In this document: positions 1 through 35,867 of the stretch, in pieces
Numbering within the stretch: position 1 is the first letter of the stretch
Layout: each line of letters starts with the position of its first letter
IMG/VR virus record: IMGVR_UViG_3300039210_000128
Span: 1-35,867 of that record
Strand: one strand, 5' to 3'
DNA: 35,867 bases
Source of the DNA: a virus
Program-made: the position numbers and the translations under genes
Notes under the pieces: generated by a model
What the model was told of the DNA's origin: nothing
Databases searched by the model: none
Seen by the model: only the letters and a program-made list of their open reading frames with translations

Positions 1-2
1 CG

Positions 3-56
3 GCTACGGACAAATGGGTCGCCGCCTGCGACTGGACCGAGTACACCCAACCGTAG
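3..56 (+). CDS. 3' end of an unidentified late gene (partial)
   Basis: The first 56 bases hold the last 17 codons of a gene cut by the window edge, in frame 3, ending in TAG 11 bases before the tail fibre start. The peptide is rich in Trp and aromatic residues (WVAACDWTEYTQP at the end), as is common in tail proteins. It is not in frame with the gene cut off at the right end of the window, so it probably belongs to a different late gene. Too little remains to name it. Confidence 0.5.
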   Translation, partial: ATDKWVAACDWTEYTQP

Positions 57-66
57 GGGATGAGCG

Positions 67-1455
67 ATGCCTCTCGTCCCGCTGTTGGCGGTCTCCGGTT
101 CCGCGACCGGCACGTGGGCTTCAACCCTCGATGATTCAACGCTGGCAGGGGTTGGCACCGAGAGCTTTACCGGCACCCTTGCCACCACACTGGACGACTC
201 GGTTCTGTCCGCTGCGGTCACCGTGGCCAACCCGGTCACCGGCACCCTTGCCTCGACCTTAGACGACAGCGTGCTCGCGGCGAGCGGGTCGGTGACGGTC
301 AACATCACCGGCACCCTCGCAACCACCCTCGACGGCTCGGTCCTGGCGGCGACAGGCTCCGAGACGTTCACCGGAACACTTGCCTCCACCCTCGGTGATT
401 CCGTCCTTGCGGCGACTGGCACGGAAACCATCACCGGCACCTTGGGCTCCACGCTTGATGACTCGGTACTGGCCGCCGTCGCCACAGAGACCATCACTGG
501 AACCCTGACCGCCACACTGGACGCCGCCACGCTGGGGGCCGTCGCTGCTGAGACCATCTCGGGCACCCTAGCGGCCACACTGGACGACAGCATCCTGGCC
601 GCCACCGGTACGGTCACCAGCTCCGACGTGACTGGCGCGCTCGCCACCACCCTCGACAACTCGGTGCTCGCAGCGACCGGTACTGAGACCCTGTCCGGGA
701 CCCTGGCCTCGACCCTGGACGACGCGGTGCTCGCCGCCGCCGGGGTCGTGGCGAACCCGATCACCGGAACTCTCGCGACAACACTGGCCGATGCCGTACT
801 AGCGGCAAGCGGCACAGAGACGTTCACCGGAACGCTCGCCACCACCCTCGCCGACAGTGTACTCGCGGCGACCGGTACGGAAACCATCTCCGGAACCCTC
901 GCCGCCACCCTTAGTGACGCCGTCCTCGCGGCAACCGGCTCGGCCATAATCCCGGTCACCGGCACCCTCGCGACCACGCTCGATGACGGTGTGCTGGCTG
1001 CTGTCGGCACCGAGACGATCACTGGAACCCTGGCCGTCACCCTCGACAACGCCATGCTTGCCGCGGTCGGTTCCGAGACCCTGTCCGGGACACTGACTGC
1101 CACCCTCGATGACGCCGTGTTGGCCGCCGCCGGGACAGTGATACTCAACGTCACCGGCACCCTAGTCACGGTCCTCGAAGACGCCGAGCTGCTGGCAGTC
1201 GGCACGGAAACCTTCACCGGCACACTGATAGTCACTCTCGACGATGCGGTGCTGCTCGCGGCAGCCGTCATGGCTGGCGCCTTCCCGCTCGCTACCGACC
1301 CGAGGCTCACCCTCACCCTGCCCGGCTCCGCGCTCGCGCTCGACGTCCCAATCTCCGCGGTAACCATCGACGCGCCAACCTCAACACTGACCATCGACAC
1401 GCCCACCTCAGTGACCGCGCTCACCCTGATCGACTCACGACTGGAGTTGGTGTGA
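67..1455 (+). CDS. Repeat-built tail fibre / appendage protein
   Basis: This 462-residue protein is almost entirely tandem repeats. Eighteen copies run from about residue 14 to residue 401. Most are 21 residues long, several are 23 and one is 24, with a core of the form TGTLATTLDDSVLAA followed by GTET or a longer linker. Regular alternation of small, Thr and hydrophobic residues suggests a beta-solenoid or fibrous rod. The last 60 residues leave the repeat and carry shorter Thr/Ile/Asp/Ala repeats such as TIDAPTS. It lies at the end of the late operon and overlaps the next gene by 4 bases, which fits a tail-tip fibre or decoration that contacts the host surface. I chose ATG 67; ATG 60 is in another frame. 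The role is inferred from architecture and position, not from a recognised family. Confidence 0.8.
   Translation: MPLVPLLAVSGSATGTWASTLDDSTLAGVGTESFTGTLATTLDDSVLSAAVTVANPVTGTLASTLDDSVLAASGSVTVNITGTLATTLDGSVLAATGSETFTGTLASTLGDSVLAATGTETITGTLGSTLDDSVLAAVATETITGTLTATLDAATLGAVAAETISGTLAATLDDSILAATGTVTSSDVTGALATTLDNSVLAATGTETLSGTLASTLDDAVLAAAGVVANPITGTLATTLADAVLAASGTETFTGTLATTLADSVLAATGTETISGTLAATLSDAVLAATGSAIIPVTGTLATTLDDGVLAAVGTETITGTLAVTLDNAMLAAVGSETLSGTLTATLDDAVLAAAGTVILNVTGTLVTVLEDAELLAVGTETFTGTLIVTLDDAVLLAAAVMAGAFPLATDPRLTLTLPGSALALDVPISAVTIDAPTSTLTIDTPTSVTALTLIDSRLELV
106..1269 (+). repeat. 18 tandem 63/69/72-bp coding repeats
   Basis: The repeats begin at codon 14 of the fibre gene and the last one starts at position 1216. 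Unit lengths in residues are 21,23,23,21,21,21,21,24,21,23,21,21,23,21,21,23,21 and then a final shorter unit. The longer units carry an insertion in the linker (VANPV, VTVNI, SSDV, IIPV, ILNV types). The DNA copies differ at many synonymous positions, so the array is old or diversified rather than freshly expanded. Confidence 0.85.
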
Positions 1456-1781
1456 TGGCCTGGACTCAAGGCGACCTCGAGCCGGCCCTTGCCGGTACCG
1501 TCCTCGACGGCGCCACGCCCGTTGACCTGACCACGGCAACCGCCGTCGTCGCCCACATCCGGCGCGCTGACGGCACCGTCATCTCCCGCGCTGTCACCCT
1601 CGGCGACCAGACCACGGCGCCGGGCACGTGGACATTGCCGTGGGTTGCCGCAGTCGAGCCCGCTGCCGCTGACCTGTCCGTCGCTGGTGGGTACGCCGTG
1701 GAGATCGAGGCGACGTGGCCCACGGACCGGCCGCAGACGTTCGCTGGCGCCTCGTTCCAGGTGGCAAGGGCCATCGCCTGA
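1452..1781 (+). CDS. BppU-N-like baseplate/tail fibre accessory protein
   Basis: This 109-residue protein has the signature of the small beta-sandwich found at the N terminus of lactococcal-type baseplate upper protein (BppU) and in many actinophage tail genes. It begins with a short polar stretch (WTQGDLEPAL), then VDLTTAT followed by a hydrophobic strand with ADGTVISR, and a later segment with WTLPW and GGYAVEIEATWP. It overlaps the fibre gene by 4 bases (GTG at 1452; ATG at 1455 is an alternative) and is the last late gene before the terminator. It probably joins or caps the fibre at the tail tip. The fold assignment is by pattern only. Confidence 0.7.
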   Translation: MMAWTQGDLEPALAGTVLDGATPVDLTTATAVVAHIRRADGTVISRAVTLGDQTTAPGTWTLPWVAAVEPAAADLSVAGGYAVEIEATWPTDRPQTFAGASFQVARAIA

Positions 1782-1797
1782 CCGACCTCCGCTAGAC

Positions 1798-1849
1798 CGC
1801 CCCACCGCTCGGCCGTCCCACTGCGGCCTTGAGCGGTGGGGCGCTTTTC
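1798..1849. terminator. Strong hairpin terminator at the end of the late operon
   Basis: A perfect 13-bp stem (1798-1810 with 1831-1843, CGCCCCACCGCTC and its complement) is followed by CTTTTC. The 20-base loop holds a further 5-bp stem (GGCCG 1811-1815 with CGGCC 1824-1828). It sits between the rightward late genes and the leftward lysogeny operon, so it can end rightward late transcription. Confidence 0.85.
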
Positions 1850-1854
1850 GCTGT

Positions 1855-2280
1855 CTAGGCGCGGGTAAGTTGCTGCCGGAAGTCGTAGCCGCAGTTCCGG
1901 CAGGCGAACACGCCCTTCTTCGCGCCGTGCCCGCAGGCAGGGCAGGTCCGCTTGCTGCGTCCGGTCACGAGGTAGACCACTCCGAGAATGATGTCGATTA
2001 CAGCCCAGAAGAAGATGAGGATGGCCACCCCGATCCCGGTGCCTACAGACTCAAGGTCGTTGCAGGTCTTCGCGTCGAGGCTGCCGCAGTTCTTCGGTGT
2101 CCCGCCTGCGCTATTGGCGCCCGCGATCACCCAGAGCAGCATCAGCAGGTTGAACGCGAGGATGACGTAGGTCAGGACTCGCCAGTCGGGTAGCAAGCCG
2201 AGCCGCTTCCGTTTGGTGTGCGGCGGCTGGCCCTGCGGCATCGGCGTTCCTTGCGTTCCCCACGCGGGTGTGTCGGTCAT
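1855..2280 (-). CDS. Two-TM membrane protein with C-terminal zinc ribbon
   Basis: This 141-residue protein starts with a Gly/Pro/Gln-rich segment and a basic patch (KRKR), has membrane segments at about 35-54 and 82-106, and ends in a CPAC...CRNC zinc ribbon (Cys 113, 116, 127, 130). The loop between the membrane segments has two cysteines (65 and 73) that could form a disulfide. The termini are predicted to be cytoplasmic. It starts 18 bases after the integrase stop on the same strand, with GGGGAA upstream, so it is probably co-transcribed with repressor and integrase and expressed in the lysogen. Such a position suits a superinfection-exclusion or lysogenic-conversion gene, but I recognise no characterised family. 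Confidence 0.75.
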   Translation of the reverse strand: MTDTPAWGTQGTPMPQGQPPHTKRKRLGLLPDWRVLTYVILAFNLLMLLWVIAGANSAGGTPKNCGSLDAKTCNDLESVGTGIGVAILIFFWAVIDIILGVVYLVTGRSKRTCPACGHGAKKGVFACRNCGYDFRQQLTRA

Positions 2281-2298
2281 CGGTGTTTCCCCGTTCGG

Positions 2299-3117
2299 TT
2301 AGGCCGCGACTGGTGCCACGGCGTATACAGCGGCCCGCATCGCCCCGTCCGGGACGGCGGTGTAAATCTGCGTGGTCGTCACCGACGCGTGCCCGAGCAA
2401 GGTCTGCACGGCCAGAATGTCACGCTCGTAGGCATAGCAGAGACTGGCAAATCTGTGGCGTAGGCAATGAGCACTCCAGCCCGGGCCCAACAGCGCGCTG
2501 AGAAGCCGGCTGATGTGGTGCGGCGACAGATGTCCATTCACCTGGCCTGCGAACACCCACCCGGACGGGCACCGCTCGAGCTCGCCCGCGAGCGTGGGAT
2601 GCAAGGGGACGGTGCGTACTCGCCCGCCCTTGCCGGTCACCCGGAGTGAGCAATCAACGATGTTCGATGTGTGGACACGCGAGATCTCGCTGACGCGCAA
2701 TCCCGCGAATGCAGCGAGGTGCAGCATGAGACGCTCTCTGCTCGTCGCGTTCGCGATTGCCGCTGTCAGTACATCAGTCGGCGCCGGCCGTGGCCGGCCG
2801 GCGGGTACTCGCACGGTGGGCAGGTTCTCGGCTGGTGAGTGCGCGGTCTTCTCGGTGAGAACAGCCCACCGGAAGAAGCCTCGTGCCGCAGCACGAGCAC
2901 TCTTGCGCGCCTCGGGACCCCACGTCGATGTACCGATGAACTGCGTCAGGTCGTCGAGCGTCACGAGGTCGGCCACCGGGTAGGAGGCCGCCAACCGGCC
3001 GAGATAGAAGCGCCGCTGCACAATGGTGCCAGGGGATCGGCCACCTGCCGCCAGCCACATGCAATAGTTGTCGATGTCCGTCCACCCGACCATTGCGACT
3101 CTTCCCAGGCTGCTCAC
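2299..3117 (-). CDS. int: Tyrosine-family site-specific integrase
   Basis: The protein recombines attP with a host tRNA gene. Counting from the internal Met of MVGWTD, it has an N-terminal SAM-like core-binding domain (about 1-85) and a catalytic domain with all six residues: Arg133 (GLRVSEI), Lys155 (TGKGGR), His209 and Arg212 (HCLRHR), His235 (LLGHAS) and Tyr244 (TQIYT). GTG 3117 is chosen because GTGA overlaps the repressor stop (TGA 3116-3114), matching the coupling used throughout this genome, with AGAGG eight bases upstream. ATG 3093 (264 residues, preceded by GGGAAGAG) is a good alternative. The reading frame stays open upstream through attP, but that part is repressor sequence in another frame. 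The C terminus ends in VAA, like an ssrA degradation tail. Confidence 0.93.
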   Translation of the reverse strand: MSSLGRVAMVGWTDIDNYCMWLAAGGRSPGTIVQRRFYLGRLAASYPVADLVTLDDLTQFIGTSTWGPEARKSARAAARGFFRWAVLTEKTAHSPAENLPTVRVPAGRPRPAPTDVLTAAIANATSRERLMLHLAAFAGLRVSEISRVHTSNIVDCSLRVTGKGGRVRTVPLHPTLAGELERCPSGWVFAGQVNGHLSPHHISRLLSALLGPGWSAHCLRHRFASLCYAYERDILAVQTLLGHASVTTTQIYTAVPDGAMRAAVYAVAPVAA

Positions 3118-3470
3118 GCCGCTCGCCTCTGGGAGAAGCCATCGGATCTTGGTCGGGCCAACCTTAGTCCGTAATGTCCATAACCCGTAGGTTCGGGGTT
3201 CGAATCCCCGACAGCCCACTCGTCCGGCGGACTGGTGTCGTCTCCGCTGCGCAGCCACTCGTACGGCACGCCGCAGCGCATGGCCCATAGGCGCATCGTC
3301 TGCATCGACGCCGGATGCCGACCGTTGATCCAGGTGCTGACCGTGTTGCGCGCCACGCCGAGGTAGTCGGCCATGTCGTGTACGCCGATGTCGGCGTCGC
3401 GTAGCGCCTTGCGCATCCGGTCTGCGGTATCCCAGACCGGGACTCTCGGGGAAGACGGCTGCTCTGTCAT
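3114..3470 (-). CDS. XRE-family immunity repressor, free-phage form, with attP inside
   Basis: This 118-residue protein has an N-terminal helix-turn-helix of the XRE/Cro-CI class, with the recognition region at about residues 32-51 (MADYLGVARNTVSTWING). Residues 85-97 are encoded by the tRNA-like attP core, and residues 98-118 lie beyond it, ending in SQRRAA. Integration at attP would replace everything after about residue 97. The free-phage C terminus ends in -AA, as ssrA-like degradation tags do. It starts at ATG 3470, is transcribed away from the excisionase-like gene across the divergent control region, and its stop overlaps the integrase start. This is the arrangement of integration-dependent immunity in mycobacteriophages such as BPs. 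Repressor identity is inferred from the HTH and position. Confidence 0.88.
   Translation of the reverse strand: MTEQPSSPRVPVWDTADRMRKALRDADIGVHDMADYLGVARNTVSTWINGRHPASMQTMRLWAMRCGVPYEWLRSGDDTSPPDEWAVGDSNPEPTGYGHYGLRLARPRSDGFSQRRAA
3180..3219 (+). other. attP: attP core: 3' half of a tRNA gene
   Basis: The segment folds as the 3' part of a tRNA: anticodon-stem 3' strand CCCGT (3184-3188), variable loop AGGTT, T-stem CGGGG/CCCCG (3194-3198 and 3206-3210), T-loop TTCGAAT (3199-3205), acceptor strand ACAGCCC (3211-3217) and discriminator A (3218). No 5' half is present, so it is not a functional tRNA gene. It is the phage copy that rebuilds the host tRNA after integration. The tRNA identity is uncertain: bases at the anticodon position read CAT, but position 33 is C rather than the invariant T, so homology may end just inside the anticodon loop. 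The site lies within the repressor coding sequence, next to int. Confidence 0.85.
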
Positions 3471-3577
3471 GCAATGACTGTTGCACAGACATGGAGCACC
3501 GCGCAAGAGAATCACGAATCCAAAATAATCGCCGCAGGTACTTGCGCGATCGTCGTGCAATGTGCAACGGTCACCCC
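3471..3577. promoter_or_regulatory. Divergent early/lysogeny control region with operator-like repeats
   Basis: The region between the repressor and the excisionase-like gene must hold the leftward and rightward promoters. It contains GTTGCACA at 3480-3487, its inverted copy TGTGCAAC at 3561-3568, and an 8-3-8 imperfect palindrome at 3542-3560 (TTGCGCGA, TCG, TCGTGCAA). These are good candidates for repressor and/or Cro operators. No clear -10 box is visible on either strand. A TTGCGC at 3542-3547 could be a rightward -35 element for a nearly leaderless transcript. Confidence 0.55.
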
Positions 3578-3769
3578 ATGCCTGACGACCTGATTGGTAG
3601 CGCGGAAGCCTGCCGCATCCTCGACGTGTCCCGAGCCACCCTCACCCGGTGCGTAGCGGACGGACGGCTGCCGCTGGCAGTCAAGCTGCCCGGCCCGGCT
3701 GGCGCGTTCCTGTACCACCGCGCCGACGTGCTGGCGCTCCTGCGCGAGCGCGAGGCCGTGGCCAGCTGA
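3578..3769 (+). CDS. Small HTH protein, excisionase / Cro-like
   Basis: This 63-residue protein has the helix-turn-helix-17/MerR-like fold of phage excisionases: IGSAEACRILDVSRATLTR, then a short wing with PGPAGAFLYHRADVLALL. It is the first gene of the rightward operon and is divergent from the repressor, the place of Cro or Xis. ATG 3578 is used because the HTH begins directly after it. ATG 3560 is also in frame but lies inside the operator palindrome. No clear ribosome binding site precedes ATG 3578, so the transcript may be leaderless. It could be excisionase, Cro or both. Confidence 0.8.
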   Translation: MPDDLIGSAEACRILDVSRATLTRCVADGRLPLAVKLPGPAGAFLYHRADVLALLREREAVAS

Positions 3770-3777
3770 ACAGCGAT

Positions 3778-3806
3778 GAGCCGCCCCGCGGAAGACGGAG
3801 CGGCTC
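3778..3806. other. Hairpin in the early leader
   Basis: GAGCCGC (3778-3784) pairs with GCGGCTC (3800-3806) in the 76-base gap before the next gene. There is no T-run, so this could be an attenuator, an antitermination-type element or chance. Confidence 0.3.
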
Positions 3807-3845
3807 TGGAAATCGCACCCGCAAGTCTACCGGAAGGAAGTCGCA

Positions 3846-4601
3846 TTGAGTACAGACCTCGCGGTGATCGTCGCCGACGAAGCCGCTCTTGACCGTCTCG
3901 ACCGCGAGTCGGTGGTGGCCCTGTTGGAGCGCGGCAAGTCGTGGCTGCAACTCGCCGTCGAACGTGACGCTGAGGTGGGCGAGTTCGTCGAGGTCAAAGC
4001 CCAGGCCGAGACGATCCGCACGTACACCCTGCAGAAGCAGCTCGGCAAGGACGCCGAACTCGCCGCCGCCGAGCTTGTGCGTCGCGCTGAGCGCGGCCTC
4101 GGCCTCGCGATCCGCCGTGGCCAAGAAGCCGGCGAGATCCGAACGGCCGAGGAAACGCAACACGCTGGCGTCAACGCCAGGGACCTTGTGGCGAACGACC
4201 ACAAGGTCAGCCCACAGGAGGCATCGCAGGTAAAGCACCGTAAGGATCTCGCTCCGATCTACAAGATGGCCGACCGCGCGACGGATCAAGAGTTCGACGT
4301 TGCGCTCGCTGAGGCGAAGGCTGAGGGCAACCTGTCTCGCGCGAACGTGGTGCGGAAAGTCACAGGCGCGTCGGCGTCGACAACCGAGCGGCCGGACATC
4401 CTGCGCAACACCCATCACCACAACGCGAACCGCATCGTCGAGGAGACGGTGCACGCACTCGCCGGGCTATGCATGGGCATCGACCTCGCCCGACCGCTGC
4501 TCTCCAGCTTGGACATGCGTCAGCGGGACGACTGGGTTGCGCTGATGCGCGAGTCGCTCCGCAACCTGTCCCGCTTCGCCAGGGAGTTGGAGCAGCTATG
4601 A
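3846..4601 (+). CDS. Early protein of unknown function, helical, paired with a ParB-like gene
   Basis: This 251-residue, mostly alpha-helical protein has many Glu/Ala/Arg heptad-like stretches in the first 100 residues. A middle segment (about 110-175) contains VSPQEASQVKHRKDLAP and NLSRANVVRKVTG, which look like short helix-turn-helix units of the ParB/KorB kind. A histidine run (THHHN) follows. The start is TTG 3846, preceded by AAGGAAG at suitable spacing. It overlaps the ParB-like gene by ATGA, so the two are translationally coupled and may act together on DNA or on a regulatory target. The helix-turn-helix reading is an inference from pattern. Confidence 0.75.
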   Translation: MSTDLAVIVADEAALDRLDRESVVALLERGKSWLQLAVERDAEVGEFVEVKAQAETIRTYTLQKQLGKDAELAAAELVRRAERGLGLAIRRGQEAGEIRTAEETQHAGVNARDLVANDHKVSPQEASQVKHRKDLAPIYKMADRATDQEFDVALAEAKAEGNLSRANVVRKVTGASASTTERPDILRNTHHHNANRIVEETVHALAGLCMGIDLARPLLSSLDMRQRDDWVALMRESLRNLSRFARELEQL

Positions 4602-5410
4602 CCGTCGCGAAGCACGAGAGCAACAAAGTCACCCGCGATGCCCGTCTGAAGTGGGTGCCGATCTCGCTGATGAAGATCCCTCCCACAGCGCAGCGCGACT
4701 TGAACAACGCCCGCGTCGAGCACCTCGCCGCGGAGTTCGACTTGGAGCAGCTAGGCACGCCGACCGTCAACCACCGCGAAAGCTCGTTCTATCTCATCGA
4801 CGGACAGCACCGCATCGAAGCCTTGAAGCGTATCGGCTGGGGTGACCAGCAGGTGCAGTGCTGGACGTATGAGGATCTCAGTGAGCAGCAGGAAGCCGAA
4901 CGGTTCCTGAAACTCAACAACGTTCTCCCGGTGCAGGCATTCGATCGGTTCCGCATCGGTGTCCACGCGGGCCGTGCGGTCGAATGCGACATCGACCGCA
5001 TCGTCCGCGCTCAGGATCTGCGCGTCTCGCAAGACCACATCGACGGCGCGGTTTCCGCTGTCGGGACACTTCGCCGCATCTACGTCCGCTCGAACGGACC
5101 GACCCTCGGACGGACACTTCGCATCATCCGCGACGCTTACGGATCGGCGGGCCTTGAGGCGCCTGTACTCGACGGCATCGGCCTTCTCTGCCAGCGGTAC
5201 AACGGCCGACTGGACGACGTCACAACAGTGACGAAGCTCAGCAATGCGCACGGCGGCGTGAACGGCCTGCTGAACAAGGCCGAGAATCTGCGCCGGCAGA
5301 CGGGCAACCAGCGAGCGCATTGCGTCGCCGCTGCTGCTGTTGAACTCATCAACTCGGGCCGCGGCGGCAAGAAGCTCCCGTCGTGGTGGTCGCTGGACGT
5401 GACGTCATGA
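4598..5410 (+). CDS. ParB/Srx-fold (ParB N-terminal-like) protein
   Basis: This 270-residue protein begins with WVPISLMKIPPTAQRDLNNARV, a typical lead-in to the ParB N-terminal (sulfiredoxin-like) fold, and carries the core motif FYLIDGQHRIEAL (DGQHR at residues 68-72). That motif corresponds to the phosphate-binding GERRxxA box of ParB. The fold binds nucleotide in true ParB and has nuclease or other activities in phage relatives. The rest is helical. It starts with ATGA overlap to the upstream gene. It may act in early regulation, DNA modification or segregation; the exact role is unknown. Confidence 0.8.
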   Translation: MTVAKHESNKVTRDARLKWVPISLMKIPPTAQRDLNNARVEHLAAEFDLEQLGTPTVNHRESSFYLIDGQHRIEALKRIGWGDQQVQCWTYEDLSEQQEAERFLKLNNVLPVQAFDRFRIGVHAGRAVECDIDRIVRAQDLRVSQDHIDGAVSAVGTLRRIYVRSNGPTLGRTLRIIRDAYGSAGLEAPVLDGIGLLCQRYNGRLDDVTTVTKLSNAHGGVNGLLNKAENLRRQTGNQRAHCVAAAAVELINSGRGGKKLPSWWSLDVTS

Positions 5411-5979
5411 CCAGCACTCCCCTCCACCTGGCGCCGGACCCCGCGGACGTCGATGTCCACGCCCTGCGCGCCGACTCCTTCCGCGCAGCGCACCTCGCGG
5501 ACGCGGCGGACGGCCCCATCGTCGCCGGCTGGCACTTCGGCATCGGCATCGGCATCACATACGGCCTCGCGGTCGGCGGCCGTGGCAGCCAGGCCGCACT
5601 GAATGCCGTCGCGTCGTACCGGCAGTCGTCGTACGCGGGGGCGGCAGACGCGCTGACCGCGCTCGACGCGCTCTCCGGGTGCTACATCATCCCCCGGGAC
5701 GACAGCGCGCAAGCCCTCCGCGAGGCGATGGCCAGGCGGGCTGAGGCGGCGCAGGCGTGTGGCGTGATGCGCGGGTTCAAGCTCGCCACCGCCGAACGCC
5801 GCGACGCCACCGAGTGCCGCAGCTGCGGGACGCGCGTGCTCACGGACCTCGAGGACCACGAGCTCTGCGGCGAGCACGGCATTTTCTGCGGGTCCGAGTG
5901 CCGGCAGGACTACTGCACCCGCTCCTGCTACGTGGCCGACGGCCCGCTGACGTCCAAGGAACTGCGGGGCGACGCGTGA
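5407..5979 (+). CDS. Early hypothetical protein with C-terminal zinc-finger cluster
   Basis: This 190-residue protein has a helical N-terminal two thirds with a Gly/Ile-rich hydrophobic stretch (GWHFGIGIGITYGLAVGG, about 41-58). Its C terminus carries seven cysteines and a histidine in CRSC, HELCGEHG, FCGSEC and DYCTRSC, which suits a treble-clef or double zinc site. Translation starts at an ATGA overlap with the ParB-like gene. No family is recognised. A nucleic-acid or protein-binding role is a guess from the zinc site. Confidence 0.75.
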   Translation: MTSTPLHLAPDPADVDVHALRADSFRAAHLADAADGPIVAGWHFGIGIGITYGLAVGGRGSQAALNAVASYRQSSYAGAADALTALDALSGCYIIPRDDSAQALREAMARRAEAAQACGVMRGFKLATAERRDATECRSCGTRVLTDLEDHELCGEHGIFCGSECRQDYCTRSCYVADGPLTSKELRGDA

Positions 5980-6491
5980 GGGGCTTCGCGGTGTTCCTCG
6001 CCTGGTGGCTACTGGTCAGCGGCTCACTCCTCGTGGTGTGGGTGGGGCTCGGCGAGATCGGGCGCGCCTTGCTGCGTCGCGCCATGCGCCGCGACGTCCG
6101 CCGCCGAGCCCGCTACGTCGCCGACCGGCGCCCGCAAGAAGGTGGGGGCATGAGCGCCGCCGACCCGTACGGCCGCTTGGACGTGGAGCGCTACGCGGAA
6201 GGCCGCTACGACGGCTACAGCCCTGAGCCGCCGATCGTCCCCACCGATGAGACGGACTCACCCGAACCCGCGGACGTCGAGGATGTCGTTCTTGCCCGGG
6301 TGCCGTCCGTCGAGCGGCTACGTCACCTCGGTGCCGGCGCTGTGGACTTCCTGTACGCGTTCACGTACCTGGCGTCCGCCTGCGAGAACAGTGGCGCGTA
6401 CACCCTCGCTGACCTGGCACTGCTCGCCGCGAACCTCCGCGAGGCGCTCGGCGAGATTGCCATCACCGCGCGGCCTTCGGTCGCACCATGA
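5976..6491 (+). CDS. Membrane-anchored early protein
   Basis: The frame is open from GTG 5976, which overlaps the previous stop (GTGA), to 6491, giving 171 residues. An N-terminal membrane helix (about 3-26) is followed by a very basic stretch (LLRRAMRRDVRRRARYVADRR), a Pro/Glu/Asp-rich linker and a helical C-terminal domain with VDFLYAFTYLASACE. ATG 6150 in the same frame has a plausible ribosome site (AAGGTGG), so a shorter soluble form or two originally separate genes are possible. A second small protein at 8577-8879 repeats the TM, basic stretch and RYVADR pattern. Confidence 0.65.
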   Translation: MRGFAVFLAWWLLVSGSLLVVWVGLGEIGRALLRRAMRRDVRRRARYVADRRPQEGGGMSAADPYGRLDVERYAEGRYDGYSPEPPIVPTDETDSPEPADVEDVVLARVPSVERLRHLGAGAVDFLYAFTYLASACENSGAYTLADLALLAANLREALGEIAITARPSVAP

Positions 6492-7180
6492 CCGCGACTG
6501 TCACTACGCCGAACGTGCTCACTGTGGTCGAGGCGATGTCTCGCGTCATGAGCGAACTTGGCCCGATTGCTAAGGATGGCGTCAACGCGGAGCAACACTT
6601 CCGGTTCCGCGGCATCGACCAGTTCATGAACGCGCTGAACCCGGTGATGGTTAAGCACGGCGTGCTCGTCGTCCCCCGGCTGACGAAGCACACCCGGCTC
6701 GAGCGCCCGCGCAACGACCGCGGCGGCGTGACCGTGACCGTGATCGTGGAGATGGACTTCGACTTCTACGGCCCGGCAGGTGACCGGATCACCGCGAGCA
6801 CGGCCGGCGAGGGTAATGACGTCGCGGACAAGGCCACCGCCAAGGCGATGGCAGTCGCTCTCAAGTACGCGCTGATGGACACGTTCCTGGTCACGACGGA
6901 GCGGGACACCGTCGATGCGGACGCGGAGCACGTCGAGAGCGTCGCTGCCGCACGGCCCGTGGTGACTGACGAGGCGTGGGTAGCGGACTGGCTCGACCGG
7001 GTGAACGCCGCCGAGTCGGGCGGAGTGCTCCGAGGCTTGTGGCCTGAACTCGTCGACGCCGAGTCGCGCGGCAGAGTCGCTCGTGGTGACGCCGAGTCGC
7101 TCAAGGCCGTGCTCGAAGCGCGGAAGGCCGCCCTTGATGCCGCGCGCAAGGCTGAGAACGACGCGGGCGAGTCGCTGTGA
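6488..7180 (+). CDS. erf: ERF-family single-strand annealing protein
   Basis: This 230-residue protein anneals complementary single strands for phage recombination. The ERF signature is clear: EAMSRVMSELGPIAKDG, HFRFRGIDQFMNALNPVMVKHG and the conserved GEGNDVADKATAKAMAVALKYAL stretch that ends the core domain at about residue 140. The C-terminal 90 residues are Ala/Glu/Asp-rich and probably bind SSB or partner proteins. It starts with ATGA overlap and precedes two helical genes, an HNH gene and a RusA-like resolvase, so the block forms the recombination module. Confidence 0.92.
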   Translation: MTATVTTPNVLTVVEAMSRVMSELGPIAKDGVNAEQHFRFRGIDQFMNALNPVMVKHGVLVVPRLTKHTRLERPRNDRGGVTVTVIVEMDFDFYGPAGDRITASTAGEGNDVADKATAKAMAVALKYALMDTFLVTTERDTVDADAEHVESVAAARPVVTDEAWVADWLDRVNAAESGGVLRGLWPELVDAESRGRVARGDAESLKAVLEARKAALDAARKAENDAGESL

Positions 7181-7419
7181 CCGCCCTGTGCCCGGAAGCC
7201 CAAGAGCGGGCCGCGATGACCGACGCCGAGTTCTGGGAGCGGGTGTTCCCGCAGGACACGGAACCGGACTTCGATGACTTCGCCGAGGACCCGAGCTACG
7301 CGACCTCGACGCCGTGCGGTGTCTGCGGCTCTCTGACCGCGTGCGGATACGACCAGGACGGCAGGCCGCTGATCCACGCGCAGGACGACCCGGACGACGA
7401 CGTTGAGGCGTACCTGTGA
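7177..7419 (+). CDS. Small acidic protein with CxxC motif
   Basis: This 80-residue acidic protein starts at GTG 7177 overlapping the erf stop; ATG 7216 is an alternative that removes 13 residues. It has CGVC and a further Cys in the middle and a DDPDDD tail. It lies between the annealing protein and a helical gene. Function is unknown. Confidence 0.65.
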   Translation: MTALCPEAQERAAMTDAEFWERVFPQDTEPDFDDFAEDPSYATSTPCGVCGSLTACGYDQDGRPLIHAQDDPDDDVEAYL

Positions 7420-7775
7420 GCGCCGAAGAGATAACCCCCAACTCCGTCGAGGCCACCCTGCTCTGGCTGTTCCGGCAGCTCGGGATAGCACAAGAGCAAC
7501 TCGCCGACCTCGACGAGCAGCTCGTCCTCGCTAGGTGCACTTTCGAACTGGCCCACGCCCACGCGTTCCTCGCCGCTGACGGGCCGATGGACGTCCGCAG
7601 GTACCAGGCGATCGTGGCGACGGAACGGGAGAAGTTCGCCGCCGATGTCGCTGACCAGCAGGTCCGCAAGGCGCGCGAGCGGTTGAAGACGCTCGGCACG
7701 CGAGCGGAGATAGCCCGCTCGCTCCGCGCGTCGGTCGGCTCGGCGATGTCGCTCGGGAATCCGGGTGCAGCGTGA
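7416..7775 (+). CDS. Helical early protein of unknown function
   Basis: This 119-residue protein is nearly all helix, with coiled-coil character around LWLFRQLGIAQEQLADLDEQL and REKFAADVADQQVRKARERL. It starts at GTG with a GTGA overlap and is followed by another GTGA overlap. Small helical genes commonly sit beside erf/recT in actinophages and may assist the annealing protein, but this is inferred only from position. Confidence 0.7.
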   Translation: MSAEEITPNSVEATLLWLFRQLGIAQEQLADLDEQLVLARCTFELAHAHAFLAADGPMDVRRYQAIVATEREKFAADVADQQVRKARERLKTLGTRAEIARSLRASVGSAMSLGNPGAA

Positions 7776-8245
7776 CCGCCGTCGAGAACGTCGCGAAGTC
7801 GATCCACACGCTCGGGCTGGAAGTGGACCTCGAGCAGACGATGGAAGACCTCCTGGTCCTACTGGACAGCATCCGCACCTGCCGTCAGGAACTCGCCACG
7901 GTCGAGGCTGCCGTGGAGGCCGCCGCCGCCCGGTGCATGCCAGGCGACCGGGTTGAACTCCCCGGTTTCGCAGCGACCCGGAAGGGTGGCGCGGAGCGGA
8001 AGCACTGGGAGCACAACATCATCGCCGACCGCGTCGCAGTCAGCGTCTGCACGGACCCCGACACCGGCGAGATCGACCCGGAGTCCTACCAGCTCGCCAC
8101 CGTCGTCCGTGAGGCGCTGCTGGAGGCCGCTGCGGTCACGTACTGGCGGGTGGGGAAACTCCGCGCCCTAGGCGTTCGCTTCGACGACGCTGTTGACATC
8201 ACGCGCGGCAGGGCGACCGTCGTCATCACTCGGAGCGAGCCGTGA
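7772..8245 (+). CDS. Hypothetical protein of the recombination module
   Basis: This 157-residue protein has an N-terminal helix pair (EVDLEQTMEDLLVLLDSIRTCRQEL) and a mixed C-terminal domain with PGDRVELPGF, DRVAVSVCTDPDTGEIDPES and a helix WRVGKLRALG ahead of RATVVITRS. Similar proteins are seen in actinophage recombination clusters, but I know of no demonstrated function. It starts at GTG 7772 and overlaps the HNH gene by 4 bases. Confidence 0.7.
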   Translation: MTAVENVAKSIHTLGLEVDLEQTMEDLLVLLDSIRTCRQELATVEAAVEAAAARCMPGDRVELPGFAATRKGGAERKHWEHNIIADRVAVSVCTDPDTGEIDPESYQLATVVREALLEAAAVTYWRVGKLRALGVRFDDAVDITRGRATVVITRSEP

Positions 8246-8580
8246 AGCCCGCGATCGCCACTGCGGTCCTGGCCCGCGCCGACGGCCGCTGCGAGAAGTG
8301 CGGAGAGCCGTGCCTGCGGCCGGTGCTGCACCACCGCAAGAGGCGTGCCCAGGGTGGTCTAGACGACGTGGCCAACCTCCTTGCCGTCGCGCCTTCCTGT
8401 CACAACATGAGCCGCGGCAGCATCCACGACCACCCGGCGATGGCTAAGCACTACGGCTACATCGTCAGCGCCGGCCATCTGCCATCCGAAACGCCGATGC
8501 TGCTGCACGGCGCGCGCTGGGTGCTGCTCCGCGATGACGGCACCTACCTCGATGTACCTATCCGCGTGGAGGCGTCATGA
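8242..8580 (+). CDS. HNH endonuclease (small)
   Basis: This 112-residue protein carries a short HNH module near its N terminus: CEKC (Cys 17 and 20), the catalytic LHHRKRRAQGG (His 30-31), Asn 46 in DVANLLAV, and the second zinc pair in CHN (53-55) with a later His. The C-terminal half is a small beta-rich extension. It could be a homing-type nuclease or a recombination nuclease serving the erf block. It is clearly distinct from the HNH genes at 15059 and 19158. Confidence 0.85.
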   Translation: MKPAIATAVLARADGRCEKCGEPCLRPVLHHRKRRAQGGLDDVANLLAVAPSCHNMSRGSIHDHPAMAKHYGYIVSAGHLPSETPMLLHGARWVLLRDDGTYLDVPIRVEAS

Positions 8581-8879
8581 TGAAATTCCTGCTGCTCTGG
8601 GCGCTGTTCGCGTTCGGACTCGTGGGCGCGGGGGGCGCGGTTGACGGGTCGGTCCGGCTCTGGCGTGTCGCCGCCGCGCGACGAGCCCGCCGTCGAGCTC
8701 GTGGGCCGCGCGCGCCCGCGATCCGCACGCAGCCGGTTGGCCGCTACGTCGCAGACCGCATGGTCGAGCAGATCGCGCGGGAGTACGACCGGCGGTACCC
8801 GCTGCAGCAGGTTGAGCGTGAGGCATTCGTCGTCAGAGACCACTTTCTGAACGATCGCCGACACCAGGCCGGGTCATGA
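8577..8879 (+). CDS. Small basic membrane protein
   Basis: This 100-residue protein has an N-terminal membrane helix (about 3-24), then an Arg-rich stretch (RRARRRARG) and a helical tail with GRYVADRMVEQIAREYDRRYP. ATG 8577 overlaps the HNH stop; ATG 8580 is also possible. The TM, basic patch and RYVADR layout repeats that of the gene at 5976-6491, which suggests a shared ancestor or role at the membrane. Function is unknown. Confidence 0.65.
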   Translation: MMKFLLLWALFAFGLVGAGGAVDGSVRLWRVAAARRARRRARGPRAPAIRTQPVGRYVADRMVEQIAREYDRRYPLQQVEREAFVVRDHFLNDRRHQAGS

Positions 8880-9382
8880 CGGCCACCACTGCCCCGGCAC
8901 CCGGTCTTCACCCGCCGCAACCGCAAGAGATCGCGTTCGCGGTGCTCGGCGTCCCTGGGCCTCAAGGTTCGAAGACGGCCTTCGTGAACAAGCACACGGG
9001 CCGCGCGCAGATGGTCGAGTCCTCGGCCAAAGTCAAGCCGTGGCGGGAAGCCGTCATGTGGGCCGCGCTTGGTGCGGCCGGGGATACGTGGGAGCCGCTC
9101 GACGGTCCGCTGTACGCGGACATGCTGTTCGCCTTCGCGCGCCCCGCGTCGCACTTCGGCACCGGTCGCAACGCGGGGACGTTGAAGGCGAGCGCGCCCC
9201 GGTACCCGGCGGTCTATCCGGATCTCAGCAAGATCATCCGATCGACGGAAGACGCGCTGACTGCGGCCGGGATCTGGCGGGATGACTCGCGGCTGGTGCA
9301 CGTCGACGCGGCGAAGGTGTATACGGGCGGCGTCTGGAACCGCAAGCCGGGCGCGTATATCCGTATCTGTAGGGCGTCGTGA
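8876..9382 (+). CDS. rusA: RusA-like Holliday junction resolvase
   Basis: This 168-residue protein belongs to the RusA family, which cuts Holliday junctions and branched phage DNA. It shows the N-terminal strand and basic loop GVPGPQGSKTAF, the segment KVKPWREAV, and the metal-binding acidic region PDLSKIIRSTEDAL (Asp116, Asp126) followed by GIWRDDSRLVHVDAAKVY (Asp136-137). Length is a little above the usual 120-140 because of an insertion at 90-112. It starts at an ATGA overlap and completes the recombination module with the ERF protein. Confidence 0.9.
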   Translation: MTATTAPAPGLHPPQPQEIAFAVLGVPGPQGSKTAFVNKHTGRAQMVESSAKVKPWREAVMWAALGAAGDTWEPLDGPLYADMLFAFARPASHFGTGRNAGTLKASAPRYPAVYPDLSKIIRSTEDALTAAGIWRDDSRLVHVDAAKVYTGGVWNRKPGAYIRICRAS

Positions 9383-9567
9383 TCACCTACCGCGGCGGTT
9401 TCTACTGCGGCTGCGGCCCGTGGTTCCTGTCCACCCGCTGCTCGCGCCTCGAGCACCGGATGCTCGCGCACGTGCAGCGGGCCCGCGCCATCCGAGCCGC
9501 GTGCTACGGCGCGGTGTTCGGCGCTGTCGCGATCATCGCCTATCTGGTGCTGGGCGGCGTGCGATGA
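9379..9567 (+). CDS. Tiny membrane protein with CxC motif
   Basis: This 62-residue protein begins at GTG 9379 (GTGA overlap with rusA). It has a short Cys-bearing N terminus (FYCGCGPW, then TRCSRLEH), a basic middle and a C-terminal membrane helix (about 41-60). The HMLAH-like His/Cys content could bind metal. Function is unknown. Confidence 0.6.
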   Translation: MITYRGGFYCGCGPWFLSTRCSRLEHRMLAHVQRARAIRAACYGAVFGAVAIIAYLVLGGVR

Positions 9568-9860
9568 GCGCAGTCGTACGCCCGAAGCCGCCCGTACGGA
9601 TGCATGACGGCTATGAGTTCGAGGCCACGCCCGACGGGTCGCTGCGTTGGACCACCGAACAGCCCGGGTTCGGCGTCCGATGCCGACAGACGGTCGGCCC
9701 GGGTCAGGCGCAGTGCCACCGGAGCCCCGTCGCCTGGCTGAACCGGGGGGTATTCCGCGCGCAATGGTGGGCGTACTGCAAGCAGCACCTGTACGGACGG
9801 TGGATTGAAGACGGCCAGGTCTACTGCTGGCGCCTGCGCAAGATCGACGGTGCGCCATGA
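9564..9860 (+). CDS. Small hypothetical protein
   Basis: This 98-residue protein has conserved-looking Trp and Cys residues (CRQTVGPGQAQCHRSP, WWAYCKQHLYGRW) and a beta-rich prediction. Cys and His (C..C, C..H) could form one zinc site. It starts at an ATGA overlap and overlaps the next gene likewise. No family is recognised. Confidence 0.65.
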   Translation: MSAVVRPKPPVRMHDGYEFEATPDGSLRWTTEQPGFGVRCRQTVGPGQAQCHRSPVAWLNRGVFRAQWWAYCKQHLYGRWIEDGQVYCWRLRKIDGAP

Positions 9861-10066
9861 CCCGCCATCCGTGCGACCGCTGCGGGTCGAGCTCCACTCG
9901 GCGGTACCTGCCTGGCTGGCGATGCGCGCCCCACACCCCCGCGGCGCTCGCCGGCCGCCCTGAGCCCGGCGCGACTGCCACGGCGTACCGCCCGCAATTC
10001 GGCTCGGACCCGCTGCACGTGCGCGAGCTGGCGCGCATCAGCGCCTACCGGGGGAGCGCGCGATGA
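9857..10066 (+). CDS. Small CxxC zinc-binding-type protein
   Basis: This 69-residue protein starts with HPCDRCGSSSTRRYLPGWRCAPH, a compact CxxC...CxxH zinc site, followed by a low-complexity Pro/Ala linker and a short helix (LHVRELARISAYRG). Both ends overlap neighbours by ATGA. A zinc-finger adaptor is likely, target unknown. Confidence 0.65.
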   Translation: MTRHPCDRCGSSSTRRYLPGWRCAPHTPAALAGRPEPGATATAYRPQFGSDPLHVRELARISAYRGSAR

Positions 10067-10518
10067 CCCGTCCCCAGCTGAGGCCACGCCCCCCGGGCCC
10101 GCGCGTCCGCACCGAAGCACTGCCCGACTGGCAGAGCCTGGGCGCCTGCGTCGGCGCGGATCCCGACCTGTTCAATGGGCCGGGGCTGGACGTGGCTGCC
10201 GCCTTGGAGATTTGCGCGCTGTGCACCGTGCGCCCGCAGTGCGGGGACTTCGGGCTTGCCGAGCGCACGGATGGCGTGTACGGCGGGCGCCTGCTCAACG
10301 AGCCCAAGAAGCCCGGTCCCAAGCCGCGCGTCGCTGCCGTCTCGATGCACGTCGAGCGGTACGGCGACCCGGCGTCACTGGAGCTCGAACGCGAGGTCGT
10401 GCACCTGGCGTGGCGTGAGGGCTGGCTGCACCTCGGGCAGCTGCGGGACGCGCTCGACGAGCCTGGCGCGCCCGGCTGGAAGTCGCGCGCACCCCAACGT
10501 GAGAAGGCCGCGTCGTGA
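10063..10518 (+). CDS. whiB-like: WhiB-like iron-sulfur transcription factor
   Basis: This 151-residue protein has the four WhiB cysteines (Cys29, 51, 54 and 60, the last three in CALCTVRPQC) that hold a [4Fe-4S] cluster, and the G-rich turn GVYGGR (71-75) that follows them in the family. A basic PKKPGPKPR segment, probably DNA-contacting, comes next. WhiB proteins are confined to actinobacteria and their phages and act with sigma-factor region 4. The mycobacteriophage TM4 homologue dampens host whiB2 and causes superinfection exclusion, so a host-control role is plausible. The C-terminal extension (about 95-151) is helical and not part of the usual domain. Confidence 0.9.
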   Translation: MTRPQLRPRPPGPRVRTEALPDWQSLGACVGADPDLFNGPGLDVAAALEICALCTVRPQCGDFGLAERTDGVYGGRLLNEPKKPGPKPRVAAVSMHVERYGDPASLELEREVVHLAWREGWLHLGQLRDALDEPGAPGWKSRAPQREKAAS

Positions 10519-11069
10519 GCCGCCGTCTGCTTGCCGCGACGCTCGCCGCCATGTGCGGCGCGTCGTTCCCGATCGCGCCGCTTACGCTACACCAGGTCCC
10601 CCCGTCGCAGTCGCCTTACCGACCCCCTGTGTCGTCCGTTCCTTCGTCCATCGACGGCCAGCTGCTCGCTGAGCGCGTGCGTATCTCCCGCTCCTACGAG
10701 CGGCCACAATCCCCGCCGGTCGGCATCCCTCGCAGCGCACCACCTCCCGCTGCGAAGAGGGACATTAGGGAGATTCCTGCTGGCCGGCGGGCCACACCTC
10801 GCCCCGTTGCGGCGCTTCCGCGGGTGCCGCAACGGGACGGGCTCGACTGGGCGGCGTTGGAGCAGTGCGAGTCGAGCGGCGATCCGCGCGCCGTCAGCCC
10901 GTCCGGTACCTATCGCGGGTTGCACCAGTTCGACCTACAGACCTGGCGCTCAGTCGGTGGCACCGGCGACCCGATCGACGCGAGCCCGGCTGAGCAGCGC
11001 AAGCGAGCGTGGATGCTGTACCTGCAGCGGGGCCGCACACCATGGCCGATTTGCGGGCGGTTGTTGTGA
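10515..11069 (+). CDS. Rpf-like transglycosylase with signal peptide
   Basis: This 184-residue protein has a short positively charged start and hydrophobic segment (RRLLAATLAAMCGASFPIAP) like a Sec signal, a Pro/Ser/Arg-rich linker (about 25-108), and a C-terminal resuscitation-promoting-factor domain. The domain has DWAALEQCESSGDP with the catalytic Glu119, GLHQFDLQTWRSVGG, and the end motif TPWPICG whose Cys180 pairs with Cys118. Rpf enzymes cleave peptidoglycan glycan strands outside the membrane. It lies in the early operon directly behind the WhiB gene, far from the lysis genes, so it probably remodels the cell wall early in infection rather than lysing the cell. Confidence 0.85.
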   Translation: MSRRLLAATLAAMCGASFPIAPLTLHQVPPSQSPYRPPVSSVPSSIDGQLLAERVRISRSYERPQSPPVGIPRSAPPPAAKRDIREIPAGRRATPRPVAALPRVPQRDGLDWAALEQCESSGDPRAVSPSGTYRGLHQFDLQTWRSVGGTGDPIDASPAEQRKRAWMLYLQRGRTPWPICGRLL

Positions 11070-11320
11070 CCGTCCACGCCGTCCACCCGTGCGCGGACAG
11101 TAAGCATGACCGCTGCAACGGCTGCGCCTGCCCCTGCCACGACGAGCAACGCGAAACCAAGGTCCTCATCGACTACACCGCCGGACGAGTCGAGCCCCTA
11201 CACGTCCGCGACCTCCTCGCGCACCTCCGCAGCGGACCTGAGCACCTCGGCGCCCTCACCGTGCAGCAAGCCGCGCGCGTGGTCCGGTACGTCGTCGACC
11301 TCGGCTGGTGGCCGTCATGA
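11066..11320 (+). CDS. Small Cys/His-rich protein
   Basis: GTG 11066 overlaps the Rpf stop (GTGA). The 84-residue product starts with HPCADSKHDRCNGCACPCHD, dense in Cys and His, suiting a compact zinc knuckle, and ends in a helical segment (VQQAARVVRYVVDLGWW). No family is recognised. Confidence 0.65.
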   Translation: MTVHAVHPCADSKHDRCNGCACPCHDEQRETKVLIDYTAGRVEPLHVRDLLAHLRSGPEHLGALTVQQAARVVRYVVDLGWWPS

Positions 11321-11541
11321 CCCTCCCCTACCTGTCGGGCTGGTGCAGCGGTTCCGGTAGCCACAAGCGCTGCCTCGGCATCTACGCCGGCACGAGGTGT
11401 AGCTGCCCCCACCACCTGACCTGCCAGGCGTGTGGGCAACCGCTCCCAAGGGCGGTCGATGCAGGTCAACCCGTGAAAGATTTCGCGCCACTACCTACAC
11501 CTCAGCCGGTCATCGCTCGGCCTGCGGCAGTGAAGCCATGA
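11317..11541 (+). CDS. Small cysteine-rich zinc-finger-type protein
   Basis: ATG 11317 overlaps the previous stop. The 74-residue product has WCSGSGSHKRCLG, RCSCPHH and LTCQACGQ, enough for two zinc sites, followed by a Pro-rich tail. It resembles the N-terminal neighbour in layout, which suggests related zinc-finger genes side by side. Confidence 0.65.
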   Translation: MTLPYLSGWCSGSGSHKRCLGIYAGTRCSCPHHLTCQACGQPLPRAVDAGQPVKDFAPLPTPQPVIARPAAVKP

Positions 11542-11975
11542 CCAAGCTCGCCGTCGAGCACGTCTACCGACCGAACCTGCCCTGGCGACCCGAGGACGTC
11601 ACTGAGTGCGGCCTACCTGCCGTCGACGTCGCCGCCGTCATCACCCGCGACCAGTACGTCGCGAAGGTCCGCGACCTGGGCAAGCAGCGCGCCGCGATGA
11701 ACACCTGCATGACGTGCATGCAGACCGCCGAGCGCTGGGCCGACTGGGCGCAGAGTCCGTCCAACGTCATGCACCGCCACACAGAGACGTACTGGCGCTC
11801 GTCGAATACTGAGCGCATCGACGGTGACCTGCGCGCGATCGCGGCACTGATCGAGGCGCACCGGGCCGAGTTCGACAACTACCTCGAAGGCGTCGCCGAC
11901 GCCGTCAGTCTCGATGCGAAGCGCGCTGCGAAGCGATACGCCATGCACTCCCGGAAGACCGGGAGGCGACTGTGA
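11538..11975 (+). CDS. Hypothetical helical protein
   Basis: This 145-residue protein is mainly helical, with a CMTCMQTAERW motif in the middle (about 55-65) and a basic C terminus (KRAAKRYAMHSRKTGRR). It starts at an ATGA overlap. A single Cys pair with a nearby His could bind metal. No family is recognised. Confidence 0.65.
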   Translation: MTKLAVEHVYRPNLPWRPEDVTECGLPAVDVAAVITRDQYVAKVRDLGKQRAAMNTCMTCMQTAERWADWAQSPSNVMHRHTETYWRSSNTERIDGDLRAIAALIEAHRAEFDNYLEGVADAVSLDAKRAAKRYAMHSRKTGRRL

Positions 11976-12727
11976 CCGCACCCGGCCCGATGCCGCGCCG
12001 AGTTCGCCTGATCTGCACGGTTCCTGGGCATCATCACCAACCCACCCCAATCAGCTACGAGCAGACGTACGACACAAGTACGCAGCAGCACACGTGCTCG
12101 CGGTGCGGTTGGTCGTATCCGGCGGGCAGTGTCCATACCTGCGGCATCTCGAACACGACGCGTCTCTCCCCGCCCGTCCCGGCTGCGGGGTCCATCCCCG
12201 CCGACAGGCCGACCATGCAGGAGTTCAAGCCGTGGCTGGAGTTGTGCGGCAACTGTGATGCCGGGCTGCCGATGAACTGCACCTGCCCGACTGGCGATTA
12301 CCGATCCGTAATCCTCGAATTGTGCAACCGCTTGGACGCCTCGCCGTCCCTGCCCGCTGACACGGGTGGGTACGTGCGCAGCTACTACGGGGTGCCCGCC
12401 TATATCGGTACTCGCGTGAGCTTCGAGGGACATCCCGCCACCATCACCGGCTTCACGGGCGCGTACTTGATCCTCAAGCGCGACGACGCCGACGCCGTCG
12501 ACTACGACGAGGAGCCGCTGACCTACCACCCGAAGTGGCACATCACGTACCTGGACGCCCCGCCGTCCCTACCCGCTGACCTGCGGGCGGCAATCGAGCG
12601 GCTGTGCGATGCGGCGCATGCAGCTTCGGCGGACTTCACCGGTTGGCCTGATGCAGAAACTCTCGCCAAGAAGCGCCTCTCCACCACAGAGGCCGAGGTA
12701 CGCCGCCTGATGGGGATGCCCAAGTGA
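11972..12727 (+). CDS. Multi-zinc-site early protein with shared C-terminal module
   Basis: This 251-residue protein has several Cys pairs in its N-terminal half (HTCSRCGW, LCGNCDAG, NCTCPTG). A beta-rich middle follows (AYIGTRVSFEGHPATITGFTGAY), like a small SH3-type barrel. The C-terminal helix pair is LPADLRAAIERLCDAA ... AEVRRLMG. That C-terminal module recurs in the genes at 15852 and, in part, 16723 and 16959. It starts at GTG 11972 and overlaps the next gene by GTGA. Function is unknown. Confidence 0.7.
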   Translation: MTAPGPMPRRVRLICTVPGHHHQPTPISYEQTYDTSTQQHTCSRCGWSYPAGSVHTCGISNTTRLSPPVPAAGSIPADRPTMQEFKPWLELCGNCDAGLPMNCTCPTGDYRSVILELCNRLDASPSLPADTGGYVRSYYGVPAYIGTRVSFEGHPATITGFTGAYLILKRDDADAVDYDEEPLTYHPKWHITYLDAPPSLPADLRAAIERLCDAAHAASADFTGWPDAETLAKKRLSTTEAEVRRLMGMPK

Positions 12728-12927
12728 GCATCGTCGGCCACGTCTACCTCGAGCGCGGGCAGCCCGTCACCGTCCTCATCCAGTGGAGCGCCGCCGGCGT
12801 CCCGTTCCCCGGTGTCACCACCCGGCCCAACGCGCCCCGCAACGTGTGCATCGAGCGAGCCGACGGCAGCCGTGTGGTCAGGCCATTCCGCGGGCTGCGA
12901 CGTATCAAGGATGGTGCGTCGCAATGA
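12724..12927 (+). CDS. Small beta-rich hypothetical protein
   Basis: This 67-residue protein starts at GTG 12724 within AAGTGAGC and is predicted mostly beta (GHVYLERGQPVTVLIQWSAAG, RNVCIERADGSRVVRPFRG). It overlaps the nuclease gene by ATGA. No family is recognised. Confidence 0.65.
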   Translation: MSIVGHVYLERGQPVTVLIQWSAAGVPFPGVTTRPNAPRNVCIERADGSRVVRPFRGLRRIKDGASQ

Positions 12928-13772
12928 GTGATCGGGCGATCACCGCGGACCTCCTCGTGCGCCTCGAGCGGCACTACATCAAGCCCGGCGACAACCTGCG
13001 GGGCGGCGTGTTCCTGCCTGAAGTCACGATGGGTGGGGCCGGCGGACCGCGGGCCGACGCGCTGTATGTGGGTTTCACGTCGACCAGCGGCCGGCTGCTC
13101 GTGGGCCACGAGATCAAGGCGTCGCGCGCCGACTGGCTCCGCGAGCTCGACCACTCGGGGAAGGCCGACGCGTGGGCCGACCAGTGCCACGCCTGGTACG
13201 TCGTAGCGCCTCAGGGCATCGTGCGGCCAGGCGAACTCCCCGCGAGCTGGGGACTCCTGACCCCTGGCCGCAGCACGACGCGCATGACCATCGAGACCGG
13301 CGCGGAAGTCCACGCCGGTCGCGTGCCCAGTTGGACCGCCGTACGCTCGATCATCGCGCGACACGACACCCTGCGTGCCAACGAGATATACGCCGCGCGG
13401 TACGCCGCGCAGCAGGTCGTCGAGCAGAAGGTCGCCCAGCAGGTCGCAGAACTTCGGGCGTCGTGCGCCGCTGATCGTCCAGATGACCAGGCCAGCACTC
13501 TGCTCGCCGCAGTGCAGGAGGCGCTGGGACTGGACCTCGCTCTCCACGTGTGGGGCGATGGGCGGATCACACCCGAAGAGCTGAACGGCGCCCTCGGCCG
13601 TTACGTGCGGGCTGACCGCGACGTGCAGCGCGCCGCACGCGACCTCGGACGGCGCTACCAGGACGACTTGAACGCCATCCGCCGGCGTACCGAGCGAGTC
13701 GCCGAGACCCTCACTCATCTTGCTGCGATCACCGCCGGCGAGGCCACCACGACCGCAGGAGGCGCTCTCTGA
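12924..13772 (+). CDS. PD-(D/E)XK-type nuclease (MmcB-like) with coiled-coil tail
   Basis: The first 140 of 282 residues look like an MmcB-type PD-(D/E)XK nuclease. They contain RADALYVGF with Asp45, then GRLLVGHEIKASRADW with Glu63-x-Lys65, and a following helix and strand (DQCHAWYVVAP). The C-terminal part is a coiled-coil-like helix (AARYAAQQVVEQKVAQQVAEL and NAIRRRTERVAETL). It lies just ahead of the replication pair with no gap, so a role in DNA repair, recombination or replication is likely. The catalytic motif is visible; activity is inferred. Confidence 0.75.
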   Translation: MSDRAITADLLVRLERHYIKPGDNLRGGVFLPEVTMGGAGGPRADALYVGFTSTSGRLLVGHEIKASRADWLRELDHSGKADAWADQCHAWYVVAPQGIVRPGELPASWGLLTPGRSTTRMTIETGAEVHAGRVPSWTAVRSIIARHDTLRANEIYAARYAAQQVVEQKVAQQVAELRASCAADRPDDQASTLLAAVQEALGLDLALHVWGDGRITPEELNGALGRYVRADRDVQRAARDLGRRYQDDLNAIRRRTERVAETLTHLAAITAGEATTTAGGAL

Positions 13773-14465
13773 ATGGCTCGCGACCACGGACGCGTTGAGT
13801 CCGCTCTCTGGTACGAGGACCAGGATTGGCGTGCGCTCGACGGCCCGGCGCAACGCCTCTACCTCATGCTCATCAGCGAGCCGAACATCACCTGGGCGGG
13901 CACCGTCGCCCTCACCGTTCGCCGTTGGGCCGGCACATCGACAGACAGCAGTATTGACACCGTAATGCAGTCGCTGAAGACACTTGAGCACGCCCGGTAT
14001 ATCGCGGTAGACGAAGACACCGAAGAACTCCTCGTGCGCACATTCATTAAGAACAATGGCGTCCACAAGCAGCCCCGCGTGTTTATGGCAGCTGCCGATC
14101 AGGCCGCCCGAATCGCGTCTCGACCACTGCGGTACGTCCTGGCCTCCGAGTTATCCACAGTCGACCTGGGGACACTCACCCCCGTCGTACGCCGCCAGGT
14201 CGAGCCTCGGCTAAAAGACCTGGTCACAACCCTTAACGAAGGGTTACCCCATGGGTTACCCCATGGGTTGGCGAATGGGTTACCCCAGGGGTCTGCCCAA
14301 GGGTCAACGCGCGTGGCTAGTTCTAGTTCTAGTTCTAGTTCTACAAGTACTTCTCTTGGTCAAGTAGGTACTTCAACTCAAGAAACGCTTCAACGCGGAA
14401 AAGGCCAACGACCTTCTTTCGAAGAGCCGAAATACACCGATGACCAATACAGCGGCGGCTGGTGA
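13773..14465 (+). CDS. Replication initiator (lambda O-like / DnaD-type N-terminal domain)
   Basis: This 230-residue protein has an N-terminal winged-helix region as in phage replisome organisers (ALWYEDQDWRALDGPAQRLYLMLIS, then LTVRRWAG). A helical region follows up to about 155, then a low-complexity linker (GLPH repeats at 157-180 and a Ser run at 183-190), and a polar tail. It is directly followed by a DnaC-like loader, the lambda O/P order. The linker is encoded by iterons and an AT-rich tract that are probably the origin it binds. ATG 13773 directly follows the previous stop. Confidence 0.8.
   Translation: MARDHGRVESALWYEDQDWRALDGPAQRLYLMLISEPNITWAGTVALTVRRWAGTSTDSSIDTVMQSLKTLEHARYIAVDEDTEELLVRTFIKNNGVHKQPRVFMAAADQAARIASRPLRYVLASELSTVDLGTLTPVVRRQVEPRLKDLVTTLNEGLPHGLPHGLANGLPQGSAQGSTRVASSSSSSSSTSTSLGQVGTSTQETLQRGKGQRPSFEEPKYTDDQYSGGW
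14151..14360. other. ori: Candidate replication origin inside the initiator gene
   Basis: TTATCCACAG at 14151-14160 contains the classical DnaA box TTATCCACA. From 14241 a 12-base unit repeats without gaps: GGGTTACCCCAT at 14241-14252 and 14253-14264, then variants starting at 14265, 14277, 14289 and 14301. Directly after, TAGTTC is repeated four times (14318-14341), within a locally AT-rich stretch to about 14390. Iterons followed by an AT-rich unwinding tract inside the initiator gene is the layout of lambda ori within gene O. Confidence 0.7.
14241..14312 (+). repeat. Six 12-bp iterons
   Basis: Tandem 12-mers start at 14241, 14253, 14265, 14277, 14289 and 14301. The first two are identical (GGGTTACCCCAT), the fourth differs at one base, and the third, fifth and sixth are degenerate. 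Each unit is exactly four codons, so the repeat keeps the reading frame (GLPH, GLPH, GLAN, GLPQ, GSAQ, GSTR). The core GGGTTACCCC is close to palindromic. Confidence 0.8.
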
Positions 14466-14468
14466 CTT

Positions 14469-15062
14469 ATGACCGCGCCGGAATATGACTGGGACAAACT
14501 CGACGCGAGAGAACACGCTCGAGCTCAAGCCGAGCGCGACCAGCGGGACGCCGACCACCGCGAGGCCCAGCGAGCGCTCATCCCGACCCGCTTCCGCAAC
14601 GCCAAGCTCACCAACGCCGCGGCGAGAGCCTGGTGCGACGACCCGCAGCCGGACCGGCCGGCGCTCTACCTTTCCGGGCCCACCGGCACCGGCAAGACCC
14701 ACATCGCGTGGGCCGTCGTCCGCCGGATCGCGGAGACCCGCAGCTGGCAGTTCTGGCGATCGACGGCGTTGCTCGACCAGCTGCGCCCCGACGCCGAGAA
14801 CGTCATGGCACGCATCCACCAGGCGCAGACCACGGGCCTGTTGGTCATCGACGACATCGGAGCCGAGAAGCCGAGTGCGTGGACCCAGGAGCGGTTCTAC
14901 GAACTCATCGACGAACGCTACGTCTGGTGCCGGCCGCTGGTCATCACCAGCAACCGTCCGCCGCAAGAACTTGGCTCGGCGGTCAGTGAACGCGTCGCCA
15001 GCCGGCTGGCCGAGATGAGCCTCGTCGTGCCGGTCCTCGGCACCGACCGGAGGAAGCGATGA
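14469..15062 (+). CDS. dnaC: DnaC-like AAA+ helicase loader
   Basis: This 197-residue ATPase loads the host replicative helicase at the phage origin. Walker A is GPTGTGKTH (70-78) and Walker B LLVIDDIG (124-131). Sensor 1 lies in LVITSNRPP and the arginine-finger region near SERVASRLAEM. The first 45 residues are charged and helical, the usual helicase-binding part. It follows the initiator gene after a 3-base gap and overlaps the HNH gene by ATGA. Confidence 0.92.
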   Translation: MTAPEYDWDKLDAREHARAQAERDQRDADHREAQRALIPTRFRNAKLTNAAARAWCDDPQPDRPALYLSGPTGTGKTHIAWAVVRRIAETRSWQFWRSTALLDQLRPDAENVMARIHQAQTTGLLVIDDIGAEKPSAWTQERFYELIDERYVWCRPLVITSNRPPQELGSAVSERVASRLAEMSLVVPVLGTDRRKR

Positions 15063-15535
15063 CCGACACCGCCCTGCCCCCGATCGGCGAAGTTCTCGAC
15101 GGACTCGCGGTGTCGTGCTTCAACTTCACACGCCACCCACGGGTGCGGATCGGCGAGCGGGACGAGATCCCCGGCCTGGTCCGCGCTCTCGTCTTCGAAC
15201 GTGACGGTCGCCGTTGCCTGTGGTGCGGATCCGCTGAGCGCCTGACGCTCGACCATCTCGTGCCGTGGTCCGCCGGCGGCAGCGACCACTCGAGCAACCT
15301 GCGGACCTTGTGCTGGCCGTGCAACGAGGAGCGAAGCAACTTCGTCATGCCGCTGGACAGGACGCAGCCGATGCTGCCGGTCGCGAAGATCTGCCTGCCT
15401 TGCCACTACGACGGGTTCAACCGCTACCGCGACGATGACGACGCGCTGCACTCCCCACCGACCGAGGACTTCGTGCTCGTGTTCTGCGGGCGCTGCCACC
15501 TGACCAGCTGGACCTACCGGGGAGTCGAGCTGTGA
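15059..15535 (+). CDS. HNH endonuclease with C-terminal zinc ribbon
   Basis: This 158-residue protein carries a complete HNH module at about 45-92: CLWCG (Cys53, Cys56), LDHLVPW (Asp65-His66), Asn80 in SSNLRTLC, and CWPCN (85-89). A second zinc ribbon follows with CLPCH (112-116) and CGRCH (143-147). The double zinc architecture suggests sequence-specific DNA or RNA binding. Location after the replication pair may reflect homing-type insertion or a real replication role. Confidence 0.87.
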   Translation: MTDTALPPIGEVLDGLAVSCFNFTRHPRVRIGERDEIPGLVRALVFERDGRRCLWCGSAERLTLDHLVPWSAGGSDHSSNLRTLCWPCNEERSNFVMPLDRTQPMLPVAKICLPCHYDGFNRYRDDDDALHSPPTEDFVLVFCGRCHLTSWTYRGVEL

Positions 15536-15855
15536 CCGGACCCCATGACCTCCCGACCCCGCCCACCAACCGCGTGGCGGGTGTCACGTTGCCGGTTGTC
15601 ACGGAGAACGAGGACGGCGACTACTTTTGGCTGCTGGGCCATCTAGGCGAGACGGAATGCCTGCTGGCGGTCGCGTTGCATCTGGTCGCCGACTGCACTC
15701 CGGCTGAGGCATACAGGCTCGCAATGGACAGCTCGCGTGAACGCTCATGGTGGCGGCAAGACCCGGACAAGATCGGTGACGACGACGGGTTTGTCGAGTG
15801 CTTCCCCACCGACCCCGGCGCGACGGCATACACGATCGTGGCGGTGTCGTCGTGA
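15532..15855 (+). CDS. Hypothetical protein, small
   Basis: This 107-residue protein starts at GTG 15532 with a GTGA overlap. It has a mixed alpha/beta prediction with WLLGHLGETECLLAVALHLVADC in the middle and an acidic segment (DDDGFVECFPTDPGATAYTIVAV) at the end. No family is recognised. Confidence 0.65.
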   Translation: MTGPHDLPTPPTNRVAGVTLPVVTENEDGDYFWLLGHLGETECLLAVALHLVADCTPAEAYRLAMDSSRERSWWRQDPDKIGDDDGFVECFPTDPGATAYTIVAVSS

Positions 15856-16532
15856 CTACCCCCGACATACCCACCCCGAGCGGCCAGGCAGGCGTTTGCG
15901 ACAGGCACCGGGGGCAGCTGCAGACCGGTTGGTGTCCAGATTCATGCTTCCCGCCCGACCCGGCTGAGGTGGAACCGAACGCGATGGGCTGCACCGAGGA
16001 CCCCTGCGAAACGTGCCGGCCGTCCGCAGAGATGTTGCAAGCCGCTGCGGACATCGGGGCAGCGATAGCGGCATACGCCCCGGACGCGGGCTTTGATCGC
16101 CTGCACGGTAGCCGCGACCTTACCTGGGGCTGCCCGACGTGCGGCTCGTTGTCAGGAGTGCGTTGTGCCCCGCCTGAGGTGGCGTCCACCTCGCATGGGT
16201 CCACCCCCGCCGAGACTGGCGGCGCGTGGTGCGGCAGCTGCGGCCACGCGACGTTCCACAACGGGGAGCAGTGCACGCTCTGCGGTCACGTCACCGAACG
16301 GGGCAGCCACACCGCGCTGTGCGACCGCTTGACAGGGCATCGCGGGCCGTGTGATAAGCCGCTCGCCCCGCCGTCTGTGACCGCTGACCTACGGGCAGCG
16401 GTGGAGCGGCTGCTCCTGGTGGGGGACTCGGCGATGCATTTCATCATTCGTGGATTCCGCTCTGACGGCTTACACGACGAGCTAGCCACGGCGCTCGCCG
16501 ACGTACGTCGCCTGATGGGAGACGCCCGATGA
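15852..16532 (+). CDS. Multi-zinc-site protein with shared C-terminal module
   Basis: This 226-residue protein has at least five Cys pairs (CTEDPCETC, CPTC, WCGSCG, CTLCG, plus CDRHRG), arranged like several rubredoxin-type knuckles. The C terminus repeats the module of the gene at 11972: TADLRAAVERLL ... DVRRLMGD. The DNA is also similar there, so the 3' ends are duplicated. It starts at GTG 15852 and overlaps the next gene by ATGA. It may be an adaptor or nucleic-acid binder; no function is known. Confidence 0.7.
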   Translation: MTTPDIPTPSGQAGVCDRHRGQLQTGWCPDSCFPPDPAEVEPNAMGCTEDPCETCRPSAEMLQAAADIGAAIAAYAPDAGFDRLHGSRDLTWGCPTCGSLSGVRCAPPEVASTSHGSTPAETGGAWCGSCGHATFHNGEQCTLCGHVTERGSHTALCDRLTGHRGPCDKPLAPPSVTADLRAAVERLLLVGDSAMHFIIRGFRSDGLHDELATALADVRRLMGDAR

Positions 16533-16726
16533 GTATCGAGATCGACGTAACCGAATGCCCAGACTGCTCGCAGAAAGGCCAGTACGAGGGCCGGGTTCTG
16601 TACTACGGGCGTGGCGTCTACACCTGCCCCGACGGCCACAAGTGGCAGGACGCGCACGAGCGGCCGTCATCCAAAGGGGCGGGGATTCTTGGTGTCCCGG
16701 CTGGGCCGGGAGAGGCTGCCAAGTGA
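16529..16726 (+). CDS. Tiny zinc-ribbon-like protein
   Basis: This 65-residue protein has CPDCSQKG at the start and YTCPDGHKW further on, giving three Cys and one His as a likely zinc site. The stop lies within AAGTGAGC, the recurrent junction of this cluster. Function is unknown. Confidence 0.65.
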   Translation: MSIEIDVTECPDCSQKGQYEGRVLYYGRGVYTCPDGHKWQDAHERPSSKGAGILGVPAGPGEAAK

Positions 16727-16962
16727 GCGCGTACGCCGCCGGGTACAAGACCGGCTACCAGGAAGGCTTGCGGGACGGCGCACCGTTGCCCGCCTCGCTG
16801 TCCCTGCCCGCTGACCTGCAGGCAGCAATCGAGCGGCTGCTCGAACGAGTCGAGGGTCGGCCCTGCACGTACGGCGTCCAGTTGGCGGCGTGCGACTGCA
16901 TGACCTGCGGCGACCGTGCCACTGCTGTTGAGGTACGCCAACAACTAGGAGCGCAGCAGTGA
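16723..16962 (+). CDS. Small protein with shared LPADLQAAIERL module
   Basis: This 79-residue protein begins at GTG 16723 and carries LPADLQAAIERLLERV, matching the helical module of the genes at 11972 and 15852. CDCMTCGD then forms a Cys cluster, and EVRQQLGAQQ ends it. It appears to be a shortened paralogue made of the same building blocks. Function is unknown. Confidence 0.65.
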   Translation: MSAYAAGYKTGYQEGLRDGAPLPASLSLPADLQAAIERLLERVEGRPCTYGVQLAACDCMTCGDRATAVEVRQQLGAQQ

Positions 16963-17138
16963 GCGACAACTGCGGCGAGCACACCTACGGCCCCGACAAC
17001 TACTGCGCCTGGCATGAGTGGGCCGCGCGGAAGATCAAAACGCACTCTCAGCGCAGGTGCCCAGGATGCGGCCTCTACCTAATTTGGGTGGCGAGGGCCG
17101 CCGAGGTACGCCGCCTGATGCGAAAGGAAACCAAGTGA
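16959..17138 (+). CDS. 59-residue zinc-finger-like protein
   Basis: GTG 16959 overlaps the previous stop (GTGA) and reads 59 codons to TGA 17136-17138. The product begins MSDNCGEHTYGPDNYCAWHE, has CPGCG, and ends AAEVRRLMRKETK, the same ending as its relatives. Cys/His content (C, H, C, H, then CPGC) suits one or two zinc sites. Support is the frame continuity, the overlaps at both ends and the shared C terminus. Confidence 0.65.
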   Translation: MSDNCGEHTYGPDNYCAWHEWAARKIKTHSQRRCPGCGLYLIWVARAAEVRRLMRKETK

Positions 17139-17275
17139 GCGCGACAACTGATCTCATCGAGGCAGCGGAGGCGGCCCGCACCGCACTCCTTGAGGTGTAC
17201 TCGCCCACGTTCATCGTCACAGTTCGCCTTACCGACGCCCTCGCTCGCGCCCGCCTGATGGGAGAAACCAAGTGA
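17135..17275 (+). CDS. 46-residue helical protein
   Basis: GTG 17135 lies in the shared AAGTGAGCGC junction; the product is 46 residues, helical (DLIEAAEAARTALLEVY, TDALARARLMGETK). It ends in the GETK-coding junction cassette that also gives the ribosome site for the next gene. Longer upstream versions of this frame overlap the previous gene and are unlikely. Confidence 0.55.
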   Translation: MSATTDLIEAAEAARTALLEVYSPTFIVTVRLTDALARARLMGETK

Positions 17276-17499
17276 GCGCGGCTAAGAACGGCGAGTGGGG
17301 TGCGTTGCGGCCACCCCCGCCGCGCGCCGTCTCGGTGTCCGATCCGGTCCTAGTCGAGCTAGTCGCAGCGGCGGAAGAAGCGCAGCGAATCCTTGAGAGC
17401 TACGCGGCAGCAACCGGCCCCGGCTACAGCAACGCCGCTAACCGTATCCTCGGCGCTCTGGCTGCTGCCCGCGAGGCTGGGATCGGAGAAACCAAGTGA
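17272..17499 (+). CDS. 75-residue helical protein
   Basis: This protein starts at GTG 17272 in the junction AAGTGAGCGC. It has a Pro-rich start, two helices (VLVELVAAAEEAQRILESYAA and ANRILGALAAAREAG) and the ending GIGETK. It is similar in plan to the preceding 46-residue gene (helix containing EAAEAAR/AAAEEAQ), so the pair may be duplicates. Function is unknown. Confidence 0.6.
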   Translation: MSAAKNGEWGALRPPPPRAVSVSDPVLVELVAAAEEAQRILESYAAATGPGYSNAANRILGALAAAREAGIGETK

Positions 17500-17726
17500 G
17501 CGCCTTCACGCGCAATGCGCTACTGAAAGCGACAAACCCGAGCGCGCCATTCACGGCAGCGGACGGGTATCGCTCGGTCGGTATCCGCTCGGCCGACGAC
17601 ATCGCAGACGCCGTGCTGGATCTGCTCGACGCGCACCTGGCGACGCTGTACGGCGGGAATCGCGGCCACTACGGGACCATCGAACAAATCCGCGCTGACA
17701 TCGCTGGATTGAGGGCCACCGAGTGA
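17496..17726 (+). CDS. 76-residue hypothetical protein
   Basis: GTG 17496 again lies in the AAGTGAGCGC junction. The product is mixed helical (SADDIADAVLDLLDAHLATLYGG) with a C-terminal helix IEQIRADIAGLRATE. No family is recognised. It overlaps the next gene by GTGA. Confidence 0.6.
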   Translation: MSAFTRNALLKATNPSAPFTAADGYRSVGIRSADDIADAVLDLLDAHLATLYGGNRGHYGTIEQIRADIAGLRATE

Positions 17727-17884
17727 GCGGCAGCAAGCATGCCCGCGCGTCGCACCTGCGCCGCACCCCAACGCAGAACGCTCGGCAGGCAGCCGTCACC
17801 CAGGACAGTGCGCTGCTCCGCGACCTGATGCTGCGACTGTGGGCGGCGCTCCCGCCGGGTGCAACGCCGGCCGGCGGTGAGTGA
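17723..17884 (+). CDS. 53-residue basic protein
   Basis: GTG 17723 overlaps the previous stop and reads 53 codons to TGA 17882-17884. The N-terminal half is basic (SKHARASHLRRTP), the second half helical (LLRDLMLRLWAAL). Its short length and tight overlaps fit the rest of the cluster. Function is unknown. Confidence 0.55.
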   Translation: MSGSKHARASHLRRTPTQNARQAAVTQDSALLRDLMLRLWAALPPGATPAGGE

Positions 17885-18522
17885 TGACCACCACCATCAT
17901 CGCCGCGCACTTGTGCTCTACCGATGGCTGCACCAACGAGACGCACGATGTTCTGTGCGGCTCATGCGAGCGAGCCGTGTCTAGCGCCCTGCACGAACTG
18001 CCGCGCCTGTACGTCGACCTCCACACCGAGCTCGAGCCGAGCAGTGGTAGTGGGGAGCATGTATCCGGTAGCCGTGAGGCGCCCGTCCCGCTGCGCGTCG
18101 AGATCAGTGCGCTGATGACCGACATGGCTGGGACCTGCGAAGATTGGGAAGACGACTTACGCCGCACAGAGGGCTACACCGACCGCCCGGACCGGGGCCG
18201 CGAAGGACCACGCCTAACCGGCGCCGCCACATTCCTGCGCGCGCACCTCGATCAGTTGATCCACCACCCGCAGGGGCTCACCGCTGTCGACGAGATCCTG
18301 ACCCTTCGCTCCCGCGCCCGCACCGTGCTGAACTTCACGAACCCCGTTGACCGGCTGCCTGCACCGTGCCCGGCGTGCGATCATCTCGGGCTGATCCGGC
18401 ACAACGGGGCCAGCCTCGTCCTATGCTCGTACTGCGACAGGACGTGGACCGAAACTGAGTACGCCCGGCTCGTCTACTGGCTCGTCAGCATCAACGCCGG
18501 GCAACCACAGGAGGCGTCATGA
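17884..18522 (+). CDS. Hypothetical protein with two zinc sites
   Basis: This 212-residue protein overlaps the upstream stop by TGATG; GTG 17881 is an alternative. The N-terminal zinc-like site has LCSTDGCTN and VLCGSCER; a helical middle follows; a C-terminal zinc ribbon has CPACDHLG (about 161) and CSYCDRTW. Proteins of this layout are common in actinophage early regions. I infer a nucleic-acid-binding adaptor without firm support. It overlaps the next gene by ATGA. Confidence 0.7.
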   Translation: MTTTIIAAHLCSTDGCTNETHDVLCGSCERAVSSALHELPRLYVDLHTELEPSSGSGEHVSGSREAPVPLRVEISALMTDMAGTCEDWEDDLRRTEGYTDRPDRGREGPRLTGAATFLRAHLDQLIHHPQGLTAVDEILTLRSRARTVLNFTNPVDRLPAPCPACDHLGLIRHNGASLVLCSYCDRTWTETEYARLVYWLVSINAGQPQEAS

Positions 18523-18743
18523 AAGGCTCGATCGCCGTCCGCCTCGATGAGGCCGCCGACTGGACCGGCCGCTCCCGGCGCACCCTCTGGCGCTGGGTCG
18601 CACTCGGCATCCTCGAGGTGTCAGGGCAGGACCACAACGGCCGCGACATGTACGACCTGCAGCAGGTGCTCGACGTCGAGCACGCCATGCGACACGCCAC
18701 CCGCTGGCAGCCCCACGACACGCTGCTAACGCGCTGTGGTTGA
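18519..18743 (+). CDS. Helix-turn-helix regulator, last gene of the early operon
   Basis: This 74-residue protein has an HTH of the MerR/excisionase type: EAADWTGRSRRTLWRWVALGILEVSG followed by a short wing (NGRDMYDLQQVLDVEHAMRHA). It lies at the end of the early operon just before the structured intergenic region and the terminase block. A role in switching on late genes is a reasonable guess. Start is ATG 18519 with ATGA overlap. Confidence 0.75.
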   Translation: MKGSIAVRLDEAADWTGRSRRTLWRWVALGILEVSGQDHNGRDMYDLQQVLDVEHAMRHATRWQPHDTLLTRCG

Positions 18744-18839
18744 CCTGTCCGGTTTTAGCGTGGCACTCTTCTGCTGACGGAACGACTGCGCCCCGAGGCC
18801 CGCCAGAGTGCGGGCCTTCGCCATGTACGGAGGCCTGCG
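18744..18839 (+). promoter_or_regulatory. Structured early-late intergenic region
   Basis: This is the longest gene-free interval in the rightward genes before the late block. AGGCCCGC (18796-18803) and GCGGGCCT (18810-18817) form a perfect 8-bp stem with a 6-base loop. GCACTCT (18763-18769) is also complementary to AGAGTGC (18805-18811), which overlaps the loop and right arm of that stem, so the two pairings exclude each other. A TTGACC at 18740-18745 could be a -35 element, but no convincing -10 follows. It may be a terminator, an attenuator or the late promoter leader. Confidence 0.45.
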
Positions 18840-18884
18840 ATGGTCACCATCGAGCAGGCCATCGACAACGGCGGCCGCGAGTGA
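18840..18884 (+). CDS. 14-codon leader ORF
   Basis: ATG 18840 has a strong ACGGAGG six bases upstream and reads 14 codons (MVTIEQAIDNGGRE) to a TGA that overlaps the next gene's GTG (GTGA). It could be a leader peptide that couples translation of the 74-residue gene or just a vestige. It follows the hairpin region directly. Confidence 0.4.
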   Translation: MVTIEQAIDNGGRE

Positions 18885-19105
18885 GCGCCAACGCCGTCCG
18901 CATCTACGAGGTGAACGATCCGTTCGGCGAGGGCGTGGCTGCCTACATCGAACGCGAAGGGCTATCCGTCCGCGTGGTGATCATCTTTGACCCACCAGAG
19001 GACGTTGTCGACGCCGCCTACCTTGGGATGACCCCCGATTTGGCCCGCGAGATGGGCGCGGCACTCGTGCTGGCGGCAGACGAGGCGGAAGCCGAACACG
19101 AGTGA
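18881..19105 (+). CDS. 74-residue hypothetical protein
   Basis: This protein starts at GTG 18881 overlapping the 14-codon ORF. It is mixed alpha/beta (VRIYEVNDPFGEGVAAYIERE, VRVVIIFDPPEDVVDAAYLG) with an acidic C terminus (ADEAEAEHE). No family is recognised. It is the first full gene of the packaging block. Confidence 0.6.
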   Translation: MSANAVRIYEVNDPFGEGVAAYIEREGLSVRVVIIFDPPEDVVDAAYLGMTPDLAREMGAALVLAADEAEAEHE

Positions 19106-19157
19106 CTGGGCACGAGTGCGTCTTCGTCGAGGAGCAGGAGCCACGTAGGAGGTCGGC

Positions 19158-19463
19158 ATGGGCGCGACGCCGAACCCCCGGGCAGCCAACGGGCACCGAC
19201 GCCGCACAGTCCGCGCCCGAGTGCTCGCGACAGAGAACCTCTGCGCGTTGTGTGGCGAGCCTGTCGACAAGAGCCTCAGGACACCGCACCCCATGAGTCC
19301 CGAGGTCGACGAGATCATCCCCGTCAGCCGCGGTGGCAGCCCGATCGAGCGGCGCAATTGCCAGCTCGCACACCGCATTTGCAACCAACTGAAGGGCAAC
19401 GGCAACCGACGAACGCGACCTTTGCCGACACCGAGCCCATTCAGCACATCGCGTGAGTGGTGA
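19158..19463 (+). CDS. HNH endonuclease next to terminase
   Basis: This 101-residue protein has the compact phage HNH module: LCALCG (Cys29, Cys32), VDEIIPVSRGG (Asp51-Glu52 at the first catalytic position), RRNCQLAHRICNQLKG (Asn67, His72, Cys75, Asn76). It starts at ATG 19158 after AGGAGG. HNH genes of this class next to the small terminase gene (HK97 gp74 type) are needed for specific cos cleavage, so a packaging role is likely. Confidence 0.9.
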   Translation: MGATPNPRAANGHRRRTVRARVLATENLCALCGEPVDKSLRTPHPMSPEVDEIIPVSRGGSPIERRNCQLAHRICNQLKGNGNRRTRPLPTPSPFSTSREW

Positions 19464-19565
19464 CCGGGGTGGGCAGGGTGCCCCCTCACCCTTCGATGCG
19501 GCACCCCCAAGGCATAGGGCCGATCTCTCCCCGGCATTTTCCACATTCCACGAGGAGTGATTGCG
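19464..19565 (+). other. Candidate cos/packaging region
   Basis: The 102 bases between HNH and the small terminase gene are rich in G/C runs (GGGGTGGGCAGGG, GCCCCCTCACCC, GCACCCCC) and then turn AT-richer (GGCATTTTCCACATTCCAC). HNH-terminase phages carry cos here. I see no sequence that proves the cut site. Confidence 0.35.
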
Positions 19566-19871
19566 GTGCCTCGTAAAGCCCTCTCCGTAGTGAGGTCTGG
19601 ACATCCAGCGAGGCCACCGGCCCCCACCCGTAAGCCGACACTCACCGAGGCTGCCGAGTCCGGTAACCGTCGCGCGCTGCTGGTGTCGATGCGGGACCGG
19701 ATAGCGACCACGGTCGAGCGTCCTGACTGCCCGCCCCGTGACCTCGCGGCGCTGACCCGTCGCCTGACGGAGCTCGCGAAGGACATTGAAGTGATCGACC
19801 TGGCTGACAAGCAGGAGGCGGAGCGCGGTGGTCCGGTCTCCGACGAAGCCTTCGACGCGTCGGTTATCTGA
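19566..19871 (+). CDS. terS: Terminase small subunit
   Basis: GTG 19566 follows GAGGAG by eight bases, better than GTG 19557, which lies within that motif. The 101-residue product matches the short actinophage small terminase family: LTEAAESGNRRALLVSMRDRIATTV, PPRDLAALTRRLTELAKDIEVID. It binds packaging DNA and recruits the large subunit. The 3' end overlaps terL by 44 bases. Confidence 0.85.
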   Translation: MPRKALSVVRSGHPARPPAPTRKPTLTEAAESGNRRALLVSMRDRIATTVERPDCPPRDLAALTRRLTELAKDIEVIDLADKQEAERGGPVSDEAFDASVI

Positions 19872-21360
19872 GGTCACCCGGCACCTCGTTCTGCCATCGG
19901 GCATCGTTTCGACGGGCTGGCCGGCGGTCGAGGCGAAGTGCCATGAGTGGGGCGACGAGTTCGACGCCTGGCAGTCCGGCGGCGGCCGGGTGATCCTCGG
20001 CAAGCGCGCAGGCGGTCTGTATGCGGCCACGGTTGGCGGCATCGGCCTGAGCATCCCGCGGCAGGTCGCCAAGACATTCCTCGTCGGGCGCATCGTCTTC
20101 GCGCTGTGCGTGCTGTTCCCGGGCCTGCGGGTGCTGTGGACGGCGCACCACACAGCGACCCTTGCCAACACGTTCCGGTCACTGTCAGGGTACGCGCGCC
20201 GCAGGCTCGTGGCGCCGTACATCAAGACGACCCGGCGCGGCAGCGGCAAGGAAGCGATCGAGTTCGCCAATGGCTCGGTCATCTACTTCGGCGCCAGGTC
20301 GCAGGGCTTCGGACGTGGCTTCGACGAGATCGACGTCGAGGTCTTCGACGAGGCGCAGATCCTCGACGAGAAGGCGCTCGAGGACATGGTCGCGGCGACG
20401 AACCAATGTCGGCACCCGCACGGCGCGCTGCTGTTCTACATGGGCACCCCACCGCGGCCGACAGACCCGAGCGAGCCGTTCAAGTTCCGCCGCAGGAAGG
20501 CGCTGGCGGTCGAGGCGGCGCAGGCGCGGGGTGAGCACGCGGAGTCTGACGCTCTGTGGGTGGAGTGCTCGGCGGATCCCGACATCGGTCGTCCGGGCGG
20601 ACCTGCGCTGGACGACAGGGCGCAGTGGCGGAAGGCGAACCCGTCCTACCCGCTGCGCACGCCGCTGCCGTCGATGCTGCGGCTGCGGGAGAACCTGCCG
20701 AGCGACGATTCGTGGCGTCGTGAGGGCATGGGCGTCTGGGATGACGACAAGACGACCGCGCCGTCGGAGATCGACTGGGATCAGTGGGCCGCGCTGGCGA
20801 CTACCGCGCCCCCGCTGGATGGCCGGGTGGCCTACGCGGTGCGCTTCTCTGCCGATGGTGCGCGGGTGGCCCTCGCGGCTGCGGTGCGCCCCTTGGTGGG
20901 GGTGCCTCATGTGGAGCTCGTCAGGGTCCGCGACATGTCCGCCGGCACGGGGTGGCTGGTCGACTGGCTGGTCTCCCGGTGGCGTGGTGCGGCGCGGATC
21001 ACAGTGGACGGCAAGGCTGGCGCCGGCGCGCTGGTGAACTCGTTGCGCGAGGCGAAGATCCCGGCGCGGGTGCTCCACACCCCCACGACGGACGAGGTGA
21101 TCGCGGCTCACTCGATGATCGCTGAGGCGATCCGGTCGGCGTCGATGTCGCACTTCTCACAGGAGCCGCTCGACTCCGCAGCGCGCAATGCGGGCCGACG
21201 GTCGATCGGCACCGCCGGCGGGTGGGGGTGGAAGTCGTTGTCGCCCGACGTGGATGTGACGCCGCTCGATGCGGCAACCCTGGCGCTCTACGCAGTGGCG
21301 ACAGGCAAGCGCGGCGCGGGTCGCAAGGTCGGCGCGGGACGGAGAGGGGTGATCTTGTGA
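19828..21360 (+). CDS. terL: Terminase large subunit
   Basis: This 510-residue packaging motor has an ATPase part with a Walker A-like SIPRQVAKTFL (75-85), Walker B VEVFDEAQ (170-177) and a coupling segment (FYMGTPP). The C-terminal nuclease part has VAYAVRFSADG and ARITVDGKAGAG, which supply metal-binding Asp residues, and later DVTPLDAATLALY. GTG 19828 is chosen because AGGAGGCGGAG lies just upstream. It overlaps the small subunit by 44 bases and the portal gene by GTGA. Confidence 0.95.
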   Translation: MVRSPTKPSTRRLSEVTRHLVLPSGIVSTGWPAVEAKCHEWGDEFDAWQSGGGRVILGKRAGGLYAATVGGIGLSIPRQVAKTFLVGRIVFALCVLFPGLRVLWTAHHTATLANTFRSLSGYARRRLVAPYIKTTRRGSGKEAIEFANGSVIYFGARSQGFGRGFDEIDVEVFDEAQILDEKALEDMVAATNQCRHPHGALLFYMGTPPRPTDPSEPFKFRRRKALAVEAAQARGEHAESDALWVECSADPDIGRPGGPALDDRAQWRKANPSYPLRTPLPSMLRLRENLPSDDSWRREGMGVWDDDKTTAPSEIDWDQWAALATTAPPLDGRVAYAVRFSADGARVALAAAVRPLVGVPHVELVRVRDMSAGTGWLVDWLVSRWRGAARITVDGKAGAGALVNSLREAKIPARVLHTPTTDEVIAAHSMIAEAIRSASMSHFSQEPLDSAARNAGRRSIGTAGGWGWKSLSPDVDVTPLDAATLALYAVATGKRGAGRKVGAGRRGVIL

Positions 21361-22793
21361 CAGATCAGATCGCTCTCCCAGGACTCTCGGACGACGAGAG
21401 CCGGACGCTGAACTGCCTGCTCGAGCAGCTCGAGCACAAGGCGTCGAGGAACCTGCTGCGTGCGTCGTACTACGACGGGAAGCGCGCGCTCCGACAGGTC
21501 GGGACGATCATCCCGCCGCAGTATTACCAGCTGGGCATCGTGCTGGGTTGGTCCGCGAAGGCTGTCGATATCCTCGGCCGCCGCTGCAACCTGGACGCGT
21601 TCGTGTGGCCCGGTGGCGACCTGGACTCGATCGGTTTCCGCGAGACGTGGGAGGCGAACAGCCTCGGCAGCGAGATATCGTCCGCGCTGATCTCATCCCT
21701 GATCCACGGCACGTCGTTCCTGGTGAACACCCGCGGCGACGAGTCTGCGGGCGAGCCGGCCGGGCTGATCCACGTCAAGGACGCGATGAGCGCGACCGGC
21801 GAGTGGAACGCACGCGGCCGCCGCCTGGACAACCTCCTGTCGATCACCGGCCGTGACGACGAGGGCAAGCCGAACGCGCTAGCCCTGTACCTCGACGGCG
21901 TCACGATCGTCGCTGACCGCGACAGCAGCGGGTGGCAGGTGGAGCGCACCGCGCATCCGTGGGGCGTGCCCGCTGAGCCGCTGGTCTACAAGCCGCGGGT
22001 TGGGCGGCCGTTCGGGTCGTCGCGGATCTCGCGGCCTGTCATGAGCTTGCACGACCAAGCGCTGCGAACCGTGATCCGCATGGAGGGTCACGCGGACGTC
22101 TACAGCTTCCCCGAGATGTGGATGCTTGGCGCCGACGAGTCGATCTTCAAGAACGCGGACGGGACACAGAAGGCGTCGTGGCAGGTCATGCTGGGCCGGA
22201 TCAAGGGCATCCCCGACGACGACGACCAGGCGACCCCGCGCGCGGACGTGAAGCAGTTCGCCGCGTCGTCGCCGCAGCCGCACATCGACCAGCTCAAGCA
22301 GCAGGCGCAGTTGTTCTCGGGCGAGACGTCGATCCCCCTGTCCTCGCTCGGTGTCTCCGACATGTCCAACCCGACGTCGGCGGATTCCTACATCGCGTCC
22401 CGTGAGGACCTGATCGCTGAGGCTGAGGGTGCGACGGACGACTGGGCGCCGCCTCTGCGCCGGGCGCTGACCCGCGCGCTGGCGATGGCGAACGGCAAGT
22501 CGACGGTGCCGGCGGAATGGGCGTCGATCGACGCGAAGTGGCGCTCCCCGGTGTACCTGTCCCGTGCGGCGCAGGCCGACGCTGGCATGAAGCAGATCAC
22601 TGCGATCCCGTGGCTCGCCGAGACCGAGGTCGGGCTCGAGCTGCTGGGTCTGGACGAGCAGCAGATCAGGCGGGCGCTGGCCGACAAGCGCAGGATGGGC
22701 GGCTCTGCGGCTCTGCGGGCGATCACTGACGCCGCGGCTGCTGGGCGTCCGGTGGTGACCAGTGCCAACGCTAACGGCGGCGCACCGGCGTGA
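21357..22793 (+). CDS. Portal protein (SPP1 gp6-like)
   Basis: This 478-residue protein forms the portal ring at one capsid vertex. The SPP1 gp6-like family is indicated by its length, the early YYDGKRALRQVG segment, LGWSAKAVDILGRR, and the late SADSYIASREDLIAEAEG stem helix. GTG 21357 overlaps the terminase stop (GTGA) with a GGAGAGGGG upstream. It overlaps the MuF-like gene by 32 bases. Confidence 0.93.
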   Translation: MTDQIALPGLSDDESRTLNCLLEQLEHKASRNLLRASYYDGKRALRQVGTIIPPQYYQLGIVLGWSAKAVDILGRRCNLDAFVWPGGDLDSIGFRETWEANSLGSEISSALISSLIHGTSFLVNTRGDESAGEPAGLIHVKDAMSATGEWNARGRRLDNLLSITGRDDEGKPNALALYLDGVTIVADRDSSGWQVERTAHPWGVPAEPLVYKPRVGRPFGSSRISRPVMSLHDQALRTVIRMEGHADVYSFPEMWMLGADESIFKNADGTQKASWQVMLGRIKGIPDDDDQATPRADVKQFAASSPQPHIDQLKQQAQLFSGETSIPLSSLGVSDMSNPTSADSYIASREDLIAEAEGATDDWAPPLRRALTRALAMANGKSTVPAEWASIDAKWRSPVYLSRAAQADAGMKQITAIPWLAETEVGLELLGLDEQQIRRALADKRRMGGSAALRAITDAAAAGRPVVTSANANGGAPA

Positions 22794-23325
22794 CCTCGCC
22801 GAGCTGACGGGGCTCGCTCAGAAGGATCTGACCCTGATCTGGCGAGAGTTCAACACGGCCACGGCTGCCCGCGATGGGCTGATCGAACTCCTGCCTCGGC
22901 TCGTGTCGATCTACGGCAGCGCAGCGTCCACGTTGGGCGCCGACTGGTACGACGAGATGCGCGCCGCAGCGAAGGTCAAGGGGCGGTTCAGGGCGATCCC
23001 TGCCGAGTTGCCTGACATCGGCCGCACGGACGCGCTCGCCCGCTGGGGTGTGAGTCCGCTGTTCAGCGCGACACCGGATTATGCGTCTGCCTTGACGCTG
23101 GTCTTTGGTGGGCTGGAGCGAATCGTCTCCAATGCCGACCGGGAGAGCGTCACCGGCTCATCCGTGGCTGATCCGCGGGCTCGCGGGTGGCAGCGGGTCG
23201 GATCAGGTGCCAGCTGCGATTTCTGCTCCATGTTGCTCGATCGAGGCGCGGTCTATACCGAGGCGACCGCCGACTTCGAGACTCACGACCACTGCAACTG
23301 CAGCGCGGAACCGGTCTTCGAGTAA
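22762..23325 (+). CDS. MuF-like capsid protein
   Basis: This 187-residue protein follows the portal as minor head proteins of the Mu gpF / SPP1 gp7 type do. The helical N-terminal part ends in a Cys/His-rich motif: GASCDFCSMLLDRGAVYTE and HDHCNCSAEPVFE, which is typical of the family in actinophages. GTG 22762 lies within the portal 3' end. It probably packs inside the capsid or aids portal assembly. Confidence 0.85.
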   Translation: MPTLTAAHRRDLAELTGLAQKDLTLIWREFNTATAARDGLIELLPRLVSIYGSAASTLGADWYDEMRAAAKVKGRFRAIPAELPDIGRTDALARWGVSPLFSATPDYASALTLVFGGLERIVSNADRESVTGSSVADPRARGWQRVGSGASCDFCSMLLDRGAVYTEATADFETHDHCNCSAEPVFE

Positions 23326-23405
23326 CCCACAGACAACCCCTCACGGGGCCAAGCGCAACGGCTGCGCTCAAAGCCGGGAGCCACCACTCCACACGGAGGA
23401 GCACC

Positions 23406-23915
23406 ATGCCCGACGACGCCAGCACAGCAGCCGCAGCGGAAGCCGCAGCAGCAGCAGAGGCAGCGGCCAACGAAGCCGCGAAGACCTTCACGCAGGAACA
23501 GGTAAACACGTTCCTCGCGGAGCAGAAGCGCAAGATCGGCGACGTCAAGGAACTCAAGGCCGCAGCCGTTGAACTGGCTGCGATCAAGGAGTCCCAGAAG
23601 AGCGACGTGCAGAAGACGGCCGACCGGCTCGCCGCTGCTGACGCTGAGATCGCGAAGATCCCGGCGAAGGTTTCCGAAGCGTTGCGGGTTCACCTCGTGG
23701 CGTTGCACAAGATCCCCGCTGAGGACGCTGAGCTGTTTCTGACAGCGAGCGACCCCGAGGTACTGCTGAAGCAGGTTGAGCGGTTGATGGCCCGTGGGGC
23801 TGAAGACACCGCGGAGCGCAAGAAGCAAGGAAACTCCGTGCCCCGTGAGGGCAACATTCCCAAGTCCGGCGGTGGCGACGACCTAGAGGTCGTCCGGTCA
23901 CTGTTCGCGGGCTAA
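23406..23915 (+). CDS. Scaffolding protein
   Basis: This 169-residue protein has an Ala/Glu-rich start, long helices with coiled-coil character (EQVNTFLAEQKRKIGDVKELKAAAVELAAIKE) and a polar C terminus (RKKQGNSVPREGNIPK). It is placed directly before the major capsid gene with a strong GGAGG seven bases ahead of ATG 23406. It assists procapsid assembly. Confidence 0.88.
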   Translation: MPDDASTAAAAEAAAAAEAAANEAAKTFTQEQVNTFLAEQKRKIGDVKELKAAAVELAAIKESQKSDVQKTADRLAAADAEIAKIPAKVSEALRVHLVALHKIPAEDAELFLTASDPEVLLKQVERLMARGAEDTAERKKQGNSVPREGNIPKSGGGDDLEVVRSLFAG

Positions 23916-23936
23916 CCCGTAGAAGAGAGAACCATC

Positions 23937-24851
23937 ATGGCTGTGCTTGCCACAACCGGAATCACCCTCCCCAAGAACATCGCCTCCGGCCTGTTCGCCA
24001 AGGCGCTCACCGGGTCCGCTGTCGCGGCACTCTCGGGCGCCGAGCCGCAGCAGTTCGGTGAGGTCACCCACATGACCCTCACCGGTCGTCCACGCGCCGA
24101 GTACGTCGGTGAGGGTGCGAACAAGGCGCCGACCGACGCCACCTTCGGGACCAAGGTCGCGACCCCGCACAAGGTGCAGGTCACGATGCGGTTCAACGAA
24201 GAGGTGCAGTGGGCCGACGACGAGTACCAGCTCGGCATCCTCACAACCCTCGCAAACGAGGGCGGCCTGGCACTGGCGCGCGCGCTCGACCTCGGCGTCT
24301 TCCACGGCATCAACCCCCTGACCGGCGCCGCTGTGGCGTCGATCGTCGTGGGCGACCGGATCGCGACGACCACGAACTCTGTGGAGCTCGTGACCGCGAC
24401 CCTGACGACCCCGGACACGGTCCTCGAGGCCGCCGCGGGCCTGGTCATCGCCGACGGGTACATCCCCGACGGCATCGCCTTCGACCCGACCTACGCATGG
24501 ACCGTGGCGACTGCCCGGTTCGTCGACGGCCGCAAGAAGTACCCAGAACTCGGGTTCGGCTCGAACATCACCTCGTTCGAGGGCCTGAAGGCCTACTCCT
24601 CCTCGACCGTCTCGGGACTCCCGGAGGCCGCGGACACGAAGGTCAAGGCGATCGTCGGGCAGTGGGACCTCCTGCGCTGGGGCGTCCAGAAGAAGGTCCC
24701 GGTCGAGCTGATCAAGTTCGGCGACCCGGATGGCCAGGGCGACCTCAAGCGCACCAACCAGATCGCGCTGCGCATCGAGGTCGTCTACGGCTGGGCCGTC
24801 ATGGACCTCGACGGGTACGCAGTCGTGGTCGACAAGGTCGCGAACGTCTAA
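23937..24851 (+). CDS. Major capsid protein (HK97 fold)
   Basis: This 304-residue protein is the shell subunit. Features are the N-arm region, a loop with EYVGEGANKAPTDATFGTK as in HK97-fold E-loops, KVQVTMRFNEEVQWADDEYQ, and a C-terminal P-domain strand NQIALRIEVVYGWAVMDLDGYAVV. It starts at ATG 23937 with AGAAGAGAGA upstream. It follows the scaffold gene and overlaps the next gene by TAATG. Confidence 0.93.
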   Translation: MAVLATTGITLPKNIASGLFAKALTGSAVAALSGAEPQQFGEVTHMTLTGRPRAEYVGEGANKAPTDATFGTKVATPHKVQVTMRFNEEVQWADDEYQLGILTTLANEGGLALARALDLGVFHGINPLTGAAVASIVVGDRIATTTNSVELVTATLTTPDTVLEAAAGLVIADGYIPDGIAFDPTYAWTVATARFVDGRKKYPELGFGSNITSFEGLKAYSSSTVSGLPEAADTKVKAIVGQWDLLRWGVQKKVPVELIKFGDPDGQGDLKRTNQIALRIEVVYGWAVMDLDGYAVVVDKVANV

Positions 24852-24994
24852 TGGTTCGCCTTCGCAACGTCGTCACGGGCGTGATCGTCAACGTCCGTGA
24901 CGGCAAGGTTCTCGCCGGGTACGTCCCCGCCGAGGAGCCCGAGAAGGCCGAGGCGCCGAAGCGCGCCCCGGCCGTCCGCAACCCCACTAAGTGA
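24851..24994 (+). CDS. Small head-region protein
   Basis: This 47-residue protein starts at ATG 24851 sharing bases with the capsid stop. It has a beta hairpin (MVRLRNVVTGVIVNVRDGKVL) and a Lys/Glu/Pro tail. Short proteins of this type directly after the capsid gene are common in actinophages; function is unproven. Confidence 0.75.
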   Translation: MVRLRNVVTGVIVNVRDGKVLAGYVPAEEPEKAEAPKRAPAVRNPTK

Positions 24995-25010
24995 TGCGAG
25001 GGGGCGACCC

Positions 25011-25472
25011 GTGGCTGTTGTGACGTTGATCCAGGCCGACCTTGAGCCGTTCGCCGACATCGAGCCGGCCAAGGCTCAGGCCATGATCAGCGACGCGCTG
25101 GCGCTAGCAGCCCGGGTCGCCCCCTGCATCACCGAGGAGACGTTCGAGTACGAGGCCGCCGCGAAGGCGATCCTTCGCGGCGCGATCATCCGCTGGCACG
25201 ACGCCGGCAGTGGCGCCCTACAGTCGCAGACGGCTGGCCCGTTCGGTCAGACGGTCGACACGCGGCAGCCGCGGCGGGGCATGTTCTGGCCGTCCGAGAT
25301 CGAGCAGTTGCAAGACCTGTGCAAGGGTCCGGACACGTCGGGTGCGTTCGCTGTCGACACGCTGCCGGTGTTCAGCGGGGCGCACAACGACACGTGCGCG
25401 CTGAACTTCGGCGCGCTGTACTGCTCCTGCGGCGCGGTACTCACGCAGGCACTCCCGCTGTACGGCGCCTGA
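25011..25472 (+). CDS. Head-tail connector (adaptor)
   Basis: This 153-residue protein has a helical N terminus (DIEPAKAQAMISDALALAARVAPCI), a central helix (AAAKAILRGAIIRWHD) and a region QTVDTRQPRRGMFWPSEIEQL, the usual build of the head completion/adaptor proteins in this family of phages. GTG 25011 is used with GAGGGGG six bases upstream. It overlaps the next gene by TGATG. Confidence 0.82.
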   Translation: MAVVTLIQADLEPFADIEPAKAQAMISDALALAARVAPCITEETFEYEAAAKAILRGAIIRWHDAGSGALQSQTAGPFGQTVDTRQPRRGMFWPSEIEQLQDLCKGPDTSGAFAVDTLPVFSGAHNDTCALNFGALYCSCGAVLTQALPLYGA

Positions 25473-25813
25473 TGCGCTTCCCCTACGGCGTGATGGTCAC
25501 CATCGTCCGCGCCGTCCCTGGCGGCACCGATCCCTACGGCGACCCTATTCCTGGCACCACGGAGCGCATCGACATCCCGCGCTGCGGTCTAGCACCGCGA
25601 ATGTCCATGGAGAGTTCAGCGCGCGGCCGTCAAGGCGTCATCGTGGGCCAGACGGTCTACCTGCCCGAGGGGTCACCCGCTGTGCTCTATATCGACCAGC
25701 TTGAGGTCGCTGGCGTGCTCTACGACATCGAAGGCGACCCGGGGCTGTGGGTCAGTCCCTTTACCGGGTGGGCGCCGGGCATCGAAGTCGCAGTGAAAAG
25801 GGCTGTCGGGTGA
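25472..25813 (+). CDS. Head-tail stopper protein
   Basis: This 113-residue protein is mainly beta-sheet (VMVTIVRAVPGG, LAPRMSMESSARGRQGVIVGQTVYLP, SPAVLYIDQLEVAGVLYDIEGDP), as expected for the head closure (stopper) ring. It starts at TGATG overlap with the adaptor and is followed by a GTGA overlap. The assignment is by size, fold and position. Confidence 0.75.
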   Translation: MRFPYGVMVTIVRAVPGGTDPYGDPIPGTTERIDIPRCGLAPRMSMESSARGRQGVIVGQTVYLPEGSPAVLYIDQLEVAGVLYDIEGDPGLWVSPFTGWAPGIEVAVKRAVG

Positions 25814-26184
25814 CGACCAAACTGGCAGATATGCCCGCCACGGTCATCGTCGGCTCAGTCACCTACCGGGTGACCATCGACCCCGACGACTGGATGCGCT
25901 ACGAGCATAAAAACCAGAGCAAGGGCTGTTACGGCCACACCGACCACGTCCTGGCGTTGATCCTTCTCAACCCCGAGTCCGCGCCGGACGTAGCACGCCA
26001 GACGCTCTGGCACGAGCTCATCCACGCCCTATGCGAGGTCACGATGGGCAGACCCGACTGGCGTGGCTTGGGCAAGGAGCAGGTCGACCGCGAGGAAGCC
26101 GTCGTCCGAGCCTTCGAGTCGCCCGTTCTGCTCGTGTTGCGTGACAACCCGGATCTCGTGGCGTACCTGGCAGCGGTCGGCTGA
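25810..26184 (+). CDS. HExxH zinc metallopeptidase-like protein
   Basis: This 124-residue protein has LWHELIHALCEV with a full HELIH zinc motif at residues 68-72. A Glu-rich helix further on (DREEAVVRAFE) could supply a third ligand, as in gluzincin or ImmA-like folds. It is not a normal connector component yet sits inside the connector series between stopper and gp10-like genes. It starts at GTGA overlap. It may process a structural protein, or be an inserted accessory gene; activity is not proven. Confidence 0.75.
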   Translation: MTTKLADMPATVIVGSVTYRVTIDPDDWMRYEHKNQSKGCYGHTDHVLALILLNPESAPDVARQTLWHELIHALCEVTMGRPDWRGLGKEQVDREEAVVRAFESPVLLVLRDNPDLVAYLAAVG

Positions 26185-26450
26185 TGGTCACCAAACTGAA
26201 CCACGCCGAGATCGAGCGCATCCTCAAAGAGGACATGCGCAAGCCGATTGATGAGCTCGCCGCGCAGATCGCAGCGAAAGTGGACGTGGGCAGCGTCACC
26301 GACGCGGAGGTCGTCGTCCACTCGGCGACCACCGACCGGGCTAAGGCGTTCGTGACGATCGCGCACCCGGCGGGACTTGCCATCGAAGCCAAGCACGGCG
26401 CGCTCAAGAAGGCCGCTGCCGCCTGCGGTCTCGAGGTGACGTCGAAGTGA
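26184..26450 (+). CDS. Head-tail joining protein (gp10-like)
   Basis: This 88-residue protein overlaps its neighbour by TGATG. It is mixed helix and strand (HAEIERILKEDMRKPIDELAAQIAAKV, DRAKAFVTIAHPAG, EAKHGALKKAAAACG). The sequence EAKHGAL, often seen in actinophage HK97-gp10-type proteins, supports a joining role before the tail terminator. Confidence 0.75.
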   Translation: MVTKLNHAEIERILKEDMRKPIDELAAQIAAKVDVGSVTDAEVVVHSATTDRAKAFVTIAHPAGLAIEAKHGALKKAAAACGLEVTSK

Positions 26451-26857
26451 GCAAGCCGCTGGCTGTCCCCCCTGACGCCGAGCGCGTCGTTGTCGACTAC
26501 CTGACTGCCGCCCTGGCCGCACGCTTGCAGGACGTGACGGTGGGCGTTGACATCCCTGCTACGTGGGTGACCGGCACGAAGGCCCACGTGCAGGTCGGCC
26601 ATGACGGCACGCCAGAGGTCAGATACCCGGTCCTGTGGCGGGCGTCAGTGCGCGTCACCTGCTGGCACGCATCGACCACCACGTCCAAGGCGCTCGTGGC
26701 CCTCTGCCAAGCCCTCCTGTGCGCGCATCCCGGCTCGGCTCAGGTCGCCTCGGTGCAGCCGCTCACAGGTGTCCTGCCGACGCGCGACCCCGACACAGGC
26801 GCTCAGCTTGCCTCCGTGTCGGTCCGGGTGAACCTGCTCGGCACCGTCCTGACCTAG
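26447..26857 (+). CDS. Tail terminator protein
   Basis: This 136-residue protein starts at GTGA overlap and has the alpha/beta build of tail terminators (lambda gpU type): DAERVVVDYLTAALAARL, VLWRASVRVTCWH, SKALVALCQALLCAHPGS, SVSVRVNLLGTVL. It is followed by the tail tube gene, its usual neighbour. Confidence 0.82.
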   Translation: MSKPLAVPPDAERVVVDYLTAALAARLQDVTVGVDIPATWVTGTKAHVQVGHDGTPEVRYPVLWRASVRVTCWHASTTTSKALVALCQALLCAHPGSAQVASVQPLTGVLPTRDPDTGAQLASVSVRVNLLGTVLT

Positions 26858-26877
26858 ACCCCCTCGCCCTTCGGGGT
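26858..26877 (+). terminator. Weak hairpin before the tail tube gene
   Basis: ACCCC (26858-26862) can pair with GGGGT (26873-26877) with an 10-base loop, starting right after the tail terminator stop. There is no T-run, so it may only tune expression or stabilise the tail tube mRNA. Confidence 0.3.
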
Positions 26878-26912
26878 GGGAAACCCATCACGCAACCCGA
26901 AGGAGATTCATC

Positions 26913-27695
26913 ATGTCCGGTACCCCCGCAAACGTGAGCCTCTGGAGCGACGCAGACGTCTACGTCGCGGCGATCGGCTCGCCTCTGCCCGCTGACGCCT
27001 CGGCTGCGTTCTCGGGCGCCTGGTCCCTCGTCGGTCTGCTCGACGGCGACAAGGGCTTCGACTACGACCGCGCCGAGGACGTGAAAGACCACTACGCGTG
27101 GGGCGGCATCCTCGTCGCGACGACCCGGTCGAAGTTCAAGCAGACGGTGAAGTTCACCGTGCTCGAGGACAACGTCACGACCCGCGCGCTGATCTGGCCG
27201 GGGTCGTCCGCCGGTTCGATCATCGTCCCCCGCCCGGCTGACGTGATGATCGCGCTGGAGACGAGGACGGGCGGCAAGGTCCACCGGCTGATCACCCGCA
27301 GCCGCGCGCAGGTCGAGGTCGACGGCAACATCACCGCCAACGAGACGGACATGGCCGCGGTGGGTCTGAAAGCGACGATCTACCCGGATTCCGGCGGCGT
27401 CCTGTGGGATGAGCAGGGCAAGCCGACGATCACCTCGATCGCGCTCACCCCGCTGACCCTGGCGCTGACCACAGGACTGAACAAGTTCGTCCAGGCGGTC
27501 GCCACCTACTCCGACGCCACGACCGGCAACGTCTCCGCGCAGGCTCTTTGGACGTCGAGTGCCCCCACCAAGGCGACCGTCGTCCCGTCGTCCGCTGGCG
27601 GCGTTGTGTCTTGGGTCGCGGCTGGCGCGACGAACGTGTCGTGCAGTTACGGCGGCGTCACCTCAACCGCGCCTTGCGTGGTCACCTGCACGTAG
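26913..27695 (+). CDS. Major tail tube protein with C-terminal Ig-like domain
   Basis: This 260-residue protein has the tail tube domain in residues 1-165 (ADVYVAAIGSPLPADA, KDHYAWGGILVATTRSKFKQTVKFTVLEDN, VHRLITRSRAQVEVDGNITAN). A Big-2-type Ig-like domain fills the C terminus (from TITSIALTPLTLAL, with SSAPTKATVVPSSAGGVVSW). The extra domain probably decorates the tail surface and may bind weakly to cell-surface sugars. It starts at ATG 26913 with GAAGGAG upstream. Confidence 0.88.
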   Translation: MSGTPANVSLWSDADVYVAAIGSPLPADASAAFSGAWSLVGLLDGDKGFDYDRAEDVKDHYAWGGILVATTRSKFKQTVKFTVLEDNVTTRALIWPGSSAGSIIVPRPADVMIALETRTGGKVHRLITRSRAQVEVDGNITANETDMAAVGLKATIYPDSGGVLWDEQGKPTITSIALTPLTLALTTGLNKFVQAVATYSDATTGNVSAQALWTSSAPTKATVVPSSAGGVVSWVAAGATNVSCSYGGVTSTAPCVVTCT

Positions 27696-27705
27696 TCACC
27701 TGAGC

Positions 27706-27746
27706 GACCGGCCCGAGTGTTTTCTGTCGCGGGCCTCGGGCCGGTC
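27706..27746 (+). terminator. 12-bp hairpin after the tail tube gene
   Basis: GACCGGCCCGAG (27706-27717) pairs perfectly with CTCGGGCCGGTC (27735-27746) across a 17-base loop. There is no T-tract. It may act as a partial terminator, lowering expression of the chaperone and tape measure genes relative to the abundant tail tube. Confidence 0.55.
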
Positions 27747-27783
27747 TCTACCACCGCGACAACCACTCGAAAGGACCCGCGAC

Positions 27784-28098
27784 ATGGTTGCAATCCCGAA
27801 GGGCGCGGCAGTGCCCCAAGATCACAAGAAGCCAGCGGCGCAGCTCGAGGCTGAGAAGGCCGAGACCGTCGTCGTCGAGTACGGCGGGCAGACATACACG
27901 ATGCCGGCCAGTCTCGATGAGTCGCCCGGCGACGTCATCGACGCGATCGACGATCAGAAGATGGGCCACGCGCTGCGGTCACTGATGGGCACCGTCGAGT
28001 GGGGGAAGTTCAAGACGACCGCCCCACTCGTCCGAGACTACAACGGCCTGTTCGCCGCCTACGCCGCCGCGATCGGGTTTGAGTCTGCCCCAAACTGA
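27784..28098 (+). CDS. Tail assembly chaperone G
   Basis: This 104-residue protein is the short product of the chaperone pair (lambda gpG analogue) that holds the tape measure protein during tail assembly. It has VVVEYGGQTYTMPASLDESPGDVIDAIDD and ALRSLMGTVEWGKFK in the usual order. Its last codons carry the slippery site CCCAAAC (28089-28095) followed at once by TGA. It starts at ATG 27784 with GAAAGGA upstream. Confidence 0.88.
   Translation: MVAIPKGAAVPQDHKKPAAQLEAEKAETVVVEYGGQTYTMPASLDESPGDVIDAIDDQKMGHALRSLMGTVEWGKFKTTAPLVRDYNGLFAAYAAAIGFESAPN
28089..28095 (+). other. Programmed -1 frameshift site CCCAAAC
   Basis: The heptamer C CCA AAC matches the X XXY YYZ rule in the frame of the G gene and is followed by TGA. 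After slippage tRNAs pair with CCC and AAA, and reading continues as CTG ACG GGG in the T frame. Confidence 0.88.
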
Positions 28099-28472
28099 CG
28101 GGGCTTCTGCGGCTGATCCGTGATCACGCGGATGCCGTGGAGGCTGACCTACAGCGCTGGTATCAGGTGGACATCCGCGACCGCTGGCGGTTCGGCCCGG
28201 ATGGCGTCCGCCGGCTGACGTTGCGGCGCCTGGGCGTGCTCATACGGGCGTTGCCGCCGGACTCCGCTACAGCGGTAGCCGCGGGCGGCAGCGGCTGGCG
28301 GCTCGCGGACCATCTGCTCGCGGACCTGTTCCACGCGAGCACAGGGAAGCCGCACCCCGGTCTGCCGAAGGCCGTCACCGTCCCGGACCCGGAGCGGGAC
28401 ATGCGAGTCCGCAGGGCACGGGCACGGGCGCGGGAACGGCAGCGCGCGATCGACGCGGGCGAGATCACCTGA
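28095..28472 (+). CDS. Tail assembly chaperone T extension (-1 frameshift product)
   Basis: The frame is open from 28083 and joins the G frame by a -1 slip at 28089-28095, giving a GT fusion of about 229 residues (start 27784). The T part reads LTGLLRLIRDHADAVEADLQ, DRWRFGPDGVRRLTLRRLGVLIRALPPDS, and GWRLADHLLADLFHASTGKPHPG, the typical actinophage chaperone layout. No start codon with a ribosome site is needed; GTG 28137 is unlikely to be used. The fusion is minor relative to G and binds the tape measure protein. Confidence 0.85.
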   Translation: MTGLLRLIRDHADAVEADLQRWYQVDIRDRWRFGPDGVRRLTLRRLGVLIRALPPDSATAVAAGGSGWRLADHLLADLFHASTGKPHPGLPKAVTVPDPERDMRVRRARARARERQRAIDAGEIT

Positions 28473-28481
28473 GGAGTGCGC

Positions 28482-31400
28482 ATGGCCGACATCGGCTACA
28501 GCACGCTCTCGGTTATCCCGTCGATGAAAAATTTCGGATCGCTGCTCACGAAGGGCATCGAGCCGGAGATGGCCTTGGCCGGCGCGGCCGGAGGCAAGAG
28601 CCTGTCATCGGCACTGAAGAAGTTCGCGCCGATAGCCGCGACCGCCGCGATCGTCGGGACCCTCGCCGCCATCGGCAAGACGTTTCACGAGATGGAATCG
28701 ACGATCCGCGTCGGCACGGGCACGACCGGTAAGGCATTCGACGATCTGGTCACGAGTGCGAAGAACGTCGGCAAGACGGTGCCCTCATCGTTCTCCGACA
28801 TCGGGAAGACGGTCTCGGCGCTGCACGTCCGCCTCGGGCTGACCGGCCCGGTCCTGGAGACCATGTCCAAGCAGTTCCTGCTCGCCGGCCGGATCACTAA
28901 GCAGTCTCTCGATCTCGGCACGGTCACCGGGTCGTTCAATGCCTTCGGGCTGAAGTCCAAGGACATGTCGAAAGCGCTGGACGACCTGTTCCGGATCTCG
29001 CAGGCGACCGGTGTCGGCATCAACGAGCTGGCGGGCGCGGCGACGAAGGGCGCCCCGGCGTTCCGACAGTTCGGGATGTCGTTCAGCACCAGTGCGGCGC
29101 TGGTCGGCGTGCTGGACAAGGCGGGCATCAACAGCGGCAAGACGATCATGGCTCTGACGATCGGGCTGACGAAGTTCGCAAAGGCGGGCAAGGAGCCGGC
29201 GGCCGCGCTGCGCGCGACCATCGACCAAATCAAGGCGTTCACCACGAGCGGCAATGACGCGAAGGCGATCGCGCTCGCCGCGTCGATCTTCGGCACTCGT
29301 GGGGCGGCTCAGTTCGTGGCCGCGGTGAAGTCCGGCAAGGTCAACCTCGACGACATGATGAAGTCCGCTGGGGCGGGCAAGGACACCATCCTCGCGTCCG
29401 CCGCCGCGGTCAGCACCTTCAGCTCGAAGTGGGCGCTGTTCAAGAACAACGTGCTGCTCTTGGTCGAGCCGATCGCGGCCCGCGTGTTCAAGGCGTTCGG
29501 CGACGGCATGCAGTTCATGGTCGATGTCGGGCTGCCCGCGCTGACGAAGTTCGGCGCTGGCGTGTCCGCGCTGTTCGCGGTGTTCAAGACTGACGGGATC
29601 TCGGGGGTTTTCAGTTCCATCGGCGAGAAGATCAGCGCGGCGCTGCCCGGTATCGAAGCCGCTCTCGCGAAGTGGGGCGTCGCGTTCTGGGCGTGGATTC
29701 AGACTGCGGCCCTGCCGATGCTCGCGGAACTCGCCAAGCTCTACCTCGCCATCGAGCAGTGGATCTGGGGCACCGCGCTACCTGCCATCGTCACGGCCCT
29801 CGCCCGCTGGGGCGCCGCGTTCGTCGACTGGATCGGGCCGCAAATCCCGCCCCTCCTCGCCAAGCTCGCGGAACTCGCGAGCCAACTCGGCGCATGGCTG
29901 ACAGGAACGGCGCTCCCCGCGATCTCGGCGAAGCTCTCCGAGTGGGGCAACGCCTTCGTTACATGGATCGGCCCGAAGATACTGCCGATGCTCGCGGCGC
30001 TCGCTGGGCTGCTCGCCGGGCTTGGTGACTGGCTGATTGGCACCGCACTCCCGTGGATCGTGACAAAACTCGACCAGTGGGGCTCGGCGTTCCTCAATTG
30101 GATCAGGCCGAAGATTCCGGGAATGCTCCTGAAGCTCGTCGAGCTGATCGTCGCCTTCGACGTGTGGGCCGTCACCGTCGCTCTTCCGCGGATCATGGAG
30201 AAGCTGGGCGAGTGGGGGCAGGCCCTTATCGAGTGGATCGGGCCGAGAATCCCCGGGGTGCTCGAAGAGTTCGGCAAGCTCATGGCCAGGATCGTTACAT
30301 GGGTTGTCACCGAAGGCATTCCGAAACTTGAGACGAAACTCGGCGAGCTGGCCCAGAAGGGTATCGCCGCGCTCGTCAAGATGCTTGGCGAGAAGGTCGC
30401 CGACATAACCGACTGGTTTAGCAAACTCCCCGCCAAAATCGTATCCGCCATCGGTAATCTCGGGAGCACGCTCTTCCAGGCGGGCAAAGACGTCATAGCC
30501 GGTTTCGTCGGCGGCACCGCGTACATATTCAAAAAGGTCATTAGCTTCTGCGCGAGCGTCCCGGGCAAAATCGTGGACGCCATCGGTGATCTCCTGGGCA
30601 CGCTCTTCACCGCGGGCAAAAATGTAATGACCGGTCTCAAGAACGGCATCGTAGAGGGTGCCAAGTCCGTATACCAGGCGTTGACGGACATCACTAACAT
30701 GATCCCGCTGAAAAAGGGTCCGCCAGCCAAAGACCTGTTGCTGTTGCACGAGTCGGGGCAGCTCGTCATCCGTGGATTCGTCAACGGATTGCAGTCGAAA
30801 TTCGCCGAAGTCGAGAGCGTTCTCGGCGATTTCACCGCACGGCTGGAAATCGCGTTCAAGGCGAAGGATCTGAGCGCGGGCCTGGTCGCGATGATCAAAC
30901 AGGGCGACGCCGCGCTTGAGGCTGCCGCCGCGACTCGCGACGCGCTGGCCGACCGGTTCAAGGCCGCGACAGACCGGCTCACAACGCTGATCGACGCGCG
31001 GGCCTCCTTCATCGCGAGCGCGACGCAGGCGACGACCAGCGGTGGGAATCTGACCGGGCTTGGTGCGACCGGCGTTGACGCGACAGTCGACGCAGCAACG
31101 ATCCTCGACATGCTCAAGGCGAAGGTCGACCAGGCAACCACGTTCGCGTCCAACTTGATCGGGCTCGGCAAGGCGGGGCTGTCCAAGCAGATGCTGGAGC
31201 AGCTCGCTGCGGCCGGCGCCGAGCAGGCTTCCGCGTCCGCCGCGGCGCTGAATGCGGCCGGCGCCGACGCGATCAAGCAGGCGAACGCGCTGCAACTGCA
31301 ACTGCAAGATGCTGCCCGCATCGCGGCGAAGTTCGTCGGCAACGACCTGTATAACGCGGGCATCGCCGCCGCGCAGGGACTGCTCAAGGGGCTGAAGTCG

Positions 31401-31787
31401 CAGCAGGCCGCTATCGAGGCTCAGATGCTCGAAATCGCGAAGTCGATGGCCGCGTCCATCCGCAAGGCCCTCGGGATCAAGAGCCCGTCGACACTGTTCG
31501 CACAGGTCGGGCGTTATGTCGGCGAGGGTCTCATCGCGGGCATGGATGCGATGCAGGGCAAGGCCACGGCCAGCGCGGGCGCCCTGATCGGGTCCGTGTC
31601 CGCACCGCGCATCGCTGACCCCGCGACGGCCATCGCCCAGGGCGTCGGCGGCCCGACTGGCAACGTCATCCGCATCGGGCAGGTCACCTTGCCGAACGTG
31701 CGCAACGGCGCGGACTTCATCCGCGAAATCCAGGACTACTCGCGTGCCAACGGGTGGAGCTGGGCTACGGGCCTAGCCTCGGCATGA
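28482..31787 (+). CDS. Tape measure protein
   Basis: This 1101-residue protein sets tail length; at about 0.15 nm per residue the tail would be near 165 nm, if helical throughout. The N-terminal part (to about 380) has the phage TMP core (VKSGKVNLDDMMKSAGAG, STFSSKWALFKNNVLL). From about residue 385 to 609 a 45-residue unit is repeated (see repeat entry). The C-terminal part has long helices and ends in a region with IKSPSTLFAQVGRYVGEGLI. ATG 28482 is favoured over GTG 28476 because GAGGAG lies five bases upstream. Confidence 0.93.
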   Translation: MADIGYSTLSVIPSMKNFGSLLTKGIEPEMALAGAAGGKSLSSALKKFAPIAATAAIVGTLAAIGKTFHEMESTIRVGTGTTGKAFDDLVTSAKNVGKTVPSSFSDIGKTVSALHVRLGLTGPVLETMSKQFLLAGRITKQSLDLGTVTGSFNAFGLKSKDMSKALDDLFRISQATGVGINELAGAATKGAPAFRQFGMSFSTSAALVGVLDKAGINSGKTIMALTIGLTKFAKAGKEPAAALRATIDQIKAFTTSGNDAKAIALAASIFGTRGAAQFVAAVKSGKVNLDDMMKSAGAGKDTILASAAAVSTFSSKWALFKNNVLLLVEPIAARVFKAFGDGMQFMVDVGLPALTKFGAGVSALFAVFKTDGISGVFSSIGEKISAALPGIEAALAKWGVAFWAWIQTAALPMLAELAKLYLAIEQWIWGTALPAIVTALARWGAAFVDWIGPQIPPLLAKLAELASQLGAWLTGTALPAISAKLSEWGNAFVTWIGPKILPMLAALAGLLAGLGDWLIGTALPWIVTKLDQWGSAFLNWIRPKIPGMLLKLVELIVAFDVWAVTVALPRIMEKLGEWGQALIEWIGPRIPGVLEEFGKLMARIVTWVVTEGIPKLETKLGELAQKGIAALVKMLGEKVADITDWFSKLPAKIVSAIGNLGSTLFQAGKDVIAGFVGGTAYIFKKVISFCASVPGKIVDAIGDLLGTLFTAGKNVMTGLKNGIVEGAKSVYQALTDITNMIPLKKGPPAKDLLLLHESGQLVIRGFVNGLQSKFAEVESVLGDFTARLEIAFKAKDLSAGLVAMIKQGDAALEAAAATRDALADRFKAATDRLTTLIDARASFIASATQATTSGGNLTGLGATGVDATVDAATILDMLKAKVDQATTFASNLIGLGKAGLSKQMLEQLAAAGAEQASASAAALNAAGADAIKQANALQLQLQDAARIAAKFVGNDLYNAGIAAAQGLLKGLKSQQAAIEAQMLEIAKSMAASIRKALGIKSPSTLFAQVGRYVGEGLIAGMDAMQGKATASAGALIGSVSAPRIADPATAIAQGVGGPTGNVIRIGQVTLPNVRNGADFIREIQDYSRANGWSWATGLASA
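29634..30308 (+). repeat. About five tandem 135-bp repeats in the tape measure gene
   Basis: Four clean units of 45 residues start at 29769, 29904, 30039 and 30174 with GTALPAI, GTALPAI, GTALPWI and TVALPRI. Each then has a Trp-Gly position (RWG, EWG, QWG, EWG) and a WIGP/WIRP motif about 18 residues in. A less regular copy precedes them (29634). Regular Trp and Pro spacing suggests stacked helical bundles lining the tube. Confidence 0.8.
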
Positions 31788-33046
31788 CGTTCCCTGTCCT
31801 GATCTTCGGCGTAGCGTTCAGCGCCGCCGCCTCGACCGGCACCTACGGTGTCTACGACGATCCCGCTCGCGGCAGGTACGACACGGCGACGTACGCGCCT
31901 GCTGATCTGTTCTCCGACATCACCGCAGACCTCGTGGCGGGAGTGTCGATCAGCCGCGGTTCCAGGCGGGTGGACGGGCCGATCGTCCGCTACGAGGCCG
32001 GGACGCTGGCCGCTCGGCTGAACAACTCGACGCGCGTCTACGACCCGACGAACCTGGCCGGCCCGTACGTGGTCGGCGGCGAGACCAGGGTCACACCGAT
32101 GCGCCCGGTCTACGTCCGCGCGACGCACGACGGCATCACCTACGACCTGTTCCGCGGGAACGCCGACTCGTGGCAGGCCGACTACGACGAGCCTGACTGG
32201 TCCGAGGTGGCGCTTCGCGCAACTGACGCGGTGAAGATACTCGCCAACCTCGACCGCATCGCCGTGGGTGCCGTGGGTGCGGGTGAGCTAACAGGCACAC
32301 GCGTCGGGCGAATCCTTGACTCGGCGGGCTGGGGTGTGACTGACCGGATCATCGCTGCCGGTGATTCGACGGTGCAGGCGACGACACTCGACGGTGCGGC
32401 CTGGACCGAGCTGATGCTGGCAGCCGACAGTGAGATCGGCGAGGTCTACATCGACGCCGCGGGGCGGGTGGTATTCCGCAACCGCAACGCGATGTCGCTC
32501 GAGGCCCGCTCAGCCACGTCGCAGGCCACCTTTGGTGACGACGGGCTGCGGTATGAGAGCGTCGGCGTCGAGTACGACGACACGACGATCCGCAATCTGG
32601 TCCGGGTGTCGAACGTCGGCGGGTCGATGCAGACCGCGCAGGACACGGTGAGCCAGACCAAAAACCTGGTCCACACCTTCGACCGCACCGACCTGATCCT
32701 GGAGTCGGACGGGGAGGCTGCGGCCTACGCCGGGTTTGTGTTGTACATAGCCAAGGACGCGGAGCTCCGCTTCACCGAACTTGTCATCAACCCGCGCCTG
32801 GACGAGGCGAACCTTTTCCCGCAGGTGCTGGGCAGGCAGATGGGCGACCGGATCACGGTGAAGCTCCGACCGCCGGGCGGCGGCGATGTCATCAGCCGCG
32901 ACGTGTTCATCCGCGGCATCACGCACGACATCACGGATGACTCCTGGCAGACCACGTTCACGCTGCAGTCCGCGACAAAGTTCGCGTTCGGCGTTTACGA
33001 CAGCGCGACGCTCGGCTTGTACGACTCTGCTCAGTACGCCTTCTAA
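31784..33046 (+). CDS. Distal tail / tail tip protein
   Basis: This 420-residue protein starts at ATGA overlap with the tape measure gene. It has strand-rich domains (VAGVSISRGSRRVDGPIVRYEAGTLAARLNN, YDPTNLAGPYVVGGETRVTPMRPVYVRATHDGITYDLFRGNADSW), as in Dit/Tal-type tail tip proteins of actinophages. The same motif GVYDxxxxGxYDxAxYA occurs at residues 22-38 and 403-419. It is placed where Dit/Tal proteins usually lie and probably makes the hub beneath the tail tip. GTG 31754 would extend it into the tape measure gene and is less likely. Confidence 0.85.
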   Translation: MTFPVLIFGVAFSAAASTGTYGVYDDPARGRYDTATYAPADLFSDITADLVAGVSISRGSRRVDGPIVRYEAGTLAARLNNSTRVYDPTNLAGPYVVGGETRVTPMRPVYVRATHDGITYDLFRGNADSWQADYDEPDWSEVALRATDAVKILANLDRIAVGAVGAGELTGTRVGRILDSAGWGVTDRIIAAGDSTVQATTLDGAAWTELMLAADSEIGEVYIDAAGRVVFRNRNAMSLEARSATSQATFGDDGLRYESVGVEYDDTTIRNLVRVSNVGGSMQTAQDTVSQTKNLVHTFDRTDLILESDGEAAAYAGFVLYIAKDAELRFTELVINPRLDEANLFPQVLGRQMGDRITVKLRPPGGGDVISRDVFIRGITHDITDDSWQTTFTLQSATKFAFGVYDSATLGLYDSAQYAF

Positions 33047-33055
33047 GGGGCTCAC

Positions 33056-33526
33056 ATGGCTGTCCGCACCGCGTTCGCCGGCACGATCATCGCGGGCGAC
33101 TCGATCTCGGCCGTGAACAACAACAAGCTGCCCGGCGGCTGGCTCGGCTACGCGGAAGTGACAGCGAACCAGACCGGCATCACCACCGAAGTTGACCTGA
33201 CCAGCCTGACGGTGACAGTGACGGTCGGGCCGGCCCGCCGCATCATGGTCACCGGCTCGACGTACCTGCTGTCAACGGTGCTGAGCGACCGGATGGCGAT
33301 GGCGATCTACGAGGGCGCGGGGCAGCTGCAGATCGCGAACGTGTACGCGTCCACCTCAACGGACGGGTACATCGCGGAGCGGTCGGTGATCCTCACCCCG
33401 AGTTCCGGCGCGCACACGTACAAGCTGACCGCGAGGCGGGTGACCGGGACGGGGTCGGTCACCTCGCAGGCCGCCGCGACGTTCCCGGCCTGGATTCTGG
33501 TCCAAGACATCGGGCCTGCCGCGTGA
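33056..33526 (+). CDS. Minor tail protein, beta-rich
   Basis: This 156-residue protein is nearly all beta-strand (LPGGWLGYAEVTANQTGITTEVDLTSLTVTVTVGPARRIMVTGSTYL, VYASTSTDGYIAERSVILTPSSGAHTYKLTARRVTGTGS), typical of small actinophage tail-tip or receptor-binding jelly-roll proteins. It starts at ATG 33056, with AAGGGG upstream, and overlaps the next gene by GTGA. Confidence 0.75.
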   Translation: MAVRTAFAGTIIAGDSISAVNNNKLPGGWLGYAEVTANQTGITTEVDLTSLTVTVTVGPARRIMVTGSTYLLSTVLSDRMAMAIYEGAGQLQIANVYASTSTDGYIAERSVILTPSSGAHTYKLTARRVTGTGSVTSQAAATFPAWILVQDIGPAA

Positions 33527-33930
33527 GGCAGACGGTCATCGACGGGCGCCTGTGCGAGCAGTGGGATGACGCCGCGCTCATCTACCGCTCGTGGGACGCG
33601 CAGGGAGTAATGACCGCCCGGCCGTACACGACGGCTGAAGCGGCGCCGTTCATCACCGAGGCGGCCCGCCGGACGATCACGGCAACGATCAACCTCGCGC
33701 TGGCCACCAACCAAGACGACGTGGCGCAGGACGCGAACGTCATCGCGCAGGCGAACGCCATCGCCAACAACCCGCTGACAACGCTCACCGCCGTGCAGAT
33801 CGTCACCGTCCTCAAGCAGCTCGCGCAGGGCATCGCAGTTCTCGCCCAAGAAGACATCGACACGAAGAAGGAGCTGACCGCGTTGATCCGACTCGCCGCC
33901 GGTCTCCTCGACACGACAGACGGCACATGA
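33523..33930 (+). CDS. Late hypothetical protein, helical
   Basis: This 135-residue protein starts at GTGA overlap. It opens with a small beta hairpin (QTVIDGRLCEQWDDAALIYRSW) and then is helical with regular Ala/Ile/Leu (DVAQDANVIAQANAIANNP, IVTVLKQLAQGIAVLAQEDIDTKKELTALIRLAAGLL), suggesting a coiled coil, perhaps a tail-tip trimer. Function is unknown. Confidence 0.7.
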   Translation: MRQTVIDGRLCEQWDDAALIYRSWDAQGVMTARPYTTAEAAPFITEAARRTITATINLALATNQDDVAQDANVIAQANAIANNPLTTLTAVQIVTVLKQLAQGIAVLAQEDIDTKKELTALIRLAAGLLDTTDGT

Positions 33931-33931
33931 C

Positions 33932-34468
33932 ATGACCGCCTCCAAGCAGCCACCCGGCCCGACTGTGGACCTGCCGGCTGGCCGCTTCAATGATCCGTCC
34001 TTTAACGTACGGCTTCTCCTGGAGGCGGCGGTCCGCCGCATCGACGACCTGGCCGCCGCATCGACGAAGCTCGCGGAACTGCGCGCCGAGTACTCCGAGG
34101 CGATGCGCGGCATGGAGTCGGCCCGCATCGACGCCATCCGAGCGGTTGATGTCGGTGCAGTGAACCGCGCGGCTGAGGTCAGCGCCACGCAGGCGACGAC
34201 ACTGGCAGCGCAGGTGGCTGTGAGCGCGGAGACACTTCGGACGCAGGTCGCCGCGACAGCAACCGCGCAAACCGTCGCTCTGGCGGCAGCCCTCGTGCCG
34301 CTGCAAGAGGCGATCGCGGATCTGCGCAAGACGCAGTACGAGCAGGCTGGCCAGAAAGCGCAAGTCGTCGAGACGCGATCCAGCACGACTGGTCTGTGGC
34401 AGGTAGTGGGGGTCATGGCGGCGATCATGCTCGGGCTCGCTGGGCTCTTGGTGGGGGTGATGAAGTGA
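33932..34468 (+). CDS. Putative holin or lysis-associated protein with C-terminal TM
   Basis: This 178-residue protein has an N-terminal polar part, a long Ala/Thr/Gln-rich coiled coil (about 28-148) and one membrane helix at 156-176 (LWQVVGVMAAIMLGLAGLLVG). It directly precedes the endolysin with a GTGA overlap, which supports a lysis role, such as a holin with a large cytoplasmic domain or a membrane-anchored tail factor. Confidence 0.65.
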   Translation: MTASKQPPGPTVDLPAGRFNDPSFNVRLLLEAAVRRIDDLAAASTKLAELRAEYSEAMRGMESARIDAIRAVDVGAVNRAAEVSATQATTLAAQVAVSAETLRTQVAATATAQTVALAAALVPLQEAIADLRKTQYEQAGQKAQVVETRSSTTGLWQVVGVMAAIMLGLAGLLVGVMK

Positions 34469-35277
34469 TCGGCGCCGACATCAGTCACTACCAGTCCTCC
34501 GTCGACTGGCCGCGCGTGACACTCGATTTCGTCGTGGTGAAGGCCACCGAGGGCAAGACGTACACCGACGCGGCGATGATCCGTCACATCGCGGGCGCGA
34601 AGAGCCGGGGCATTCCCGTCGGCGCGTACCACTTCGGACGCCCACAATCCGACCCCGGCGACCAGGCGCGGTTCTACCACGCGGCCTGCGCCCCGCTGGG
34701 CTTGGACCTGCCGCCGGTCCTCGACCTCGAGACCACCGATGCCCGCACCCCGGCTGAGGTCAACGCGTGGGCGCGGGCGTTCCTCGCCGTCGCCGGCACA
34801 CTGTTCGGCCGCCCGTGCTGGCTCTACAGCTACGGCCCGTTCGTCCGCACCAACCTCGGCACCGCGCAGTTCGCCCCGTACTGGCATGCGCAGTACGGCC
34901 CCACCATGACGCTGCCGCCCGGCTGGCGGCCGAAGATCTGGCAGTACACCTCGAGCGGGCAGGTCCCCGGCATTCTCGGCGCCGTCGACATGGACCGCTG
35001 GCTCGGCACGGCCGCCGAGTTCGCTGCATTCTGCGGCCGCGTCCCAGCACCCACACCCGTACCGATCCCACCGCACCTGGAGGCCGACGTGCTCAACTTG
35101 ACGATCTACCGCAACCTCGCGCACCGCGCGTGCATCACTGTCGACGGCCGTCATTCGCACGGCGTCAGCGAGCCTTTGCGGATCGCCCTTGTCCATGGCG
35201 GCGCGACATCAGCACCGGACAGCGACGCGGACTTCGCCGCGATCGACGCGCTCCCCGAGTGGCCGGCCGGATCGTGA
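34465..35277 (+). CDS. lysA: Endolysin, GH25 muramidase
   Basis: This 270-residue protein cleaves the peptidoglycan glycan strands. The GH25 features are GADISHYQSSVDW (Asp5), FVVVKATEG, VGAYHFGRP, the catalytic pair VLDLET (Asp87 and Glu89) and KIWQYTSSG with GAVDMDRW. A Pro-rich linker (PAPTPVPIPP) leads to a C-terminal segment with DGRHSHGVSEPLRI, perhaps a cell-wall binding part, though shorter than usual. There is no signal peptide, so it needs a holin. GTG 34465 overlaps the previous stop. Confidence 0.94.
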   Translation: MIGADISHYQSSVDWPRVTLDFVVVKATEGKTYTDAAMIRHIAGAKSRGIPVGAYHFGRPQSDPGDQARFYHAACAPLGLDLPPVLDLETTDARTPAEVNAWARAFLAVAGTLFGRPCWLYSYGPFVRTNLGTAQFAPYWHAQYGPTMTLPPGWRPKIWQYTSSGQVPGILGAVDMDRWLGTAAEFAAFCGRVPAPTPVPIPPHLEADVLNLTIYRNLAHRACITVDGRHSHGVSEPLRIALVHGGATSAPDSDADFAAIDALPEWPAGS

Positions 35278-35507
35278 GCGACCGTTTCCAGAACCAGCTC
35301 GGAGCGATCGTGCTCGCGCTCCTCGCGCTCGGCGGGTTCGCGCTCATCGGCTGGCAAGTCGTTCACGGGCACGAGCCGGCCGCCATCCTCGTCGGCATTA
35401 CGACGACCGCGATCGGCGTGCTGTCACCGAGCCCGCTGAAAGGGACGCAGACCGTCACCGTCGACCAGCCGGCGAACAACCCGATCCCTGTCAACGACGC
35501 CGCATAA
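35274..35507 (+). CDS. Small holin-like membrane protein
   Basis: GTG 35274 overlaps the endolysin stop. The 77-residue product has membrane helices at about 10-30 (AIVLALLALGGFALIGW) and 36-52 (AAILVGITTTAIGVLSP), followed by a polar tail ending in NDAA. Two-TM proteins of this size beside an endolysin are usually holins, so this and the upstream TM protein may act together. Confidence 0.82.
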   Translation: MSDRFQNQLGAIVLALLALGGFALIGWQVVHGHEPAAILVGITTTAIGVLSPSPLKGTQTVTVDQPANNPIPVNDAA

Positions 35508-35552
35508 CCCGAGCGCCGCCCGTATAACCCCCACCAAGAAAGAGGCCAAGTC

Positions 35553-35867
35553 ATGGCTGTAGGAATGGTCGTCGCCCTGCGCAATGCGCGGCTCGACGCG
35601 ATCACCACGTTCGCGGGTGCGTCCGGCAAGCTCCGCATCTACTCAGGCGCCCGGCCTGCCACCGGTGGTGCGATCACCACGCTGCTCGCGGAGCTCACGC
35701 TGAACGCGACGTTCGCTCCTGCCGCTTCTGCCGGCGTACTGACGCTGAACGCGATCACCCAGGACTCGTCCGCTGACGCGACGGGCACAGCGACGTGGGC
35801 GCGCATCTTCAAGTCTGACGGGACCACCATCGTGCTCGACTGCTCGGTGGGCACGTCGGCGGCTGAC
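35553..35867 (+). CDS. Minor tail-associated protein, partial at the window end
   Basis: ATG 35553 follows AAGAAAGAGG and the frame is open to the last base (105 codons). It begins with MAVGMVVALRNARLDAITT and continues with LRIYSGARPATGG, LLAELTL, GVLTLNAITQDSSADATGTATWARIFKSDG, matching a small beta-rich protein family common near lysis and tail genes of actinophages. Members usually end about 20-30 residues later, so little is missing. Confidence 0.82.
   Translation, partial: MAVGMVVALRNARLDAITTFAGASGKLRIYSGARPATGGAITTLLAELTLNATFAPAASAGVLTLNAITQDSSADATGTATWARIFKSDGTTIVLDCSVGTSAAD

Follow-up and report, generated by a model that had tools for sequence, protein, structure and literature searches.

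The window analysed here, the whole 35,867-bp stretch of IMG/VR virus record IMGVR_UViG_3300039210_000128 (positions 1 to 35,867), carries a repressor-integrase cassette that very probably provides integration-dependent immunity as in mycobacteriophage BPs: a long, tagged repressor (Rep) is unstable, and the Rep truncated by integration is stable and sets immunity. Switches of this kind are already known in phages of Mycobacterium, Gordonia and Bifidobacterium, and the window phage is a new, divergent example. A mycobacteriophage-type switch had been proposed by a sequence-only reading of the window, and it is now backed by homology of Rep and integrase (Int) to published systems and by five lysogens of relatives. 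The anatomy and homology of the attachment core (3181-3218), rep and int could be seen directly, as could, in lysogens of relatives only, the pair of a long tagged and a short untagged repressor.

The attachment core lies within the repressor gene

The rep gene (3114-3470, minus strand) encodes a 118-residue XRE/CI-type immunity repressor in its viral (long) form. Pfam identified the helix-turn-helix domain HTH_3 (PF01381) and Phage_CI_repr (PF07022), and the protein matched the phrog_2328 transcriptional repressor (E=2.6e-23). Rep is ~46% identical to the repressors of the cluster P phages BigNuz and Fishburne and only about 30% to those of cluster G phages; its nearest named counterparts, at 57-60% identity across the DNA-binding domain (60% for BlueFeather), are the repressors of the Arthrobacter phages BlueFeather and Berka.

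Near the 3' end of the rep ORF, and without breaking its frame, lies a 38-bp attP common core (3181-3218, plus strand; TAACCCGTAGGTTCGGGGTTCGAATCCCCGACAGCCCA). Its sequence is that of a tRNA 3' half, presumably from a host gene, and runs antisense to the rep 3' end. It comprises the end of the anticodon loop, the anticodon stem, the variable loop, a T-arm with a perfect 5-bp T-stem and a TTCGAAT loop, the 7-nt acceptor strand and the discriminator A. Read antisense, the core encodes W85 to G96 of Rep plus two bases of the codon for Y97; the sequence-only reading, which had placed the core at 3180-3219 and assigned it to residues 85-97, was right to within 1-2 bp. ARAGORN detected no full-length tRNA anywhere in the window, which fits the presence of only one half. 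Because int lies 20 bp downstream and the rep frame is intact across the core, 3181-3218 is an unintegrated attP, and judged from its sequence the core would be identical to a host attB. It occupies the same position as the cores in lysogens of relatives, most of which encode the same antisense peptide. A chance match to a tRNA was also considered and rejected, the T-arm and acceptor strand being complete and the position matching all homologous cassettes.

Beyond the core, Rep continues for 21-22 residues with the final letters -RRAA. This virus-only tail (3114-3182, minus strand; residues 97-118 and the stop) ends SQRRAA, a candidate ssrA-like degron, within the C-terminus RLARPRSDGFSQRRAA (...GFSQRRAA, translated from 3470 to 3114). 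Translation bore out the earlier description of a 118-residue protein with this ending; the length of about 97 residues quoted alongside for the BPs repressor did not hold, since that protein has 136 residues in its viral and 103 in its prophage form (PMC4557955). An AlphaFold model of Rep, based on a 20-sequence alignment, was confident for the helix-turn-helix domain (residues 15-75) and predicted disorder from about residue 81 on (pLDDT about 45-50). Given the low model confidence there, the stretch encoded by the core and the tail beyond it are probably flexible and accessible. Taken alone, an AA end of two residues counts for little as evidence of a degron, and the long form is presumed to be unstable. 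If the target tRNA had an NTT anticodon (Lys/Asn type), the base adjoining the core would turn codon 97 from TAT to TAA, giving a prophage Rep of exactly 96 residues; in BPs the base neighbouring the core likewise makes the stop (PMC9262239).

Lysogens of relatives lose the tag at the tRNA junction

Megablast of the window against phages and a first integrase scan of viral contigs gave no matches. Relatives were sought with a repressor alignment, which retrieved ten in 84,980 species genomes and 25 in viral contigs. Seven of these, six in bacterial genomes and one in a viral contig, have a prophage rep whose 3' end runs antisense into a complete tRNA gene and stops inside it. The tRNA is tRNA-Arg in Tessaracoccus (L011) and Xylanimicrobium (L012), tRNA-Lys in Tomitella (L013) and Rhodococcus (L014), tRNA-Asn in Nocardia (L017) and the viral contig (L043), and tRNA-Val in Microbacterium (L018). 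None of these seven tRNA-junction repressors ends in AA or VA.

The excised form was built in silico by joining the rep-side and int-side junctions, both of which were available in five of the seven. The paired junctions share common cores of 35-44 bp, and the sequence differs on both flanks. Joining them changed the repressor end from GFEPPTF in the prophage to LVDRAA in Xylanimicrobium (L012/L044, 35-bp core), from QKPAD to CGTAA in Nocardia (L017/L045, 35 bp), from RSSTN to LRAVA in Rhodococcus (L014/L057, 44 bp), from QIKSL to SHLVA in Tomitella (L013/L048, 39 bp, junctions on separate contigs) and from TSTV to AARVA in Microbacterium (L018/L050, about 43 bp with two mismatches). All five reconstructed repressors are longer, ending -RAA, -TAA, -AVA, -LVA or -RVA. 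Reading the repressor end in lysogens was the check that the sequence-only reading had suggested; run on relatives, it found the tag gone at the tRNA junction in five, with a longer, tagged excised form. An identical excision test restores an 18-residue ssrA-tagged Rep tail in the Bifidobacterium prophages Bb423phi2 / 689b-1 (PMC6109161), which differ from the window phage in belonging to another host order and in using a tRNA-Met attB; here it was extended to five further genera. No earlier report of the switch in prophages of these five genera was found in the open-access literature searched.

The antisense tRNA is read by rep in all three frames (..DSNxxP.., ..GxEPxT.. and ..RARTGD..; L011-L014, L017, L018 and L043). 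Because all three frames are used, on Arg, Lys, Asn and Val tRNAs, the sequences suggest that the arrangement was assembled repeatedly and is not one inherited junction.

Two further loci did not yield an excised form. No second att core was found in the Tessaracoccus massiliensis genome, leaving the excised form unbuildable; its repressor truncated at tRNA-Arg (L011, 5971-6307) is a prophage remnant keeping only the immunity end. No convincing core was found in Microbacterium helvum (L016). In Rhodococcoides fascians (L015, 5992-7352, with L055/L064), the repressor ends at a decayed tRNA-Lys-like stop with an integrase directly after it, and another integrase lies beside a tRNA-Lys 40 kb upstream. 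The locus looks from its sequence like a tandem or remnant prophage, a type described for M. abscessus T36 (PMC9934374).

Ends of free and prophage repressors

Seven of the eight viral repressors with an integrase directly after them end in -AA or -VA (window RAA, L019 TAA, L020 SAA, L021 RAA, L022 AAA, L024 AVA and L027 AAA), and the eighth ends in -AS (L025 IAS). Counting all repressors, free or reconstructed, that have an integrase partner, 12/13 have [AV]A ends. Among long ORFs of the same loci, 7.7% end this way; as a background this figure is conservative, since integrases and repressors are included. The difference from this background (binomial, 5e-13) and from the 0/7 of tRNA-junction forms (Fisher, 1e-4) should be read with the relatedness of the repressors in mind, which overstates independence. 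The viral tails are mutually unalignable, though the repressors are related.

These counts bear on the view that the window phage is an ordinary temperate phage, in which attP merely overlaps the rep 3' end, harmless residues are swapped, both Rep forms are stable and active, and immunity is independent of integration. With the DNA-binding domain finishing around residue 75, an exchange of tails need not affect binding, and the long and short Rep forms of BPs do bind DNA similarly (PMC4557955). However, the AA/VA ends recur on non-homologous tails of free forms and vanish in prophage forms; [AV]A ends occur in 0/6 repressors that lack a neighbouring integrase (BlueFeather, Berka, L023, L026, L029 and L032) versus 7/8 with one; and the integrases bear the same -AA/-VA ends as the viral repressors. 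We therefore consider an ordinary temperate phage very unlikely and favour integration-dependent immunity. With tails that cannot be aligned and yet repeatedly end in -AA or -VA, the family offers a natural panel for defining actinobacterial degrons.

The integrase and the divergent control region

The int gene (2299-3093, minus strand) starts 20 bp past the rep stop on the same strand and encodes a 264-residue tyrosine integrase (Phage_integrase, PF00589) that keeps the R..HxxR..H..Y residues. Int is 47-49% identical to the integrases of the Gordonia phages GMA5 and McGonagall, the closest ones, and 40% to that of Angel (cluster G, BPs group). Its C-terminus, ..VYAVAPVAA, is a second candidate degron. 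This tag (..YAVAPVAA) had escaped the sequence-only reading and is a hallmark shared with the known system, in which ssrA-like tags occur on Rep and also on Int (PMC4557955, PMC9262239). Nearly all integrases of the family have -AA, -VA or -AS C-termini.

Divergent from rep lies a cro/xis-like gene (3578-3769, plus strand) for a small HTH_17 protein (PF12728; phrog_66 'excisionase and transcriptional regulator', E=3e-8), in the position of BPs gp34 and BigNuz gp35. Between the two genes is a divergent control region (3471-3577), where GTGCAAnnnTnnnTGC at 3471-3486 directly precedes the rep ATG and is conserved in about a dozen homologues (L003, L011, L019, L021-L024, L027, L029, L032, L041 and L042). 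These homologues have TTGC near -36 and no ribosome-binding site (Shine-Dalgarno) before the rep ATG. Since the conserved GTGCAAnnnTnnnTGC abuts the ATG under these circumstances, it is probably a leaderless rep promoter (Prep) with its -10 element at -12 to -7; a sigma-70 scan of the control region gave no match. On the cro side, the 15-mer TTGCACATTGCACGA at 3553-3567 (minus strand) is identical in L019 (3921-3935), and the window contains no other good copy of it. It is a candidate operator, and its sequence is unlike the BPs operator (TTGCACATTGCACGA versus CGACATATGTCG).

Search for the host of the window phage

The window tRNA half was searched exactly, with 1 or 3 mismatches and in loosened form, in genome samples drawn at class and phylum level. 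It matched nothing in about 670 distinct actinobacterial genomes, nor in plasmid, phage or viral-contig collections, and no lysogen of the window phage was found in the genomes sampled; a positive control of the pattern search worked. The best match was a Synechococcus phage tRNA-Lys (84%), which makes a Lys-type target a guess.

The missing match would also fit a relic cassette, with a core corresponding to no present host tRNA and a phage that, in its present host, does not integrate or switch: no tRNA 3' end matching the core occurs in the genomes, plasmids and phages searched. Against such decay, the core still has a perfect T-stem and full acceptor strand, rep and int have unbroken frames and retain both tags, Int has its R..HxxR..H..Y residues, and the genome sample for the tRNA-half search was small. 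A relic is exceedingly unlikely, less likely even than the ordinary temperate phage above, and we keep to a working switch.

Proposed mechanism

For the window phage we infer proteolysis, co-transcription of rep and int, repression and the exact host stop. The two genes would presumably be co-transcribed leftwards. In an infecting phage, the 118-residue Rep with its disordered tail ending RRAA would probably be a substrate of a ClpXP-type protease (as in BPs), and the -VAA end of Int would direct the degradation of Int. Given enough surviving integrase, the core at 3181-3218 would recombine with the 3' end of the host tRNA gene, joining the 5' part of rep antisense to the tRNA gene. A stop codon near residue 96 would then come from host sequence, while the integrase-side junction would carry the tag away. 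The short, stable Rep would shut off the divergent early (cro/xis) promoter, and integration itself would set immunity.

The integration-dependent switch is a simple lysis-lysogeny switch that has been argued to be ancestral to lambda-like switches. The window phage would carry it into a new phage lineage, and the relatives place it at Arg, Asn, Lys and Val tRNAs in prophages of Xylanimicrobium, Nocardia, Rhodococcus, Tomitella and Microbacterium. None of the actinobacterial genomes sampled has the tRNA half of the window, so the host lineage may be one without precedent for the switch. That it is, and that with the five lysogens the switch emerges as a widespread, repeatedly assembled actinobacterial device using all three frames, we advance tentatively, as possible rather than probable.

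Comparison with known systems

Integration-dependent immunity is established for BPs and mycobacteriophage clusters G, I, N and P (Broussard et al. 2013; PMC4557955; PMC9262239), with published cases in cluster P and G mycobacteriophages and in Gordonia GMA5/McGonagall (PMC4557955, PMC5559632, PMC9635641). The window shares with BPs-type phages the rep-int order, an attP placed at the 3' end of rep with a core that reads as a tRNA 3' end, ssrA-like C-termini of Rep and Int, a divergent Cro-like gene and an integrase without a long N-terminal arm-binding region. It differs from BPs in Rep length (118 versus 136 residues), in the residues lost (about 22 versus 33) and in the tRNA used. In BlueFeather and Berka, unlike the window, rep has no integrase beside it, the tRNA core is missing and the repressor lacks an -AA end; by their sequences they are phages with the repressor without the switch.

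The small Gordonia phages GMA5, GRU3, McGonagall and Jeanie form cluster CW (PMC5559632). In addition to the integrases, the antisense-tRNA peptides are alike (..RDSNPEPAD in GMA5/McGonagall, ..GDSNPEPTG in the window), and the viral Rep tails of GMA5 and McGonagall end AAA and VAA, likewise -AA in the window. Cluster CW phages have 17-kb genomes and a tRNA-Lys attB, whereas the window, of at least 36 kb, has a different tRNA half, and its capsid genes are nearer to those of M. abscessus prophages and Gordonia PhorbesPhlower. Following the virion genes, the window also encodes a 462-residue protein (67-1455, plus strand) with no Pfam match, built of about 21-residue repeats (63-bp units, ..GTLATTLDDSVLAATGTETIT..).
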